Shown here: positions 1 to 64,000 of the stretch, in pieces | Position numbering within the stretch: the stretch's first letter is position 1 | Layout: every line of letters starts with the position of its first letter | Origin: an uncultured bacterium | GTDB taxonomy: Bacteria > Bacillota > Clostridia > Lachnospirales > Lachnospiraceae | Reading direction: 5' to 3' | Length of the DNA: 64,000 nt | Assembly: GCA_947177425.1 (NCBI GenBank) | Contig: CAMWUN010000001.1 | Span: 1 to 64,000, forward strand | Notes under the pieces: generated by a model | What the model saw: only the letters and a program-made list of their open reading frames with translations | Told to the model about the DNA's origin: nothing | Database searches by the model: none | Made by a program: the position numbers and the translations under genes

Positions 1-766
1 AAATAGAAAAGACGGTATCACGGACAGCCGGATTTAAGTGTACTGGGTAAACGAGCTGTACATCGCTATTTTCTTCTACCAAACGCTTTACAGCTCTGCA
101 TATATTTTCTAATGGCTCACCTAAATTTTCACGTCTGTGAGCCGTCATCAATATAAACTTTGAACTGCTAAAATCAATCTTTCTCAATATGTCATTCTTA
201 AATTGATATTGTTCCCTAACTGTATATTGGAATGCATCAATTACAGTATTCCCTGTAACAAATATGTTGTCAAATATATTTTCTTTTATTAAGTTCTCTT
301 TATTATTCTCAGTCGGTGCAAAATATAATTCTGCAATTTGTGAAATAATCTTTCTATTCATTTCTTCTGGAAAAGGTGAATAATTATCGTATGTCCTTAA
401 ACCAGCTTCTACATGTCCTACTGGAATTTGCTGATAAAAAGCTGCTAAAGCGGCAGATGCTGAAGTAGTTGTATCTCCATGAACCAAAACAATATCCGGC
501 CTAATTTGCGGCAATAAATTTTCTAAACTTTCCATAACAGATGTTGTAATTGACGTCAGCGTTTGCCTTTCCTTCATGAGATTTAAATCATAATCTGGCT
601 TTACACTAAAAATCTCCAACACTTGATCCAACATCTGACGATGCTGGCCAGTAACACATACAATACTCTCAATTTCCTCAAGTTTCTCTAATTCTTTTAC
701 CAGCGGGCACATTTTTATTGCTTCCGGTCTTGTACCAAAAACGCTTAATACACGAATTTTCTTCAT
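1..766 (-). CDS. wecB: UDP-N-acetylglucosamine 2-epimerase (non-hydrolysing), 3' end cut by window edge
   Basis: Interconverts UDP-GlcNAc and UDP-ManNAc in the cytoplasm, the first step towards UDP-ManNAcA. The 255 residues present begin MKKIRVLSVFGTRPEAIK, with the family GTRPEAIK motif at residues 11-18. They also contain HGDTTT, HVEAGLRT followed by PFPEEMNR, and TAHRRENLGE, all hallmarks of this epimerase family. The C-terminal third (the family is usually about 370-380 aa) lies beyond position 1. The start at 766 has a GAGGAAAG site 11 bases upstream. The gene follows wecC by 110 bp in the same direction, so the two form a UDP-ManNAcA pair at the distal end of the operon. The sequence is markedly AT-rich. 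Confidence 0.96.
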   Translation of the reverse strand, partial: MKKIRVLSVFGTRPEAIKMCPLVKELEKLEEIESIVCVTGQHRQMLDQVLEIFSVKPDYDLNLMKERQTLTSITTSVMESLENLLPQIRPDIVLVHGDTTTSASAALAAFYQQIPVGHVEAGLRTYDNYSPFPEEMNRKIISQIAELYFAPTENNKENLIKENIFDNIFVTGNTVIDAFQYTVREQYQFKNDILRKIDFSSSKFILMTAHRRENLGEPLENICRAVKRLVEENSDVQLVYPVHLNPAVRDTVFSI

Positions 767-876
767 ATTAAAACCAACTTTCCTCAAATTTTGCTTATAC
801 ATTAGCCGTCGCGACCACTAAAACGGCTATATTCTATGTAGTCCAAGAAGACTTTCTAAGAAAGCCTCCTTAGGAT

Positions 877-2142
877 TTATTTTTTAAATTGATATAAATT
901 TCCGTAATTTACAATGGTAAGTCCAGAGTCTTCCTGCTGTTTAATAATATTTCTGGTATCAAATAACACAGGTGTTTTCATAAGTGATGCAATATGTTTA
1001 TGATCCATATTTTTATACTCATTATGGTCTGTCAAAATTACAACAATATCTGCATGTTGCACAGCCGTATCCAAATCAACATACTCATCATTGGGCACGT
1101 GTGGATCATATACCTGAACCATAAACCCTTGGCTTTTTAGCATTTCAACTATTTCAAAGGACGGGCTTTCCCTTACATCATCTACATTTCCTTTATAAGT
1201 GACCCCAAATGCTGCTATTTTGGGATTGTCAATTCCTTTCAACAACATATTAATTTTTTCTACAACAAATTTGGGCATGCTCTTATTTGTATCTCTTGAT
1301 AAACGAATAATTTGTGCAACTTCTGGTGCCTTTGCACAGATAAAATAAGGATCTATTGCCAGGCAATGTCCTCCAACACCTGGACCTGGTTGGTGAATAT
1401 TTACACGCGGATGTTTATTTGCCATCTGAATTACATCCAGGCAATTTATATCCAAAGCATAACAAATTTTAGCCAATTCATTTGCCAATGCAATATTTAC
1501 GTCTCTAAATGTATTCTCCATACATTTAGACAATTCTGCTGTTTTAGCTTCTGTTTTTATAATTTCCCCCTCAACAAATACACCATATACTTCTGCTGCA
1601 TGTTCCGTACATGCCGGGGTAATACCCCCTACAATACGATTATTATGGCGTAACTCATATAGTATCTGTCCGGGCAATACTCTTTCCGGGCAATGTGCTA
1701 AGTAAATATCTTTTCCGATTACGTATCCTTTTTTTTCAAAAATTGGCTTAACTATATCATCCATTGACTTAGGTGCAATAGTTGACTCAACTATTACCGT
1801 ATTACCTTTCTCCACAAACGGTAAAATATTTTCAACTCCTTGCACTACAAATTTTAAATCACAGCTTCTAAATTCATCATCTAAATTAGGTGTTGGTACT
1901 GCAATGATAAAAGCATCTGCCTTTTCTGGTACAAGAGATGCCCTAAAATTTCCATTCTGTACTTGTGCTTTGACAACTTCCTCCAAGCCCGGCTCTTCAA
2001 TATGAATATGCCCCTGATTAAGCATATTTACTACCCTATCGGAAATATCTACACCAATTACTTCACAACCACTTTGTGCAAACATAGCTGATGTAGGTAA
2101 ACCAATATAACCTAATCCAATAACACATATTTTTTTTCTCAT
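877..2142 (-). CDS. wecC: UDP-N-acetyl-D-mannosamine dehydrogenase
   Basis: Oxidises UDP-ManNAc to UDP-ManNAcA with two NAD+. The 421-aa protein has an N-terminal Rossmann motif GLGYIGLP (residues 9-16) and the catalytic cysteine in GPGVGGHC at about residue 260. The conserved HCPERVLPG stretch and a C-terminal UDP-binding domain with KGNVDDVRESPS are also present. I chose the ATG at 2142 over an in-frame start at 2178 because AAAGGAAAAGAAA immediately precedes it and it avoids overlap with the GT4 gene upstream. Pairing with wecB favours ManNAcA over glucose or GlcNAc as substrate. A UDP-GlcNAc dehydrogenase (WbpA type) is the main alternative. Confidence 0.93.
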   Translation of the reverse strand: MRKKICVIGLGYIGLPTSAMFAQSGCEVIGVDISDRVVNMLNQGHIHIEEPGLEEVVKAQVQNGNFRASLVPEKADAFIIAVPTPNLDDEFRSCDLKFVVQGVENILPFVEKGNTVIVESTIAPKSMDDIVKPIFEKKGYVIGKDIYLAHCPERVLPGQILYELRHNNRIVGGITPACTEHAAEVYGVFVEGEIIKTEAKTAELSKCMENTFRDVNIALANELAKICYALDINCLDVIQMANKHPRVNIHQPGPGVGGHCLAIDPYFICAKAPEVAQIIRLSRDTNKSMPKFVVEKINMLLKGIDNPKIAAFGVTYKGNVDDVRESPSFEIVEMLKSQGFMVQVYDPHVPNDEYVDLDTAVQHADIVVILTDHNEYKNMDHKHIASLMKTPVLFDTRNIIKQQEDSGLTIVNYGNLYQFKK

Positions 2143-2174
2143 TTTCTTTTCCTTTCGTAATAAGTGTATTTTGT

Positions 2175-3449
2175 TCAATTTCCACCCAAAATATCAATAT
2201 ATTTTTTATTCTGATTTTCACGTGAAAAAATACTTATCTCTTCAATATCACAACTTCTTAATTCTCTTAAGGTATCTTTTTTCCAATATTGCAATATTTT
2301 TTCTAAAGTTTTCTCTAATTCACTCTTTTCATTTCTGCTCCAAACTCCAAGCTTATATTTTCGAATCAACTTTGTCATTAAATCATGTTCTGCACCAATA
2401 TGCCATATAATTTTACCACTTCTCATATAATCATAAAATTTACCTGAAACTATATATTTACCTGAAGCATCTCGTGTATCATGTATACTAATCAAAACGT
2501 CACTCATTCTCATATACTCAAAAGATTCCTCTTGGGATACATTTCCAATATAATGCACATTCTTTTCTATTCTATTTTCTCGTTGTTCTTTTACTCCTAT
2601 AAAGAATAATTCTACTTCCGGAATTTTATTTACAATTTCAATTAGATTATATGGATTTCTATAGTTGTCTTTTCTGTCCAACAGGATTATGTTACCAGTA
2701 AATACCAAGCACAACTTATTTCTCTTCTCCCATTTTCTATATGTTTTCTTCCCCTCAGTATCCCTCCAGTCCCTTTCCGAATAGCCATTATATACAGTAG
2801 CCATTTTATTTGCTGAAACTCCCATTATGTGAATCATATCCTTTAAAAATGTATCTGAAAATCCTACTATTTTATCAGCATACCTAAAAAACTTTTTTTC
2901 TGTGTAATATGCTAAATTCTTTTTTTGATTCCATAAATGCCATGGATCCCGATAATCATATATAATCCTAACACCACTATTTTTCTTATATATATCTCTC
3001 CCAAGCTTTATAAGCACAAAAGCAGGCATACTGATTATAACTGTTTCTATACCGATATCATCAATTAAATCACAAATTTTTTTCTTATATCTCCATATCC
3101 ATAACTGTTTGTAAATTCCTTCACGACAGTCTGGTTCATTATATACCCAACTGATAATTGGCGTCAATATTTTGGCTATTATTCTACGAAATAACTCATA
3201 AAATTTATTATTTTTTTTAATTTCTTGGGCCATCAAACGCCTACCATCCCCCCAAAAATAACATGTATATTTTTTTTCCCGCTTTGGCTCTTCTTTTTCT
3301 TCAAATTTAGGTGAAACTGTATAAACTTCCCATCCGTGTTGAGCCAAACAGTTTGCTAAATAATACATTCGTTGAGTTTCACCCCACGAATTCATCTTCG
3401 GCCACATTGAAGGACAAATTATCAATATTTTGTTTTTTTTATCTCGCAT
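2175..3449 (-). CDS. Glycosyltransferase, GT4-like (GT-B fold)
   Basis: Putative cytoplasmic sugar transferase of 424 aa. It begins with a basic segment and KILIICPSMWPKMNSWGETQRMYYLANCL cut here to its key parts: a GT-B donor-side strand followed by a glycine-containing loop. The C-terminal domain has LCLVFTGNI, VHYIGNVSQEESFEYM and SGKFYDYMRSGKIIW, which match the GT4 nucleotide-sugar half, although the usual E-x7-E signature is weak. The ATG at 3449 is preferred over one at 3476 because AAAAAAGG lies eight bases upstream. It sits between GT8 and wecC in the AT-rich end of the operon. Donor and acceptor cannot be told from sequence. Confidence 0.8.
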   Translation of the reverse strand: MRDKKNKILIICPSMWPKMNSWGETQRMYYLANCLAQHGWEVYTVSPKFEEKEEPKREKKYTCYFWGDGRRLMAQEIKKNNKFYELFRRIIAKILTPIISWVYNEPDCREGIYKQLWIWRYKKKICDLIDDIGIETVIISMPAFVLIKLGRDIYKKNSGVRIIYDYRDPWHLWNQKKNLAYYTEKKFFRYADKIVGFSDTFLKDMIHIMGVSANKMATVYNGYSERDWRDTEGKKTYRKWEKRNKLCLVFTGNIILLDRKDNYRNPYNLIEIVNKIPEVELFFIGVKEQRENRIEKNVHYIGNVSQEESFEYMRMSDVLISIHDTRDASGKYIVSGKFYDYMRSGKIIWHIGAEHDLMTKLIRKYKLGVWSRNEKSELEKTLEKILQYWKKDTLRELRSCDIEEISIFSRENQNKKYIDILGGN

Positions 3450-3529
3450 ACTATATACCTTTTTTACTTCAATCACTTATTCCAATAAATAGCTTATTTC
3501 CACGTTATGCCTGCATAAATAATTATTTA

Positions 3530-4501
3530 CTATTTCATTTTTATCATTGCTTTTATACCCAAAAGCGATACTGGAAAAAAAATACTTTTAGGCAGAATTT
3601 TATTTAAAACTCTTTCTATTTTTATTATAACGCTAAATTTTATTTTTTTCCTTTCCATATCCTTCCAATTTGAATCCAACATATATTTATCAAAAATTTC
3701 CTTGTATGGATGCTTGCTACTACAGTGCCACGGATTTTCACCTAACACCCTAATCAAATGAATAATACAGGGATAATCTCTTGCTTCTCCTATTTCATCT
3801 TCAGTATAATATTCTTCTTTAGATAAATATTTAAAATAAATACTTTCCGAATAAATTTTATGAACAGGTTGAAAATTGTATTTAACAGGCAAGCAAAAAA
3901 TTTCATCTTTACATACGATGTTATAAATATCTTGGTCTGGATGCATAAAATCTATCTTTTTGTCTTTAATAAACTTAATAATCTTTTCTTCCCACTTTTC
4001 TTTTCGCCACTTTGTACAATCAATAAGAATCACTCCCGCATTATAATATGGATTTTTTTTATATCGATAAATATTTATTAAATCTGCATAAGCATCTAAG
4101 ACCATTCCCAACATTTTTTCTTGCATATCATAATTCATCAGTTCCTCAAGCGATTGGCATATTATAGTGTCACAATCTATATATATAAGTCTCTCAATAT
4201 CAAGCGGAATTAATCTTTCAAAATAAAGTCTTAAATTTGTCATTGCTGAACCACGATATAAAGACAAACCTAATTTCTTTATTTCTATTAATTCTTTTTT
4301 TGCATCAATTATGTCAATTTCCTGCCCAAAATCTTCAGCTAAATTTATAAATTTGTTACAATTCTCCTCATTTATGTCTACTGCCAATAAATATACTTTT
4401 ATAGAATTTTCCAAATTATTTTTAAAAAGCGAGGTCATCGATATGCCAGCAATAGGAGCAAAACCATTATCGCACATATACATCACATTAAGTGTTTTCA
4501 T
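3530..4501 (-). CDS. Glycosyltransferase family 8
   Basis: A retaining GT-A sugar transferase of 323 aa. It opens with NVMYMCDNGFAPIAGISMTSL, the usual GT8 start (donor-binding strand followed by a helix). The metal-binding DxD is in LIYIDCDTIICQSLEEL, followed by YYNAGVILIDCTKW and HPDQDIYNIVC. GT8 members in such loci add hexoses, often galactose or glucose, to lipid-linked oligosaccharides or lipopolysaccharide; the donor here is unknown. The ATG at 4501 has AAGGTAGA eight bases upstream, better than the start at 4573, which would overlap the upstream GT2 gene. The C-terminus carries a basic, hydrophobic tail that may touch the membrane. Base composition is AT-rich like its neighbours. Confidence 0.9.
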   Translation of the reverse strand: MKTLNVMYMCDNGFAPIAGISMTSLFKNNLENSIKVYLLAVDINEENCNKFINLAEDFGQEIDIIDAKKELIEIKKLGLSLYRGSAMTNLRLYFERLIPLDIERLIYIDCDTIICQSLEELMNYDMQEKMLGMVLDAYADLINIYRYKKNPYYNAGVILIDCTKWRKEKWEEKIIKFIKDKKIDFMHPDQDIYNIVCKDEIFCLPVKYNFQPVHKIYSESIYFKYLSKEEYYTEDEIGEARDYPCIIHLIRVLGENPWHCSSKHPYKEIFDKYMLDSNWKDMERKKIKFSVIIKIERVLNKILPKSIFFPVSLLGIKAMIKMK

Positions 4502-4514
4502 AATTATATCTACC

Positions 4515-5507
4515 TTATATTCCTCGAATTTTATGCTGCATTCTACGTAATCGCGGAATAAAAAATAGTCCACCCATCCCTTCTAACATCCAACAAAAAA
4601 TTAATGCACACCTGGCAAAATACGTATCCCTAACTTTTAATATTTTACAAAAAAAAGATAATTTCCTGTAATTGGGGCAAGATTTTTTCATGTAAAATTG
4701 CATTTCTTTAAGAGTTCCATTATAATATTCTGGCACATCTGCGATATTAAAATAATACCATTTATATAAATAATAATTTAATGATAAAATATCACCTTCA
4801 TCTTCGACATTATCGCGTATCCTTGAAATAAATTCCGCCAAACTCTTCCATATATTTTTGGGATGCCATGCGTAATTCTTTTCTATATTTACACTCGTTG
4901 AATCGCTATGACGTATCCATTTATACAACACCTCAGACACAAAAAAAACTTTTTTACTATGCAAATGTATTTGCTGCAAAAAACAAACATCATCAGGTAA
5001 ATCTATAAATCGGATCTGATTATCCCTCACTAAATCCATCTTATATATTTGTGCATGATGCCATGTATATAACCACTTATTTGCATCTAATTTAGGTATA
5101 TGCTGCTTTAGTATTCTCCCTTTCTCATCGACTTCATCAAATCCACCAATTATACAATCTGCATCTTCCTTTTCAGCTAAATCGCATAACTTTTTCAAGC
5201 AATCACTTTCCATATAATCATCAGCATCACAAATTAATAGGTATTTTCCCCTTGCGTTATCTATTATACGATTTCTATTTTCAAGAATCCCCTCATGCTT
5301 TCCGGCAAATATGCGAATATTCATCTGTGGATTTTCCTGTATAATCGTATTAATTATTTTTAGTGACTCATCCGTTGAGCCATCATCACAATATAATAAT
5401 TCATAATCAATATATTTTTGTGCTTTAATTTGTTCAAACGCTTTGATTAGATGCTGAGAATAATTATAGTTTGCAATACCTATGGTTAAAAAAGGTTGCT
5501 TATACAT
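4515..5507 (-). CDS. Glycosyltransferase family 2
   Basis: An inverting GT-A transferase of 330 aa. The N-terminal half has the family pattern: FLTIGIANYNYSQHL, then LLYCDDGSTDESL, then YLLICDADDYMESDCL, whose DADD is the metal- and nucleotide-binding site. The C-terminal half is less typical and ends in a short hydrophobic, arginine-rich tail. The ATG at 5507 is chosen because GAGGG lies seven bases upstream; it overlaps the last codons of the preceding GT2 gene by eight bases, implying translational coupling. Sugar specificity is not visible. Confidence 0.88.
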   Translation of the reverse strand: MYKQPFLTIGIANYNYSQHLIKAFEQIKAQKYIDYELLYCDDGSTDESLKIINTIIQENPQMNIRIFAGKHEGILENRNRIIDNARGKYLLICDADDYMESDCLKKLCDLAEKEDADCIIGGFDEVDEKGRILKQHIPKLDANKWLYTWHHAQIYKMDLVRDNQIRFIDLPDDVCFLQQIHLHSKKVFFVSEVLYKWIRHSDSTSVNIEKNYAWHPKNIWKSLAEFISRIRDNVEDEGDILSLNYYLYKWYYFNIADVPEYYNGTLKEMQFYMKKSCPNYRKLSFFCKILKVRDTYFARCALIFCWMLEGMGGLFFIPRLRRMQHKIRGI

Positions 5508-6531
5508 CCTTTGTCCCTCGCTCATTATCATTTACATCTCTAAAATCATTTTTTTTCTCCGACTTTTCTTTTTGCTCTTGTTTCTTTCCTTCCGGCTCGT
5601 CAAAATTCAGTCTCTTTTCCTCCACCACCAGCGGCCTGTGTATCACCCTCGTATTAATATTTAAAATATATTCTCCCAAAAGCCCGATAAAAAATAACTG
5701 TATAGATCCAATCACAAAAACACCGATAATCATAGGTGCATAGCCTGCCTGGAATTTATACCAGTTAGCCAGTTTCATAATCAGGTAAATAACCGCAATA
5801 GCCAGACTCACTGCTGAACCAATAAACCCCAGAAAGGTAGCCAGCCGAAGCCCTACTTTGGTATAAGAAGTAATGCTGAGCATGGCTGCATCGTATAGCG
5901 TATAAAAATTGTTATGGGTCTTTCCCGCTCTCCGCTTTGCCTGCTCGTACTCTATATCCTTCCTCTTAAAACCATACTCCGCCACAATCCCGCGCAGGAA
6001 AGGCACCGGATCGTCCAACTGCCGCAACAGTTCTATGAAAGTCCTGTCATACAGTCCAAACCCTGTAAAATGCTCAATCATTTTAACTGATGACATATTT
6101 TTAATCACTTTATAGTAAACACTTCTCAAAAAATAAACGATGCGGTTCTCCTTGCTGGACGTCTTAATTCCGCTGACTATCTTGTATCCCTTTTCCCACT
6201 CTTCCACAAATTTGGGAATTAACTCTATCGGATCCTGAAAATCACAACAGACTGAAATCGTACAATCTCCTGTGGTCTGGCACATACCATAAAAAGGCGA
6301 GTTAAACTGGCCAAAATTTGTCACATTGAAAATCGCCTTAACCTTATGGTTTTCTGCACACAGCTTTTCCAGCGCTTCCCTCGTGCCGTCAGTGGAACAG
6401 TTGTCAATAAATACGATTTCGTAATCATACCTGGAAAGAGTTTCATTGATTACATTCACAAGCGAATGGCACATAAGTTCCACATTTTCCACTTCATTAT
6501 AACAGGGTACCAAAATACTTATTTTTTTCAT
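5500..6531 (-). CDS. Polyprenol-phosphate glycosyltransferase, GT2 DPM1/GtrB-like
   Basis: A membrane-anchored GT2 enzyme of 343 aa that probably loads a sugar onto undecaprenyl phosphate. Residues 1-230 form the GT-A domain: SILVPCYNEVENV, VFIDNCSTDGT, and CDFQDPIELIP with its DxQD acidic site. Two transmembrane helices follow (LATFLGFIGSAVSLAIAVIY and APMIIGVFVIGSIQLFFIGL) in the arrangement of GtrB/ArnC/DPMS proteins. A highly charged lysine- and glutamate-rich tail ends the protein. Such enzymes make polyprenyl-P-sugars used by GT-C transferases outside the membrane, which fits the 850-aa GT-C-like protein upstream. No Shine-Dalgarno site precedes the ATG; a small ORF overlaps it by ATGA. 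Confidence 0.92.
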   Translation of the reverse strand: MKKISILVPCYNEVENVELMCHSLVNVINETLSRYDYEIVFIDNCSTDGTREALEKLCAENHKVKAIFNVTNFGQFNSPFYGMCQTTGDCTISVCCDFQDPIELIPKFVEEWEKGYKIVSGIKTSSKENRIVYFLRSVYYKVIKNMSSVKMIEHFTGFGLYDRTFIELLRQLDDPVPFLRGIVAEYGFKRKDIEYEQAKRRAGKTHNNFYTLYDAAMLSITSYTKVGLRLATFLGFIGSAVSLAIAVIYLIMKLANWYKFQAGYAPMIIGVFVIGSIQLFFIGLLGEYILNINTRVIHRPLVVEEKRLNFDEPEGKKQEQKEKSEKKNDFRDVNDNERGTKDV

Positions 6532-6644
6532 GGTGTATGTTCATCGGGCAGATTCCCCCATATCTGCACCTGTCCTTCCATATTTTTCCTCATTTCTGCG
6601 CAGCTTTTTGCACATAGCGTAGTTTGCGGATGCTGCGCAGACAC
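6528..6644 (-). CDS. Possible 38-aa leader ORF coupled to the GT2 gene
   Basis: A small reading frame starting GTG at 6644, with AAAGGA nine bases upstream, and ending in a TGA that overlaps the ATG of the downstream GT2 gene (ATGA). The GT2 gene has no ribosome site of its own within 15 bases, so it may be translated by re-initiation from this frame. The translated peptide (VSAQHPQTTL...) has no recognisable motif. The first part lies in a 9-bp hairpin with arms at 6596-6604 and 6632-6640. It may be a real coupled leader peptide or only untranslated sequence. Confidence 0.3.
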   Translation of the reverse strand: MSAQHPQTTLCAKSCAEMRKNMEGQVQIWGNLPDEHTP

Positions 6645-6709
6645 AAACTCTTTTCCTTTTTTGCTATTAAAATATCATTAAGTATTATATACCAACTTGT
6701 CCAACTCTG

Positions 6710-7672
6710 TCATTTAAATTTTTGCATAATATTCTTATATTTTCCATATTTCCCAGTATTTTGCATCGCACATATGGTTTCCCTGATTCCACTCTCAAAA
6801 GATACCTCCGGCGCAAACCCTGTATCCCTGCATAATTCTTCTATTTCTGCGCTCAGATACATCACCTGGTTTTCTCCATAGGAAACTGCACCCAGAGCTA
6901 CCTCTGGTGCTTTACCTGTAAAATCTGCTGCTCCTTTCGCCATAACCTCAATGTATTCCCTCAGCTTCCTTGCTTCACCGCTGCCAAGCACATAAACTTT
7001 TCCTGATTTTCCTTTTTCTCCAAGAAGCAGCAAAGCCCTTGCAGCATCCCCGCTGTATAAGTAATCCCATATCTGCTCCCCTGGTGTAAACTCTGCTTTC
7101 TGCCCTGCCAGCATTTTCTGTATTGTCTGAGAAATCATGTCCGCTTTTCCATAGGGCCCGTATATGCTAAGAATTCTTACCCAGACATGCCTGATTCCTA
7201 ATTCCTGACACTGTATTCTGCTCATCTGTCCAGCGCATAGCTTCGCCATGCCATATCCGTTTTCTGGAAATACAGGCGTATCCGGCGTCAGTCTGCCTTC
7301 ATATCTTCCATATTCTGCCTGGGAGCCTGCGCCTATAAAAACCCTGCATCCTAATTGGGAGGCAAGTTCCACAGCATCTAAAGTAAATTTGATATTTTCA
7401 TTTTGAAGATACATGTCATTTCTGGCTTTTCCGGTTGTTCCCGCCCACGCAAGGTGATAAAACACATCATACTTATCATCTATCAATCGGCTTAATTGGC
7501 TAATTTCAGATAAATCAGCTTCCATTACCTTTACAAGCCTGCTCTGGGGAATATGGCGCATTCCTGAAGAACCTCTGTGGCAGATTGCCAGAACCTGTAT
7601 CTGTTCTTGGATGCATTTGCTTATTAATGCCATTCCTATCATGCCCGTAGGGCCGGTTATTATTATTTTCAT
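6710..7672 (-). CDS. NAD-dependent sugar epimerase/dehydratase (extended SDR)
   Basis: A 320-aa short-chain dehydrogenase acting on a nucleotide sugar. It starts MKIIITGPTGMIGMALI, a glycine-rich NAD(P)-binding loop in the GxTGxxG pattern. The active-site serine region is FIGAGSQAEYG and the catalytic YxxxK is YGMAKLCAG, with DLSEIS and YHLAWAGTTG in the usual places. The ATG at 7672 has AGGGGTG seven bases upstream, and a longer start at 7756 would run through a strong hairpin. Substrate and product are not certain; related enzymes make dTDP- or UDP-linked 6-deoxy or epimerised sugars. It sits between the 850-aa membrane protein and the GT2 loader. Confidence 0.87.
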   Translation of the reverse strand: MKIIITGPTGMIGMALISKCIQEQIQVLAICHRGSSGMRHIPQSRLVKVMEADLSEISQLSRLIDDKYDVFYHLAWAGTTGKARNDMYLQNENIKFTLDAVELASQLGCRVFIGAGSQAEYGRYEGRLTPDTPVFPENGYGMAKLCAGQMSRIQCQELGIRHVWVRILSIYGPYGKADMISQTIQKMLAGQKAEFTPGEQIWDYLYSGDAARALLLLGEKGKSGKVYVLGSGEARKLREYIEVMAKGAADFTGKAPEVALGAVSYGENQVMYLSAEIEELCRDTGFAPEVSFESGIRETICAMQNTGKYGKYKNIMQKFK

Positions 7673-7683
7673 TCTTACACCCC

Positions 7684-7714
7684 TGCATATCGCAAGCATC
7701 GCTTGCGATATGCA
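7684..7714. repeat. Perfect 14-bp inverted repeat (hairpin) upstream of the epimerase gene
   Basis: TGCATATCGCAAGC at 7684-7697 is exactly mirrored at 7701-7714, leaving a three-base loop. A second, 7-bp hairpin (TGGAAGT/ACTTCCA, 7728-7743) lies just beyond. In the minus-strand transcript both sit between the stop of the 850-aa gene and the epimerase ribosome site. No T-run follows, so a classical terminator is unlikely. It could be an mRNA processing or stabilising hairpin, or a REP-like element. Confidence 0.7.
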
Positions 7715-7784
7715 CCAATAAAGAGTCTGGAAGTTTACTTCCAAACTTTTCTCCAATATATGCCTTTTAACCGTTTACTGTCTG

Positions 7785-10337
7785 TTATTTATGCTTCAAT
7801 GTATAATATGCAATACTTCCTCCCCAATTTGATACTTCCCTTCTCTCACCAATCTGATAATAATTGCGCAGTTCCTCTATGCATCCGTCTTCATCAAAAT
7901 CAATATATGGAACAAAATATACGATTGCTTCCGCCGCCAGTCCCTCACCATTATTCTGCATTACCTGTTCCAGCAATATCTGCTGCATAGGTACCACATA
8001 TGCATTTTCTCCTATGCCCTGCATAGTTCTTTTTCTTTTTTTTATATTCCAGTTTATGCTGTAGGAACCATTATCAGTTACATACACATAATCCCTTTCA
8101 TATGGGATAATAATCTGCATACCTGGATGATACTCTGCATCAACAAGCATTTTATCAATAACCTGGTCTATATAACGGTAACGGTAATTATTTACAAATG
8201 TATCACCATAATTACTATAATTTACTTCCGCAGATAACATTTTCCCTTTCCCGGAATCCAGACGGTCAAATAAGAGGTTGGAAACAGGATCAATATAATA
8301 AAAGTTCTGTATAAATAGCAATAGTGTAATTGCCCCTGCCGCCCAATATGTTTTTCCTGACTCTAAGCAAAAGGGAAATGTTTCAAACAATAAAATAAAT
8401 GCCAGTATCCAGAACAGTACAACACTGAATATGGTATACCGTCCCAATGCAGAAGGAATCCAGAAAGTACTAAATATACTAAACAACAGGAAAACAATTA
8501 ATGCGCCAAACGTAGTTGTTAATGATTTTGATATTTTTTTATATTTTTTGTGAACAAATATGCGCCGGCACATACATACTATAATAACTGTGACTGGTAT
8601 CCATGTAAAATTAAATGTGCACAATTGTACAATCTTGTGGCCTATACTTGGCATCATATGAAGAAACACATTTTTGCCCTGTGCCTCCTGCACCACCGTT
8701 TCCGGCAATGCAAAAATGTTGTTGCTTCTAAATCCCATCCATGCAAACAGACTTCCCTGCTTCACAACATATATGCCAAAAATAACAAAGCAAAGCAGGA
8801 TACTTTTTACAAAGGAATTATGCAATACCTGGAAAAATTTATTACGCAGTTTTCTTCCCCTGGCCTGTTTCCATAATTTAACTACATATGCTATGCTGTA
8901 ACCTGCAATAATGGCCATGCCGGTTTCTTTCGTCAGCATCACAGCCATCAGCCAGAAGAAACGCATGATATTCCATCCTTTATACTCTGCGTACACCAGA
9001 TAAATAAAAAATATCAAAAGAAAATAATCTATATTTATATTTGTAAACAGTCCCCAGAATATAGGAATAACCGAGGCAATAACTGTTACCGCCGCCGCCT
9101 GCTTTTCTGACATACTGCACCAAAAAAAGCGCAGTAATCTATATATACATATAAGCGCTGCCACAGTCATAATCAAAGTTATGAACAGTACTCCTGTCAC
9201 CTGGCCCGGCATTAGGAACTCACCAATTGCCATAAAAAACGCATATCCAAGTGTATAATGCCCTGCCAGTCTGAAGCCATTCCACACACTCTGCACAGTA
9301 AAATCAAAATTGCTGCATGCGCGCATAATTGCTGCGTAATAAATTGCTCCGTCCCAGCGCTGCATATGTGTAAACATCGGAAGCCTGCACAAAATAGCTG
9401 CAATTGCAACAATCAGTTCTCCCTTGTCAACATATTTTCTTTTTGATACGCTTACATTTCTTGCTGCTCCACTCCTTCCTTTCGGTCTGCGGATAAACAG
9501 CAGGCCCATAACAGAGGCAAAAATAAGGGCAGATGCCAGAAAAAAATAAACTGCAACAGGTACTTTCATACCAGAAAGTGTTTTATTAATTGCTGCACAC
9601 GCGAAAAAAGCAAAGAAAAACATTAATATCATTGCTGTCTGATACCAGTTCCGTATATTCCGGAATGGTTTTACCGCCTGTGCCAATGGAACTTTATTAA
9701 TAGTATAAATTACTACCCCGCTGACTACCAATGCTAATATGGTCGCCATTATGGATGCCTGTTTTGTCCCTGTTTTGTATTTATATCCTATATATTCCTC
9801 TCTGCCATATACATACCCGATTATCAGTCCTTTTTCTGTCAGTTCATAGTTATACCAGCAGTAAATATTTTCTGCCGTGTCTTCATCTTCTCCGACCCCG
9901 ACAACCCCTGGAATTACATTCGCATTTTCAGTATAAATGCAGATGGTCAGGTCTTCATTTCCTTCTATATCAACCACCTCATTAAACTGCACATATTCGT
10001 ATACCCCTGATGATATCGTGGATAAATCCCTGCTGCGTTCTGCAATAACATCCCCCCACATATCACGCAGCTCCACTTTTATCTGCCCCTGGCTTTCCTC
10101 AGATACATTAACCAAAAGAAGATTGATCCCGCATAAATATTTTTCTTCACTGGCAAAACGCTGCTCAATGATATTCCCTTCGTCTAACATATAAATTGTA
10201 TTATGAATGGGAATATCATCTATCTGGCTTCTATGTTCCCCTATACCAAAACCATTTTTATACCATGTAGCGCCTGCATAAACGCCTGCAGCTAAAATAA
10301 CAATTAAACTAACTAATATCTTCAAATGCTTAAACAT
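7785..10337 (-). CDS. Large polytopic membrane protein, GT-C-like, with N-terminal extracytoplasmic domain
   Basis: An 850-aa membrane protein, probably a GT-C glycosyltransferase that uses a polyprenyl-phosphate sugar on the outer face. One transmembrane helix at residues 5-25 is followed by about 170 soluble residues rich in beta-strand patterns (IEQRFASEEKYLCGINLLLV...). About ten further helices follow. The first loop after these has MQRWDGAIYYAAIMR, an acidic-aromatic loop like the catalytic region of GT39/GT83-type enzymes. The C-terminal ~130 residues are again soluble. The ATG at 10337 has AAAGGA seven bases upstream. It is the first gene after the promoter at 10448-10475, and a GT2 polyprenol-P loader lies two genes down. 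I do not recognise a named family. Confidence 0.75.
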   Translation of the reverse strand: MFKHLKILVSLIVILAAGVYAGATWYKNGFGIGEHRSQIDDIPIHNTIYMLDEGNIIEQRFASEEKYLCGINLLLVNVSEESQGQIKVELRDMWGDVIAERSRDLSTISSGVYEYVQFNEVVDIEGNEDLTICIYTENANVIPGVVGVGEDEDTAENIYCWYNYELTEKGLIIGYVYGREEYIGYKYKTGTKQASIMATILALVVSGVVIYTINKVPLAQAVKPFRNIRNWYQTAMILMFFFAFFACAAINKTLSGMKVPVAVYFFLASALIFASVMGLLFIRRPKGRSGAARNVSVSKRKYVDKGELIVAIAAILCRLPMFTHMQRWDGAIYYAAIMRACSNFDFTVQSVWNGFRLAGHYTLGYAFFMAIGEFLMPGQVTGVLFITLIMTVAALICIYRLLRFFWCSMSEKQAAAVTVIASVIPIFWGLFTNINIDYFLLIFFIYLVYAEYKGWNIMRFFWLMAVMLTKETGMAIIAGYSIAYVVKLWKQARGRKLRNKFFQVLHNSFVKSILLCFVIFGIYVVKQGSLFAWMGFRSNNIFALPETVVQEAQGKNVFLHMMPSIGHKIVQLCTFNFTWIPVTVIIVCMCRRIFVHKKYKKISKSLTTTFGALIVFLLFSIFSTFWIPSALGRYTIFSVVLFWILAFILLFETFPFCLESGKTYWAAGAITLLLFIQNFYYIDPVSNLLFDRLDSGKGKMLSAEVNYSNYGDTFVNNYRYRYIDQVIDKMLVDAEYHPGMQIIIPYERDYVYVTDNGSYSINWNIKKRKRTMQGIGENAYVVPMQQILLEQVMQNNGEGLAAEAIVYFVPYIDFDEDGCIEELRNYYQIGERREVSNWGGSIAYYTLKHK

Positions 10338-10447
10338 TCTTATTCCTTTCATAATTTACATTCATGTCAATTAATGAAAAGTTTTTTGGTAAACCAAAAC
10401 AATCAATATTCCATATCATATCACTATTTCATTTCATACATTTATTC

Positions 10448-10475
10448 ATTATACATAAGTTACATGTATATGCAA
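10448..10475 (-). promoter_or_regulatory. Predicted sigma-A promoter for the 10337-1 operon
   Basis: On the minus strand, TTGCAT (10470-10475) and TATAAT (10448-10453) are separated by 16 bases. The start of transcription would give a leader of about 100 bases before the 850-aa gene. The call rests on consensus match and position only. Confidence 0.65.
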
Positions 10476-10508
10476 AGCTTTTCTTACTGCAGCAGACCAA
10501 AATATGTC

Positions 10509-10537
10509 TTGACAAAGGAATTTTCAATAAATATCAT
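10509..10537 (+). promoter_or_regulatory. Predicted sigma-A promoter for the acyltransferase gene
   Basis: A perfect TTGACA (10509-10514), a 17-base spacer, and TATCAT (10532-10537), with an alternative TATAAT at 10538-10543. It points towards the acyltransferase start 60-70 bases downstream. This is the best -35 box seen in the window. Confidence 0.7.
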
Positions 10538-10603
10538 TATAATGTCATTTATACGCTAAACATAAGAACGTAGAAAGCCAGCGCGGCTGTAAAGGATAAA
10601 CTT

Positions 10604-11578
10604 ATGAACCAGACCCAAATATATTCTATTAAAATTTTCAAAATATTATCATGCCTTGGTGTCATTCTGGTACATTATGGCCAAATTACAAATTTGAACG
10701 GGAACATTAGAACCCTGACAGACTTTGGTTCGTATGGTGTTTATATGTTTTTTATAATAAGCGGTTTTCTGGGGTATCTATCTTACTCCCGTTCCCGTTC
10801 CTGCATACAGTATTATCTAAAACGGCTTTTCAGGATATTACCGCTTTATTATGCAATAATAATTTATAACATTATTTTATATGAGTTTGTACTGCGCAGC
10901 CGGTTTGAAATCCCGGCAGATTCCTCTCATTTAGGATGGCTGCGTTATTTTTTATTGCTCAGCCAGACTGTTCCCTCATCCGATAATTTCTGGATAAACT
11001 TAAGCGCGACCTGGACCATAAGCCATTTTATGCTTTTTTATCTGCTCATGCCGCTTTTTTTCAAATATATCAATACTTGTTATAAAGCCCTTCTGCTACA
11101 GTTGTGCTGTTTTGTTATCAATTATTTCTGGAACATAAGCTATCTTCTTCCCTTTACAAGCTTATATTATTTTATTATCGGAATCACCGTTTATTTGGCA
11201 TTAAAAGAGCATAAAGAAAATTTCCTTATTGCTTTTTCATGCCTGATAAGTATTCCGCTTCTTCTTTTTAATTATGATCCTCAATACGTGTACAGCAATA
11301 TTTTCATGATATTAATTATAGCCAGCAGAAACTTTCATATAACAAACAGGCCGCTGGACAAATTGATCCGGCTTTTGGACGAATACTCTTTTACTATTTA
11401 TCTTGTACATGCAATAATCGTAGAAGCAATTGTTCTCATGGGTGATGTACATCCATTATCATTCCTGCAAATATCCATTATGCTGATAATTGGCACTGCC
11501 ATAATCAGCATATTACTCCACCACCTGATTGAAAGACCTATAGACAGATTTATTCAGCCTAAAATAAAATCACTGTAA
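10604..11578 (+). CDS. Acyltransferase family 3 (OafA/WecH-like) membrane O-acyltransferase
   Basis: A 324-aa membrane protein with about ten transmembrane helices that probably moves an acetyl or other acyl group onto a sugar of the exported glycan. The start has the family pattern: IKIFKILSCLGVILVHYG, with the conserved catalytic-type histidine in the first helix, then YGVYMFFIISGFLGYLSY. Further on come YLKRLFRILPLYY (the conserved arginines) and a final SFTIYLVHAIIVE helix. AAAGGA lies seven bases before the ATG. It has its own promoter and is transcribed against the surrounding operons. It is strongly AT-rich compared with the gene after it, which suggests separate acquisition. Confidence 0.9.
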   Translation: MNQTQIYSIKIFKILSCLGVILVHYGQITNLNGNIRTLTDFGSYGVYMFFIISGFLGYLSYSRSRSCIQYYLKRLFRILPLYYAIIIYNIILYEFVLRSRFEIPADSSHLGWLRYFLLLSQTVPSSDNFWINLSATWTISHFMLFYLLMPLFFKYINTCYKALLLQLCCFVINYFWNISYLLPFTSLYYFIIGITVYLALKEHKENFLIAFSCLISIPLLLFNYDPQYVYSNIFMILIIASRNFHITNRPLDKLIRLLDEYSFTIYLVHAIIVEAIVLMGDVHPLSFLQISIMLIIGTAIISILLHHLIERPIDRFIQPKIKSL

Positions 11579-11586
11579 TAAAAGAT

Positions 11587-12594
11587 TTACCAATAGCAAT
11601 GATTCTCAACCACTTTACAGTTTCTGGGTGTCTCGCTTTCCTTTGGATACACCCAGGCATTATTAAAAGTAATCCCCGCTCTTGGATTATCCACCCAGCG
11701 CCTTCCCTTGATTCCAAACAGAATCTGTGTCGCACCTCCCATATGGATTACCTGTTTCCCTGCTGCTTTCAGCTTTGCCGCAAGGGGCAGTCCATAGGCG
11801 CCGCAGCCTATAATTGCCACATCAAATCTGATTTTGGCTGCCTCATTATACATATATTCCAAAGCATCAAACCAGCTTTCAAAACGCTCATCCTTCTCAC
11901 CGGCAATTGTCTGTACTGCTTTCATTGTTTTTAGTTCAAACTCCGGAAGCACCTGCGTGCCGGGAAACAACAGCCGCCGTTTTTGATATTGCTCTATAAT
12001 CGACTCTTCAAAAGGATGGATGACTAACACCTTTTTCCCTTCTAACGCACTTGTCCAGGGTTCCCGGCATCTCCATGGTTCAATATGATTCAGAAACGTA
12101 ACCTTACATCCCGGCATATACCGGGAAATAACATAATCATCCAAATAGCAGTGAAACATTGCTATCACATCAATTTGTCTGCTGCTTGCCAGCATCAGAT
12201 CTGTAAATTTTTCCGCAAGCGCAGGCTGCTTTGGAAAAAATCCGGCTCCTGTATGCAGTTTATCAAACCACTCTTCAAACCGGGCCTCATTCTCCGCCGT
12301 GTTTCCGAACAAACGTCTTTTCAGAACACTGGTCATAACGCACAGTTCCGTATTTCCAAACCTTGCCACCATAAACGGCTCCCCTGATCTGATTTTATCT
12401 GCAATCCATCGGTTTGTACTCCGTTTTCCCATCACCCACCGGTTAGCGTAAAAAGGGATATAAGGATCTTTATTTAAATATTTTTCAAATATATGACGGC
12501 GTATAGCCTTATGAAAATAGAAATCCCGGAATTTGTTTCTCTTTTCATAGAAATTCCAATTTAATTTTTCTTTATTCACCTGTCCACCCAACAA
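11587..12594 (-). CDS. Putative GT-D-like glycosyltransferase (DUF1792-like)
   Basis: A soluble 335-aa protein. The segment GEPFMVARFGNTELCVM resembles the arginine/acidic motif near the start of GT-D (DUF1792) transferases. The end part, FDVAIIGCGAYGLPLAAKLKAAGKQVIHMGGATQ, has the Rossmann-like strand and glycine loop those proteins also show. This resemblance is from memory of motifs, so the family call is tentative. The frame opens with TTG codons at 12594, nine bases after AGGGGA; no nearer ATG exists before residue 55. It is the last gene of the 42-kb minus-strand cluster and ends eight bases from the oppositely directed acyltransferase. Confidence 0.6.
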   Translation of the reverse strand: MLGGQVNKEKLNWNFYEKRNKFRDFYFHKAIRRHIFEKYLNKDPYIPFYANRWVMGKRSTNRWIADKIRSGEPFMVARFGNTELCVMTSVLKRRLFGNTAENEARFEEWFDKLHTGAGFFPKQPALAEKFTDLMLASSRQIDVIAMFHCYLDDYVISRYMPGCKVTFLNHIEPWRCREPWTSALEGKKVLVIHPFEESIIEQYQKRRLLFPGTQVLPEFELKTMKAVQTIAGEKDERFESWFDALEYMYNEAAKIRFDVAIIGCGAYGLPLAAKLKAAGKQVIHMGGATQILFGIKGRRWVDNPRAGITFNNAWVYPKESETPRNCKVVENHCYW

Positions 12595-12621
12595 TTGCTT
12601 TCTTCCCCTGCCTGCCTATAA

Positions 12622-14367
12622 TCACTTTACCCGGTATGCATTTCCGTCTTTCACTTCATACTTAATATCACAGTTCTCAACTGTGCTCAGCCTGTGTGCA
12701 ATGATAATCAATGTCTTTGTTCCTGCCAGAGATTCTATGGCCTCCATAACAGCCTTCTCCGTGTCATTATCCAGCGCTGATGTGGCCTCGTCCAGTACAA
12801 GCACCTGTGGGTTTGAATATAACGCCCTTGCTATTCCGATTCTCTGTCTCTGCCCCCCTGACAGCCGGATTCCCCTCTCTCCAATTTCGGTATCCAGCCC
12901 TTCACTCAAAGACGCAATAAATTCCTTAAGCTGGGCTTCTTCAACAGCTTTCATCAGTCTCTTGTCATCAACATCTGTTTCCGCCCCATAAATGATATTA
13001 TTGCGGATGGTATCATCCATCAGATAGATACTTTGGGGAATATATCCTACATTTTTCTGCCAGGCATCCAAATGCTCAAAGGCATTAATCCCATCAATAT
13101 ATATACCGCCTTCTGTAGGCTCCAGCGCACCCAATATCAGGTCTGCAAGCGTGGTCTTGCCGGCGCCTGAAGGTCCGATAAGCGCCACCGATTTATTTTT
13201 GGGTATTTCAACATCCACATTATGAAGTACAAAGCCTTCTCCTGTGGGATACTTGTAAGAAATGTTTTTGATGGAAATACATTCATTCAGTGGAAGAATA
13301 CTTTCCTCTTCCCCATTCGGTGTGATGCTTGCTTTTGAAACTTCATCAATTTTCTTCAAATCATAGTATACCGCTTCAAAAGCAGGATAATTGAATAAAA
13401 TCACGCTGACATAGTTGGTAATACGGTTAAATGAAGGGAGCAGTCTGAAAGCCGCAATAGCGAAAGCCGATAGTGTTGTCACAAATGACGTTATTTCAGC
13501 CCCGTTTAATAGTTTAAGGATAATCGCAAGCAAAATCGCTGTAATACACAATGTTTCCATAATAGGCTTGGGAATCATCTGAAGATTTCTGTAAATCTTT
13601 TCCAGGTCAGCCCACTGGCTGTAATCTTCCTCAAATTTCCCCAGGAAAAATTTTTCTCTGTGCATAATCTTTGTTTCCTTTAATCCGCCAAAAGACTGCT
13701 GCAGCCATTTTACAATTCCCGCTGCATATTTGCGGTCTTCCTCCCCTATGTACTGAAGGTAAGATTTGAACTTTTTTGCAAAAAAAATAACAAAAGAAAG
13801 CATAAACAGCAGTAATATAAGGGTAATCCCCGGATCCTGAATCAGCAAAAAACCGCCCAGAACGATGCAGACAAGAATTTCCGCAAAAAACTGCAAAATA
13901 GAAAGCACTCCCTGAAACATCATGACAATATCGGTATTGATGCTCCGGATAAGTTCTGCGCTGTTATGGGAAAGATGAAAGAAATACGGCTGATTCAGGT
14001 AACACTCCAGCATCTTGTATGCCATTCTTTTCTGATTGCTGAAAGTAAACTTATATTGCATATTATATGAGACTGCGGTAAGTATATTCTTCACCCAGTA
14101 CACAACAATCAGGGCAACCGCCAGGAATATAAAAAAGCTTACCACACTGTCAAATCCAAACATATCATAAATATATTTCAGGTACGGCTTCGTCTGTACA
14201 CATCCGGGATCCATCATCACTTCCATCAAAGGCATAATGGCCGATACTCCCAGCAGTTCCACAAACGTAGTGAATATAACAATAAACATCAATAACAAAA
14301 GCTGTACTTTCTGCCCACGGTCAAAAATATATTTTACCTGTTCCACAAGTCTTCTGACTCTTCCCAT
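12622..14367 (-). CDS. ABC transporter, fused permease-ATPase (MsbA/PglK-type lipid-linked glycan flippase)
   Basis: A 581-aa half-transporter likely to flip lipid-linked oligosaccharides across the cytoplasmic membrane. Six transmembrane helices occupy roughly residues 20-310. The ATPase domain has Walker A GPSGAGKTT, Q-loop YIPQSIYL, signature LSGGQRQRIGIARAL, Walker B VLVLDEATSALD and switch histidine IIAHRLST. The ATG at 14367 has AGGAG eight bases upstream. It lies directly after a GT11 and a DUF5672 gene, and a close paralogue (51922-53685) lies beside another GT11-like/DUF5672 pair, so it may serve the same glycan step. A peptide exporter is less likely from context. Confidence 0.88.
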   Translation of the reverse strand: MGRVRRLVEQVKYIFDRGQKVQLLLLMFIVIFTTFVELLGVSAIMPLMEVMMDPGCVQTKPYLKYIYDMFGFDSVVSFFIFLAVALIVVYWVKNILTAVSYNMQYKFTFSNQKRMAYKMLECYLNQPYFFHLSHNSAELIRSINTDIVMMFQGVLSILQFFAEILVCIVLGGFLLIQDPGITLILLLFMLSFVIFFAKKFKSYLQYIGEEDRKYAAGIVKWLQQSFGGLKETKIMHREKFFLGKFEEDYSQWADLEKIYRNLQMIPKPIMETLCITAILLAIILKLLNGAEITSFVTTLSAFAIAAFRLLPSFNRITNYVSVILFNYPAFEAVYYDLKKIDEVSKASITPNGEEESILPLNECISIKNISYKYPTGEGFVLHNVDVEIPKNKSVALIGPSGAGKTTLADLILGALEPTEGGIYIDGINAFEHLDAWQKNVGYIPQSIYLMDDTIRNNIIYGAETDVDDKRLMKAVEEAQLKEFIASLSEGLDTEIGERGIRLSGGQRQRIGIARALYSNPQVLVLDEATSALDNDTEKAVMEAIESLAGTKTLIIIAHRLSTVENCDIKYEVKDGNAYRVK

Positions 14368-14378
14368 TCTCACATCTC

Positions 14379-15257
14379 CTAACAATTAACTGCCATTTCT
14401 TCCGTCTGAGTCTTTATCAAAATCCATTCTTTTGGATAAAATTCTTCCGACCAGATCCCCGTACAGGGAGCATATACAATACCGCCCTTATTTTCCCCCA
14501 GATATGCCGCCCACCAGCTAAAAGTGCTGTTGGCAACAATATGATGATTGCACTGCCGCATGATTTCAAATTCATCCAGGTCGCAAAGCCCTTCCACCAA
14601 AACATATTCCCGGATTTTAAAATATTCCTTTACAAACTGTTTGTCATCTGTGAAGATAAACAGCCGGAACGCCCCCAACTGTTTCTCCATCCCCCGCAGA
14701 GCTTCTTCATAAAAGTCAAATGGTATCGTTACATTTCCTTCCTGCCGTACATAATCGGTGCGGCGGATATGCATTGCAACGCTTGTCCCCTGTTCCATTT
14801 GCTTCTGGTACTTTTCCGCCTGCTGTGAGACAGCCTCTTTGCGGGTAAATTCTTTTTTCAGTTCTTCATAAAACTCTTCAAAATATTGGGGAGTCTGCCA
14901 GAATCCAGAGAAAAAACAGGGTTTCGTCTGGTTATAAACATCCGCATCATAATGCATAATCAGCTTTTCCTGAAAAAACTGATACTTCTTCTGAATCAGG
15001 TATTGCCTGTACCTGTCCTTGAACCTTCTTCCATTCCTTGGCCCAAATCCCAATATATAATCCTGTAATCTGCCTACCAGACGCTTTGTTCCAGTGATAT
15101 GGAATTCCTCCAACTGATATCGGCGCAGCGATGTTCCCCAGAATAAAGGGTCTATTAAAACCTTTACACCTGTTTTTTTCTCCAGTGCAAAAGCAAATGC
15201 ATATTGAAACATCTGGTTTCCAAGCCCGTCGCTGATTCTGACAACATGATGCATCAT
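14379..15257 (-). CDS. Glycosyltransferase family 11 (alpha-1,2-fucosyltransferase-like)
   Basis: A 292-aa GT-B enzyme that probably transfers L-fucose from GDP-fucose. The N-terminus has ISDGLGNQMFQYAFAFAL, the GT11 GxGNQxFQYA signature. The catalytic H-x-R-R-x-D-Y is present as MHIRRTDYV, and the end has ANSTFSWWAAYLG. The start at 15257 overlaps the stop of the DUF5672 gene by ATGA and has GGGGGAG five bases before it, indicating coupling. It precedes the ABC flippase by 11 bp. One of five GT11-type genes in this window. Confidence 0.9.
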   Translation of the reverse strand: MMHHVVRISDGLGNQMFQYAFAFALEKKTGVKVLIDPLFWGTSLRRYQLEEFHITGTKRLVGRLQDYILGFGPRNGRRFKDRYRQYLIQKKYQFFQEKLIMHYDADVYNQTKPCFFSGFWQTPQYFEEFYEELKKEFTRKEAVSQQAEKYQKQMEQGTSVAMHIRRTDYVRQEGNVTIPFDFYEEALRGMEKQLGAFRLFIFTDDKQFVKEYFKIREYVLVEGLCDLDEFEIMRQCNHHIVANSTFSWWAAYLGENKGGIVYAPCTGIWSEEFYPKEWILIKTQTEEMAVNC

Positions 15258-16054
15258 TTTTTCTCCCCCGATTGTCCGCTCTTTGCCTGTTTCCATCTCC
15301 TGTATTTATGGACAAAGGGGCGCAGAATCTTCTTTACCAGCAGCCATGGAATATGCACCGGATTGACAAATCTTGGATAATCTGCGTTTCGCCCATACCA
15401 CTTATGAAATAAAAATGGTGCGTCCACATCTTCAAATTCCGGAATGGTCATTTCATGCCCAAAGTATTTTGCCACTTCCAAAGGCGCTATTTTCATTCCG
15501 GCAGCCTCAATATCATGCTTATGGCGGCAACACAGGAAAATATCTTCATTATACAGACCTTCCTCGTCCCTTGTCCATGCAAGATTTGCTTTTCTGGGGA
15601 ACTCTAATAACTGTTTACTTCGAATCCCCACACTGTTACCCACTCTCACCCAGTTTCCATACACATCATGGAAGCAGTGCATCTTTCCGTCTGAGGGAAT
15701 CGGCCAGGGTGAGCCAATATAATCGTAATCAAGAAATTCATCCCTCCACTTTTCCGGATGAATTACAAATCCGTCATGATGCACCAGCAGTACATACTCT
15801 GTGTCAATGTAATCACATAAATCATACGCTATTTTATAATTAAAGTCATCAATATTTGTCAGCTTATCCGTATATTTATAGGTAATTTCCTTTGGAAGAT
15901 ACCATGGCTTCTTATGGGTAATAAGCGCAACTTCCCCAAATTCTATTCCCCGCATACTGTATTGGAGGGCTTTTACAGTTTCATATACGCTTACACTGGT
16001 CATTGCCGCCAGTGTCACGTTTGGTAATTTCAATTTTTCCTTTTCATTTTTCAT
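15254..16054 (-). CDS. DUF5672 domain protein, putative GT-A glycosyltransferase
   Basis: A soluble 266-aa protein of the DUF5672 family, which is linked to polysaccharide loci. It has LPNVTLAAMTSVSVYETVKA near the start and YVLLVHHDGFVIHPEKW, where HHDG is the place of a DxD-like site. DYDYIGSPWP, RVGNSVGIRSKQL and YNEDIFLC follow, a layout that reads like a small GT-A transferase. Substrate is unknown. GAGGAAG precedes the ATG. A close paralogue lies at 50073-50843; both copies neighbour a GT11-type gene and an ABC flippase. Confidence 0.8.
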   Translation of the reverse strand: MKNEKEKLKLPNVTLAAMTSVSVYETVKALQYSMRGIEFGEVALITHKKPWYLPKEITYKYTDKLTNIDDFNYKIAYDLCDYIDTEYVLLVHHDGFVIHPEKWRDEFLDYDYIGSPWPIPSDGKMHCFHDVYGNWVRVGNSVGIRSKQLLEFPRKANLAWTRDEEGLYNEDIFLCCRHKHDIEAAGMKIAPLEVAKYFGHEMTIPEFEDVDAPFLFHKWYGRNADYPRFVNPVHIPWLLVKKILRPFVHKYRRWKQAKSGQSGEKK

Positions 16055-16079
16055 TCTGCTTCCTCATATCTATTTACAG

Positions 16080-17090
16080 TCATTTCATACTTCTGAACTG
16101 CTTTAGCTGATAAATATCGGTAATACTTTTTACTTTAAAACGCAGCACATTCCCCTGCAAAAATGCAATCAGTTTATTGCTGGAATAAATTTTCTTCACA
16201 CTGAACGTTACGCCATGTTTCTTTAATTGCTGGCGGCTCTGCTCAATTACTGCCAGATACGGCCTGTAAATTGCATCTTTGGTCTTTCTGCTGTGGGTTC
16301 CTGAACTGATATTTACCACGTCTTCGCTCAAATAACGGATATTCTGAAAATGATAAAATATCAGGGGGAACTCTTTTCCTGTTTTCTTATCTTTCAGGAC
16401 AGGTTTTCCTTTCTCCTCCCCTGCCAGGATGTACTGCCCAAGATTCCACGGCGCCACTCCTCCGCCCAGATGTTCAAGTTCATGCACCCCATGAAACAAT
16501 ACCGGAAATTTCTCCAGGTATTTCTGATCCCCCATCCGTTCCGGCTCATATAAATGGTAGCACCATTCAAAGCACTTTTCTTTCCACCAGGAAAGGGCCT
16601 CCCATGCGTTTTCTGACTGGTCAAAATAATTGAATTCCACACAGTATCTGCCGCTTCTTTTGCATAACCTTCTGCCGTTCCAGTTATTTTTGAAGCGATG
16701 CTCTGTGATGACAACATTGGCCCCTGCCCCTTTTATTTCATCAAACAAAATCTCCGGGGCCTGAAAGAAAAATAAATCTGCATCAATATACGTGCAATCC
16801 GGTTCCTTATAATGTTTAAGGACATATTCAATAATCACCGGCGTGCAGGTCCAGCAGTATTCAGCCTTGGAGCGCTCCTGTTTCAGCTTCAAAAGCCCTT
16901 CATCTTCTATTTCCGAATGATGCGTAAGCACGGCATGTTTAAGTCCCATGCCTTTTAAAACCTGAAAAGATTTGTCATCAAAACAAAATATATATAGCCT
17001 GAATGCTCTTGCGCATTCCTCCAAAGACCGGTAGAGAGCCAGCCCTTTATCCAGATAATAGCTGTCAAACAGTGTACAGAATGTAATCAT
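16080..17090 (-). CDS. Putative GT8-like/GT-A glycosyltransferase
   Basis: A 336-aa protein with a GT-A outline: MITFCTLFDSYYLDKGLALYRSL (strand plus helix), YIFCFDDKSFQVL, and a DxD in CTYIDADLFFF. EHRFKNNW and the aromatic FHGVHELEHLGGGVAPWNL follow, as in proteins annotated as GT8-like or nucleotide-diphospho-sugar transferases. The ATG overlaps the fdtA-type stop by ATGA, so the two are translationally coupled. The C-terminal 70 residues are basic. Its coupling to the Fuc3N genes makes it a candidate for using that donor, but this is only inference. Confidence 0.72.
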   Translation of the reverse strand: MITFCTLFDSYYLDKGLALYRSLEECARAFRLYIFCFDDKSFQVLKGMGLKHAVLTHHSEIEDEGLLKLKQERSKAEYCWTCTPVIIEYVLKHYKEPDCTYIDADLFFFQAPEILFDEIKGAGANVVITEHRFKNNWNGRRLCKRSGRYCVEFNYFDQSENAWEALSWWKEKCFEWCYHLYEPERMGDQKYLEKFPVLFHGVHELEHLGGGVAPWNLGQYILAGEEKGKPVLKDKKTGKEFPLIFYHFQNIRYLSEDVVNISSGTHSRKTKDAIYRPYLAVIEQSRQQLKKHGVTFSVKKIYSSNKLIAFLQGNVLRFKVKSITDIYQLKQFRSMK

Positions 17091-17500
17091 TTCCCTTTAA
17101 CCTCTTTCAGATATTCCTCATAGCTTCGGATATACTCTGCCCCATCATAATGGGTACTGGCCAGCACCAGAAGAATAGAATCCTCCGAAAAATCATACAT
17201 ATCCTTCCAAATCATTCTTGGAATATACACCCCCGTCATGGGGCGGCTTAATTCCACCACGATTTCTTCTTCCCCGTCGGTAATCCGCACCTTGCTGCTT
17301 CCGGCTACATTAATCAGCACAAACTCAGACTGACGGTTGGCGTGCTGTCCTCTGACCACCGTGTCATCCGAATCATAAATATAGAACACCCGTTTAATTT
17401 CAAAAGGAATGGCCTGTCCGCCTTCAATGACGACCAGCTTCCCCCGTTCGTCCCCCAAATCGCCGAAATGGATGATTGGACATTTTTCTCTTAAATTCAT
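17087..17500 (-). CDS. fdtA: dTDP-4-oxo-6-deoxyglucose 3,4-ketoisomerase (FdtA/WxcM C-terminal cupin)
   Basis: Moves the keto group of dTDP-4-oxo-6-deoxy-D-glucose from C4 to C3, giving the precursor of dTDP-3-amino sugars. The 137-aa cupin has the family signature DERGKLVVIEG near residue 20, VFYIYD, and the active-site histidine in RGQHANRQSEFVLI, followed by GVYIPRMIWKDM. The ATG at 17500 is preferred to a GTG at 17506 because GGGAG lies five bases before it. It is followed by a GT gene and preceded at 16 bp by its partner aminotransferase. FdtA gives Fuc3N and QdtA gives Qui3N; the stereochemistry cannot be settled by eye. Confidence 0.86.
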   Translation of the reverse strand: MNLREKCPIIHFGDLGDERGKLVVIEGGQAIPFEIKRVFYIYDSDDTVVRGQHANRQSEFVLINVAGSSKVRITDGEEEIVVELSRPMTGVYIPRMIWKDMYDFSEDSILLVLASTHYDGAEYIRSYEEYLKEVKGK

Positions 17501-17515
17501 GTACACTCCCTCAAT

Positions 17516-18610
17516 CTATTTAAATTGGTTTAAAGCCTCTATCACATAATCCTGCTCTTCCCGGGTCATACCATTATACATGGGAATCGAAAGTACTGTT
17601 TGGGCATAGTGCTCTGTCTTTGGCAGAAATCCCCCGCCATGCCCAAGGTACCGGTATGCCTCGGCCAGATGGGGAGGGATGGGATAATGGATAATCGTCC
17701 CAATTTCCTTCTCATTTAAATATGCGATCAGGCGCTCTCTTTCTTCACACCGGATTACGTACTGATGCCATACGCAGGTTGACCTTTCAGGCACCCCGGG
17801 CAGTATGAACATGGGATTACGGATTTCTCTGGTATACCTGTCCGCAATCTCTGCCTTTTCTTTTGTCAGTTCATCTAAATGCTTAAGCCTGACCCGGAGC
17901 ATCCCTGCCTGTAATTCATCCAGCCGTGAATTGGCCCCCACTACCTTATTATAATACCTCTTTTCACTGCCATAATTGCGGAACATCTTAAATTCGTCTG
18001 CAAGATGTTTTTCCTTTACCACTACAGCCCCGGCATCCCCGAAAGCCCCCAGATTTTTAGACGGATAGAAAGAAAAACAGCCCACATCCCCAAAGGTCCC
18101 TGTCATCTGCCCGTCATAGCAGGCTCCATGGGACTGTGCACAGTCCTCCACCAGCTTCAGCCGATACTTACTGCAAAGGGCAGCAATTTTGTCCATGGGC
18201 GTTGCAACTCCATATAAATGCGTTACCAGCACAGCTTTCGTCTTTTCTGTTATTTTCCCTTCTATCTGTTCAGCATCAATGCCATAATACTGGTCAGGTT
18301 CTACAAAAACAGGCGTGGCCCCATTGATTGTGATACCCATAACGCTTGCAATATACGTATTCCCCTGGACGATGACCTCGTCCCCCTTACCGATTCCAAG
18401 AAGGCGGAACGCAATCCATAAGGCATCCAGTCCACTGGCAAGCCCCACACAGTAATTTCCCCCTGTGTAAGAGGCAAATTCTTCTTCGAAACTGCTGACC
18501 TCCCTGCCCAGCACATACCAGCCGGAGCGAAGCACTTCCAGCGCTTTTTGTTCAAATTCTTCCTGATATTTAAAAAAACCGCGGTCCATCCGGTTCGGCA
18601 TTATTTTCAT
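17516..18610 (-). CDS. fdtB: PLP-dependent nucleotide-sugar 3-aminotransferase (DegT/DnrJ family, FdtB-like)
   Basis: Transfers an amino group to the 3-keto sugar made by the adjacent FdtA-type isomerase, giving dTDP-3-amino-3,6-dideoxyhexose. The 364-aa protein has the family fold: SGWYVLG, GLASGLDALWIAF, and EDCAQSHGA (the PLP-contacting aspartate). The Schiff-base lysine is in SFYPSKNLGAFGDAG, and NSRLDELQAG is present. AGGAG is nine bases before the ATG. Gene order is acetyltransferase, aminotransferase, isomerase in transcription direction. The substrate assignment follows from the neighbour; the family alone would not give it. Confidence 0.88.
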   Translation of the reverse strand: MKIMPNRMDRGFFKYQEEFEQKALEVLRSGWYVLGREVSSFEEEFASYTGGNYCVGLASGLDALWIAFRLLGIGKGDEVIVQGNTYIASVMGITINGATPVFVEPDQYYGIDAEQIEGKITEKTKAVLVTHLYGVATPMDKIAALCSKYRLKLVEDCAQSHGACYDGQMTGTFGDVGCFSFYPSKNLGAFGDAGAVVVKEKHLADEFKMFRNYGSEKRYYNKVVGANSRLDELQAGMLRVRLKHLDELTKEKAEIADRYTREIRNPMFILPGVPERSTCVWHQYVIRCEERERLIAYLNEKEIGTIIHYPIPPHLAEAYRYLGHGGGFLPKTEHYAQTVLSIPMYNGMTREEQDYVIEALNQFK

Positions 18611-18654
18611 AATAATTTTCTCCTATTATCAAACGTGCTGTATCTCTCATCCTG

Positions 18655-19242
18655 CTATAGTCTGTTAATCACAAACCTGTCATCACACTTCCCGATTGGT
18701 CTTGCAGGAATCCCCCCCACAATCGTATGGTCTTCAATATCATGGGTAACTACTGCATTGGCTCCCACGATAACAGTATTCCCGATTTTCACCTTACCGA
18801 TTATTTTCGCCCCTGTACAAAGAAGCACCTGATCCCCGATTACCGCCACTTCATCCCTGGATTTCATAATATTATTTCCAATAGTGACTCCCTGCATAAT
18901 TTCACAGTTATTTCCAATTACCGCATTTATGTGGACTACAATGCCCCCTTTATGAGGCAGTCTCAGCCCATAGCCAATCTCTGTACGCTGGCTCATTTCA
19001 ATACCGCATCTTTCCTGCAGATGCCGGAAGCGGATATAGCAAAAAGAATGGAGCAGGAACTGTATGGCATTTCTCTTTTCAAGGCCGGCAAAATAATGGC
19101 AGATCCGGTAATTAACCAGCAGCCCTGCCGTAGTATTTCTGGCGCAAAACGCCTTTATCATATCTTTCATGGAACAGGACTCCAGATTCCGGTAAAGGTC
19201 TTTCTTCATATATTCTTTTGTCGTTTTCCATGTCATCTGCAT
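18655..19242 (-). CDS. Hexapeptide-repeat acetyltransferase (serine acetyltransferase-like)
   Basis: A left-handed beta-helix acetyl-CoA transferase of 195 aa. A helical N-terminal third (residues 1-75) precedes hexapeptide repeats. IGYGLRLPHKGGIVVHINAVIG contains the substrate-binding HKGG/H pair of the CysE type, and VIVGANAVVTHDI with GGIPARPIG closes the helix. Although it looks like serine O-acetyltransferase, its position immediately before fdtB/fdtA suggests acetylation of the 3-amino sugar or another glycan sugar. Known FdtC/QdtC enzymes have a different helix layout, so this role is inference. GGGAG lies seven bases before the ATG at 19242. Confidence 0.82.
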   Translation of the reverse strand: MQMTWKTTKEYMKKDLYRNLESCSMKDMIKAFCARNTTAGLLVNYRICHYFAGLEKRNAIQFLLHSFCYIRFRHLQERCGIEMSQRTEIGYGLRLPHKGGIVVHINAVIGNNCEIMQGVTIGNNIMKSRDEVAVIGDQVLLCTGAKIIGKVKIGNTVIVGANAVVTHDIEDHTIVGGIPARPIGKCDDRFVINRL

Positions 19243-19245
19243 CTG

Positions 19246-19965
19246 TCATCTCCCAAGCCTTAAGGCTATCCAGCTCTTAAACACTTTCAGCCAGTATTCT
19301 TTCTTACCGATTAACTGATATTCCTTCTTAAGCCGCAAAGTATCCATGTACGCTTTTACAGAGCCGGACGCGCCGTCAAGAGAAAAATTCGATATGATAT
19401 AATAAACTTCTATAAACCGGACCTCATTCTGTCTTTTTATCCGAAGCATAAATTCATAATCTGCTGAATACGCATACTTTAATGAATACCGTCCAAATTT
19501 CTCATACACCTTTCTGGACACAAAGCAGGTAGGATGGGTAATCATATCTTCATCCAGGAAATCATGATTTTTAATGTAAACCATAACCTCCCTTCCATTT
19601 AAAACCTTTCTAAGCATCCCGTAAATAATACAATAATCATCCCTAAGGTAAGCTTTCTCTATCTGTTCAAGGGCATCCTGCTCATAATAATCATCACTAT
19701 TTACAATTCCTATCAAATCTCCCGATGCCATTTCTATTCCCTTATTCATGGCATCATAAATTCCACCGTCTGCTTCAGAAATCCATTTCATTTTTCCTTC
19801 AAACAGCGGCTCATACCGACGGACAATCTCCACAGTTCTGTCTTTGGACGCTCCATCTATGATAATGTACTCAAAGTCCTTAAACGTTTGATTCAACACG
19901 CTTTTCATGGTTCTTTCAATTGTCTTTTCACTGTTAAAGCATACTGTTATTATAGAAAAAAGCAT
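19246..19965 (-). CDS. Glycosyltransferase family 2 (WcaA-like)
   Basis: A compact inverting GT-A enzyme of 239 aa: LFSIITVCFNSEKTIERTM, then YIIIDGASKDRTVEIV, then DAMNKGIEMASGDLIGIVNSDD with the DD metal site. The family member closest by motif is the colanic-acid-type WcaA/WcaE group. The ATG at 19965 has GGGAG five bases before it. Three bases separate its stop from the next gene. Sugar specificity is unknown. Confidence 0.9.
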   Translation of the reverse strand: MLFSIITVCFNSEKTIERTMKSVLNQTFKDFEYIIIDGASKDRTVEIVRRYEPLFEGKMKWISEADGGIYDAMNKGIEMASGDLIGIVNSDDYYEQDALEQIEKAYLRDDYCIIYGMLRKVLNGREVMVYIKNHDFLDEDMITHPTCFVSRKVYEKFGRYSLKYAYSADYEFMLRIKRQNEVRFIEVYYIISNFSLDGASGSVKAYMDTLRLKKEYQLIGKKEYWLKVFKSWIALRLGR

Positions 19966-19998
19966 ACCTGCTCCCTCACCCATGCCTGTGGGCCGTCA

Positions 19999-20718
19999 TC
20001 ATTTTACCCTGTATAAGTTCATTTTTGAAAAGATATCCCTGATTTTGCATTTCCATTCTGTGTATCCATATACACTGCCCCCTGACCCGGATATCCCTTC
20101 AATTCTGGGATAACGCGGGAAATTTGTTATTTTAATCTTATTATTCCATATAGCCTGGGTATATACACATTCCAAAAAAATTCCCTGTTCATCCATTACC
20201 TGTTCATATATATCCATAAATATTTTTTTAAATTGTACGCAGGACATGCCATAAATCCTGGTATCATAAATGTCTCTTCTGGTCCGGTTAGGAATATTAA
20301 AATAGGTTTTTTCCGGGCTTAGATGTTCTGCAATCTCCGCAATATTATCTACTTTTAGTCTCCCCGTCATCTTAACGAAATATGGTTCCGACGAAATAAG
20401 CCTGCTGTGGGAAAAAACATACTCCATGATTTCTCCCTCCCCATAACCTTTGCCATGGATACATGCTTTTTCAAAATCCCCCTGGAAAGATAATAACTCT
20501 AACTCTATATCTTTTTCTGAGGCCATTTGCTTCAAATAAGAAATTTTTTCTGTGCCGCTGCCGCTGTTCTCACAAAAGATCACTTTTGAAAAAGCCCTGC
20601 TCCCAATCAGAAAACGAAGTCCCTCTTCATACTGCCTGAATCTCTCATTTTCGTCGCGAAGCGCCAACTGCTTCATTTGCCGGGGCGGCCTAATCGTCCC
20701 CGTTATAATTGCAAGCAT
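19999..20718 (-). CDS. Unrecognised protein, possible glycosyltransferase
   Basis: A soluble 239-aa protein I cannot assign. It has a strand-loop start MLAIITGTIRPPRQM, then FSKVIFCENSGSG, GKGYGEGEIMEYVF and YFVKMTGRLKVDNI. The KMTGR segment recalls a motif in WavE-like and other polysaccharide GT-A proteins, so a transferase role is plausible but unproven. The ATG at 20718 has GGGAG seven bases upstream and overlaps the end of the polymerase-like gene by 29 bp. Its neighbours are all glycan-assembly genes. Confidence 0.65.
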   Translation of the reverse strand: MLAIITGTIRPPRQMKQLALRDENERFRQYEEGLRFLIGSRAFSKVIFCENSGSGTEKISYLKQMASEKDIELELLSFQGDFEKACIHGKGYGEGEIMEYVFSHSRLISSEPYFVKMTGRLKVDNIAEIAEHLSPEKTYFNIPNRTRRDIYDTRIYGMSCVQFKKIFMDIYEQVMDEQGIFLECVYTQAIWNNKIKITNFPRYPRIEGISGSGGSVYGYTEWKCKIRDIFSKMNLYRVK

Positions 20719-21856
20719 ACGCTCTCTCCCTTTCCGCCTTTTCTTCATCTACCTGCACCGAAGATATTACCATGCCCGAAAACAAAAGCGGGAACCAACT
20801 CATCTGGGTGGATTCCATGCTGTTAACTGTAACGCCGCTCCCTAAAAGAAGCACGGCCATAATCACCGCAAGATAAAAGGTCTTCCTGTCGTCTACTTTC
20901 ATCACATAATACATAATACTGATAATCAGCATAAACGCCAGCGCTAGTCCAATATACCCCAGCGAATAAAATATTTTAATATACAGACTCTGAATACCGA
21001 TTTCAGCCCCCATGCCGGTTCCAAATAAATGTGCCCATGACCCTTCACTCCTGCAGATATCCAGAATCATTTTCCAGTCTGCATACCGGACATACATATT
21101 ACCGTTATTAAGAAATCTTCCATGAAAGAGACTGACTATCAGTTCCGGGTTCTCAAATCCCAGAACAGGCATATAAATAACCGCTACGACTGCCAGCAGT
21201 CCCAGAATAATAACTGTCAAAAGGATGCCGGAAAGTTTTTTATGGTTTACCACCAGTTCCATCAGGTAAATGGCCATAATTGCATACACTGCAATCATCA
21301 GTATCATTTGTATTCCCGCATCCGAACAGAACACCATATAAGGGCAGACTGCAAAAACCGTGAAAAGCTTAAAAACCGTGTTTTTCCCAAACATGGCTAT
21401 AAACACCATGGCAAGAATCATGGCAAAGGCCATATCCGTATCGTAATAATATAAATCCCCTCCCGCATCCCGGACCTGAAAGACTGCTGTTCCAAAACGA
21501 TGAATGCGCACCAGAAGATTTAAATATATGACCAGATAAGCTGCCAGCGTAATCACGCCATAACATTCCTTAATCCGGTCATAATACACCCTTCCGACAA
21601 AATAAATGAGAAACGACGAGATAACTTTAAAATAAATCTGATATCCGTTTCCTGACCGTAAAAATGTAATTGTCAGAAGAAGCCCCAATAAAATTACAAT
21701 CCCATCTGTCAGCATAAACCGCTTCCGGATATCGGGACGCACCAGCGCGACCTGATAAATCAGCAAAAGAACAACCAGAATTACCATCATATAATCTAAT
21801 GTGTGATGCTGATACAGCATATCCACTAACTGCTTTGCAAACAGAAAGAATGTCAT
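20690..21856 (-). CDS. O-antigen polymerase/ligase-like membrane protein (Wzy-like)
   Basis: A 388-aa protein with about ten to eleven transmembrane helices and a larger periplasm-side loop around residues 230-290 (FHGRFLNNGNMYVRYADWKMIL, shortened here by function). It has the FGTGMGAEIG and SLGYIGLAL pattern near the end, as in Wzy and WaaL proteins. It would polymerise or ligate repeat units on the outer face. AAGGAG precedes the ATG. It directly follows the WecG-GT4 fusion gene by 17 bp, so it may act on that repeat unit. It is the third Wzy-like gene of the window. Confidence 0.8.
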   Translation of the reverse strand: MTFFLFAKQLVDMLYQHHTLDYMMVILVVLLLIYQVALVRPDIRKRFMLTDGIVILLGLLLTITFLRSGNGYQIYFKVISSFLIYFVGRVYYDRIKECYGVITLAAYLVIYLNLLVRIHRFGTAVFQVRDAGGDLYYYDTDMAFAMILAMVFIAMFGKNTVFKLFTVFAVCPYMVFCSDAGIQMILMIAVYAIMAIYLMELVVNHKKLSGILLTVIILGLLAVVAVIYMPVLGFENPELIVSLFHGRFLNNGNMYVRYADWKMILDICRSEGSWAHLFGTGMGAEIGIQSLYIKIFYSLGYIGLALAFMLIISIMYYVMKVDDRKTFYLAVIMAVLLLGSGVTVNSMESTQMSWFPLLFSGMVISSVQVDEEKAERERAYACNYNGDD

Positions 21857-21872
21857 ATAAACTCCTTATTTT

Positions 21873-23876
21873 CTAGCAGGACAGTATTTCATCCCGATAT
21901 TTTTTAATCGATACGTCCTTAGTCAGATGGTTGATCAGATAGTCCCTGCCTTTTGCTCCCAACTCCTCCAGTTCCGAAGTTCCCCGCATATTAATGAATC
22001 TCTCTATCAGTTGGCCAATTGCCTTATAATCCCCTGGATCAACGCTGATTCCGCATCCTGCTTCCTCCACTATAAGCCGGGCTTCCGCCCCCTCTTCCAG
22101 AATCCCCAAAACCGGTTTTCCTGCCGCCATCACGCCATATAGTTTGCTGGGCACAGATACCCCCTTAATTCCTTTGGCGTTTACCACAAAATGTACATCT
22201 CCGGCATTCAGGCTGTAAATCAGTTTATTCTTATCTTGATAAGGAATGAGGGCGACATTGGAAAGCTGTTTCTTTTTGCAGTAATCTTTTAGTTCATCCA
22301 GCACAGAGCCTTCCCCTATGAATGTAAAAACCACATCCGTATAATTCTGAAACCTTTCAATTACCTTCACAATATTCAGTAAATCGTAATACAATCCGAT
22401 ATTTCCTGAATACATAATGACAAATTTATTTTCTAACTGATATTTTCTCTTAAACAGCACAACCTTTTCATCATCTTTGGGAAGGGGGAAAATTTCTTTT
22501 TCATTAATCCAGTTATTTATATAGGCATAAGCCGGAAGCGGGTCGAATCGCTGCTGCAAAGTTCCAATCATATCCCGTCCTACCACAATAACCTTCTTTG
22601 CCTGTCTGCAGCTATACTTGTCCAGCCCCATCATGATGCCAAGAACCAGTTTGTTCCGGGAGAAATCCACCGCCTGTACCTGTTCCGGATTAAAGTCCTG
22701 TATATTATATATTAATTTTGCTTTTTTAACCCATTTACCAATAACGCCAAGCATACCGCCTAATATAGGCGGCTGTGAGATTGTAAACACATAGTCCTGG
22801 CGTTCCACCCTGAAAGTAGCAAAAACTGCCGAAATAAAATAGGACAGGATATTATATATACGGCTCGGTGTGAAGTTCTTTCTGAATTCCGGCACACGGA
22901 TACGCAATACATTCACACCGTTTATATTTTCAAAATAATATTTATGTTTCCGGTAATAGCGGGATATTTTCCCGGTGTAGGAGGGAACTGTACAGATAAC
23001 AGTGGTATGGAAGGTATCGTTTAATCCTTCTGCCAGTTCTGTCAGAATCTGTCCTGTGGAGGCCACATCCGGATAATAGTAATGGGCATAAATAAGCAGA
23101 TTTTTTTTGTCCGAATCCACATATTTTTTCCATGTAAAAGCATCCTTTACAGAAAGCAGCAAAAATTTCCCGTTTGTCCCTACATAACGCTTCCAAAGTC
23201 TCTGCGGATCCTGTATCAGGCGGTACAGCCACTCCAGATAGTGCCTGCGCATCCACCCCGGCGCACGCTTCACTGTCCCTGCATGAAAATCAAATCCGGC
23301 GCCGACCCCCAGCATCAGGGCATTTATACTGTGGCGGTGGTCATACATCCATTTTTCCTGTTTCGGCGCCCCCAGCCCTACCCATACAATATCCGCACCG
23401 GATTCATTTATCCGCCGGACCGCCGCATCATCTTCCTCTTTTGTAAGAGGACGGAAGGGCGGCGCCTCCATACCGGATATTTTCAATCCCGGATATCTGG
23501 TCCGGAGATTCTTCCCCAACGCGTCAATAGTCTGCTGTGTGCTTCCATAAAAAAAATGGGAAATGCCTGTATTTTCTGTAGCCCGGAAGATTCCCGGCAT
23601 CAAATCCGGCCCTGGAACCTGCTCCGCCTCCCTGAACCCCCGCAGCCGCTGAATCAGTGCAAGGGGGCTTCCGTCCGGAAGCGCAAGAAAAGCGGTATTT
23701 TGCACTTTTCTGTATCCCTCATCCTTTTCCGCCATTACTGTAGTGTGGACATTGGACAGGCAGATAAATTCTCCCCGCAATTCCTCTATATGGGCTATTA
23801 TCAAATTAACTGTATCCTGCATATTGGTAACTGCAACATTAACACCAAGTATACGGGTGGTAAAGGGCTTTTTCAT
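21873..23876 (-). CDS. Bifunctional fusion: WecG/TagA (GT26) N-acetylmannosamine(uronate) transferase plus GT4 glycosyltransferase
   Basis: One 667-aa protein carrying two transferases. Residues 1-250 are a GT26 domain: LSNVHTTVMAEKDEGYRKVQN, the catalytic aspartate in LPDGSPL (D68), GLGAPKQEKW (167-176), and the arginine-rich membrane-contact end APGWMRRHYLEWLYRL. Residues from about 258 are a complete GT4: LIYAHYYYPDVASTGQ, QDFNPEQVQAVDF, MYSGNIGLYYDL, SVPSKLYGVMAAGKPVL. Both domains carry their key motifs, with a short linker between them and no internal start needed. GT26 enzymes use UDP-ManNAc or UDP-ManNAcA, which wecB/wecC here supply; the GT4 half resembles WbuB-like fucosamine transferases. 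I infer two consecutive steps of one repeat unit. Confidence 0.92.
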   Translation of the reverse strand: MKKPFTTRILGVNVAVTNMQDTVNLIIAHIEELRGEFICLSNVHTTVMAEKDEGYRKVQNTAFLALPDGSPLALIQRLRGFREAEQVPGPDLMPGIFRATENTGISHFFYGSTQQTIDALGKNLRTRYPGLKISGMEAPPFRPLTKEEDDAAVRRINESGADIVWVGLGAPKQEKWMYDHRHSINALMLGVGAGFDFHAGTVKRAPGWMRRHYLEWLYRLIQDPQRLWKRYVGTNGKFLLLSVKDAFTWKKYVDSDKKNLLIYAHYYYPDVASTGQILTELAEGLNDTFHTTVICTVPSYTGKISRYYRKHKYYFENINGVNVLRIRVPEFRKNFTPSRIYNILSYFISAVFATFRVERQDYVFTISQPPILGGMLGVIGKWVKKAKLIYNIQDFNPEQVQAVDFSRNKLVLGIMMGLDKYSCRQAKKVIVVGRDMIGTLQQRFDPLPAYAYINNWINEKEIFPLPKDDEKVVLFKRKYQLENKFVIMYSGNIGLYYDLLNIVKVIERFQNYTDVVFTFIGEGSVLDELKDYCKKKQLSNVALIPYQDKNKLIYSLNAGDVHFVVNAKGIKGVSVPSKLYGVMAAGKPVLGILEEGAEARLIVEEAGCGISVDPGDYKAIGQLIERFINMRGTSELEELGAKGRDYLINHLTKDVSIKKYRDEILSC

Positions 23877-23880
23877 CCAT

Positions 23881-24432
23881 CTATATCCTTTTAATTATTT
23901 TGGCCGGGTTGCCTGCTATCACACAGTCTGATTCAAATTTACCGCTGACTACCGCCCCGGCTCCCACTACGCAATTATCTCCAATTTCGCTTCCTTTCAA
24001 TATTAACACATTGCATCCTATAAAGCAATTTTTACCAATCCTTACTGGCGCAGTTCCAATCTTGTCCTTATCGTCGATGAGACGTGCCTGCGCATCTACC
24101 GGATGGAAGTCATTGTCAAGAATTTTCACGTTACCGCCAATATTGGTGTAATCTCCAATGGAAATCTTACTGCGGGCATAGATAGTTGCCCCGGAAATCC
24201 CCACATTATCTCCAATTTCTATGGAAGCCCCCGGAATTCTGGTCAGTATAATCGATCTCGAATACAGCCCTACCAGATTTGACAGGAAAGAACTTTTAAT
24301 GATACAGTTATCCCCTATACTGACAGATGCCCCCTTTTTATTATAAATAAGCGGCACGCCTTTAAGCCGGATTTTTTTTCCATACTGTACATGCATAATT
24401 TTTAATAAAATTTTGTAAAGAAAACTAATCAT
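23881..24432 (-). CDS. Hexapeptide-repeat sugar O-acetyltransferase (maltose/galactoside acetyltransferase-like)
   Basis: A left-handed beta-helix acetyltransferase of 183 aa. Repeats run almost throughout (VSIGDNCIIK, IEIGDNVGIS, ISIGDYTNIG), followed by the LacA/Maa-type LDNDFHPVD with the catalytic histidine and GNPAKIIKRI at the end. It probably acetylates a glycan sugar. Its start lies inside the stop region of the preceding GT gene, with GAGAAGG close upstream, and five bases separate it from the fusion gene. A role in adding the N-acetyl of an amino sugar is also possible. Confidence 0.85.
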   Translation of the reverse strand: MISFLYKILLKIMHVQYGKKIRLKGVPLIYNKKGASVSIGDNCIIKSSFLSNLVGLYSRSIILTRIPGASIEIGDNVGISGATIYARSKISIGDYTNIGGNVKILDNDFHPVDAQARLIDDKDKIGTAPVRIGKNCFIGCNVLILKGSEIGDNCVVGAGAVVSGKFESDCVIAGNPAKIIKRI

Positions 24433-25336
24433 CTGCCTTCTCCTTTGCCAGCCGCCTGTATACTTCCGGATATATTTCCATCAACCGGCCCCATATCATG
24501 TCATTATTCCCTCTTTGCCCTGTGTTGCTCTTCCACAGCCCGGATTTTTTTGTTGACAGGATATTAAAATAAATCAATGGCGTCTCACTGCAGTTTACCG
24601 TCTTTCTTCTGTTTAGAATTTCCATGCATTTTAACCACAAATCGTCCGTTCCCAGCGCATACTCCATAATCTTCTGCTTTGAAAACGCTTCCGCCGGAAG
24701 ACATCCCGGCGGATACAGCACACCGTTACATCCCACCGCAAGAGTGCTGTAGGATGGAGATGTTTTTGCATCATCACTCCAGTCATCATAAGGGATAAAG
24801 CCGCCCTGCCTGTCAAACCCAATCTGATGGCTCCAATTACAGACAATGGCGTCAGGATTTTTTCTATGTCCTTCCCACAGTTTCTCCACATGGTTTTCAG
24901 GGTAAAAGATATCATCATCCGCCGTAATAATATTATAATCCGGGTACGCCGCCATCACATCATAGTACTTCTTGTGTGACTTTAAGTCCCCGCAAAACCT
25001 GATTTCCAGCCCACGCTTTTTCAACCGTTCAAGTTTTTTGGGTATTCTCCTGTCTGCAAACTGCTCCTTTGCCAGCCACAAAATCACCTTATACGGCTTC
25101 ATTGTCTGCTGCAGCAACGAACTGACAGTTATCCATACACTGTTTATCCGTGCAGGATACGTGGTCAGAGAAATAATTACCCTGCTTTCTTTATCCGTAC
25201 CGCACCCTGTTTTCCAGCGCTGGCAAATGGGAAAACATACATTTACCAATACTTTATTTACTTTATACAATAACTTCCAGTAAAATTTATTTGCTTTTTT
25301 TAGTTTTCTTACTGATTCATAAAAAAAGGTTATCAT
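24425..25336 (-). CDS. Putative GT-A glycosyltransferase
   Basis: A 303-aa transferase-like protein with an N-terminal amphipathic/hydrophobic stretch (residues 1-40). A GT-A core follows: RVIISLTTYPARINSVW, VILWLAKEQFADRRIP, and a DDD metal site in YNIITADDDIFYPEN. GFIPYDDWSDDAKTS, TLAVGCNGVLYPPGCLP and GTDDLWLKCMEI follow. This layout matches proteins annotated as glycosyltransferases next to GT4 genes in Firmicute capsule loci. The ATG at 25336 overlaps the GT4 stop by ATGA. Sugar donor not visible. Confidence 0.78.
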   Translation of the reverse strand: MITFFYESVRKLKKANKFYWKLLYKVNKVLVNVCFPICQRWKTGCGTDKESRVIISLTTYPARINSVWITVSSLLQQTMKPYKVILWLAKEQFADRRIPKKLERLKKRGLEIRFCGDLKSHKKYYDVMAAYPDYNIITADDDIFYPENHVEKLWEGHRKNPDAIVCNWSHQIGFDRQGGFIPYDDWSDDAKTSPSYSTLAVGCNGVLYPPGCLPAEAFSKQKIMEYALGTDDLWLKCMEILNRRKTVNCSETPLIYFNILSTKKSGLWKSNTGQRGNNDMIWGRLMEIYPEVYRRLAKEKADD

Positions 25337-26502
25337 TCTGCCAAACCTACTGATTTTCTCGCAATTAACCGGTATGAAAATACATTTTTCCCACTGCCTT
25401 GGGCACATCTCTTCATTTGTGCATATTTGTCAGGATCATCTAAAAGTTCCACTATCTTTTCCTTTATGTTTTCCGCCGAATCCTCCATAAGGAATTCCAC
25501 GTTCCCTCCGATATCTATATGGGTTGTTCCTTCCCAGTATTTGCAAATCATGGGAATTCCCTGTGCTGCCACCTGCTCCCAATAGATGGAATGCCTTCCC
25601 GGAAAAATTATCAAATTTGCGGCAGCAAAATATTCATAAGACTGCTCTCCTTTTGCCCATCCAATATATTGAATTTTTTTTCCGTCGCACAATGCAAGCA
25701 GCTTTTCTTTCAATTCCTCTTCAATAGAACCGAATACCAGCAGTTTCAGGTTCTCCTTTGGAATTTCTTTTACAGCCTCCATCAAAAGCAGCGTCTGGGT
25801 TTTAAATGCGTCAATTTTTCCTCCGGTGACAATCAGAAAATCCTCCGGCTTTATACCAAATCTTTTCCGCACACTGGCCTGAATCTCCTTCCGTGCCGCC
25901 CTCTCTACGCTCTCATCATCAGCCCCCATAAGAAGCAGGCCCGTCCTTTCCGCCGCAATCCCATATATATTCTGCAGAAAATCTACCCTTGAGGGCATTA
26001 CCCCAAAAAACTTTTCCACATAAGGTTCCACTGCCTTTGCACATGGTTTCCACCAGAACCGGTATAAGGTATTACGCGAAAACCAGTTCCGTGCACTGTT
26101 GGAAAAATCGCTGTGATTATCTGCATAAATAACCACATTGGGATGCTTTTTTTTGTAAGACGCCACCCTGCGGTTATCCTGGAACTGAAGATTATGCACA
26201 AAAATGACATCCGGGTCCAGTTCTTCTAAAATCTCTTTAAATCCCTTAAAAATCCCAATCTGGCGGTTTACATTATAGGGGAACGGAAAAGCGAAAGGCA
26301 GACGGATAATGCGGACACCATCTGGATTGATATAATCCATTTCTGTAGAGCACAATCCCCACGCACCTTCCGTAAAGCAATGATCCGTGGTAATCAGACT
26401 GACCTGATGCCCGTCTGCCGCCTGATATTTTATGATATTGTTTTCCTGATAATTAAGCCCTTCTGTATATCCTCCAACCAGACAGACATGTGTAATCTTC
26501 AT
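25333..26502 (-). CDS. Glycosyltransferase family 4
   Basis: A 389-aa GT-B enzyme. The acceptor half begins MKITHVCLVGGYTEGLNYQ and contains DVIFVHNLQF. The donor half has FLIVTGGKIDAFKTQ, KLLVFGSIEEELKE, IQYIGWAKGEQSYEYFAAAN and GRHSIYWEQVAAQGIPMI. The glutamate in YWEQ stands at the place of the GT4 E-x7-E motif. GGAGG lies six bases before the ATG. Upstream it is separated from the SGNH gene by 125 bp that hold a long hairpin, so it may be the first gene of a sub-transcript. Confidence 0.85.
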   Translation of the reverse strand: MKITHVCLVGGYTEGLNYQENNIIKYQAADGHQVSLITTDHCFTEGAWGLCSTEMDYINPDGVRIIRLPFAFPFPYNVNRQIGIFKGFKEILEELDPDVIFVHNLQFQDNRRVASYKKKHPNVVIYADNHSDFSNSARNWFSRNTLYRFWWKPCAKAVEPYVEKFFGVMPSRVDFLQNIYGIAAERTGLLLMGADDESVERAARKEIQASVRKRFGIKPEDFLIVTGGKIDAFKTQTLLLMEAVKEIPKENLKLLVFGSIEEELKEKLLALCDGKKIQYIGWAKGEQSYEYFAAANLIIFPGRHSIYWEQVAAQGIPMICKYWEGTTHIDIGGNVEFLMEDSAENIKEKIVELLDDPDKYAQMKRCAQGSGKNVFSYRLIARKSVGLAE

Positions 26503-26537
26503 AATAATCCTCCATGCCGTATTTTAGGCATTTTTCC

Positions 26538-26602
26538 GGGTGAAACTTGGCAGTTCTTAGCGAAACAGCCTCTGCTGTGAACTTTAGAACTGCTTTTCAC
26601 CC
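26538..26602. repeat. Long interrupted hairpin between SGNH and GT4 genes
   Basis: GGGTGAAA (26538-26545) pairs with TTTCACCC (26595-26602) and GCAGTTCT (26550-26557) pairs with AGAACTGC (26586-26593), giving a two-part stem around a 28-base loop. No T-run follows on either strand, so it is not a standard terminator. In the minus-strand mRNA it lies about 35-100 bases before the GT4 start, where it could act as an attenuator, a processing site or a protein-binding leader. Confidence 0.6.
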
Positions 26603-26627
26603 TATCCCCCGCTTTCTACGTTCTGTT

Positions 26628-27644
26628 TCATTTCGGCACTTCATGCCTGTTTACAATTAATCCATGAAAAGCTTCCATCTGCTCCCTGGAAGAAAATTCA
26701 ATCCGTATTTTGGAATCCACTTTGCATTCGTCTTTTAAAACTTCAATAAATTCCAGTGATAAATCGTTATTCCACCCAATCTCTTTTTCACAAATCTTCT
26801 GGCCGTCTGCATAAGCCGTAATCAGGTTCACTCCTTTAACCGTTGTGTAATCAATTCCCAGCCTGCCAAAAGGAATACTCATTTCCAGTTCACAGGCATA
26901 TTCTTCCACTCTCTCAAAATCGTCTGCGGAATAATATTTAAAGTCTGTGTAATTTACTACTTCCAGATTAAATGGCTCTGGCAGGGGCGCCGCTGGAACA
27001 TCTTTTTGTTTATAAAAAATATCCATCTGTTCTTTTACGGTTTCATAATATATCTTCTGCCCCTCATCATTGGGATGGGTTCCATCGTCACATAATTCTT
27101 CGTATGCCCTGCCGCTGTCCCTGAAAGCCCCAATAGTATCCGCCACATATGCGCTATAGTAAGCGCCTAATGCCTCTATCGCTTTGATTTTTTCCGTATA
27201 ATCTTTCTGGGAACTTTCTAAAATTGCCATAAGTTTACAGGAAGGATATTTGCCACGCACCGCTCTCAAAATGCTTTCATAATATAATGGGAAATCTTCC
27301 TGCTGGTCATTCTCGCCATAACAGATGATTGCCAGATCATAATCCTCACTGTCCTCCAGTTCCATTACCCTTACGTAACCTGCATAACTGCTGTTTCCGC
27401 CCATGGAAACATTAGTAATGTCCAGTTTCGTACCATACGCATCCTTCATATATGGTATCAGATATTTATACCATTTTAAAGACGGATCGCTTGCCCCGGC
27501 CCCTTCGCCTATAGAGTCCCCTACAATAAGAAGCTTTAAAGTATGACCGTTCTGCCGCTGTACCGCCCAAAAACCTGCACCGGCAATTAATATTACCGCC
27601 GCAATGATTCCTAAAATTTTTAATTTCCTAAACGACTCCTGCAT
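26628..27644 (-). CDS. Secreted or membrane-anchored SGNH/GDSL hydrolase (esterase or acyltransferase)
   Basis: A 338-aa protein with one N-terminal transmembrane anchor (residues 8-27) and an outside SGNH domain. All four blocks are readable: GDSIGEGAG (Ser), VSMGGNSS (Gly), YGENDQ (Asn) and DDGTHPNDEG (Asp/His). The ~110-residue C-terminal part is beta-rich and unassigned. SGNH enzymes next to polymerases and MBOATs add or remove acetyl groups on exported glycans. GAGGAATGG precedes the ATG. It follows the tandem Wzy-like genes by 14 bp in the same unit. Confidence 0.88.
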   Translation of the reverse strand: MQESFRKLKILGIIAAVILIAGAGFWAVQRQNGHTLKLLIVGDSIGEGAGASDPSLKWYKYLIPYMKDAYGTKLDITNVSMGGNSSYAGYVRVMELEDSEDYDLAIICYGENDQQEDFPLYYESILRAVRGKYPSCKLMAILESSQKDYTEKIKAIEALGAYYSAYVADTIGAFRDSGRAYEELCDDGTHPNDEGQKIYYETVKEQMDIFYKQKDVPAAPLPEPFNLEVVNYTDFKYYSADDFERVEEYACELEMSIPFGRLGIDYTTVKGVNLITAYADGQKICEKEIGWNNDLSLEFIEVLKDECKVDSKIRIEFSSREQMEAFHGLIVNRHEVPK

Positions 27645-27658
27645 GCTCCATTCCTCTT

Positions 27659-29125
27659 TTACCGTCTCTGGCGTAATTTCTCAGCATCAGTCTTCCCTTT
27701 TTTAAGGATAATAAAATAAGCCGCCATACCTAAAATAATAAAACCGATAAAGCTTAATGAAAAAACCGTTATCACACTTCTGACCCACTCATAGACAAGC
27801 AGATTTTCCTTCTGTATCACCATAAGTTCCGGCTCTGCCTGATAAAAAATCCCTGTACAAATACTAATGATTAGCGCCGCCGCAGTTCCCACGCCCAGAA
27901 TAACCTTCCTGCGCGCAAGCCACACACAATGTAGATTTTCTGATATTTCCTGTGGTTTTTCCATAGAAATCCTGACCGTTTTATCCCAATTTTTTAAAAG
28001 TGCAAATTCCCTCTGCCCTGCTCCCTGCTTATTTAAACTGGCAAAAACCTGCTCCCCAACAAACAGAAGCGTGAGATTTTTAAAAGAAGTGTTAAATAGA
28101 AACGGTTCCGTAAATCCTGCTGCAAGGAAACAGCATATCATAGCCAGCTCTATATTTTTCTTCTGTTTCACATAAACTGACACTACTGCCATATATCCTA
28201 CACATATCAGAAGAAAAACAGGTATCCCATAAGTCACCAGAGCAAAAAGATATGCGTTGTCCATTGTAATAACTTCTGTTGTAATTGCTGCAAGATTATT
28301 CCCCAACAGGGACATATTGTCAAGGGTCAGGAAATGTCTGGCAAGTTTAATTCTGTTATTAAATATTTTGTCAGCCAGTTCAAACGCTTTTCCATGCAAT
28401 GCCATCGGTATGATAACAGAAACCAGAATACAGCCGGGAAATACAAGCTTTACCAGGAAATATTCTATTTTACTGATTCTTTTCTTCTTTACATAATAAG
28501 ACAGGCAAATATATACCATTACAATAAGAGCGCCTGTGAAGCTGTAAGAATAGAAAAACAAAAAAATATTTCCCCACATTAAAAGCACAAGATGTTTCCA
28601 GCAGTAAGTATCTTTGACACAGTAAATTGCAAAAGCGGCCAGCGCCAGATAGGAAATATGCAGAACATTGGGATGGGGATATCCCATAAAATACCGGAGA
28701 ACCGCCCCAAAAATATTTTTTGTCTGAACCGCTGTTTCAACATTCCCGATAAAAACAAGGGATGTCAGAAACCGCAGACTCATGGCCGCCGCCCATACAA
28801 CAGCCCCGGTCTGAAAACATCTTTTTACAGAAACATTCTTCATGGCTGCTGCTGTCACCATACAAATCAGAACACCCTTTTCTCCACTGACCCGGTAAAC
28901 CACCGCGGACCATGTCAGCAGAAAAAGTATCACTGCCCACTCCCGGTAAGAGTATTCTGTAATACACATTTTAACCCCTATACATAAAAAGGCCAGCACC
29001 AGGAACACCTTATAAAGGGGCTGCCCATCGTACATTCCAATCCCTTTTGCAAACAGCATAATTCCCCAGAACAACAGATACAGTAGTTCCGACAACCGGA
29101 TCGTTAAATATTTTTCTTTATTCAT
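27659..29125 (-). CDS. Wzy-like polysaccharide polymerase, tandem copy 2
   Basis: A 488-aa polytopic protein with about eleven transmembrane helices in the first 350 residues, a cytosolic stretch (residues 350-400), and two more helices near the end. The conserved segment GYPHPNVLHISYLA matches GLGHPNALQCM of the gene upstream, and both share a KMCITEYSYREW-type loop. It overlaps that gene by eight bases. The C-terminal extension with two additional helices is absent from the partner. It probably polymerises repeat units outside, but no motif proves polymerase rather than ligase. Confidence 0.75.
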   Translation of the reverse strand: MNKEKYLTIRLSELLYLLFWGIMLFAKGIGMYDGQPLYKVFLVLAFLCIGVKMCITEYSYREWAVILFLLTWSAVVYRVSGEKGVLICMVTAAAMKNVSVKRCFQTGAVVWAAAMSLRFLTSLVFIGNVETAVQTKNIFGAVLRYFMGYPHPNVLHISYLALAAFAIYCVKDTYCWKHLVLLMWGNIFLFFYSYSFTGALIVMVYICLSYYVKKKRISKIEYFLVKLVFPGCILVSVIIPMALHGKAFELADKIFNNRIKLARHFLTLDNMSLLGNNLAAITTEVITMDNAYLFALVTYGIPVFLLICVGYMAVVSVYVKQKKNIELAMICCFLAAGFTEPFLFNTSFKNLTLLFVGEQVFASLNKQGAGQREFALLKNWDKTVRISMEKPQEISENLHCVWLARRKVILGVGTAAALIISICTGIFYQAEPELMVIQKENLLVYEWVRSVITVFSLSFIGFIILGMAAYFIILKKGKTDAEKLRQRR

Positions 29126-30290
29126 TCTCCACCCGCCTTTTAGCAGTCAGTCTCCACCAATACATTCCCACAATAAACAGCAGATAATTCCTCCCAATAT
29201 AAACCGAAATAATATGAGCCTCCACAATGGTATACAGAGCCGTCATGGAAAAAAGAATCAACTCATCCCACCGCTTCTTTTTCACAAAATATCCTACAAA
29301 TACTGCAAGCACAATAACTGCCAGAATTGCCGGAATAATCCCATACCAGTAAAACAGCCGCACCCAGCCCATATCAAAATAATAATTATTTTCAGGGCGG
29401 GAAAACAGGCTCCAGGTATCCATAATCCCTTCATGATTATCGGTTTCAATCAGGGAATGAAGCCTCCCCGTCAGTATGGTATCCAGAAACAGGTAAAATT
29501 TAATCTTCCTGTCGGTTTTTGCCCACCAATAATAATCCCACAGACACATCGCATCTTTAGCAGACATAACGGAAATAATAATACTCCCGGCAAAAACAGC
29601 CGCATTCCCCACTGCAAATGCTACCGTCAGCACTTTATTCCGTATTTTGGATGCCAGAAAAAACAAAATAACTGCTCCTGCGGAAACCAGAAAACCTGTT
29701 TTTGAATCCGTCAGAAGAAAAAAGAACCCATTAACCAAAAGCGTCAACGCGTAATAATACCATTTCCATTTTGCATGATACAGATACAGACCAAGCATGG
29801 TCAGCACGCATACCATACATTGCAGCGCATTGGGGTGCCCAAGGCCCAGCACATACCTTGTCTCCACACTGCCCCGCCCATAGTCCCGGGTCAGCGATAT
29901 GGTTCCCAACACTCCAAATAAGGACAAAAGTACAAGAACAAGGCATCCTGTAAGGGTCATCCAGAATACCATTTTCAGGCATTTTACCATGTCTGCATCC
30001 TTACATGCCGCTATAAACATAACCACCCTTACAATCTCATTTCGCCCCGTAGCGAAATAGGATATTGCGCCTATTGCCAGAAAAAATGCAATGAGCAAAT
30101 ATTCCCTGAATGAATATTTCGTCAGGCACACTTTGACCAGAAAAAGCAGGAAAGTGAGACGGAAAATCTGCCCCTCTATTGGGTTTGTATAGGCGCTTTT
30201 GTCAATCAGTACCAGCATGACTTCAATCATCACACCTACATAAAAAATAAGATATGCTGTTTTTTCTCTCAATGATTTGTCATTTATCAT
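29118..30290 (-). CDS. Wzy-like polysaccharide polymerase, tandem copy 1
   Basis: A 390-aa protein with about eleven transmembrane helices. It carries KVCLTKYSFREYLLI, the histidine motif GLGHPNALQCMVCV, and GFFFLLTDSKTGFLVS, the pattern of Wzy/EpsG-like polymerases. A long outer loop around residues 240-300 follows. It is a diverged paralogue of the next gene, which it overlaps. It is preceded at 12 bp by a GT11 fucosyltransferase gene. Confidence 0.75.
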   Translation of the reverse strand: MINDKSLREKTAYLIFYVGVMIEVMLVLIDKSAYTNPIEGQIFRLTFLLFLVKVCLTKYSFREYLLIAFFLAIGAISYFATGRNEIVRVVMFIAACKDADMVKCLKMVFWMTLTGCLVLVLLSLFGVLGTISLTRDYGRGSVETRYVLGLGHPNALQCMVCVLTMLGLYLYHAKWKWYYYALTLLVNGFFFLLTDSKTGFLVSAGAVILFFLASKIRNKVLTVAFAVGNAAVFAGSIIISVMSAKDAMCLWDYYWWAKTDRKIKFYLFLDTILTGRLHSLIETDNHEGIMDTWSLFSRPENNYYFDMGWVRLFYWYGIIPAILAVIVLAVFVGYFVKKKRWDELILFSMTALYTIVEAHIISVYIGRNYLLFIVGMYWWRLTAKRRVENE

Positions 30291-30302
30291 ACAATATCTG
30301 TC

Positions 30303-31199
30303 CTATTCCAGCTTTCCCTGGGGATTAATAAACCTCCATCCCTTCCACAATTGCTCCATCTCTTTTTTATCGAACACCTGGCTGTTTTTATGGATGGTAG
30401 GACGAATCATAATTTTGTCATCGTTTCCATTCAGTCTCGCTCCCCAGAAGCTGAATGTGGAGTTAGCGCAAATGTTATGCCTGCACTGGCTCATAAGCCA
30501 TATGTCATAAAAGCTGTCTTTTCCGTGATTGATATCCACCACCGTATATTCCGCCCCCTGGTATTTCCGGCCCGCATAAGCAATATCATCCGAAAACAAA
30601 TAAAAATGTGCTCCCGGCACCAGTTCTTTTACCAGCTCTATTGCCGTCTCATAATATCTGTCTGTACAAATGTTTCCAAACAAAGCCGCATTTTCAGGGT
30701 CTAAATAGTCTCCCCGTCTTATATGCACACTGACAGAATTTCGTTCTTTCATTTCCTCTGCCATCTTTTCGTTTAAGGGATTACTGCTGACCGGAAATTG
30801 TATTTTTTCTCTCAAATCATACAGAATATCGCCATAATATTTCTCACAGGCAAAATATCCGCTGATATACATATCTTCATATTCAAAAATCTCTGGATGA
30901 TACATCCTGCTTTCCTTAAACCAGTGCACGGTAAAAGGCATTAATTTCCGCCGCAGTCTGCCGGAGAGCGCGTCATTTCCTATCAGCCTTATCTTATCTT
31001 CGGGATGGCAGGTTTCATAGATCAGCCTGTCAAAGTATGCCAGTTCCAGTTCCCTTTTTTGCAGTACTTCCTTTTGGTTATCATCGGAAAACCACGAAAG
31101 ATCCAGTCTGGCTTCCTTTCCCATTCTGACAAATTTTCTGTATAATGCATATTGCTGGAGCTGGTTTCCCAAGCCTCCTGCTGCCTGGATAATAATCAT
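30303..31199 (-). CDS. Glycosyltransferase family 11 (alpha-1,2-fucosyltransferase-like)
   Basis: A 298-aa GT11 enzyme. AAGGLGNQLQQYALYRKF is the N-terminal signature with glutamine in place of phenylalanine, VSVHIRRGDYL is the catalytic HxRRxDY, and ICANSTFSFWGARL the C-terminal motif. GDP-fucose is the expected donor. AGGAATAGGAT lies before the ATG. It sits between the SGNH partner of the MBOAT and the tandem polymerases, so its product may be acylated and then polymerised. Confidence 0.9.
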   Translation of the reverse strand: MIIIQAAGGLGNQLQQYALYRKFVRMGKEARLDLSWFSDDNQKEVLQKRELELAYFDRLIYETCHPEDKIRLIGNDALSGRLRRKLMPFTVHWFKESRMYHPEIFEYEDMYISGYFACEKYYGDILYDLREKIQFPVSSNPLNEKMAEEMKERNSVSVHIRRGDYLDPENAALFGNICTDRYYETAIELVKELVPGAHFYLFSDDIAYAGRKYQGAEYTVVDINHGKDSFYDIWLMSQCRHNICANSTFSFWGARLNGNDDKIMIRPTIHKNSQVFDKKEMEQLWKGWRFINPQGKLE

Positions 31200-31202
31200 A
31201 TC

Positions 31203-32678
31203 CTATTCCTCTTCCTTATCACAATGCTCCATCTCAAGTCCCAGATAGACATTATCTCCCGCTGCATCAATCAACTGGCTGACCGTTTCATTATACACAA
31301 CTATATTTACGCCATTCCCGACCATGGCATAGTCCTTTCCGCCAATCAGTATGCGGGCCTTTTCTTTTAACTCACCCTCTGCTTCCTGTATAACAGATTC
31401 CACATGGATTTCATCATTGTCTGTATTCATACAATAATAATACCCGCTTCCCGGAAAGTAAAGTTCTCTTTTTCCGTCTTTAAAAATCCAGACGCCGCCA
31501 GCCTCATACTCTTCCTTATTGATACCAAGCTTCGCCAGTCCGTCCAGATATACCTCACCCAAAACCTTGTAATTTCCTGTAAGGGCCAAAATTACTGTCT
31601 GTCCGTCTTCCATTCCGGAAATAATCTCAAGATATTCATGAATATCCTGCGCCTGTTCCAACTTGTGTGCAAGCACTTTATTTCTCAAATATAGAGCGTT
31701 ATCCTCCCACAATTCATATCCTTTGCTCCCCCTTCTGTCTGCTATTTCATAATTTTCTTTCAAATATTCTGCCATATGTCTGGTAACTTTAGCCGCACCA
31801 TAATTGTTTACATGCTCCATATCCCTGAAATCGGTTTCAAAATCAATGGCAATTTCATCATATAAATTATTATAATTAATAAACGGAACCCCCTGCTGCC
31901 GGGCAAATGCCTCTACTGCATTAAACTGCATCTGTTTTTCCGCAGACAACACAAACGGCGAAGCAAAAAGAACGACAGGCACATGATGCGCATTTGCCGT
32001 ATCAATTATTTCCTTGAGCATTTCCAGTCTTTGGGGATTCAAATCTGCGGTTTCCTTAATACCATTTATATCCGGCTTTTCAAAAGACTCTCTCTCATAG
32101 CTTCCTCTGTACCCCACCATAAAAGGAATACTGTCCTCAAAATCATTCCGGGTAAGTTCTGCATACCGGGAATGTACCACAGGTATCTTAAAGTAAATCT
32201 CCTGTTCCTGCTGGCGCCCCATATTCATATTTTCAGACAGATATTTCATGTACTCTCCATAGTTAGCAGACCATTTCATTCCAAGGACATTCCTGTATAT
32301 ATCCGCGTCGGAGTTTACAATCTCACCGCCTGTCATTCCCAGCATTTCCACCACAATCACTTTCGGCTTTTTCGTCCGTAATGTTTCTTTTATAAAATAG
32401 CAAGTGCTGTCCATCATTTGTGAGCCGGCTGAAAGCGTATAGCCTGCCAACCCATAATCTTCCCACAAAATCCCGTGGTCAATCGTGCAGTGGGCATGGC
32501 TGCTTCCGAAAAAAAACACATCAGCGCATTCCTCATCCATTTGATAAAAGCGCTGCCATCCTCCGCCTCCCCCGGTCTCCTTGTAATTGAAGATTCTGAG
32601 AATGCCGGACAGCATGCCCAGTGTCAGCGACAGAAATAAGACTATTTTCACTATGTTGCAATAACTTTTTTTATCCAT
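31203..32678 (-). CDS. Membrane-anchored SGNH-like (AlgJ/DltD-type) partner of the MBOAT, with extra C-terminal domain
   Basis: A 491-aa protein anchored by one helix (residues 8-28), with an outside domain. It carries GSSHAHCTID at about residues 58-67 and FRDMEHVNNYGAAKVT with the paired D and H, a layout like AlgJ/AlgX or DltD proteins that work with membrane O-acyltransferases. After about residue 350 comes an additional domain (TVILALTGNYKVL, DGLAKLGINKE, GSGYYYCM) that I cannot name; it faintly resembles ILEI-type domains. The start is uncertain: the ATG at 32678 has its AGGAG 17 bases away and one at 32708 has none. The MBOAT gene lies just upstream. Confidence 0.8.
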   Translation of the reverse strand: MDKKSYCNIVKIVLFLSLTLGMLSGILRIFNYKETGGGGGWQRFYQMDEECADVFFFGSSHAHCTIDHGILWEDYGLAGYTLSAGSQMMDSTCYFIKETLRTKKPKVIVVEMLGMTGGEIVNSDADIYRNVLGMKWSANYGEYMKYLSENMNMGRQQEQEIYFKIPVVHSRYAELTRNDFEDSIPFMVGYRGSYERESFEKPDINGIKETADLNPQRLEMLKEIIDTANAHHVPVVLFASPFVLSAEKQMQFNAVEAFARQQGVPFINYNNLYDEIAIDFETDFRDMEHVNNYGAAKVTRHMAEYLKENYEIADRRGSKGYELWEDNALYLRNKVLAHKLEQAQDIHEYLEIISGMEDGQTVILALTGNYKVLGEVYLDGLAKLGINKEEYEAGGVWIFKDGKRELYFPGSGYYYCMNTDNDEIHVESVIQEAEGELKEKARILIGGKDYAMVGNGVNIVVYNETVSQLIDAAGDNVYLGLEMEHCDKEEE

Positions 32679-32735
32679 TGCTCTATACGGTCTGTCTCCT
32701 GCAATCATTTTCTAAAAATGTGTTTAAAAGCTGCT

Positions 32736-34244
32736 CTAAAACTGGAAATAAATAAACTGTGCGGAATCAAACCCCGGGCCATAGTATCCAAAAACAACGC
32801 ATGTAAAAATCAGCATCAGCAAAACGCCCCACCTGAAAACAATCCACTGTCTCTGTAAACTTACATCCAGCAATTCTCCTTTTTTATACTTTATCAGTTC
32901 CACAAGAACCAGCATAAAAATTCCAAACCCTAAAATATGCATTTCCTTAACGTCCAGCCCCAGCATGTATATTTGCTGGTTAAATAACGACCACCAGTCA
33001 CGGTACGTAACCATGCGCTTTATATAGTGTACTGCCTGTCCCAGCGAATCCGCCCTGAAAAAAATCCATGCAATATCTATCAGCACAAAAGTTACCAGCC
33101 CCTTAAAAAATTTATACCCGAAAGAATCTGTTTTTGTATGGCATTTACCGTTGATTTTCTGTACCAGAGGCGTAAGTTCTTTTTCAGCAATCTGGTAAAA
33201 ACCATGAAGAAGCCCCCATACAGCATAGGTCCAGTCGGCCCCGTGCCACAGACCGCTGACACCGAATGTAATCAGAATATTTCTGTATTTCTTTAGTTTG
33301 CTGCACCTGCTGCCCCCCAGCGGTATATAAAGATAATCCCGGAACCATGTGCTTAGGCTGATATGCCATCTCCGCCAGAAGTCCACAATAGAAACCGCAA
33401 AATACGGCGTATTAAAATTTTCCATAAGCTGAAACCCCAGAACCCTTGCTGCTCCTATGGCAATCATGGAATATCCTGAAAAGTCGCAGTAAATCTGTAT
33501 GGCAAATGCCGCCGCGCCTGTTCCAAGAGCCACCATTCCATATCCTTCAAATCCATCAAATACCGTATTAACCAAAACCGCCGCTCTGTCTGCAATGACT
33601 ACCTTTAAGAAATAACCCCAAAGCATAATGACAAAACCGGAAGTCACTCTCTGATAATCCCACAGCTTATGTGATGCTTCACTTTTAATCTGATTAAGCA
33701 GGTTCCCCGACCGTTCAATGGGGCCGGCAACCAACTGTGGAAAGAATGAAACGAACAGGGCGTATTTCAGGAAATTCCTTTCTGCCTCAATTGTCCCCCG
33801 GTACACATCTATCATGTATCCCAGCGCCTGAAAAATATAAAAAGAGATTCCCACTGGAAGTAAAATACTGACTTCATCTAATTTTCCTACGCTAAATACT
33901 TCCAAAACCCGGTTAATAGAATGTATCAGGAAGTTTGTATATTTGAAATAAACCAGCATGACAATGTTCAGTGCAATTCCCACGGCAATGACCAATTTCA
34001 TCCATTTCCTCTGTCTTCCGCTTTCAAGGCTTGCCCTGTCCCTTATACTTTCTACAGCCCTCCCGCATATATAAGTTATGATTGTAGAGAGCAGAATCAG
34101 CACAATATAATATGGATTCCAGCACATATAGAAAAAGTAACTGGCAGCAAGCAGCCAAATATAACGCATCCTACAGGGGAGCACAAAATACATCAGCAAA
34201 ACAACAGGAAAAAATATTAAAAAATCAATGGAATTAAATAACAT
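32736..34244 (-). CDS. MBOAT membrane O-acyltransferase (AlgI/DltB-like)
   Basis: A 502-aa membrane protein with about twelve helices that moves acyl groups, usually acetyl, across the membrane to an exported glycan. The family core is clear: LLPVGISFYIFQALGYMIDVYRG, FFPQLVAGPIER, FWRRWHISLSTWFRDYLYIPLGG, and the catalytic histidine in GLWHGADWTYAVWG. The start MLFNSIDFLIFF is typical. It is followed by its SGNH-type partner and preceded by a GH88/105-like gene 15 bp upstream. A second MBOAT/SGNH pair lies at 58073-60637. Confidence 0.94.
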   Translation of the reverse strand: MLFNSIDFLIFFPVVLLMYFVLPCRMRYIWLLAASYFFYMCWNPYYIVLILLSTIITYICGRAVESIRDRASLESGRQRKWMKLVIAVGIALNIVMLVYFKYTNFLIHSINRVLEVFSVGKLDEVSILLPVGISFYIFQALGYMIDVYRGTIEAERNFLKYALFVSFFPQLVAGPIERSGNLLNQIKSEASHKLWDYQRVTSGFVIMLWGYFLKVVIADRAAVLVNTVFDGFEGYGMVALGTGAAAFAIQIYCDFSGYSMIAIGAARVLGFQLMENFNTPYFAVSIVDFWRRWHISLSTWFRDYLYIPLGGSRCSKLKKYRNILITFGVSGLWHGADWTYAVWGLLHGFYQIAEKELTPLVQKINGKCHTKTDSFGYKFFKGLVTFVLIDIAWIFFRADSLGQAVHYIKRMVTYRDWWSLFNQQIYMLGLDVKEMHILGFGIFMLVLVELIKYKKGELLDVSLQRQWIVFRWGVLLMLIFTCVVFGYYGPGFDSAQFIYFQF

Positions 34245-34259
34245 AAAAGTCTCTGTCCC

Positions 34260-35315
34260 TTAATTTATTTCTTCCGCCGCCACAAACAACGACAACGCCG
34301 GCCCCAGCGACCACGGATAGCTTCCATAAATCTGGGGATACATGGAAAACCCCTGACATTCCGCCAGGCAGTTCCCAATCCTGCCCTCTTCCACCATTCC
34401 CAGCAGGGCGTCTCTCCCCCGCACCATCCGGGATCTGTGAATCCCTATCAGTGTTTTCGTGTTCAGGGACTTTGCAACGGAATAAAGGATCATTGCCGTG
34501 GCGGAAGTATCCGCCGGGCCTTCCTTCGCGCTAAGCTGCCAGCTATAAAGCCCGTTTGGAAGCTGGTAAGCCTCCACCTTATCTACCAGACGCCTGTATG
34601 CCTGTTTAATCACTTCATAGCTTGGCCTGGTGTTTTCCAGACAGGCAAGGGTTTCCGACATGCCTATCATCAGCCAGCCTGCCGCCCGCCCCCATCCGAT
34701 AATACCATATTTTACCCCGCTTTCTTCCTGATATCCATGATAAGGAAGCCCTGTCTTTGCATCCATCCCCATTTCAATAAAATTCTGTATCTGGGTTACT
34801 GCCAGATTCACGGCATTCATATCGCCGTATGTACTGCCGTATTTACACAGAAAAGGGCATACCATTCCAATTGTGTCCGCAAAGATGTAACCGTTTTTCT
34901 GGTTTGGACGGTAAGGAAGCGATCCCCTGTCGTCCGTCTCATGGTTAAAAAGATATTTAGCCATGGCATCGGCGGCCTTTTTATATTTTTCCTCGCCCGT
35001 AATCTGGTGCAGGTCAATTAGGGCAAGACCGCTGAAAGCGTCGTCAAGGTAATACATTTTACAGCCCCGTCTTATCCATCTGTCATAATACTGTTTAAGG
35101 CAGTCCACAATCACCCTTGCTTCCTCTGAATTTTTGTGCTCCATATAATAATCCATAAGACCTTTGGCCAGAAGGCCATTCGGCCAGTTAATTTTATCCG
35201 GCGGTTCCACTTTCCGCCCGGTCATTTTTTTTATTATCCTTTTAAAACCATATCCTGGTTTCCGCTTCGGGTAATGGAGCAGATCATGCTCCGCAGCCTT
35301 TACCATTTCCAGCAT
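34260..35315 (-). CDS. Six-hairpin glycosidase of the GH88/GH105 type (unsaturated uronyl hydrolase-like)
   Basis: A 351-aa protein with no signal peptide and an (alpha/alpha)6 pattern of paired helices. Family-like segments are DDAFSGLALIDLHQITGEEKY, GYIFADTIGMVCPFL with the candidate catalytic aspartate, and GWGRAAGWLMIGMSETL, the counterpart of the GH105 RGNGW motif. These enzymes remove unsaturated uronic acids left by polysaccharide lyases. No lyase is seen nearby, so here it could trim or proofread a glycan or use another substrate. GGGAGGAG precedes the ATG. It is the first GC-richer gene after the AT-rich insert. Confidence 0.75.
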   Translation of the reverse strand: MLEMVKAAEHDLLHYPKRKPGYGFKRIIKKMTGRKVEPPDKINWPNGLLAKGLMDYYMEHKNSEEARVIVDCLKQYYDRWIRRGCKMYYLDDAFSGLALIDLHQITGEEKYKKAADAMAKYLFNHETDDRGSLPYRPNQKNGYIFADTIGMVCPFLCKYGSTYGDMNAVNLAVTQIQNFIEMGMDAKTGLPYHGYQEESGVKYGIIGWGRAAGWLMIGMSETLACLENTRPSYEVIKQAYRRLVDKVEAYQLPNGLYSWQLSAKEGPADTSATAMILYSVAKSLNTKTLIGIHRSRMVRGRDALLGMVEEGRIGNCLAECQGFSMYPQIYGSYPWSLGPALSLFVAAEEIN

Positions 35316-35342
35316 GCCGTTTCTCCTCCCATCTTTTGTATC

Positions 35343-37160
35343 TCAATTCTTTTCGTTTCCATATAACTCCTGCCATTTCAATCTTGACATGGCTTTTACA
35401 CTATTTTTCCCATAAAACTGCGCTGTTACTACGTTTGTCCATGCATCAGGGTCATCAGTAACCGGCATCTGCATTAGTGGTCCCTGCACATCATTGACAA
35501 ATGGAATAACAACATCCCGAGCATTTTCATCCATTAATAATCTGGTTTGTAATTCCATTTGTTCTTTGTATTCAGATGCCTGACCACTTGTGATATATGT
35601 CAGGCATACCCATAAAGTACTTTCTTTCATATTACTTCTACATGCTGCTGATGTTATAAAACAAAAAAATATCCCTGGCAATAAAAGCTTTATATTAAAT
35701 TCCCGGTATGAAAGTCTGCTTTTCTCTGCCAGTTTCTTTGCTGCAATTAGTAATATTCCGCTAAAGGTCAGCAAAAATACCTGATAGTTTGTATTGTAAA
35801 CCCCTCCGGAAACAGCCACATCCGCATAAATCGCAGGCGTCTGCATTGCACAATAAATACAGAATAATGCTATAATGGAAATCAATGGATGAGCAAATAA
35901 AAAAAATCTGTTTTTTTCTTCTTCCATTTTTTTAAATGCTCCTGCCATAATTAAGAACAGCAAAAGCAGACCAACAATGACTAATGGTTTTTCCTTGCAA
36001 TATCCCACAATATCCTTAATACCAGCGATAAAAGAAGCTTCTATTGCTTTAATTCCTTTTGTCATGGAAAAACCAAATTCTTCTCCACCCCTTACCCTGT
36101 TTCCGGGCGCTTTCATGCTAATAATTAATCCGAAAACTTCCATCATTATGGGAATAATCAGTGTAAATATACGCTTATCTTTTTGCTCGGAATAATTTAC
36201 AATTATAGTATATGCGGCTGCTATCAATGCAAATAAAGCCGTCTGATAATTCGAGCCTCCCAAAAGGAACATTATTACTGTTATGCCTGCTATATAGGTA
36301 AATTTGTAATCTTTCCTATAATGCAAAAAACAGACTAACAAAATTTGACACATGGAAAATGGAAGCATATAATGAATGGTTCCATTATACCAGAAAATTG
36401 ATGATTTTGTACTCGGGATAAATTGTATGTTTATTGTTAAAAACAAAGTAGTAATCAGAACGCTACTCCATTTGTTTAATCCTAACTCTTTGTAAAGCAA
36501 CTGCCTAAAAAGTAAAATAGTACTTCCAATCCAAAAAGACAGCATTAAAAAAGCAGTTATCACATATGCCTTTTCGCTAAATACTTCCGGCTGAAGTGAA
36601 AAAAGAAATACGCTGAACCATGTTCCCTGCCAGCTATAATAGTATTCTTCCACCGTCTGACAGGCGGCCTTCAATACTTCCATGAAGGAATGGGAGATAC
36701 ACCATGCCGCTCTGGTTTTTACACCATACCCATAATCATCTCCTGAAGCTCTATTTACAAAAGATAAATATGCTACAGGAAGCATTGTAATAATAAATGC
36801 TACATTACCGATTCTGGCCATCTGCTTACAAGTAACTTTTTTACATACTCTTTTCAAATATGTAAATTCAGCTTTTGTACGTTTTATGGCATCCTTTTCT
36901 GATATGCCATCCTGCATTTTGACCAGACAGGTAAGCAGTGCAAATATACTAACACATAATTCCCGATAGGTAAACCAGTAATGTATGTAGCTGTGGGATC
37001 CCAAAGCTATATACCAGACAACCGGCGCAAAAGCCATTATCCCAAACGGTATTCCCCATTCTCTGCCTAAATGTTCTTTTACCCTTCGACATTTGGCCAG
37101 TTGTAACAGTAATCTAGCTGAAGCACCTGCACCAGCCAGCACAACCGGCCATTTTATCAA
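35343..37160 (-). CDS. 3' part of a frameshifted polytopic membrane protein (C-terminal DUF6056-like half)
   Basis: Open frame encoding about 605 aa with roughly fourteen helices. The first ~90 residues (VLAGAGASARLLLQLAK... SHSYIHYWFTYRELCVS) read as the missing end of the protein encoded just upstream, and the frame extends back in sequence to the G9 tract without a ribosome site or ATG. From MARIGNVAF onward it resembles DUF6056-type membrane proteins: ASGDDYGYGVKTRAAW, YYYSWQGTWFS, SIFWYNGTIHYMLP, GGSNYQTALF, APGNRVRGG. If the G tract had eight bases the two frames would make one 934-aa protein. Function unknown; probably glycan or lipid transfer. Confidence 0.7.
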   Translation of the reverse strand: MIKWPVVLAGAGASARLLLQLAKCRRVKEHLGREWGIPFGIMAFAPVVWYIALGSHSYIHYWFTYRELCVSIFALLTCLVKMQDGISEKDAIKRTKAEFTYLKRVCKKVTCKQMARIGNVAFIITMLPVAYLSFVNRASGDDYGYGVKTRAAWCISHSFMEVLKAACQTVEEYYYSWQGTWFSVFLFSLQPEVFSEKAYVITAFLMLSFWIGSTILLFRQLLYKELGLNKWSSVLITTLFLTINIQFIPSTKSSIFWYNGTIHYMLPFSMCQILLVCFLHYRKDYKFTYIAGITVIMFLLGGSNYQTALFALIAAAYTIIVNYSEQKDKRIFTLIIPIMMEVFGLIISMKAPGNRVRGGEEFGFSMTKGIKAIEASFIAGIKDIVGYCKEKPLVIVGLLLLFLIMAGAFKKMEEEKNRFFLFAHPLISIIALFCIYCAMQTPAIYADVAVSGGVYNTNYQVFLLTFSGILLIAAKKLAEKSRLSYREFNIKLLLPGIFFCFITSAACRSNMKESTLWVCLTYITSGQASEYKEQMELQTRLLMDENARDVVIPFVNDVQGPLMQMPVTDDPDAWTNVVTAQFYGKNSVKAMSRLKWQELYGNEKN

Positions 37161-38148
37161 TGGTCGGATGTTTTTCCATATAATCTGGGAGTATGTAATT
37201 TCCTGTCTTACCCCCCCCCACGTAATATGCGCTCCTTAACATAGCGTTTTTAACAATATTCTCACCTGTCAGTATGCTGCCAATCAGCCACTTTCCGGCC
37301 CACATGCCTGTATATCCTAATATCCAGATTAAACTACATATGCACAACTGTTTTACACTTTTTTTCCATGAGTCTTCTTTCATAAATATAAAAATCATAG
37401 GAAAATATAATGCAACCAATGGAAATGTCAAAAAATCCAGATATGCTGTCACAATCCCAATCAACAAAAAAAATATGATTTCTTCTTCTTTTTCTAATAT
37501 ATCTTTTTTTAAAATATATAAAACAGACAAAAGCATGATATAATATACAGTTGAAAACTGAAACGAAACCGCTGTTGCCAGTGGATTTATTATAAATACT
37601 GCAAATACAAATGGCAAAATAAACCTATTAAGCTGCTTCTGAATCATCAGACAAATGATATATATAAATAAGCTCATCTGTAAAAGCATATTAATCATTC
37701 TAATATCACTGATATCAAAAAACAACAACAATGGTTTCAAAATCACAAGATATCCATGCCAATATCTGGGATAACCCATCTTATCAAATTCTCCTGGCAA
37801 ATCATTGGCATAATCTGTTAGCGTATCTACCTGGTGTTGATGTTTTCCTCTGTATGTTATCTGATAATTCTGCATGGCATCTCTTACAATACTGCCTGTC
37901 CCGGGAAATATCGCATTAAGTATCATTGTAGCATCTGTAATATTATCCAATTGAGAGAGCTTGTATCCTGTCATAAGTTGGGGATAAGCCCCCTCATAAT
38001 CATAAAGCTCTATGGAACGCTGCGCGTTTTTCTTCATTTCTTCTACAGGCAATGCATATACTCCCACCAGCAGTACTATTCCTATCACAATTGATGCAGC
38101 TAATATAGCTATTACTTTTATTCCTAAACCAGTCTTTCGTCCCACCAT
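37114..38148 (-). CDS. 5' part of a frameshifted polytopic membrane protein
   Basis: A frame of 344 codons with about eight helices, starting MVGRKTGLGIKVIAIL at an ATG with AGGA seven bases upstream. A first outer loop (LPVEEMKKNAQRSIELYDYEGAYPQ, shown by its ends) and PRYWHGYLVILKPLL follow, reminiscent of GT-C-like proteins. About 309 residues in, the frame enters a run of nine Gs (37211-37219) coding YVGGGK. After it the frame gives 35 residues of unlikely composition and stops at 37114, while the other frame continues as clear membrane protein. The break looks like one extra G. It may be a pseudogene, a phase-variable gene in its off state, or a sequencing error. Confidence 0.72.
   Translation of the reverse strand: MVGRKTGLGIKVIAILAASIVIGIVLLVGVYALPVEEMKKNAQRSIELYDYEGAYPQLMTGYKLSQLDNITDATMILNAIFPGTGSIVRDAMQNYQITYRGKHQHQVDTLTDYANDLPGEFDKMGYPRYWHGYLVILKPLLLFFDISDIRMINMLLQMSLFIYIICLMIQKQLNRFILPFVFAVFIINPLATAVSFQFSTVYYIMLLSVLYILKKDILEKEEEIIFFLLIGIVTAYLDFLTFPLVALYFPMIFIFMKEDSWKKSVKQLCICSLIWILGYTGMWAGKWLIGSILTGENIVKNAMLRSAYYVGGGKTGNYILPDYMEKHPTIDKMAGCAGWCRCFS
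37211..37219 (-). repeat. G9 homopolymer tract (written as C9 on the plus strand) at a reading-frame break
   Basis: Nine consecutive Gs on the coding strand, the longest G/C run in the window. Counting codons shows that eight Gs would join the upstream and downstream frames into one protein and nine put them out of frame. The downstream frame is closed by a TAA just before the tract, so the shift must occur at or very near it. Confidence 0.9.
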
Positions 38149-38174
38149 AAACTCTTCCTTTCCCTTCTGTCTCA

Positions 38175-40028
38175 CTAACGTTCTCTGGCATAAAATACAA
38201 CATCTTCGTAAATTGGCAATTGATTTCTATACTTTTCGTCACTATAAGAAAAATACCATCCCCAATATTTTTCTTCGTCTAAATATGGTAATTCTTCTAT
38301 GGTATATCCATCCTGAACCGCCCTTTCTTCTACGATCTCGCCATCCCTTACAAACATTATTTTATGCAGTGTTTTATCTTTAGGGGCTAAAAACTCCTTA
38401 TAGGAAATCTTCCATATTTGATTTAAATAATTTAATCGATTTGCCAAATAATATTTTAAATATTTTACATTATTATCAAATTCCACATAATGTCCGGGCT
38501 TATCACCGCTAATATCAACATTCTTCCATCTTACCCTGTCCATCTCAACTGATTTTCTGATTAAAGCCGCATACTGGTCTATCCTTTCTTCCAATATCTC
38601 CTCCAGATAAGGCAGAAATCCTTTATAGGTTTCCACCAGCAATGTTTTAAATGCTTCATCTTCATATAAAACTGAATACCAGTTAATTTCCTCGCCTCTA
38701 TAAAATTTAGTTGAAGACCACGTATAATCAACCCATATTCCTTCTGCCCATCCACTGTTCGTTTCGCCAAATGCCCCATCAAAATCCCACACTGGACCTG
38801 CATACAATAAATCATCATTCTTCTCTTTATAATAAAACATACTGGTAATGTTTACATCATGACTTAATGCTATTTCATCAACAATGAACTTTTTAACAAA
38901 CGAATCAAAATCTATATATTTTCTATATTCTTTATTTCCAGAAGAAATCATATCATCAATTCTTTGTGTATAATCATAAATATATGTCACTTGTTCTCTG
39001 GATGCGCTCTGAGGCGATTTAATTGAGAAGCAATTGCCTTGTTCTGTAATAAATCCAGCTTTCTCTTTTTCCCAATAATCAGTACAATCTTTTTCCAGTA
39101 AATACCCCCCATCCATCTCTCCTTTACTTTCCAGCACATATCCTTTTATCCTGTTTTCCTCAAAAACAGCCACATCCTCTATATTCGAATAATTTAATTG
39201 ATTTTCTTTTTCTAAATCAAAAATGTCTACACGTCCTTCGCCTACAGAAACAGTTTCTGACAATAAATAAATGCCTGCGTATTCTCCATTTAAATATAAA
39301 TCTGCCCACACACATTGAGGGCTATAAGCCAGCCCTATTTCCTCAGCCATATCAAACGCAATTTTTGTATTTAGCTTAGCCCCTTCATTCCAGCCCGCCA
39401 GCAGGCACCATCGTTTTCCGCTGTCCATTCCCAGCAATGCCTTTGCTGTTCCGAGTTTAATCAAGTACGGCTTCTTTTCTTCCTCCCATGATGAATTTCC
39501 ACGCCCCGAAATTTTTAGTCTGCCACCATACTCCATTCTTCCATTTGACTTTATTATGTGGATATTTCCACTTTCTTCATTCATTTTATTCTGATGCAGA
39601 TAATCCATGCCACCGCTGTCTGTCTGTATAAATATTGCCGGCAGATAATCAGATTTCATAATAACAATATCATAGACCTTTCTCTCTGTGCCAACAATTT
39701 TCAAATTACAGATATTATTCTCCTGATAATCAATCCTTGTTCCTCTTTTTATTTGTTTTCCATCCCACAAAACTACTTTCCCGCAAAGATCCCCTGCATA
39801 TATACTTTTTCCCTGACAAAAAGATGGTAGAAAAAAATAATATTTACTATCAATTTCATTAAACCATGGATATATATTTTCTTCTCTGAAGTCAGTTACA
39901 ATATGTATAAAAGGGCCGCCATCCTTTTCTATTTGAATCTGTACATTTTTGTCCTCGATTTTCAATAAAAAGCAGACAAACAACTGTATTATTATCAGTA
40001 ATACGATTAACTGCACTTTCTTTTTCAT
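38175..40028 (-). CDS. CotH-family (atypical kinase) extracytoplasmic protein
   Basis: A 617-aa protein with an N-terminal membrane helix (residues 4-23) and an outside CotH domain. CotH proteins are an atypical kinase family. Visible motifs are KISGRGNSSW (173-181), KKPYLIKL, LLAGWNEGAKLNTKIAFDMA, WADLYLNGEYAGIYLLSE and GPVWDFDGAFGE, which hold the conserved lysine and aspartates. The last ~60 residues (MFVRDGEIVEERAVQDGYTI) resemble an InlB B-repeat/Flg_new type domain. GGGGG lies six bases before the ATG at 40028. It is the last gene of a VTC-DUF4956-CotH trio whose members are commonly neighbours. Its substrate here is unknown. Confidence 0.9.
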   Translation of the reverse strand: MKKKVQLIVLLIIIQLFVCFLLKIEDKNVQIQIEKDGGPFIHIVTDFREENIYPWFNEIDSKYYFFLPSFCQGKSIYAGDLCGKVVLWDGKQIKRGTRIDYQENNICNLKIVGTERKVYDIVIMKSDYLPAIFIQTDSGGMDYLHQNKMNEESGNIHIIKSNGRMEYGGRLKISGRGNSSWEEEKKPYLIKLGTAKALLGMDSGKRWCLLAGWNEGAKLNTKIAFDMAEEIGLAYSPQCVWADLYLNGEYAGIYLLSETVSVGEGRVDIFDLEKENQLNYSNIEDVAVFEENRIKGYVLESKGEMDGGYLLEKDCTDYWEKEKAGFITEQGNCFSIKSPQSASREQVTYIYDYTQRIDDMISSGNKEYRKYIDFDSFVKKFIVDEIALSHDVNITSMFYYKEKNDDLLYAGPVWDFDGAFGETNSGWAEGIWVDYTWSSTKFYRGEEINWYSVLYEDEAFKTLLVETYKGFLPYLEEILEERIDQYAALIRKSVEMDRVRWKNVDISGDKPGHYVEFDNNVKYLKYYLANRLNYLNQIWKISYKEFLAPKDKTLHKIMFVRDGEIVEERAVQDGYTIEELPYLDEEKYWGWYFSYSDEKYRNQLPIYEDVVFYARER

Positions 40029-40053
40029 GAAAATCCCCCACTTTCCTATTATG

Positions 40054-40734
40054 CTAAATGCGGTATTCTCCATCATGTACCAAAAAGTTCACTTTTTGTA
40101 TTTCCTTTATATTCTTAATCTCTTTTAATAACTCCCCTTCTTTAGATGTTCTGATTTCAATAATAATTTCTGTTTCACCATTTCGAATACTTCTGGATTT
40201 TTCTTTGCAATATCTGCAATATCTGCCAATTACCTTCTTAACTTCATCCCAATTCATATCCTCTTTACAGCTACACAGCACCAATAACGCATTAGCCCGT
40301 GATGTTGGAACCCACTCCAAAATCGTCAGCATTATAGTCATAACTATACACAAAATAACAGCCAATATATAAAGCCCGACTCCACATATAATCCCTGCAC
40401 TAACTGCCCAGAATAAAAATAGCAAATCGACTGGATTTTTTACTGCATTTCTGAATCTGACAATTGACAATGCTCCAACCATGCCAAGCGATACAATAAG
40501 ACTGGATTGCATTGCAATCATAATAGCTGCTACAATAATGACCAGCCCTGCAATGGTAATATTCAAATCTCTTGAATAAAAAGCTGCCTTGCTCACTAAT
40601 TTATATACTGCAAATATATATAACCCTATCAAACAGGCAGCAAAAAAAATCAAAATGGTCTCTGACAAAGACCATCCTCCTATCATACTTTCATAAACCT
40701 TATTTTTAATAATATCCCCTGTTTTCATATCCAT
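40054..40734 (-). CDS. DUF4956 membrane protein
   Basis: A 226-aa protein with four transmembrane helices in the first 140 residues and a soluble alpha/beta tail. The family signature GALSIVRFRNAVKNP followed by LLFLFWAVSAGI is exact in pattern. DUF4956 proteins have no settled role but usually accompany VTC-domain polyphosphate polymerases and CotH proteins, as here. It overlaps the VTC gene by ten bases; GAGGG precedes two possible ATGs at 40734 and 40728. I infer a membrane partner for the VTC protein. Confidence 0.92.
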   Translation of the reverse strand: MDMKTGDIIKNKVYESMIGGWSLSETILIFFAACLIGLYIFAVYKLVSKAAFYSRDLNITIAGLVIIVAAIMIAMQSSLIVSLGMVGALSIVRFRNAVKNPVDLLFLFWAVSAGIICGVGLYILAVILCIVMTIMLTILEWVPTSRANALLVLCSCKEDMNWDEVKKVIGRYCRYCKEKSRSIRNGETEIIIEIRTSKEGELLKEIKNIKEIQKVNFLVHDGEYRI

Positions 40735-41414
40735 TTTCCCTCACTTGCTTCTCTGCATAGTCTGTATTTCGAATAAGATGATTGATTCATATGGCTGGTT
40801 TCTAATAACTGCGCAATAAATCCCGGTAAGAATTCATCATATTTCACTTCCAAAATATTATTCGCTTCTTTTATATTATCAAAAATTATCTCTTTCCTCC
40901 CAAATCTATCTACCTGCCTGCTGCAACGCAAATTTCTATCTAAAGTAATTCTTACATTTCCAGATTCAAAAACATATGCTTTTCTATCATATTCTACTAT
41001 CACTCTAGGCCTTAGTCCTCTTTCTTTTATAGCAAGATTAAATAAAATAACAGGATTGTCCAACGACATATTACTTTGTCTGACACTTTCCCCCGCCATT
41101 AACGACCACATTTGTTCCTTGGATATTTGCCGTGTTTTTTTCATTACATAATTATATTTTTTATATTTGACCTCCAGCTTAATTACTTCCCATGAATGGT
41201 TGTAAATTCTTATCCTGTACTTTTCCCTTTTACAATTTCCGTCTATTGTATCATTTAAATAAGAATCAAACAAATCATCAAAATAAATACTTGTCACCGT
41301 ATACCCCGAGTAACTTTTCTGGTTCTCATCCGATTTAAGAACACTTTCAAGGCGACTCTGCAGTAATGCCAGATCCGTTTTCTGGCACACATATTTATTT
41401 TCCACACGATACAT
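40725..41414 (-). CDS. VTC-domain protein (polyphosphate polymerase-like)
   Basis: A 229-aa protein that is nearly all VTC domain, a triphosphate-tunnel fold that in yeast polymerises polyphosphate from ATP. Tunnel residues are seen in YRVENKYV, SIYFDDLFDSYL, REKYRIRIY, IKLEVKYKKY, RPRVIVEYDRKAYV and LEVKYDEFLP, with the alternating glutamates and lysines/arginines expected. No transmembrane helix is present; DUF4956 next door may provide one. A different nucleotide-phosphate activity is possible. The gene starts the AT-rich trio and follows the Wzx gene by 14 bp. Confidence 0.9.
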   Translation of the reverse strand: MYRVENKYVCQKTDLALLQSRLESVLKSDENQKSYSGYTVTSIYFDDLFDSYLNDTIDGNCKREKYRIRIYNHSWEVIKLEVKYKKYNYVMKKTRQISKEQMWSLMAGESVRQSNMSLDNPVILFNLAIKERGLRPRVIVEYDRKAYVFESGNVRITLDRNLRCSRQVDRFGRKEIIFDNIKEANNILEVKYDEFLPGFIAQLLETSHMNQSSYSKYRLCREASEGKWI

Positions 41415-41428
41415 AATTCATCCCATAC

Positions 41429-42952
41429 TTATCCTTTCTTAAGCTTCCGCAACACAATCCCCCGCAAATATCCGAATTCCTCTGTCCTTCTGAACAAGGC
41501 CAGAAATATCCCGTTAAAAACCACGCAAATCACCAGAAACATCACTGCAAATGACAGAATCGTGATCTCCGGCATAAGCAACCTTTTAAGTCCCACCAGA
41601 ATCGCCAGGATTCCTAAAAGCGCCGCCAGATACTTCACAGAATCCATAAAATAGGATTTGGCGCTTTTGTCAAAGCATACTCTGTATATAATGCAGGGCT
41701 TGGTGATATTGGCTATCAGCCCCGACACAATTGTCCCTATGTATATTCCCACAAGCCCAATCCTTGCCACCAGTCCGATAGAAATAACCAGATTCACAAT
41801 CCCCTGTATCAGCGCCAGATATTTGTCCTGTTCAAACACACCCGCCGCTGTCTTAAAGTTTGATAAGACAATTCTATCACCTTTAAAATAATAATCAATA
41901 AGAATACAGGATACCGCGCTCACCGCCAGCACCCTTTCCGGCCCTTTCCAGAGATAAATAAAGGGCGTCAGCAGGAAAAAAAAGCCTGTGGCTGAAAAGC
42001 CGTAAATCCAGCAGGCAAAAAAGCGGTATACCTTAAAAATGCTGTACTGCTTTTCTCTTGATTCCGTTGCAATCAGATTGCCAAAACTGGAAAGTACCGA
42101 ATTAAAAATAATATTCACAAAATTGGCAATGGAGGTGAGAATAATATTATAATTTCCCACATATCCCACCAGCGTAACGTTAAGGAAGGCTGATATGATC
42201 ATATTGTCGGTCTGCAGTCTCGCTACATCCCCAACCTTATGAAGCATCAGGGCTTTCGTTTTGCTGACGATTTCCCCGGTTTCCTCTTTTGAGAGTTTCT
42301 CCACATTCTTGTCTGTCAGATAAGGATAGCGCCTGTCCAGATAACGGCTCACAAAAACTTTCTGGGCCAGTTCCACAAACGCCGCCGAAAGAAGGTACAG
42401 GTAAAAATTCCGTGTAGTGACAATGACCATTAACTGCAATGCCACTGTGATCATTTTTGTTATGGTAATAACATTGGTCTGGATATAGTTTTTCTGTTCC
42501 GCATTGGCCAGACTGTATTTATATGCCACAAAATAGGAACTCACTGTATTAAACAAAAAAATCAGATAATACAGCGTCATATCCCTTGTACTGACCCCCT
42601 TGGGCTGGTTAACCAGATAAGGCAGAAAGGGAATCAGGGCAGTGCCCAGCGCCCCAATCACAAGGCCGATGGCCCGGTATGCTCTCTTATACAAAAGCAT
42701 ATAGGATTTAATCTTTTCATAATCCTTACGCGCCACCGGCCCGTACAGGCTGTAATTAAGGGCAGTCCCCACCCCTAACTCCGCCATGGACAATACAGAC
42801 AGTATTCCTGTATACAAATCATTGATGCCTGTCAGGGTATCCCCCAGATAATCGATAAAAAGACTGCGGAGAATAAACCCAAGCAACTGGGTCACAATAT
42901 TGCCGATATATCCAAACGCTATATTTTTTGCGGCTGACTGAACTCTTCCCAT
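41429..42952 (-). CDS. wzx: Wzx-type polysaccharide flippase (MOP superfamily)
   Basis: A 507-aa protein with about fourteen helices that would flip undecaprenyl-PP-linked repeat units outward. The start has AAKNIAFGYIGNIVTQLLGFILRSLFI, typical of RfbX/Wzx proteins. It continues with DLYTGILSVLSMAELGVGTALNYSLY and the later VGYVGNYNIILTSIANF and ISIGLVARIGLVGIYIGTIVS segments. The ATG overlaps the end of the pyruvyltransferase gene by 34 bp. It is the only MOP-type flippase seen; two ABC-type candidates are also present. Confidence 0.92.
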   Translation of the reverse strand: MGRVQSAAKNIAFGYIGNIVTQLLGFILRSLFIDYLGDTLTGINDLYTGILSVLSMAELGVGTALNYSLYGPVARKDYEKIKSYMLLYKRAYRAIGLVIGALGTALIPFLPYLVNQPKGVSTRDMTLYYLIFLFNTVSSYFVAYKYSLANAEQKNYIQTNVITITKMITVALQLMVIVTTRNFYLYLLSAAFVELAQKVFVSRYLDRRYPYLTDKNVEKLSKEETGEIVSKTKALMLHKVGDVARLQTDNMIISAFLNVTLVGYVGNYNIILTSIANFVNIIFNSVLSSFGNLIATESREKQYSIFKVYRFFACWIYGFSATGFFFLLTPFIYLWKGPERVLAVSAVSCILIDYYFKGDRIVLSNFKTAAGVFEQDKYLALIQGIVNLVISIGLVARIGLVGIYIGTIVSGLIANITKPCIIYRVCFDKSAKSYFMDSVKYLAALLGILAILVGLKRLLMPEITILSFAVMFLVICVVFNGIFLALFRRTEEFGYLRGIVLRKLKKG

Positions 42953-44121
42953 AACCTGTCAACTTCTCTCCCTGTGAAATACGCCTGTTCCCGGTAAGAC
43001 GGCATTACCGCTTCCAGATGTTCCCGGATTTCTTTTTCATGGTCAAGGAGCCACCGGAAACCTTCTGTCAAATCCCCGGCCGTTTTAAGGCTCTGGACAG
43101 GAATCACATAATGCTCCTCTTCTTTAAACAGATCCCACGCAATCCCCCGGGCTTTCACAGAATATCCTACTACCAGCGTAGGCACCAGAGAGGAATAGGC
43201 CGCTATGGTAGCGTGGGTTCTTGCTCCCACAAACAAGCGGCAGCGGCTGATGAACCCTTTTAATTCCTCACAGGTGCCGTCTCCTATTTCCACCACTCTC
43301 CCTGTCCCCTTAAAAGTTTCATACAATTCATGGACAGGCTTTCTGTCGTCATTTCTCTCCCACACCACATGGGGAATCAGGGCAATCTGCATATCTGTAT
43401 GGTCTATGATAAACTGGATCATTTCCCGATAATTCTCCAGGGTAATGCCCGGAATGCTCTCATTTTCCTGTATCATGGGGCTTACATTGATTCCCACTGT
43501 GTTTCCCCGGGCAAATCCATCCGGCAGGGGCAGTTCCTTTTTTTCAAGGGTAAAAGCAGGGTCTGGACAGCAGTATAGTACCGGCTTCCCCTTTCCTTTC
43601 CCAAAAACCTCCTTCAAAGCATGATAGGTAATGGTTTCTCTGGCTACAATCGTATGGTATTTTGATAAATCCTCTATAATCTGTTTCTTCTGCAAAAGTT
43701 CCGGTTCTATGGAACAGCCCAGCAGAATAGTTTTAATCCCTTTTTTACAAAAAGCGGAATTGGCCAGCCTCAAATCATTAAGCATACTGTCATAACAGTA
43801 ATTATCGCCGCCAATGGAAACCGCCAGCGGCCCCGGATTCCCTCTAAAAACTTCGTGATACCGGTACCGGATAAAGCTTTCCCCGTCTCCTGTAAGCTTC
43901 CGGTAAATATAATATAATACATGTGCCGGTTTATTACTATCAAAACTGCGTTCCTGTACAATTTTGCAGAGATTTTTTAGAGAATACCTGTTATCCTCTT
44001 CCCCCCGGTAGCTGACCAGCACAGCCTTTTCCTTTATCATCCGGCAGAGACTGTTCACGATGGCCTCGCATCCATGATTGCCGCTGCCTGCATGCATATA
44101 TAAAATCAATTTATCTTCCAA
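42919..44121 (-). CDS. Polysaccharide pyruvyl transferase (CsaB/WcaK family), TTG start
   Basis: A 400-aa cytoplasmic GT-B-like enzyme that adds a pyruvate ketal from phosphoenolpyruvate to a sugar. Signature segments are LYMHAGSGNHGCEAIVNSL, LAVSIGGDNYCYD, GCSIEPELL, VARETITYHAL, VGINVSPMI and FVGARTHATIAAYSS. The most convincing start is TTG at 44121, directly after AAGGAGG with four bases between; upstream ATG-like starts have no ribosome site and the next ATG cuts into the first strand. It precedes wzx and may pyruvylate the lipid-linked unit before export. Confidence 0.88.
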   Translation of the reverse strand: MEDKLILYMHAGSGNHGCEAIVNSLCRMIKEKAVLVSYRGEEDNRYSLKNLCKIVQERSFDSNKPAHVLYYIYRKLTGDGESFIRYRYHEVFRGNPGPLAVSIGGDNYCYDSMLNDLRLANSAFCKKGIKTILLGCSIEPELLQKKQIIEDLSKYHTIVARETITYHALKEVFGKGKGKPVLYCCPDPAFTLEKKELPLPDGFARGNTVGINVSPMIQENESIPGITLENYREMIQFIIDHTDMQIALIPHVVWERNDDRKPVHELYETFKGTGRVVEIGDGTCEELKGFISRCRLFVGARTHATIAAYSSLVPTLVVGYSVKARGIAWDLFKEEEHYVIPVQSLKTAGDLTEGFRWLLDHEKEIREHLEAVMPSYREQAYFTGREVDRLWEEFSQPQKI

Positions 44122-44218
44122 AATACCTCCTTCGTGCCATCTCCTGCATAAAGCCGGATGCTGTCTTCTTTCACGGACTGATGCTTCTTTTCTCAATGAC
44201 ACGGTTCAACCATTCTCT

Positions 44219-45241
44219 TTACCTTTTGTATATTTTAAAGTGATACAGCCATAAATAAACCCAGGGAACGGCGGCAAATACTTTTGCTTTCACCTTATAT
44301 CCTCCCGAAAGCCTTTCATAAACTCCCGGCGCCTGCAGTTCTTTCTTCAATTTCTCATGGCATATTCTCACAAAAGACGCCTGCTTCTTCCTCTCCTTAG
44401 CCGGAAGCATGGCTATTTTACCTGCAGTAAGCAGAACAGCCATAATAAGGATTGCCGTAACCTGCTCCATGTCTTTATTCCCGCTTATCCCGGCTATCTT
44501 TTCCCGGGCAGTTTCCCAACAGGTAATCTGATCCATATATTTAGGTAAAAAAGCCCGGTTCATGGCCCCTTTAGGGTTCTGGAAATATCCGTACCCTTTA
44601 TATGCGATTTCCGAAATCCTGTTTATTCCGGGGAGCATATCCACCAGAAACAGCATGTCTTCGCCTATGGTAAGTCCCGGCCGGAACCGGATGCCGCCCA
44701 CCGCCGAAACCCTGTAAAGCTTGCTCCAGCATCGGCTGTTTCCCTTCAAAATACCATCCTCTACAAATTCGCTGGCTGTATAAGTCCGGGCCATTCTTTC
44801 CCCCATTTCCTTATTCCCCCGGCTCTGCACAGCCTGCGCAAACTCTCCCTCTTCTCTCCAGGAAAAAAAACCACACCCTGCAACGTCACTGCCTGTATCT
44901 GTCATACAATAGTACAATTTTTCTATCATATCCGGAAGAATTCTGTCATCTGCATCCACAAAGGTCACAAATTCCCCACGTATTTTATCAAGTCCGGCAT
45001 TTCTTGCCGTGGAAACGCCTTCGTCATTTGTCTCAATTATCTGAATATTTTCATATTCCCCCGCAAGACTTCTGCACAAATCCCCTGTTTTGTCGGAAGA
45101 ACCGTCATTAACAATAATTACCTCCAGATTTCCGTATGTCTGGCCTACGATACTCTCAATACATGCTCTCAAATAGTCCTGTCCATTATAGACCGGAACA
45201 ATCACACTGATACACGGTTTTTCTTCCCCTGCATGGCTCAT
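44219..45241 (-). CDS. Glycosyltransferase family 2
   Basis: A 340-aa GT2: ISVIVPVYNGQDYLRACI, then VIIVNDGSSDKTGDLC, DEGVSTARNAGLDKI, and FVTFVDADDRILPDM with the DADD site. The second half is helical and ends in an aromatic-basic segment that may lie on the membrane. AAGGAGG is eight bases before the ATG. It resembles the GT2 genes at 45341 and 54793, suggesting a shared origin. Donor unknown. Confidence 0.92.
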   Translation of the reverse strand: MSHAGEEKPCISVIVPVYNGQDYLRACIESIVGQTYGNLEVIIVNDGSSDKTGDLCRSLAGEYENIQIIETNDEGVSTARNAGLDKIRGEFVTFVDADDRILPDMIEKLYYCMTDTGSDVAGCGFFSWREEGEFAQAVQSRGNKEMGERMARTYTASEFVEDGILKGNSRCWSKLYRVSAVGGIRFRPGLTIGEDMLFLVDMLPGINRISEIAYKGYGYFQNPKGAMNRAFLPKYMDQITCWETAREKIAGISGNKDMEQVTAILIMAVLLTAGKIAMLPAKERKKQASFVRICHEKLKKELQAPGVYERLSGGYKVKAKVFAAVPWVYLWLYHFKIYKR

Positions 45242-45340
45242 TTTCAGCCCTCCTTACCGCTGGATACAGGTTTGGCGCGGACTTTTACCCGACCAGCTAT
45301 CCCAGGTATGCTGCACTTTCTGTGGATCGCCTTTTTAAAC

Positions 45341-46381
45341 TTAACAGCATTGCCCCCGGTAATAAATAATCATCGCCAGCCGAAGCAGCCGGACGGTAAT
45401 TCCATTGGGATGCCGCAGTACCAGATAAAGCAGTCTGTTGGCTTTCTCTAAAGTCTCCACCTTCGTATACTGGCACAACTTTCGCACTTCCTTTTCCCTG
45501 CAGATTTCCAGAATATTTTTCTTATATCCTTCAGGGTTTCCCCTGGCTTCATTTTTTAGCGCAAGGAAAATCATGAATATATGCTCCTGATCCGCTTTTT
45601 CTAACATTTCCGGGAGTTTTTCCCCCTGAAACTTGTCCTGTAAAACGCTTCTGGTAATCCGGCGCAGAAACATGATGTTTTCATACATCCCCTTATCATA
45701 CTTATGAATCATGGAACTAGTCACGTAAAAATAATGGTAATAAGCTTTATGGTCCATCACTACAAGACGCTGGCAGTCAATAAGAACCGGAAGCATGATG
45801 GTGGTATCCTCCCCCAGCCGGATGGCAGGGTCGCTGTATTTATAGTTATCCTCTATCAGTTTTCTTGCAATCAGCTTCATACAGCGGGATATGGTAATAT
45901 AACGCCGCTCCTGTCCCAGCAGATTTGGAATCACTTCCCTCTCCACAGCCTGTCTGTCATATTCCCCGGGGGGAAGTTTCTGCCATATATATTGTCTGCT
46001 TCCGTTCTCTCTTTCAATCACATAATCGCTTGCAATGATTTCTTTTTCATTTCCGGCAAGACAGGCCGCCATTTCCTCAATCATATTGGAATCTACCCAG
46101 TCGTCACTGTCCACAAAGCTGATATATTCCCCTGTGCTTTCATCCACCCCTCTTTTCCAGGCGGAAACCAGACCGCCGTTTTCCTTGTGGATTACCCGGA
46201 TTCTTTCATCCCCAAGGGCAAGCTGGTCGCAAAGCTTCCCGCTCCCGTCCGATGAGCCGTCGTCTACAAGCAGGATTTCCAGATTGGCATAGGTCTGGCT
46301 GGTCAGCGTATCCACACATCGCTTTAAATATTTTTCTGTGTTGTAGACCGGTACGATAATGCTGACTTTATATTCTTTCAT
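45341..46381 (-). CDS. Glycosyltransferase family 2
   Basis: A 346-aa GT2: VSIIVPVYNTEKYLKRCV, LLVDDGSSDGSGKLCD, ENGGLVSAWKRGVD, and YISFVDSDDWVDSNM with the DSDD site. The ATG overlaps the stop of the GT4 gene by ATGA, so they are coupled. About 100 bp without a gene separate it from the next GT2. Donor unknown. Confidence 0.93.
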   Translation of the reverse strand: MKEYKVSIIVPVYNTEKYLKRCVDTLTSQTYANLEILLVDDGSSDGSGKLCDQLALGDERIRVIHKENGGLVSAWKRGVDESTGEYISFVDSDDWVDSNMIEEMAACLAGNEKEIIASDYVIERENGSRQYIWQKLPPGEYDRQAVEREVIPNLLGQERRYITISRCMKLIARKLIEDNYKYSDPAIRLGEDTTIMLPVLIDCQRLVVMDHKAYYHYFYVTSSMIHKYDKGMYENIMFLRRITRSVLQDKFQGEKLPEMLEKADQEHIFMIFLALKNEARGNPEGYKKNILEICREKEVRKLCQYTKVETLEKANRLLYLVLRHPNGITVRLLRLAMIIYYRGQCC

Positions 46382-47424
46382 GATAGCCCCGAGACCTTTC
46401 TGTAAATATTAAGAAGCTGTTCCATGTTGTTTTCAATAGAAAATTCCTCCGATGCCTTTTTCCTTGCCCGTTCTCCCAGCCGTCTGCACAGTTCTGCATC
46501 ATCCAGCAGAATCTCCAGCCCTTTTCTAAGGGAATCCGCATCCTTCGGGGCCACAAGCACGCCTGTATCATTGTCTATGATCATCTGGGGGATTCCCCCC
46601 GTTTCTGCGGCTGCTATGGCGCAGGAGTAAGCCATGGCCTCAAGAAGCGATACCGACTGCCCTTCAAAATAAGAAGGCAGAACGAAAATATCGCACATCT
46701 GCAGATACTTTTTCTTTTCTTCCCCGGAGACCCAGCCCAGCCAGGTAATAAATCCGGGATGCTTTTCCGCTTCCGCTTTTAAGCCTTCATCCTCCCAGAT
46801 TCCTCCCAGATACAGCCGTATTTCCGGATATTTTTTTCTTAAATCCGGCAGGATTTCCAGTAATTCTCCAATCCCTTTTTCCCTGCACAGCCGTCCAAGA
46901 AACAGTATTTTATGCTGGCCATATTCTTTCTGCCCCTGTTCCGGTATTCTGATGGAATCGGGCAGTACGGTAATCCTGTCCTTTGCTGTCATTGCCCCGA
47001 AAAATTCTTTCCAGACGGGAGCCAGTACCAGAAATGCATCTCCCATGGACAGCACCTTATCTATCTCTCTCCGCCCCCGGTCACTGTTCTCTTTGTAATA
47101 AAAGGTTTCAAAATCGCCCCCATGCTGGTGGATGACGATTTTCTTCCCGGCACGTTTCGCTGTCTTTATGAAAAAGGATTTCCTGTAATAACTGCTGTCA
47201 GATGCCATGTTGACATGGACAATGCCGTATCCCGGAAGTTTTATGCAAAAGAGCAGAAATGCCTTTACAGCCTGCATAAGTTTGCGGAACTTGTTTCCCT
47301 CCACCATGGTTCCGATATAGCGCAGGTCAATCCTCTTGTCCAGTCCGGCTTCATAATAATTGTTCACCACGCCGGAAATCCCTCCATGGACGCTTCTGTC
47401 CGGCCCAATCATCAGCACTTTCAT
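46378..47424 (-). CDS. Glycosyltransferase family 4
   Basis: A 348-aa GT-B retaining transferase: KVLMIGPDRSVHGGISGVVNNY in the acceptor half. The donor half has HKILFLGRLCREKGIGELLE, FITWLGWVSGEEKKKYL and LPSYFEGQSVSLLEAMAYSC, where the E-x7-E signature is intact, then GGIPQMI. I chose the ATG at 47424, five bases after AGGA; a GTG 18 bases earlier after AAAGGA is also possible. The longer frame to 47532 would overlap the PGT gene. It follows the initiating PGT, so it may add the second sugar. Confidence 0.92.
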   Translation of the reverse strand: MKVLMIGPDRSVHGGISGVVNNYYEAGLDKRIDLRYIGTMVEGNKFRKLMQAVKAFLLFCIKLPGYGIVHVNMASDSSYYRKSFFIKTAKRAGKKIVIHQHGGDFETFYYKENSDRGRREIDKVLSMGDAFLVLAPVWKEFFGAMTAKDRITVLPDSIRIPEQGQKEYGQHKILFLGRLCREKGIGELLEILPDLRKKYPEIRLYLGGIWEDEGLKAEAEKHPGFITWLGWVSGEEKKKYLQMCDIFVLPSYFEGQSVSLLEAMAYSCAIAAAETGGIPQMIIDNDTGVLVAPKDADSLRKGLEILLDDAELCRRLGERARKKASEEFSIENNMEQLLNIYRKVSGLS

Positions 47425-47509
47425 TTTTTCCTGATTTTCCACCTGCGTCTTTCCTTTCCAGACATTTTTGCTGCAGTTTTGCTCTGTCCATTGCGGAGAA
47501 TTCGTACGA

Positions 47510-48958
47510 TTATTTAGACCCCCGCCCTGCAATCACAACCCAGACGGTGCGCAGCAGTATCTTCACATCAAGGGTCAGCGACCAGTTATCGATATATTCA
47601 AGGTCGTACTTTACCACGTCATCAAAATTCTCCACCTCACTGCGCCCGCTGACCTGCCAGAGCCCTGTAAGCCCCGGCGTCATGCTGATGCGCCTTCTGT
47701 AATACTGGTTATACTTCTCAAACTCATCGGCAGTGGGCGGCCTTGTGCCCACCAGAGACATATCGCCTTTTACCACATTGTAAAACTGGGGCAGTTCGTC
47801 AATGCTGGTTTTCCGGATAAACCTGCCCACCCTGGTGATACGGGGATCATTTTCCATCTTAAACATAAGCCCCTGTATCTCATTGTGCGCTTCCAGTTCT
47901 TTTTTCCGCTCCTCCGCGTCCATATACATGGAACGGAATTTGTATATCTTAAACCGACGGCCGTTGCGCCCTATTCTGGTCTGGGAAAAGAGCACCGGCC
48001 CCCTGGAATCCATTTTTATGGCAAGGGCCACAAAGGGAAAAAACAGCAAAGTAATCACAAGCCCCACCAGACCGCCGGCAATATCCATCACCCGTTTGAT
48101 GAGAAGCCTCTTGTAACTGCTCTGGAATCTGGTATAAGTAATGACGGAATAACCGCCAAAGTTTTCTATTTTACTCCGTTCAGGCTGTGTGCCTGGCAGT
48201 TCCAGGCAATAGTGGCAGTCCACTCCCATCTCGTCAAACCCGTTCAGCATCGTCTGTATCTGTTTCTGCCGCAGTTCCGGCACATAAATAAATACTTCAT
48301 CCACTGCCATCAGGGTAACGTCTTCCATAAACCTGCCATCTATGGGTATCACCGGAATTCCATCCAGCTTTTCCCCTTTCCGGAAGGAGGATTCCTCTTC
48401 TGTGCTCTCTCCCTCTTTCATGCTCTCCGGACAGGCAATCCCCACAATCTGATAATTGATATCCAGACTGGCCTGTAACTGCTCCAGCACATCGAAAGCC
48501 ATGGCTTTCTGGGTGATGACCAGCACCTTGATTCTGGAAATCTCGGAACGGTAGTGAATCCTCATGCCTTTCTTTATAACCAGATGGATAAGCAGAGTAA
48601 GAGCAACATTAATGACCGGAAAATAAATCATCACCAGGCGGGCAAAGACATCCGCCCACTTAAAGAAATACATGATACTCTGTGTCACCAGAATCATGAT
48701 TACATTAAATTTCAGTATTTCTATGATCTCTTTGCCAATACTCCTCTTTAAAAAATTCCTGTTCCAGTCAATAAAAAATGTATATATGGTACAAAACAGC
48801 AGAAAAACAAGACACACCTGAAAGTGTATCCCCTTATCTCCCATATCCCTGAAGTTCCCAAATCTGATATAAGTGGCCAGTGCAAAGGAAACGCCAATTG
48901 CCACCAGATCTGCAAACCAGAGTCCGTAAACCTCAACAATCTTATTCTTCTGATTCAT
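47510..48958 (-). CDS. Initiating undecaprenyl-phosphate sugar phosphotransferase (WcaJ/WbaP-type polyprenyl PGT)
   Basis: Starts repeat-unit synthesis by moving a sugar phosphate from a nucleotide sugar to undecaprenyl phosphate. The 482-aa protein has four N-terminal helices and a soluble middle domain with a Rossmann-like CoA-binding look (VLVITQKAMAFDVLEQL). A C-terminal bacterial sugar transferase domain carries KRVMDIAGGLVGL, YKFRSMYMDAEERK, KTSIDELPQFYNVVKGDMSLVGTRP (the DE dyad is in IDELP) and TPGLTGLWQVSGR. The ATG at 48958 has GAGG six bases upstream. The first sugar is probably glucose, galactose or an N-acetyl sugar; sequence does not decide. Confidence 0.95.
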   Translation of the reverse strand: MNQKNKIVEVYGLWFADLVAIGVSFALATYIRFGNFRDMGDKGIHFQVCLVFLLFCTIYTFFIDWNRNFLKRSIGKEIIEILKFNVIMILVTQSIMYFFKWADVFARLVMIYFPVINVALTLLIHLVIKKGMRIHYRSEISRIKVLVITQKAMAFDVLEQLQASLDINYQIVGIACPESMKEGESTEEESSFRKGEKLDGIPVIPIDGRFMEDVTLMAVDEVFIYVPELRQKQIQTMLNGFDEMGVDCHYCLELPGTQPERSKIENFGGYSVITYTRFQSSYKRLLIKRVMDIAGGLVGLVITLLFFPFVALAIKMDSRGPVLFSQTRIGRNGRRFKIYKFRSMYMDAEERKKELEAHNEIQGLMFKMENDPRITRVGRFIRKTSIDELPQFYNVVKGDMSLVGTRPPTADEFEKYNQYYRRRISMTPGLTGLWQVSGRSEVENFDDVVKYDLEYIDNWSLTLDVKILLRTVWVVIAGRGSK

Positions 48959-49040
48959 GCCATGCCTCAACTTTAAAGTTCCCATTGACCCGGAGCGTAT
49001 TTGAATAATCATTCCCACAGTATCCATCTGCCGGAATGTT

Positions 49041-49982
49041 TCAGCTCCTCTTCACCGTACGTCTGATTTTCCTGTATGCTTTCCTGCAAAACCGCCGGAT
49101 TTTCATGGAAACCTTCGTGTAAATCCGCCGGGCGCCGCTTACCGGGGGCATAATCAGGTATCTGTAATCTTCTATATGCGCAAGCAGATATTCCGGATAG
49201 CTTTCATCCACTTCCACCCGCTTAAAAACCGCATCCCTTCCAAACATATCCTGCCCCAGAATCAGCCTGTCCCTGGCTTCCGCCAGTATATCTTGATTAT
49301 TATACTCCTGATGGGCTGCCGCTACCACCTTTGTTCCAATCCTTTTGGAAACATCCTCCTCGCGGCTGCTGCCCATATACCCGAAATGCCAGCCGCCGTC
49401 CGCCACCCGCACTGCATTGGGCGCCGTTGTGGAGGCTTCCCTTAATTTGATAATTCCATTTCCGGGAATGTTTTTTTTGCTAAATATTTTGGTACCCAGC
49501 CACATTTTTCTCTCCACCCCCGGAAATTCCCCGGTGATGGAAAGCAGTTTTCCCGACACTTCCTCCATATTGATAAAGCAGTAAAACATTCTCTGGGCAA
49601 GGTGATAAATCTTGTCCGGGTCAAACTCTGCAATAATCTTTTTTAAAACCTTTGGATTGGGTATCTCATCCACATCGCTTAAGATAATCACATCTTCTTC
49701 CGATGCCCCCTTAAGTCCCCTTTCCAGGGCATTTTTCTGGAAGTTATCCCTCACATGGGTGGAAACGTCCGCCGGGGAATTATCCACCACAATATATTCT
49801 ATCTTGGGAAGGAATTCCCGGAACATTGCCTTATTTTTTTCAAAGCACAGTTCCTTGGGCTCTCCCGAAAAGGTTACGGTGGCCTCCTCAATAATGAACC
49901 TGTCCACAATGGGATTTAAAATATTCAGCCTCAGTTTCAGGATATCCAGTTCATTAAAGAAAGGAATACAATCATATACCAT
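49041..49982 (-). CDS. Glycosyltransferase family 17-like
   Basis: A 313-aa enzyme resembling GT17 (the eukaryotic bisecting GlcNAc transferase family, also present in some bacteria). It opens MVYDCIPFFNELDILKLRLN and continues with VDRFIIEEATVTFSGEPK, EDVIILSDVDEIPNPKVL with a DxD, and DGGWHFGYMGS. The last ~40 residues are very basic (KVSMKIRRFCRKAYRKIRR), which suggests contact with the membrane. The ATG at 49982 has AGGAG eight bases upstream. It lies between the PGT and DUF5672 genes. Confidence 0.86.
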   Translation of the reverse strand: MVYDCIPFFNELDILKLRLNILNPIVDRFIIEEATVTFSGEPKELCFEKNKAMFREFLPKIEYIVVDNSPADVSTHVRDNFQKNALERGLKGASEEDVIILSDVDEIPNPKVLKKIIAEFDPDKIYHLAQRMFYCFINMEEVSGKLLSITGEFPGVERKMWLGTKIFSKKNIPGNGIIKLREASTTAPNAVRVADGGWHFGYMGSSREEDVSKRIGTKVVAAAHQEYNNQDILAEARDRLILGQDMFGRDAVFKRVEVDESYPEYLLAHIEDYRYLIMPPVSGARRIYTKVSMKIRRFCRKAYRKIRRTVKRS

Positions 49983-50072
49983 CTGTTTATCTCCTATATC
50001 CGGCCTGTACCGGTCTGTGGCAGCCGTCAAATATATGCGCAAACGCATACCCATGACTTGATGCCGCAAAAA

Positions 50073-50843
50073 TTAATGTCTCCAGAACAGCAACGGCCTT
50101 GCAATATTCTTAAGTTTCAGCCACCTGCCCGTCCAGGGATTTTCAAATCTGGGGTACTGTTTGTTTCTCCCCCACCATTTATGGAAAACAAAGGGGGCAT
50201 CCACATCAAGAACCTCCGGCACCGGATGTTCATGGCTGAAATATTTCGCCACCTCCACCGGGGCAATCTTCATCCCTGCCTCCTCAATCCTGTGCTTATT
50301 CATACAGCACAGAAAAACATCTTCATTATAAAATCCATCCTCGTCCTTTTCCCAGACAAGTCCTGCTTTTCCCGGAAATTCCAGGAGTTTCCTGCTCCGC
50401 AGGGAGACGCTGTTGCCCACCCTGCACAAATTCCCGTGTATATCATGATAACAGTGCTGCTGCCCCGGCTTAGGCTCCGGCCAGGGTGCGCCGATATAAT
50501 CATAATCCAAAAACCTGTCCTGCCATTTTTCCGGGTGGACCACAAAACCGTCATAATGAATCAGCAGTACATAATCGGTATCAATATAATCCCCCAGTTC
50601 ATACACCATCTTATAATTAAAGCAGTCAATGTCGTTTAGTCTGGAGGTATGCTTATAAGTGATAGAATCCGGCAGTCCCAGAGGTTTTCTGTGGGTAATC
50701 AGCACAACCTCCCCAAACTCAATTCCCTGCATACTATATTCCAGCGCTTTGATGGTTTCATACACCTTTACGCTGGTCATTGCCGCCAGCGTCACCTGGG
50801 GCAGCTTTAACTTTGTCCTGCCCTGACACTTCTCCTCACTCAT
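50073..50843 (-). CDS. DUF5672 domain protein, putative GT-A glycosyltransferase (second copy)
   Basis: A 256-aa paralogue of the protein at 15254-16054; LPQVTLAAMTSVKVYET, YVLLIHYDGFVVHPEKW, DYDYIGAPWPEP, RVGNSVSLRSRKL and YNEDVFLCCMNKH line up almost residue for residue. In this copy HHDG reads HYDG. The ATG at 50843 overlaps the GT11-like stop by eight bases, with GGGG six bases before. The function is probably sugar transfer, the donor unknown. Confidence 0.8.
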   Translation of the reverse strand: MSEEKCQGRTKLKLPQVTLAAMTSVKVYETIKALEYSMQGIEFGEVVLITHRKPLGLPDSITYKHTSRLNDIDCFNYKMVYELGDYIDTDYVLLIHYDGFVVHPEKWQDRFLDYDYIGAPWPEPKPGQQHCYHDIHGNLCRVGNSVSLRSRKLLEFPGKAGLVWEKDEDGFYNEDVFLCCMNKHRIEEAGMKIAPVEVAKYFSHEHPVPEVLDVDAPFVFHKWWGRNKQYPRFENPWTGRWLKLKNIARPLLFWRH

Positions 50844-51882
50844 AGATAACCCCATTCTGCTTCCGTATTCTCCTAAGTATGGCCCGCCAGATTTTTTTCA
50901 GATAAAACCAGCCGTAAACCAGCCGTCTTTTTATATTCTGAAAGAAAAGCCCCGCTTTCCCCGGCTTTTTGTCTCTTTTTGCATATTTGGCAGACTTTTT
51001 CTTATATGCCGCCAGTTCTTCCCGGCATTCCCGGGCGCTGAACATTTTCCCGTTGCGGTCCATGTAATGGAACAGGCTATAGATATTCTGCTCCGACGCC
51101 CAGTAACCGTCGGAAACATTATGCCTTGCCCAGTACTTGGGGGCAATGGCAAATTTCAAAGTTTCACTGGTATGGGCCGGAAGGCAGGCAAAGGATGAAT
51201 TGGAAAGGAGCAGATAGTGGGCATTTTTTAAGGTAACATAATCCTTTCCTATATCAAAATGATGGGCCGGAATACCCGGAAGCACTTTCGCCGCCGTCTC
51301 CACATCATCCGTAATAATCATAAACTCCATATCCGGGCGGATTTTCCTCATTTCCTTCATACCGTGGATCCAATACTTTTTGTCAATGAAAAGCTCCGGG
51401 CTTCCCGTATATTCTCCCCCCCGCATATTGATAATGCACAGGTTTTCCCTGCTGTACTCATAGGAATCATATTCCGGCTTCACCTTAAGCCACTGCTTCA
51501 CCTTATGCAGATATTTTATGAAATAAGATTCGTCCTGCATGTTGCCGTAAATCAGTGTGTTATCCTCCACACAGTGAATAGCTTCGTCTGCTCCGGCAAT
51601 ATAACACCCGTGCTCCATGTCATGTCTGGAATTTCCTATATAAAGCCTGCTCTCCGCATCATGATAAATCTTAAAGTTTTTCTTCTCTTCCTGTGAAATG
51701 GCATGTCCTAAATCCACATCCATAAAATACATGCCGCGGTTGCTGTGTATATTGACCGCAAACCGTTCCTGCCCGGCAGTTCCGAACTGGTATCCATTCT
51801 CTTCCGCCACCGCTCTTGCAGTCACATAGCAGAACAACTGATTCCCCAGCCCCTGCCCGTCGATAAATTCTGTTCCAACCAT
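50836..51882 (-). CDS. Divergent GT11/fucosyltransferase-like protein
   Basis: A 348-aa protein with the GT11-type start DGQGLGNQLFCYVTARAVAEE and a far end containing NAHYLLLSNSSFACLPAH, as in fucosyltransferase-like families. The catalytic HxRR segment is replaced by CIINMRGGEYTG, so activity or donor may differ from true GT11. The C-terminal 75 residues are strongly basic. GGAGG lies six bases before the ATG. It lies between an ABC flippase and a DUF5672 gene, the same trio seen at 12622-16054 in opposite order. Mannosyl or other 6-deoxyhexose transfer is possible. Confidence 0.72.
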   Translation of the reverse strand: MVGTEFIDGQGLGNQLFCYVTARAVAEENGYQFGTAGQERFAVNIHSNRGMYFMDVDLGHAISQEEKKNFKIYHDAESRLYIGNSRHDMEHGCYIAGADEAIHCVEDNTLIYGNMQDESYFIKYLHKVKQWLKVKPEYDSYEYSRENLCIINMRGGEYTGSPELFIDKKYWIHGMKEMRKIRPDMEFMIITDDVETAAKVLPGIPAHHFDIGKDYVTLKNAHYLLLSNSSFACLPAHTSETLKFAIAPKYWARHNVSDGYWASEQNIYSLFHYMDRNGKMFSARECREELAAYKKKSAKYAKRDKKPGKAGLFFQNIKRRLVYGWFYLKKIWRAILRRIRKQNGVIYE

Positions 51883-51921
51883 TTTATTCCTCCATACAGG
51901 GATACCTTTTGCACAGATATG

Positions 51922-53685
51922 CTATAGGGTAGTCTCCACCAGCTTTGCATTTTCTACCTTATATATAATATCGCACTTTTCAATGGTATTTAATCTGTGG
52001 GCTATGATAATCATGGTCTTTTTGCCATGGAAACTGTTCACCGCTTCCATGACTGCTGCCTCTGTGTCGTTGTCAAGGGCGGAAGTGGCTTCGTCAAACA
52101 CCAGTATTTCCGGGTCATTATAAAGAGCCCTTGCAATACCGATGCGCTGCCGCTGTCCCCCCGAAAGCCGCACACCCCTGTCGCCGATGGTCGTATCAAG
52201 CCCTTCCGGCAGCTCTTCAATAAACTCTTTTAGCTGGGCTTCCTCCAGCACTTCCCACAGTCTCTTATCGTCAATTTTGTCTGCATCAATGCCAAACGCA
52301 ATATTATCCCGGATAGATTCGTCTATCAGATAAATGGACTGGGGGATATATCCCACCTGGGCCAGCCAGGATTCATAGTTCTTAAAAATGTCCACTCCAT
52401 CGCAGGTGATTTTCCCTTCCTGTGCGTGGAGCAGTCCCAGAAGCACATCCACAATGGTAGACTTCCCTGCGCCGGAAGCGCCAATAATCCCCACCGATTT
52501 TCCCCTGGGCACAATCATATGGGCATCCTTGAAAATCGCTTTCTGCGAGTCAGGATAATGAAAGCTGATATGATCCAGCTCAATCTTGTCTTCCAGCTTA
52601 ATCTTTTCTGTTTGGGAATTGGCTCTTCTCTCCGCCAGCATGGCGTCTGTTTTCATTCCCTCCTGTAAATTTTCGTACACAAAATCCAGGCTGGGCTGAT
52701 TATAAGCGATCTCCGTGATATAGGTGTTGATTCTGTTAACGCTTGGCAGAACTCTGATTGCCGCCACACCGAAGGTTGCAATGGTCTTGGTAATTGCCTC
52801 CGGTTCACCTCCGCCTCCGATGTAAACAGCCACAAAGGACAGTACACTGACAATAAACACGGTTTCAATCAAAAGTCTGGGGGTGTTGTTCAACACCGCA
52901 TAGTTTCTGGCCACATCCGCCCCTATCCTTCCTGTTTCATAATAATTTCTCACAAAGAATTCTTCCCTGTTTAAAACCTTCACATCCTTAAGTCCATAGG
53001 TAGCCTGAATTCTCCACTTGGCAATCCGTGACTGGATGGACTGGTTTTTGGCCCCTATCCTGTTCAGGGCAGGCTTAAATACCTTAATAATCAGTAAGGT
53101 CAGCAGGCCGAATACGGCAATAATAAACAGGGTCATATACACATTCTGCCACAGCAGCACCACAAAAATCAGAAGGGATACCACCACTTCGCTGGCAAGC
53201 TGGAGCATAGCCAGAATCAGGGAAAATGTCTGGGGAATATCGCTGTCGGTGATACGGAACACCGTAGGGATATCCGCGCCCAGATACTTTTCGTAAGGGC
53301 GGTTTAAAAATTCCGCCATAACCCGGCTGATCATCTTATTCCTGTTCTGTGTAATAAATGAATTCTGCTTGTACGTCAGAAATAAAATGTAAAGATTCTT
53401 GACCACATAAATCACCATAAGCCCGATAAGCAGCGCCATGGTAATCTGCCCCGCATCCTGGATATGGAAATAGCTGCATATTTTTTGCAGAAAATCATAT
53501 TTATTAATGTACCCCACCAGTTCATCCGGGGTCAGAAGAGCCGTCACTACCGGGAGCATGCCGCCAACGCCTAAGGTTTCCAAAAGCCCGCCGATAAATA
53601 TCATGACACCCAGTACCGCCAACTGCTTTTTCTGCTTCCTGTCAAATATATAACTAATCTTGCCAAATAGGTTTGTACTCTTCAT
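51922..53685 (-). CDS. ABC transporter, fused permease-ATPase (MsbA/PglK-type), second copy
   Basis: A 587-aa half-transporter paralogous to 12622-14367. Helices span residues 20-330. The ATPase has GASGAGKST, YIPQSIYLIDESIRDNI, LSGGQRQRIGIARALYN, ILVFDEATSALDNDTE and IIAHRLNT. The two copies share almost the whole Q-loop-to-signature region. It is the first gene after the promoter at 53728-53756, with AAGGAG four bases before the ATG at 53685. It likely flips a lipid-linked saccharide or a glycolipid. Confidence 0.88.
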   Translation of the reverse strand: MKSTNLFGKISYIFDRKQKKQLAVLGVMIFIGGLLETLGVGGMLPVVTALLTPDELVGYINKYDFLQKICSYFHIQDAGQITMALLIGLMVIYVVKNLYILFLTYKQNSFITQNRNKMISRVMAEFLNRPYEKYLGADIPTVFRITDSDIPQTFSLILAMLQLASEVVVSLLIFVVLLWQNVYMTLFIIAVFGLLTLLIIKVFKPALNRIGAKNQSIQSRIAKWRIQATYGLKDVKVLNREEFFVRNYYETGRIGADVARNYAVLNNTPRLLIETVFIVSVLSFVAVYIGGGGEPEAITKTIATFGVAAIRVLPSVNRINTYITEIAYNQPSLDFVYENLQEGMKTDAMLAERRANSQTEKIKLEDKIELDHISFHYPDSQKAIFKDAHMIVPRGKSVGIIGASGAGKSTIVDVLLGLLHAQEGKITCDGVDIFKNYESWLAQVGYIPQSIYLIDESIRDNIAFGIDADKIDDKRLWEVLEEAQLKEFIEELPEGLDTTIGDRGVRLSGGQRQRIGIARALYNDPEILVFDEATSALDNDTEAAVMEAVNSFHGKKTMIIIAHRLNTIEKCDIIYKVENAKLVETTL

Positions 53686-53727
53686 GTAACTCCTTCTTGC
53701 TTTCTGCATATAAACATAATTATCCAA

Positions 53728-53756
53728 ATTATAACATATATTATTTTCATAGGCAA
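53728..53756 (-). promoter_or_regulatory. Predicted sigma-A promoter for the 42-kb minus-strand cluster
   Basis: On the minus strand, TTGCCT (53751-53756), a 17-base spacer and TATAAT (53728-53733). The transcript would begin about 35-40 bases before the ABC gene's start. Its -35 box lies only seven bases from that of the divergent promoter for the methyltransferase gene. Confidence 0.72.
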
Positions 53757-53763
53757 ATTATCA

Positions 53764-53792
53764 TTGCTGGTGTATTAAATATGTGATAAGAT
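53764..53792 (+). promoter_or_regulatory. Predicted promoter for the sugar O-methyltransferase gene
   Basis: TTGCTG (53764-53769), 17 bases, TAAGAT (53787-53792). The leader is about 115 bases long. It holds a hairpin with arms GAACATTGCC (53838-53847) and GGCAATGTTC (53851-53860). Confidence 0.6.
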
Positions 53793-53837
53793 AGTGTTAC
53801 TGTTCACTCCGTGTCCAGTAACATGCAAAAATCCAAC

Positions 53838-53860
53838 GAACATTGCCTTCGGCAATGTTC
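53838..53860 (+). repeat. 10-bp hairpin in the methyltransferase leader
   Basis: GAACATTGCC and GGCAATGTTC enclose a three-base loop. No T-run follows. It sits about 57 bases before the gene start and ahead of an AAGGAAAGGAG site, so it could affect translation or mRNA stability. Confidence 0.6.
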
Positions 53861-53916
53861 AGCCAGACCATTATGATGTACCATAAAGGAAAGGAGCGCT
53901 AACGAAGCTGACTCTC

Positions 53917-54780
53917 ATGAACATAAAAGATTTATTTATCCATTACACGGACAGGCTTTTGTTTAAAATTTACAGGAAAATGCTGTCCCACAGAAACAAA
54001 ACAAGCATTTCGGATGACAACTCCTACCCTGTGGTATGTTACATGGCATCCAGAAACGAACATTTTTTCAAAAAATTCAGAAGAAATCCCACTTACAATG
54101 ACGTTCTGGAACATGTATCCCAGCAACAGGGGATGGAATATTTATCTGTCATCAATAAAAATGATAAACTGAAATTTACAGATGGCGACTGGAATAATTT
54201 CCGCAAAAATGATTTGTACGGGAATCCCGTAGTTTTCCCTTATGAACTCAACGGGCAAAAAGTGCAGATATCTCCCACCACCCTGCGTTATGCCAAAGTA
54301 TTACAGGATATTGTCACTCTGTTCGATGCCCGCCGGTTTCAATCCGTTGCGGAAATCGGCATCGGCTATGCCGGGCAGTGCAGGCTGCTGACAAGTTATC
54401 TAAGCAATATCCAAAGCTATTCTCTGTTTGACCTTCCCGAGGTTTTAGGATTAGCCGGAAGATATCTCGGAAAATTCGGCAAGAGCACGGTTGACAGGAT
54501 TCAGTTTATAGACGGTACTCATATTGACACGGATGGAAATTATGATTTTGTAATAAGCAACTATGCATTTTCGGAATTAGTCCGTGATATCCAGGATATT
54601 TATCTGAACCGGGTAATTTTAAAGTCCAGGGCCGGATACATGACATGGAATACCCTTTCCTATGAAGTGCTGGACGGCTACAGCCTCGATGAACTTCTGG
54701 AAAAGATACCAGGGTCCCGCACCATTGCGGAAGAGCCTCTGACCAAAGAAAATAACTGCATTATTATCTGGGGAAATTAA
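53917..54780 (+). CDS. Putative sugar O-methyltransferase
   Basis: A 287-aa protein resembling the putative sugar O-methyltransferase family found in polysaccharide loci. Basic residues fill the first 50 positions. The SAM-binding strand-loop is in FQSVAEIGIGYAGQCRLL, followed by SYSLFDLPEVLGLAG, RIQFIDGTHI, YDFVISNYAFSEL and GYMTWNTLS. It would cap or decorate a sugar. The gene stands alone on the plus strand between two minus-strand operons. The nearest ribosome-site-like GGAG is about 20 bases before the ATG, unusually far, so a non-ATG start slightly upstream is possible. Confidence 0.8.
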   Translation: MNIKDLFIHYTDRLLFKIYRKMLSHRNKTSISDDNSYPVVCYMASRNEHFFKKFRRNPTYNDVLEHVSQQQGMEYLSVINKNDKLKFTDGDWNNFRKNDLYGNPVVFPYELNGQKVQISPTTLRYAKVLQDIVTLFDARRFQSVAEIGIGYAGQCRLLTSYLSNIQSYSLFDLPEVLGLAGRYLGKFGKSTVDRIQFIDGTHIDTDGNYDFVISNYAFSELVRDIQDIYLNRVILKSRAGYMTWNTLSYEVLDGYSLDELLEKIPGSRTIAEEPLTKENNCIIIWGN

Positions 54781-54787
54781 ACGCTTT

Positions 54788-54813
54788 CTGCGTCAGTCTT
54801 TGTGCTGACGCAG
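54788..54813. terminator. Possible two-way terminator hairpin between convergent genes
   Basis: CTGCGTCAG (54788-54796) pairs with CTGACGCAG (54805-54813) around an eight-base loop. It follows the methyltransferase stop by seven bases and overlaps the final codons of the opposing GT2 gene. Neither strand has a proper T-run, so the terminator call is weak. Confidence 0.4.
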
Positions 54814-55809
54814 GGGTATAATAAATTTGTCGTAAATTTTCACGATACGGTAATAAGCCTCCGGCCACGAAAGCGCCAGCTTCATTCTGGCCTTGTCCCC
54901 CGGGGCGGCATATTCTCCCTGATAGATTCTTTTGATTTCTTTTTTTTCCTTTCCAAGAAAATCCATCAGTTCATTCCCGGAATCCTTCATTCCTCTGTCC
55001 CTGAAATCCACATAGTAAAACAGCATTTTGCGGTAAAACTGGTATTCCGCTTTATCCGCAAGCTGTCCCATCCCCATGCTTCTCAAGTACTGTGCCTGCT
55101 CTTTCCAGAACGGTATTTCATCCCGGAAACGGCGCTCATGCAGTCTGCTGTTCATAATACTGCCGCTGCGGTCCACCATGTAATTGTAATAGGGAGTATC
55201 CAGAAACACACACTTTGACGCCTTCGTAAGCGCCCAGGTGGTGTACATGATGTCCTCGGATTTTCTTCCCTTGGAAAAACGGATATCTTTGATTACATTC
55301 CTGTCAAAAAGCTTGCTCCAGACAGAATGGTAGATGTGATATTGGGCATCCCCGCTGATATAGTACTCCAGCGTCTCCTCCCTGCTTAAGGTAAGAATAT
55401 TTCCTGTGGGATGGATTTCTTCCGCTCCCTCCCCCACCTGGCGGTAGGAACATATGGCAATCTGTGCTTCCCTTTCTTCACAGGCTGTAAGCATGGCTTC
55501 ATACATATCCGGCTCAATCCAGTCATCCCCGTCCACATATCCTATAAAATCCCCACGGGCAATCGCAAGACCGGCGTTTCTGGCATCGGAAGGCCCGCCG
55601 TTTTCCTTGTGTATGACATGGATATCTGCATTTCCTTCCGCGTACCTATCGCATAACTCCGGCGTCCTGTCACCAGAACCATCGTCCACCAGTATGATTT
55701 CCATAGGCTGATAGGTCTGGGCCAGAAGACTATCCATGCACCGGGGCAGATATTGCTCAATATTATATGCAGTTACAATTACCGAAATCAGCTTTTTGTC
55801 CTGTTTCAT
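54793..55809 (-). CDS. Glycosyltransferase family 2
   Basis: A 338-aa GT2: ISVIVTAYNIEQYLPRCM, EIILVDDGSGDRTPELCD, NGGPSDARNAGLAIARG and FIGYVDGDDWIEPDMYE with its DGDD site. The ATG overlaps the stop of the GT11 gene upstream by ATGA. It is the last of a three-gene unit (GT11, GT11, GT2). Donor unknown. Confidence 0.93.
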   Translation of the reverse strand: MKQDKKLISVIVTAYNIEQYLPRCMDSLLAQTYQPMEIILVDDGSGDRTPELCDRYAEGNADIHVIHKENGGPSDARNAGLAIARGDFIGYVDGDDWIEPDMYEAMLTACEEREAQIAICSYRQVGEGAEEIHPTGNILTLSREETLEYYISGDAQYHIYHSVWSKLFDRNVIKDIRFSKGRKSEDIMYTTWALTKASKCVFLDTPYYNYMVDRSGSIMNSRLHERRFRDEIPFWKEQAQYLRSMGMGQLADKAEYQFYRKMLFYYVDFRDRGMKDSGNELMDFLGKEKKEIKRIYQGEYAAPGDKARMKLALSWPEAYYRIVKIYDKFIIPLRQHKD

Positions 55810-56732
55810 CCTTTAACCAGTTCCCCTTCTGGAGAAATCCGAATCATATCCTCCGTATAAATATCCCTGCAGTCCTGATTATTGAACCATTTGGAGGGCG
55901 CTATTACCTTTTTATCCGGGGAAGGGTTCAGCCACGCGCCCCACCAGCTAAAACTGGAATTGGCTAAAATATAGTTCCTGCATCTGCTCATCAGAAACAT
56001 ATCCAGATACCCTGTGTCCTCTCTGTTTCCTTCCACTATCACAAACCGGCTTTCGTCCGTGCAGTTTATCTGTCCGCATAATCCGGGAATCCATTCCCTT
56101 ACCCATTCTGCATCATTGGTGAATATATAAAATACCGCGCCGGAAAAGTGCGCAAGCATATGCTTTACTGCCGCGCTGTAATAGTTTTCCGTGCAGATCC
56201 CCCCATAAATCTGGCTGCTGGTGACATAATCCCCTCTGCGCACATGTACCGCCACAGACAGGCTTCCCTGTATCCGGGCCAGATATCCTTCCATCTTTCC
56301 TTTCAGTTCCCCGCTGATGCCTTTCCACATTCTGTCCGAAAAAATAAAGGCGCTGCGCACCTTATCTTCTATATCCTTAAAGTACTTTTCGCTTTGAAAA
56401 TAGCCGGTCAGATAGGCTCTCTCCTTTTCCAGTATCTGCCTGTCAAAGTTACAGCTATCTTCGTGGTATTCCAGAGACTTCCTTCCAAACAGCTTCCGCC
56501 TGATGCGGTGGGACAGATTTAAAAAGCCGTCGGTAATCTCATTAATTTCGTCCCTGTCCGCCCTCGGATAATCAATGCCGAACACCCAGAGCATGATAAG
56601 CCTTGCGTCCGCCCTCTCATATTCGGTGATATCATCAAATTTTACTTCCCTGCCCATGGCGGAGAGTTTTAAATACAGGGCATACTGAAACATCTGGTTT
56701 CCAAGCCCGCCTGTCATTCTGATTATATTCAT
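55806..56732 (-). CDS. Glycosyltransferase family 11 (alpha-1,2-fucosyltransferase-like)
   Basis: A 308-aa GT11 with all signatures: IIRMTGGLGNQMFQYALYL, the catalytic VAVHVRRGDYVTS, EDTGYLDMFLMSRCRNYI and ILANSSFSWWGAWL. It is the better conserved member of a tandem pair; the next gene upstream shares the start, the FDDI.EY segment and the PRAD.DEI loop. Expected reaction: fucose from GDP-fucose to the 2-OH of a hexose, often galactose. Confidence 0.93.
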   Translation of the reverse strand: MNIIRMTGGLGNQMFQYALYLKLSAMGREVKFDDITEYERADARLIMLWVFGIDYPRADRDEINEITDGFLNLSHRIRRKLFGRKSLEYHEDSCNFDRQILEKERAYLTGYFQSEKYFKDIEDKVRSAFIFSDRMWKGISGELKGKMEGYLARIQGSLSVAVHVRRGDYVTSSQIYGGICTENYYSAAVKHMLAHFSGAVFYIFTNDAEWVREWIPGLCGQINCTDESRFVIVEGNREDTGYLDMFLMSRCRNYILANSSFSWWGAWLNPSPDKKVIAPSKWFNNQDCRDIYTEDMIRISPEGELVKG

Positions 56733-56757
56733 CCCCGGAAACTCTTCCTCTAATTTT

Positions 56758-57714
56758 TTATTTGACCCTTCGGTTCACCTTTCCTTTGGCATCTACCAGT
56801 ATCATTCCCCGGGTATAGACATCTTCGCTGTCCTTATCATTTACCCACCGGTCCGGCGCCACAACCAGCTTGTCCGGATTGTCATTAATCCATGCAGCCC
56901 ACCAGCTAAAACTTGAATTCGAAATAATATTATGCCTGCATCTGCTCATCAGCATCATATCCAGATATCCGGTATATTCCGTGTTGGCCTCCACCATAAT
57001 AAAACGCTTTTCCATTTCCTTAAGTTCTTCCACGCTCATGCCGTCTTCCATCTGGCTCTCAATTAAATGCTCCACCCAGCCCTTTACCCACTTAGGTTCG
57101 TTGCTGAATATATAAAAAACAGCGCCGGGGCATTTTTCCTGCATAAACCGTACTGCCCCTTCGTAATATTTCTCCGTGCAGATTCCCTCATACAATTCTT
57201 CGTCCAGACGGGAATCGCTGCGGTACATATGGATTGCCACCGCCTCTGTACTCTCTATGGCATCCAGACAGGCTTTGGTCACATTGTGAAGCTTCACCGG
57301 AAGATGCATGTCCTCTAATTCCGGGAAGCGGTAGAGGGCCCTGACTTCATCCTTAATGTCTTCAAAGTACTTCTCGCTTTGAAAGTTTCCCCGCAGATAC
57401 ATGGAATCAAAGGTCAGCACTTCAGGGTCGTAAAACCCTTCCTCATAATACTCAATTGCCCGTCTGCCAAACAGCTTTCTCCTGATCCGCTTCATGGGAT
57501 TCATGTCTCCGTCCGTAAATACCGTTATCTCGTCCCAGTCAGCCCTTGGATATTCAATGCCGAAAAGAGCCAGCATAATGGGACGTGTGCTTTCACTGCG
57601 GTATTCATTGATATCATCAAATTTCACTTCTTTTCCCATGGAGCGGAGTTTCAGATACAACGCATACTGGAACATCTGATTCCCAAGCCCTCCGGACATC
57701 CTGATTATATTCAT
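56758..57714 (-). CDS. Glycosyltransferase family 11, tandem copy with altered HxRR motif
   Basis: A 318-aa paralogue of the next gene: IIRMSGGLGNQMFQYALYL, KEVKFDDINEYRSES, YTGYLDMMLMSRCRHNI and NSSFSWWAAWINDNP are all kept. The catalytic block, however, reads AVAIHMYRSDSRLDEEL, where the first arginine of HxRRxDY is tyrosine and the final tyrosine is serine. The copy may have lost activity, or use another donor. The ATG at 57714 has GAGAGG seven bases before it. It is first after a promoter at 57748-57776. Confidence 0.85.
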   Translation of the reverse strand: MNIIRMSGGLGNQMFQYALYLKLRSMGKEVKFDDINEYRSESTRPIMLALFGIEYPRADWDEITVFTDGDMNPMKRIRRKLFGRRAIEYYEEGFYDPEVLTFDSMYLRGNFQSEKYFEDIKDEVRALYRFPELEDMHLPVKLHNVTKACLDAIESTEAVAIHMYRSDSRLDEELYEGICTEKYYEGAVRFMQEKCPGAVFYIFSNEPKWVKGWVEHLIESQMEDGMSVEELKEMEKRFIMVEANTEYTGYLDMMLMSRCRHNIISNSSFSWWAAWINDNPDKLVVAPDRWVNDKDSEDVYTRGMILVDAKGKVNRRVK

Positions 57715-57747
57715 GGCGGCACCTCTCATCCCATACTGAATTAGATA

Positions 57748-57776
57748 ATTTTATCACACTTTTCATTTCACTACAA
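57748..57776 (-). promoter_or_regulatory. Predicted promoter for the GT11-GT11-GT2 unit
   Basis: On the minus strand, TTGTAG (57771-57776), a 17-base spacer and TAAAAT (57748-57753), 34 bases before the start at 57714. The left repeat arm begins 20 bases upstream of its -35 box. Confidence 0.6.
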
Positions 57777-57796
57777 GTTTTGCAGGTTTCCGGCGG

Positions 57797-57986
57797 TAAA
57801 ATTTTGTAACAGCCCGTTACTGTTCACACAGACCTGCGCATTTACTGCGCCGGTTGCGTCCTCAACCCATAAATGAAGGCGGGGACGCTTAGTCTTCCTT
57901 GCCGCCGGACATAGATCCGGCATGGGCTATTGTCCGGCCGGCTGTCCGGGGCGCGCCGTCCTGTAGTGGGCTGTTACAAAATTTTA
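57797..57986. repeat. Perfect 19-bp inverted repeat bracketing 152 bp (candidate invertible or MITE-like element)
   Basis: TAAAATTTTGTAACAGCCC at 57797-57815 is repeated as its exact reverse complement at 57968-57986. The match stops abruptly on both sides. No flanking target duplication is evident (GGCGG on the left, GAACA on the right). A 19-bp exact pair this close is very unlikely by chance. It could be an invertible segment, the ends of a small mobile element, or a pair of operators. Confidence 0.75.
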
Positions 57987-57995
57987 GAACAATTC

Positions 57996-58025
57996 TTGCC
58001 AAAGGGTATCCCCATGGCTTATAAT
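57996..58025 (+). promoter_or_regulatory. Predicted promoter for the MBOAT-SGNH-GT-C unit
   Basis: TTGCCA (57996-58001), an 18-base spacer and a perfect TATAAT (58020-58025). Transcription would begin about 40 bases before the MBOAT start. The -35 box lies nine bases outside the right arm of the 19-bp repeat. Confidence 0.7.
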
Positions 58026-58072
58026 AGCATTGATTTTCAATTTGCATCTGCAGCGCCCGAAAGGATATCTCT

Positions 58073-59536
58073 ATGTTATTTAATTCTTATATATTTATAT
58101 TCCTGTTTTTTCCACTGACACTAATAGGATATTACGGATTAAATCATGCCGGACATCACAAGGCCGCCCTGGCTTTTCTCACGGGTATGTCCATGTGGTT
58201 TTACGGATATAACAATATTCATTATTTGTATCTTTTAATTTTCAGTATTCTTATAAATTTCAGCATATCCTATGTGATGAACCATACTGGCAGAAAACCG
58301 GTCAGGCTTGGCTTTTTATGGCTGGGTGTTTTGGTAAATATTGGTATTTTGTTTTATTTCAAATATTTTGATTTCTTTGTTGAGAATTTTAATGCTGCCT
58401 TTAAGACCCACCTGGCCCTGCTTCATCTTGTGCTGCCTCTGGGAATCAGTTTTTACACGTTCCAGCAGTTGTCCTATGTGATTGACTCCTATAAGGGAGA
58501 GTGCGGCAGTTACAGCTTCCTGGAGTATGCCGCCTATGTATCCTTTTTTCCCCAGTTGATTGCCGGTCCTATTGTGTATCATAGTGAACTGATACCGCAG
58601 TTTCGGGATGCCCGGAACTGGAAGCCGGATTTTGACAATTTAAGCAAAGGGCTCTATGCTTTCGCCCTGGGACTTGCCAAAAAGGTTCTGGTGGCAGATA
58701 CTTTTTCCAAAATTGTGGGCATCGGCTACGGCAGTATACCGGAATTAAACAGCAGCAGCGCTTTCCTTGTGATGGTCTGCTACTCCCTGCAGATTTATTT
58801 TGATTTCAGCGGCTACTGCGATATGGCTTACGGCATGGGTTATATGCTGGGACTGAAACTTCCGGTGAACTTCAATTCCCCTTACAAGGCAGATTCCATT
58901 TCTGCTTTCTGGGACCGGTGGCACATGACCCTGACAAGGTTTTTTACCAAATATGTCTATATTCCCCTGGGCGGAAACCGGAAGGGCAAGATGAGAACCT
59001 GCGCTAATGTGCTTGTTGTTTTCCTTATAAGCGGACTCTGGCACGGGGCCAACTGGACTTTTATTTTGTGGGGCGCCCTGCACGGCCTTGCTTCTGTTTT
59101 TGAAAGGCTGGTTCCTATATCCTCTTTAAAAATACCGGGATTCATAAAGACAGGAGTGACTTTTCTGCTGGTCACTTTTGCCTGGAGCCTGTTCCGGGCC
59201 GAATCCATTGCCGACGCTCTTCTGCTCTGGAGCCGGCTTTTCCACGGGGGACTTGGCAGGTTATATCAGCCTATTACAGACAGCTTCCAGGATCTTACTG
59301 AAATCAGTTTTCTGTACCGTGCGGGACTTGGCGGCATCATATCACGCTTTCCTTATCTGCCTGTTGCAGCATTCACTGCCGCATCTTTGCTGGCCTGTTT
59401 TACCATGCAAAATACACAGGAGAAGACCGCAGATTTGAAATTCACAAACCGGACTCTGCTGACAGCCGCAGGGCTGATGTTCTGGAGTATTATTTCCCTG
59501 TCTGAGATCAGCGAATTTTTATACTTCAATTTTTAA
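58073..59536 (+). CDS. MBOAT membrane O-acyltransferase (AlgI/DltB-like), second copy
   Basis: A 487-aa, roughly twelve-helix protein: FYFKYFDFFVENF, LPLGISFYTFQQLSYVIDSYKG, FFPQLIAGPIVYH, FWDRWHMTLTRFFTKYVYIPLGGN, and the active histidine in GLWHGANWTFILWG. AAAGGA lies seven bases before the ATG. It is not a close copy of the MBOAT at 32736 but has the same size and neighbours, being followed after 39 bp by a secreted SGNH-like protein. Expected role: acylation of the exported glycan. Confidence 0.95.
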   Translation: MLFNSYIFIFLFFPLTLIGYYGLNHAGHHKAALAFLTGMSMWFYGYNNIHYLYLLIFSILINFSISYVMNHTGRKPVRLGFLWLGVLVNIGILFYFKYFDFFVENFNAAFKTHLALLHLVLPLGISFYTFQQLSYVIDSYKGECGSYSFLEYAAYVSFFPQLIAGPIVYHSELIPQFRDARNWKPDFDNLSKGLYAFALGLAKKVLVADTFSKIVGIGYGSIPELNSSSAFLVMVCYSLQIYFDFSGYCDMAYGMGYMLGLKLPVNFNSPYKADSISAFWDRWHMTLTRFFTKYVYIPLGGNRKGKMRTCANVLVVFLISGLWHGANWTFILWGALHGLASVFERLVPISSLKIPGFIKTGVTFLLVTFAWSLFRAESIADALLLWSRLFHGGLGRLYQPITDSFQDLTEISFLYRAGLGGIISRFPYLPVAAFTAASLLACFTMQNTQEKTADLKFTNRTLLTAAGLMFWSIISLSEISEFLYFNF

Positions 59537-59575
59537 TTGCCCGACAAAGAAAAGCAGTGTAGAAGGGAGGTAACT

Positions 59576-60637
59576 ATGAAACAGCAGGATGCAAAAAAAT
59601 GGTTCACAAAATGTATCATGACACTGGGGGCGGCTTTGCTTTTTACAGCCCTTATTATGATAATCACAGACCCTTATTTCCATTATCATAAACCCTTTTC
59701 TTTCCTGTCCTACCGGCTCTATGAGGAGCGCTATATCAACGACGGCATTTCCAGGCATTTTGACTTTGACGGGCTGATTACGGGAACTTCCATGGCCCAG
59801 AATTTTAAGACAAGCGAGATGGACGCTTTGTTTGGAACTGTGTCCGTAAAGGAAGTATTTTCCGGCGCAGGCTATCAGGAACTTGCGGAAAATTTAGACC
59901 GCGCCCTTGCAAGAAACCAGAATTTAAAAACAGTGCTCTGGGCTCTGGACTATAACGGGCTCTTACGTGACCCTGACTGGAAACAGTACGAGGCATATCC
60001 TGACTATCTGTATGACGATAATCCTTTTAACGACGTTTCTTATCTCTTCAATAAGGCCATTTTGTATCACGGGGTACTGCCTAATATTGCCATGACGATT
60101 TCCGGCCAGCCGCCCACTACTATGGACGAGTATTCCTCCTGGCAGAGGCCGACAGGGTTAGAACAGATTCTGCAGTCCTATGACAGGAACAATGTCAACT
60201 TAAATGTGATTACAGAATTTGGCAGCAGGGAACGGGAAACTGTCACCAGAACCATCACCGAAAACGTGCTTGCCATTGTAAACAAGTATCCCGGCACAGA
60301 TTTTTATATTTTTTATCCCCCCTACAGCATCTGCTACTGGGACGCTCTAAATATTAAGGATACCCTTAATAAACAGCTTCTGGCGGAACAGTGCGCTACG
60401 GAACTGCTTCTGACATGTCCGAACGTAAAGCTGTATAACTTCTTTGACCAGTATGACGTGATATGCGACCTTAACTACTACTGCGATGACGGTCATTATT
60501 CGGCGGAAATCAACTCCCGCATTTTAAAATGGATAGCTGAGGGAACCGGACTTGTGACAAAGGACAATTATCTTCAAAAATTGGCAGTTGAAAAAGACTT
60601 TTATTCCGGCTACGATTATGATAGTATATATAACTAA
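59576..60637 (+). CDS. Membrane-anchored SGNH-like protein, MBOAT partner
   Basis: A 353-aa protein with one N-terminal helix (residues 10-30) and an outside domain. LITGTSMAQNFKTSEMD holds the candidate serine, VFSGAGYQE the small-residue block, and CDDGHYSAEINSRIL the Asp/His pair, a layout seen in proteins paired with MBOATs. GGGAGG is five bases before the ATG at 59576. It may hand acyl groups to the sugar or remove them. The fold is less certain than for the SGNH protein at 26628. Confidence 0.8.
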   Translation: MKQQDAKKWFTKCIMTLGAALLFTALIMIITDPYFHYHKPFSFLSYRLYEERYINDGISRHFDFDGLITGTSMAQNFKTSEMDALFGTVSVKEVFSGAGYQELAENLDRALARNQNLKTVLWALDYNGLLRDPDWKQYEAYPDYLYDDNPFNDVSYLFNKAILYHGVLPNIAMTISGQPPTTMDEYSSWQRPTGLEQILQSYDRNNVNLNVITEFGSRERETVTRTITENVLAIVNKYPGTDFYIFYPPYSICYWDALNIKDTLNKQLLAEQCATELLLTCPNVKLYNFFDQYDVICDLNYYCDDGHYSAEINSRILKWIAEGTGLVTKDNYLQKLAVEKDFYSGYDYDSIYN

Positions 60638-60722
60638 ACATCAATTACCAGTGCGCCTCCCGGCGGGATTGCCGCAAATGGCACAGAAATGTTTACCATG
60701 CAGTTGTACAGGTGGAAAAGAA

Positions 60723-62108
60723 ATGAATTTATCAGATAAAATACCGGATGCAGACAATATAAAATATGATTTATTTTCAATCATCATGCTGTCTGTCAGC
60801 CTGCTTTACTATCTTTTCTTTGCTTTTTGGGACGGCGCGGTCATCTGCGTTGATTCCCCCAGCTACATTGAAATGAATATTGCAAGGGAACCTTTCTATC
60901 CTATGTTCCTTGCTCTTTTCCGGTGCATTTTTGAAAATGCCGGAGATTTCTATCTCACTGCCGCCGTTTTTGCACAGAGCATTCTGGCGGCGCTGGCCGC
61001 CTGGTCACTGGCCGCTTATCTTTACCGGGAATTCCGGCTGGCAAAGCCTTTTGCGCTGCTCATTCTGCTGGTTCCTCTGGGCGTTTCTTTTTTGTGCCGC
61101 TTTGCGGCCCAGAGAGGTTCCATGTATTCCAGCAGCATATTGACCGAGGGCATTGCCATCTCCTGTTTCCTGCTGTTTTTCCGCTATCTTGCGGAATATA
61201 TATTTACCCGGAAGAAGCGGAGCCTTTTCCTCTGCTCCCTGCTTACTTTCCTTCTGATTTCCACCCGGAAGCAGATGCTTATCTGCCTTATCTTACTGCT
61301 GGTATCCATATTTTTTCTGCATGTCCAAAAAAGGCAGCCTATAAAGGGCCTCCTGACAGCTTTGTCCTGCACCCTGTGCATTCTTGCAGGAAGCACTGTC
61401 CTGGATCTCGGATATAACTATGTCTTAAGGGGAGAATTCACCCGCCATTCCAGCGATACGCGCTTTATCACCACAGTAGTATTTTATACCGCCGCACGGG
61501 ATGATTCCGAATATATTGAAGAAAACAGCATCAAAGATCTTTTTCTTGAAATATATGATATCTGTTATGATAATGAATATTTAGGCGATTTTGCAGGAAA
61601 GGGCTGGCTGGCACGGGTTTCCCATTTCGGCGACTCTTATGACTGCATCCAGATAGATACCATGTGGCCCCTTGTAAATGAATTTGCACTGGACAGCGGT
61701 CTGTCTTCCGATGTGGTAAGCCTGAATCAGCTTGCCGACCAGATTATGGACAGCATTAACCGTTCCATTCTGCCCCACAGCATCCGGAAGATAATCAGGG
61801 TATTCACTGACAACTTCCTCTCCGGACTGATTACGACAGTGGCCCAGCGGAACACTATACTAATCTTTTACAGTATACTCATCTATCTGGTGTACGGCTT
61901 TCTGCTGTTTATCCAAATCTGGCATAAGAACTATAAAACAGCGCTATTTGCATCGCTGACTCTCTTATCCATCGTGCTGAATGTAGGCGTGGTGTCCCTG
62001 GTTATCTTCTCCCAGACCCGGTATACCATTTATAACATGCCGCTGTTTTATATCAGCCTGCTTATTATGCTGCATGAGACCTGCATAAAAAAGGCAGAAC
62101 ATATATAA
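60723..62108 (+). CDS. Polytopic membrane protein, GT-C-like
   Basis: A 461-aa protein with about eleven helices. The first outer loop, AVICVDSPSYIEMN, has the aspartate plus aromatic pattern of GT-C or GT39/GT83-like enzymes, followed by REPFYPMFLALFR. A large loop at about residues 245-345 (FTRHSSDTRFITT through PHSIRKII) lies outside. The ATG at 60723 has GGTGGAAAAG directly upstream. As the last gene of the MBOAT unit it may transfer a sugar to the exported glycan; no precise family is recognised. Confidence 0.75.
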   Translation: MNLSDKIPDADNIKYDLFSIIMLSVSLLYYLFFAFWDGAVICVDSPSYIEMNIAREPFYPMFLALFRCIFENAGDFYLTAAVFAQSILAALAAWSLAAYLYREFRLAKPFALLILLVPLGVSFLCRFAAQRGSMYSSSILTEGIAISCFLLFFRYLAEYIFTRKKRSLFLCSLLTFLLISTRKQMLICLILLLVSIFFLHVQKRQPIKGLLTALSCTLCILAGSTVLDLGYNYVLRGEFTRHSSDTRFITTVVFYTAARDDSEYIEENSIKDLFLEIYDICYDNEYLGDFAGKGWLARVSHFGDSYDCIQIDTMWPLVNEFALDSGLSSDVVSLNQLADQIMDSINRSILPHSIRKIIRVFTDNFLSGLITTVAQRNTILIFYSILIYLVYGFLLFIQIWHKNYKTALFASLTLLSIVLNVGVVSLVIFSQTRYTIYNMPLFYISLLIMLHETCIKKAEHI

Positions 62109-62156
62109 AATTTTACCCAGAGTACAGTTTTTCTGCTGGCGCATAAACGCTCTGCC

Positions 62157-64000
62157 TTACCCTCTCCTTGTAGAAATAACGGCTTCATGCATCATCCACT
62201 CCTGAAACATGAGAATGTACCAGATCTGGATTCGCCATTCTCCTCTGTCAATGAAATCCTCCCATATTTTCCATACCACATCTGCGTTTAAAATACCCTG
62301 CTGCTCCAGGGTTTTTCTGTCAATGAGACTTTCTGCCCATCCCCTTAAAGAAGGCTGGCGGAGCCATTTTTCAATGGGAATGCTGAATCCCTTCTTGGGA
62401 CGTTCCATCATTTCTCCCGGCACATAACGGTAAAGAACATCCCGGAGCACCTTTTTCCCTGTCTTTCCCTCCCGTTCATACGCAATAGGCAGAGTCCAGG
62501 CAAACTCCACCACATCCTTATCAAGCATGGGCACCCTTGTTTCCAGTGAAACCGCCATGGCCGCCCTGTCCACTTTAACCAGAATATCGTCGGGATGGTA
62601 CATCAGCATGTCCATCAGCATAATATTGTGATTGGTTTCCTTTAGGAATTTGGGTTCATATTCACTGTATTTATAACTGCACTCTTTTGTGTCAAGGCTG
62701 ATTTTTTTCGTAAGCGGGTCTGTCTCATAGGAACAGATGTACAAATCGGAAGGCCCTTTGGCCCCAAGAAGCTTTCCCTTAATTCTGTAAATGGGTTTTC
62801 TTGCAAGGGGGCTGTGTATCACCAGTTCACTACAGGGCTTCCTGATAAAATAAGGGATATTCTTCATCTTATTCCAGATTCGTTCCACGGAAGAGTAGGA
62901 AGTATAGCCGCAGAATAGTTCATCTCCCCCGTCTCCGCTTAAGGATACAGTTACATGCTCTCTGGTCATGCGGCTTACCAGATAGGTGGGAATCTGGGAT
63001 GAATCTGCAAAGGGCTCTCCGAACATGGCAGATATTTTCGGAATAACCGCCCTGGCATCCTCCTCGGTAATATAGAGTTCCGTGTGCTCGGTTCCCAGAT
63101 GTTTTGCAATTTCCCTGGCATAGACCGCTTCGTTGTAATCCTTCTCCTCCATGCCGATAGTAAAGCTTTTAACCTTTCCCTTGTGAAGAGACTGCATCAG
63201 CGCAACTACTGTGGCAGAGTCGATCCCTGCAGAGAGAAATGCCCCCACCGGAACGTCTGCGGCCATCTGCTCTTTAATGGACTCTTTTAAAAGTCTTTCA
63301 AGTTCGTCCGCGGCTTCTTTTTCCGAACCCTGGAAAAGATTTTCCTGTCCCTTTCTGGCAGTTTCTTTGATGGACCAGTAGCGCTCCATTTCTGTACTCT
63401 CTATCCCCCTAAAGGGCAGTTTGACCTTTAATATAGCGCCTGCTTCCAGCTTATAGATATTTTCATAGATGGAATAGGGGGCCGGAATGTAGCCATGCAC
63501 AAAATACAGATCCAGAACAGCACTGTTAATGGGGTTTTTAAACCCATCCAGAACCGAAATTGATCCAATATCCGAGGCGAAGGCAAACCCTTCCCCTACA
63601 AGTCCATAATATAAAGGTTTTTCCCCTATCCTGTCCCGGAGCAGATACAACATCTGCTCCTTTTTATCATACAGGGCAATGGCAAACATCCCCTTGCAGA
63701 GAGATATGGCCTCCTTCACTCCATATGCCTCGAACGCCTCCAGCAGGACTTCCGTATCGGATGTCCCCCGGAAAGCCTTTACCTTTTTTTCATCCAGAAG
63801 ACGCCGGGCTATTTTCTTGTAGTTATAAATTTCCCCATTATAGGAAATCACATACCGCCCGCTGTGGGAAACCATAGGCTGCGCACCATTTTCGGACAAA
63901 TCAAAAATGGAAAGCCGTCTGTGCCCCAGCGTGATACAGCCATCCTCAGAAAAGTAATTACCCCCGGCATCAGGCCCCCTGTGATACATCCTTTCCTTCA
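62157..64000 (-). CDS. asnB: Asparagine synthase-like glutamine amidotransferase, N-terminus cut by window edge
   Basis: About 613 residues are present; the first ~40 (including the catalytic cysteine) lie past position 64000. The glutaminase half has MYHRGPDAGGNYF, LGHRRLSIFDL, YNGEIYNYKKI and GTSDTEVLLEAF. The synthetase half has the ATP loop FLSAGIDSATVVAL, SGDGGDELFCGY and VDRAAMAVSLETRVPML. In surface-glycan loci such proteins are thought to amidate uronic acids or similar carboxyl groups, and UDP-ManNAcA is made here; ordinary asparagine synthesis is the alternative. The loop reads SAGIDS rather than the common SGGLDS. Confidence 0.93.
   Translation of the reverse strand, partial: KERMYHRGPDAGGNYFSEDGCITLGHRRLSIFDLSENGAQPMVSHSGRYVISYNGEIYNYKKIARRLLDEKKVKAFRGTSDTEVLLEAFEAYGVKEAISLCKGMFAIALYDKKEQMLYLLRDRIGEKPLYYGLVGEGFAFASDIGSISVLDGFKNPINSAVLDLYFVHGYIPAPYSIYENIYKLEAGAILKVKLPFRGIESTEMERYWSIKETARKGQENLFQGSEKEAADELERLLKESIKEQMAADVPVGAFLSAGIDSATVVALMQSLHKGKVKSFTIGMEEKDYNEAVYAREIAKHLGTEHTELYITEEDARAVIPKISAMFGEPFADSSQIPTYLVSRMTREHVTVSLSGDGGDELFCGYTSYSSVERIWNKMKNIPYFIRKPCSELVIHSPLARKPIYRIKGKLLGAKGPSDLYICSYETDPLTKKISLDTKECSYKYSEYEPKFLKETNHNIMLMDMLMYHPDDILVKVDRAAMAVSLETRVPMLDKDVVEFAWTLPIAYEREGKTGKKVLRDVLYRYVPGEMMERPKKGFSIPIEKWLRQPSLRGWAESLIDRKTLEQQGILNADVVWKIWEDFIDRGEWRIQIWYILMFQEWMMHEAVISTRRG

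Follow-up and report, generated by a model that had tools for sequence, protein, structure and literature searches.

Campylobacter jejuni carries many poly-G phase-variable loci per genome. Among its poly-G surface-glycan genes, cgtB holds a tract of 8 to 9 Gs inside the coding region, where a change of frame truncates the product, and mixtures of 8 and 9 Gs have been seen in one population (PMC6437147). In Bifidobacterium breve, a beneficial Gram-positive gut commensal, an intragenic G tract serves as a replication-slippage switch of sortase-dependent pili, with one or two such clusters per genome (PMC9187656). Here we analyse a window of 64,000 nucleotides (the whole stretch of DNA studied) from an uncultured member of the Lachnospiraceae, in which a tract of nine Gs splits a membrane-protein gene. 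Unlike in C. jejuni, the host belongs to the Lachnospiraceae, the product would be a fused two-domain membrane protein, and tract lengths are read from assemblies; unlike in B. breve, mostly glycan, membrane and regulator genes are concerned, with up to 14 exact G9 runs in a genome of the genus.

We put at roughly 85% the probability that this tract is a slipped-strand translational phase-variation switch and part of a poly-G phasome of the genus, possibly of much of the family. Replication slippage would add or remove single Gs, so that a surface-glycan membrane gene would be read in one frame or another, and each cell would have either the complete fusion or a shortened first domain that lacks DUF6056. 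Tract lengths would then change within living populations, expression would follow tract length, and the split protein would act on surface polysaccharide; the tract would be one of several in its genome, within a genus-wide poly-G phasome of gut Lachnospiraceae.

The split gene and its two protein families

The features of the locus, all on the minus strand, are as follows.

37222 to 38148, minus strand: upstream frame, the first 309 codons of a polytopic membrane protein of about 440 aa without a Pfam family
37211 to 37219, minus strand: G9 tract, the proposed slippage site, read from the sequence, with G10 counterparts in homologous loci L029 and L031
37236 to 37238, minus strand: TAA that closes the downstream frame just 5' of the tract
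37232 to 37237, minus strand: AAGGAG, Shine-Dalgarno-like, 10 nt 5' of a GTG running into the tract; present in L029 too
37114 to 37210, minus strand: tail of about 31 codons, out of frame at G9, with its stop
36879 to 37208, minus strand: C-terminal approximately 110 codons of the approximately 440-aa membrane protein, in the downstream frame, placed by homologue comparison
35343 to 36878, minus strand: DUF6056 membrane protein (PF19528), following the first domain as an in-frame fusion, with an approximate boundary
29118 to 44202, minus strand: cluster of polysaccharide-type genes in which the split gene lies, with GT11, MBOAT, GH88, CotH and polysaccharide pyruvyl transferase

Positions 37223 to 37202 of the minus strand read ACGT, nine Gs and TAAGACAGG. 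The initial annotation had proposed that the tract puts two frames out of register, and both its coordinates and the split were verified: at G9, the upstream frame crosses the tract and terminates about 31 codons on, at 37114, while the downstream frame (630 aa) is uninterrupted between 37235 and 35343. The upstream frame starts at ATG 38148, with GTG 38175 also possible; L029 has one extra A between the two, which shifts GTG 38175 out of register in that locus and makes ATG 38148 the likelier start. It had also been proposed that the downstream frame is shut by a stop directly before the tract and has no ribosome site, and this agrees with what we find, since at G9 the GTG that runs into the tract, 3' of AAGGAG, sits in the upstream frame, which leaves the downstream one without a matching start. 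By eye, no Shine-Dalgarno sequence was seen for TTG 37160, nor a good one near the beginning of DUF6056 that would suit an internal start there. An Rfam scan of the window gave no match.

With eight Gs the two frames had been expected to join into one protein of 934 aa; the arithmetic is right (309 + 3 in the tract + 622 = 934), but the product would be a fusion of two families. When 60 related genomes were searched, 33 of which had a match, downstream residues 3 to 115 matched other frames, mostly of 424 to 479 aa, and residues from approximately 102 to 131 onward matched separate frames, mostly of approximately 480 to 560 aa. The upstream part alone matches those approximately 440-aa frames at 18 places in 12 of the 37 genomes of the genus, and has matches in 60 of 397 family genomes, the gene under study being included in both counts. 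By sequence comparison, the upstream part and the first approximately 110 downstream residues are thus one approximately 440-aa membrane protein. The earlier suggestion that the downstream N terminus continues the upstream protein is borne out by homologues that are unbroken through these residues, and two genes naturally separate at the tract were rejected, since homologues run through. That the two parts might always be separate genes, which the initial annotation named as a refutation, applies only to DUF6056: it is usually a separate gene in relatives, being fused behind the first domain in the window and in L029, whereas in homologues both halves of the first family form one gene. The DUF6056 match itself (57.7 bits) lies above the curated Pfam cut-off of 27.

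No Pfam family and no match in a PDB sequence search were found for the first domain. It is polytopic by sequence, lies among polysaccharide genes, and has a 36%-identical homologue, L032, with an N-terminal GtrA domain (PF04138), in which respects it resembles GtrA-linked GT-C membrane glycosyltransferases; it differs from them in having neither a Pfam match nor a significant fold match. A structure model of the homologue in L030 (pLDDT 61, pTM 0.67) gave no Foldseek match at E ≤ 0.001, and the highest-probability matches among the best 50 of 183 were ALG9, ALG12 and AftA, with E of approximately 1 to 2.5. The first domain is a candidate GT-C-type glycosyltransferase. The GtrA fusion (L032:4453-6168) lies in a metagenome-assembled genome labelled Erysipelotrichaceae.

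Purifying selection acts on the downstream piece (11 synonymous and 6 non-synonymous changes, P = 1.4e-4); the first domain, with 3 synonymous and 6 non-synonymous changes in all, has no synonymous excess (P = 0.29).

The tract in homologues

The nearest relative, Lachnospiraceae bacterium 1XD21-87 (L029), is 99% identical over 5.3 kb and 95.9% identical over 13.9 kb. It has ten Gs at the tract position, as a result of which its upstream frame stops at the tract, and the only other gap in the 5.3-kb alignment is one A. A count of tract length in related genomes, as initially proposed, thus gives G9 in the window and G10 in its nearest relative, a difference between close relatives seen in two assemblies. 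At 44% identity, L031 carries a G10 tract in the same loop; its gene is also split, with 334 and 106 codons open on either side. The loop is variable and is not conserved in L030 and L032; the idea that the tract was seeded in a conserved Gly-Gly motif was accordingly rejected.

Tracts also occur elsewhere in the family. The gene in L030 (55% identity) is split by G8, 21 codons past a good start, and that in L253 by G7 at a site different from that of the window. Counting 50 loci with the first domain, the window gene and L029 included, we found a tract of G7 or longer in or near the domain in seven, of which five are split and two in frame. That G tracts arose repeatedly, and at several positions within one protein family, speaks for selection acting on the tract itself. 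An in-frame allele of this gene was not seen, the window, L029, L031, L030 and L253 all being out of frame. Some homologues are broken without a tract, by a TGA in one copy of genome G071 and by five stops in G180, and the frame of the homologue in L247 ends early.

Poly-G tracts in the genome, the genus and the family

Exact G runs in the 37 genomes of the genus number 646 for G7, 128 for G8, 104 for G9 and 34 for G10, so that a five-fold drop from G7 to G8 is followed by almost none from G8 to G9; extrapolation gives approximately 25 G9 runs. The effect is uneven: G9 outnumbers G8 in 13 of the 37 genomes, G8 outnumbers G9 in 16, and nine have no exact G9. The genome of the window has 22 G7, one G8, eight G9 and two G10 runs and none longer, that is, 11 sites with eight or more Gs, and its eight G9 runs compare with 0.86 predicted (Poisson P for eight or more = 4e-6) under a rough null, the G7-to-G8 decay of the genus extrapolated.

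Three further genes of this genome are split by G9 or G10 tracts, encoding a DUF2142 membrane protein (L037), an Acyl_transf_3 protein whose profile is matched at 2 to 217 before and 233 to 322 after the tract (L038), and an unassigned membrane protein (L039). Another tract is found in L038 close to where a DUF6020 gene ends, that in L036 is in frame inside a radical SAM gene, and the sites in L033, L034, L040 and L041 look non-coding or doubtful. On contig C12 (L035:2045-3917), a G8 run lies 5 nt 5' of the ATG of a flagellin gene (Flagellin_N, Flagellin_C), where its length could alter the spacing to the start codon; the middle of this flagellin has a metalloprotease-like HELMH stretch, which makes the protein a candidate flagellinolysin.

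Across the genus, 139 distinct sites of G9 or longer were found, seven of which were left out for flanks shorter than 600 nt. The remaining 132 sites (G9 to G12) comprise 46 broken, 43 in frame, 20 ambiguous and 23 non-coding, compared with 4, 29, 2 and 7 among 42 G7 control sites taken from 40 regions by listed order, not by random draw (all listed for G028, all but one for G029, the first six for G021); the proportion of broken to in-frame sites differs between the two sets (Fisher P = 6e-5). Where at least 60 codons are open on both sides, 25 of 68 G9 to G12 sites keep the frame, about the one third that a random register would give, versus 25 of 29 G7 sites. Cut-offs of 40/60 open codons give 49 broken to 29 in frame for G9 to G12 and 5 to 26 for G7, and 100/100 gives 25 to 18 and 2 to 20. 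The base 3' of the tract is T in 99 of 132 G9 to G12 sites versus 5 of 42 G7 sites, and a stop triplet follows directly in 43 of 132 versus 2 of 42; a TA immediately 3' of the tract seems to be preferred, which ends one of the registers at once.

Different species share tracts at orthologous positions, in some cases with a changed length: at 88 to 90% identity, the G9 of L093 is in frame, whereas the G10 of L142 is broken. L048 and L151 share an N-terminal tract at 95% identity; with only 57 codons after it, the gene in L048 looks degenerate and was not counted. Repeat-like pairs in L051, L109 and L100 were ignored as overlapping flanks of adjacent tracts. In L051 (1502-2617, contig C54 of G035) three G9 tracts lie within 1.1 kb, and in L100 (2433-2453, contig C58 of G009, approximately 100 nt from the contig end) G10 and G9 are two Ts apart.

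Pfam and NCBIfam tallies covered the 25 commonest of 86, 67, 876 and 371 families, the Pfam classes of the 109 tract genes being the 25 commonest of 86. Among these, methyltransferases reach up to nine genes per model (one protein may match several such models), followed by hexapeptide transferases (5), family 2 glycosyltransferases, Acyl_transf_3 and AraC-type regulators (4 each), DUF2142, radical SAM and response regulators (3 each) and Caps_synth (2); solute-binding proteins and dehydrogenases also occur. The families listed for the 35 G7 genes are asparagine synthase, tRNA synthetase, ATP synthase, aconitase and similar, and a family 1 glycosyltransferase is present in the set. As judged from their domains, glycan-modifying enzymes, membrane proteins and regulators are over-represented among the tract genes. 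At least three predicted segments by crude hydropathy were found in 0.19 of tract genes versus 0.09 of G7 genes, a weak difference, and the Gs lie on the coding strand in 96 of 109 tract genes, no stronger a preference than in the controls (29 of 35). Several tract loci per genome, with a bias to surface genes relative to the G7 controls, are thus seen at the sequence level in this genome and in the genus.

Both pieces of ten split genes were scanned for domains. A single Pfam domain spans the tract in two, Acyl_transf_3 (L038) and Aminotran_1_2 (L132); in another two (L075, L105) the domains before and after the tract differ but could plausibly belong to one protein, and the other six are uninformative. 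In L075 (1424-3021) a G9 tract lies between the two domains of a response regulator with an AraC-type output domain, so that switching at this locus would affect further genes.

Weighing the explanations and their bearing on gut bacteria

The phase-variable switch that the initial annotation had raised as a possibility is, we infer from these comparisons, well supported: the gene splits exactly at the tract while homologues are continuous, the length differs between G9 and G10, L031 carries G10 in the same loop, and the genus holds many like tracts, about half of which split coding frames, in surface-glycan and regulator genes. The presence of MutL was counted against it. We consider it improbable that the true tract is in frame and that the G9 and G10 calls are sequencing or assembly errors, even though homopolymer lengths in databases can depart from real distributions (PMC9187656), and the wider 13.9-kb alignment with L029 has 23 gap positions; such errors would not yield the excess of long G runs, the classes of tract genes or the tract at the same site in L031. 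As the whole story, error was rejected on account of the genus-wide excess, which it does not produce.

Slightly less credible still is a chance homopolymer frameshift in an ordinary decaying pseudogene. It would fit the fact that every allele seen at the site is out of frame and the lack of synonymous excess in the first domain, but no further stop or frameshift is found over 309 + 622 codons in the window or L029, L031 remains open on either side at 44% identity, the downstream piece is constrained and similar tracts occur in many genes. The poorest candidate is programmed transcriptional or translational slippage at a fixed tract, by which every cell would make both products; homopolymers of at least 8 are typical sites of programmed transcriptional slippage (PMC3711429), and the frames are open on either side of the tract. 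The usual sites named in that paper are, however, A or T runs, and the length is not conserved (G9, G10 and G10 at the site, G8 and G7 elsewhere). Programmed frameshifting calls for a conserved slippery site of constant length, whereas here both length and site vary among homologues. Such slippage may coexist with phase variation.

Under phase variation by slippage, the mechanism is a known one in a new setting, G-tract phase variation being already known in Campylobacter and Bifidobacterium. Among the literature matches listed, whose scope did not extend to preprints and most subscription papers, none reported phase variation through simple repeats in Lachnospiraceae. A review that covers a survey of 378 genomes names, in its Table 3, 153 genera with long simple repeats, and part of what is described here may already be inside such a list. 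For Mediterraneibacter gnavus, also of this family, a 2026 study with promoter reporters judges capsule genes not or hardly phase-variable (PMC13121745); a promoter reporter would be blind to an intragenic frame switch.

Similar G runs cutting comparable genes in related gut bacteria suggest that surface genes are flipped on and off by copying slips. We think it fairly likely that gut Lachnospiraceae not regarded as pathogens carry large poly-G phasomes, with approximately ten or more switchable surface-glycan, membrane or regulator genes in the richest genomes. Phase variation by simple repeats at many loci would then extend beyond pathogens and contribute to surface diversity in a dominant gut family; given as many as 14 exact G9 runs per genome in the genus and 23 in sampled genomes of the family, this can be tested with existing metagenomic reads. 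The breadth in the family is only suggestive, frames having been analysed within the genus and in first-domain homologues: at least one exact G9 occurs in 181 of 298 family genomes, with a maximum of 23. Five family genomes of other genera, G150 (23 exact G9 runs), G082 (20), G205 (14), G307 (13) and G121 (12), are candidates for large phasomes.
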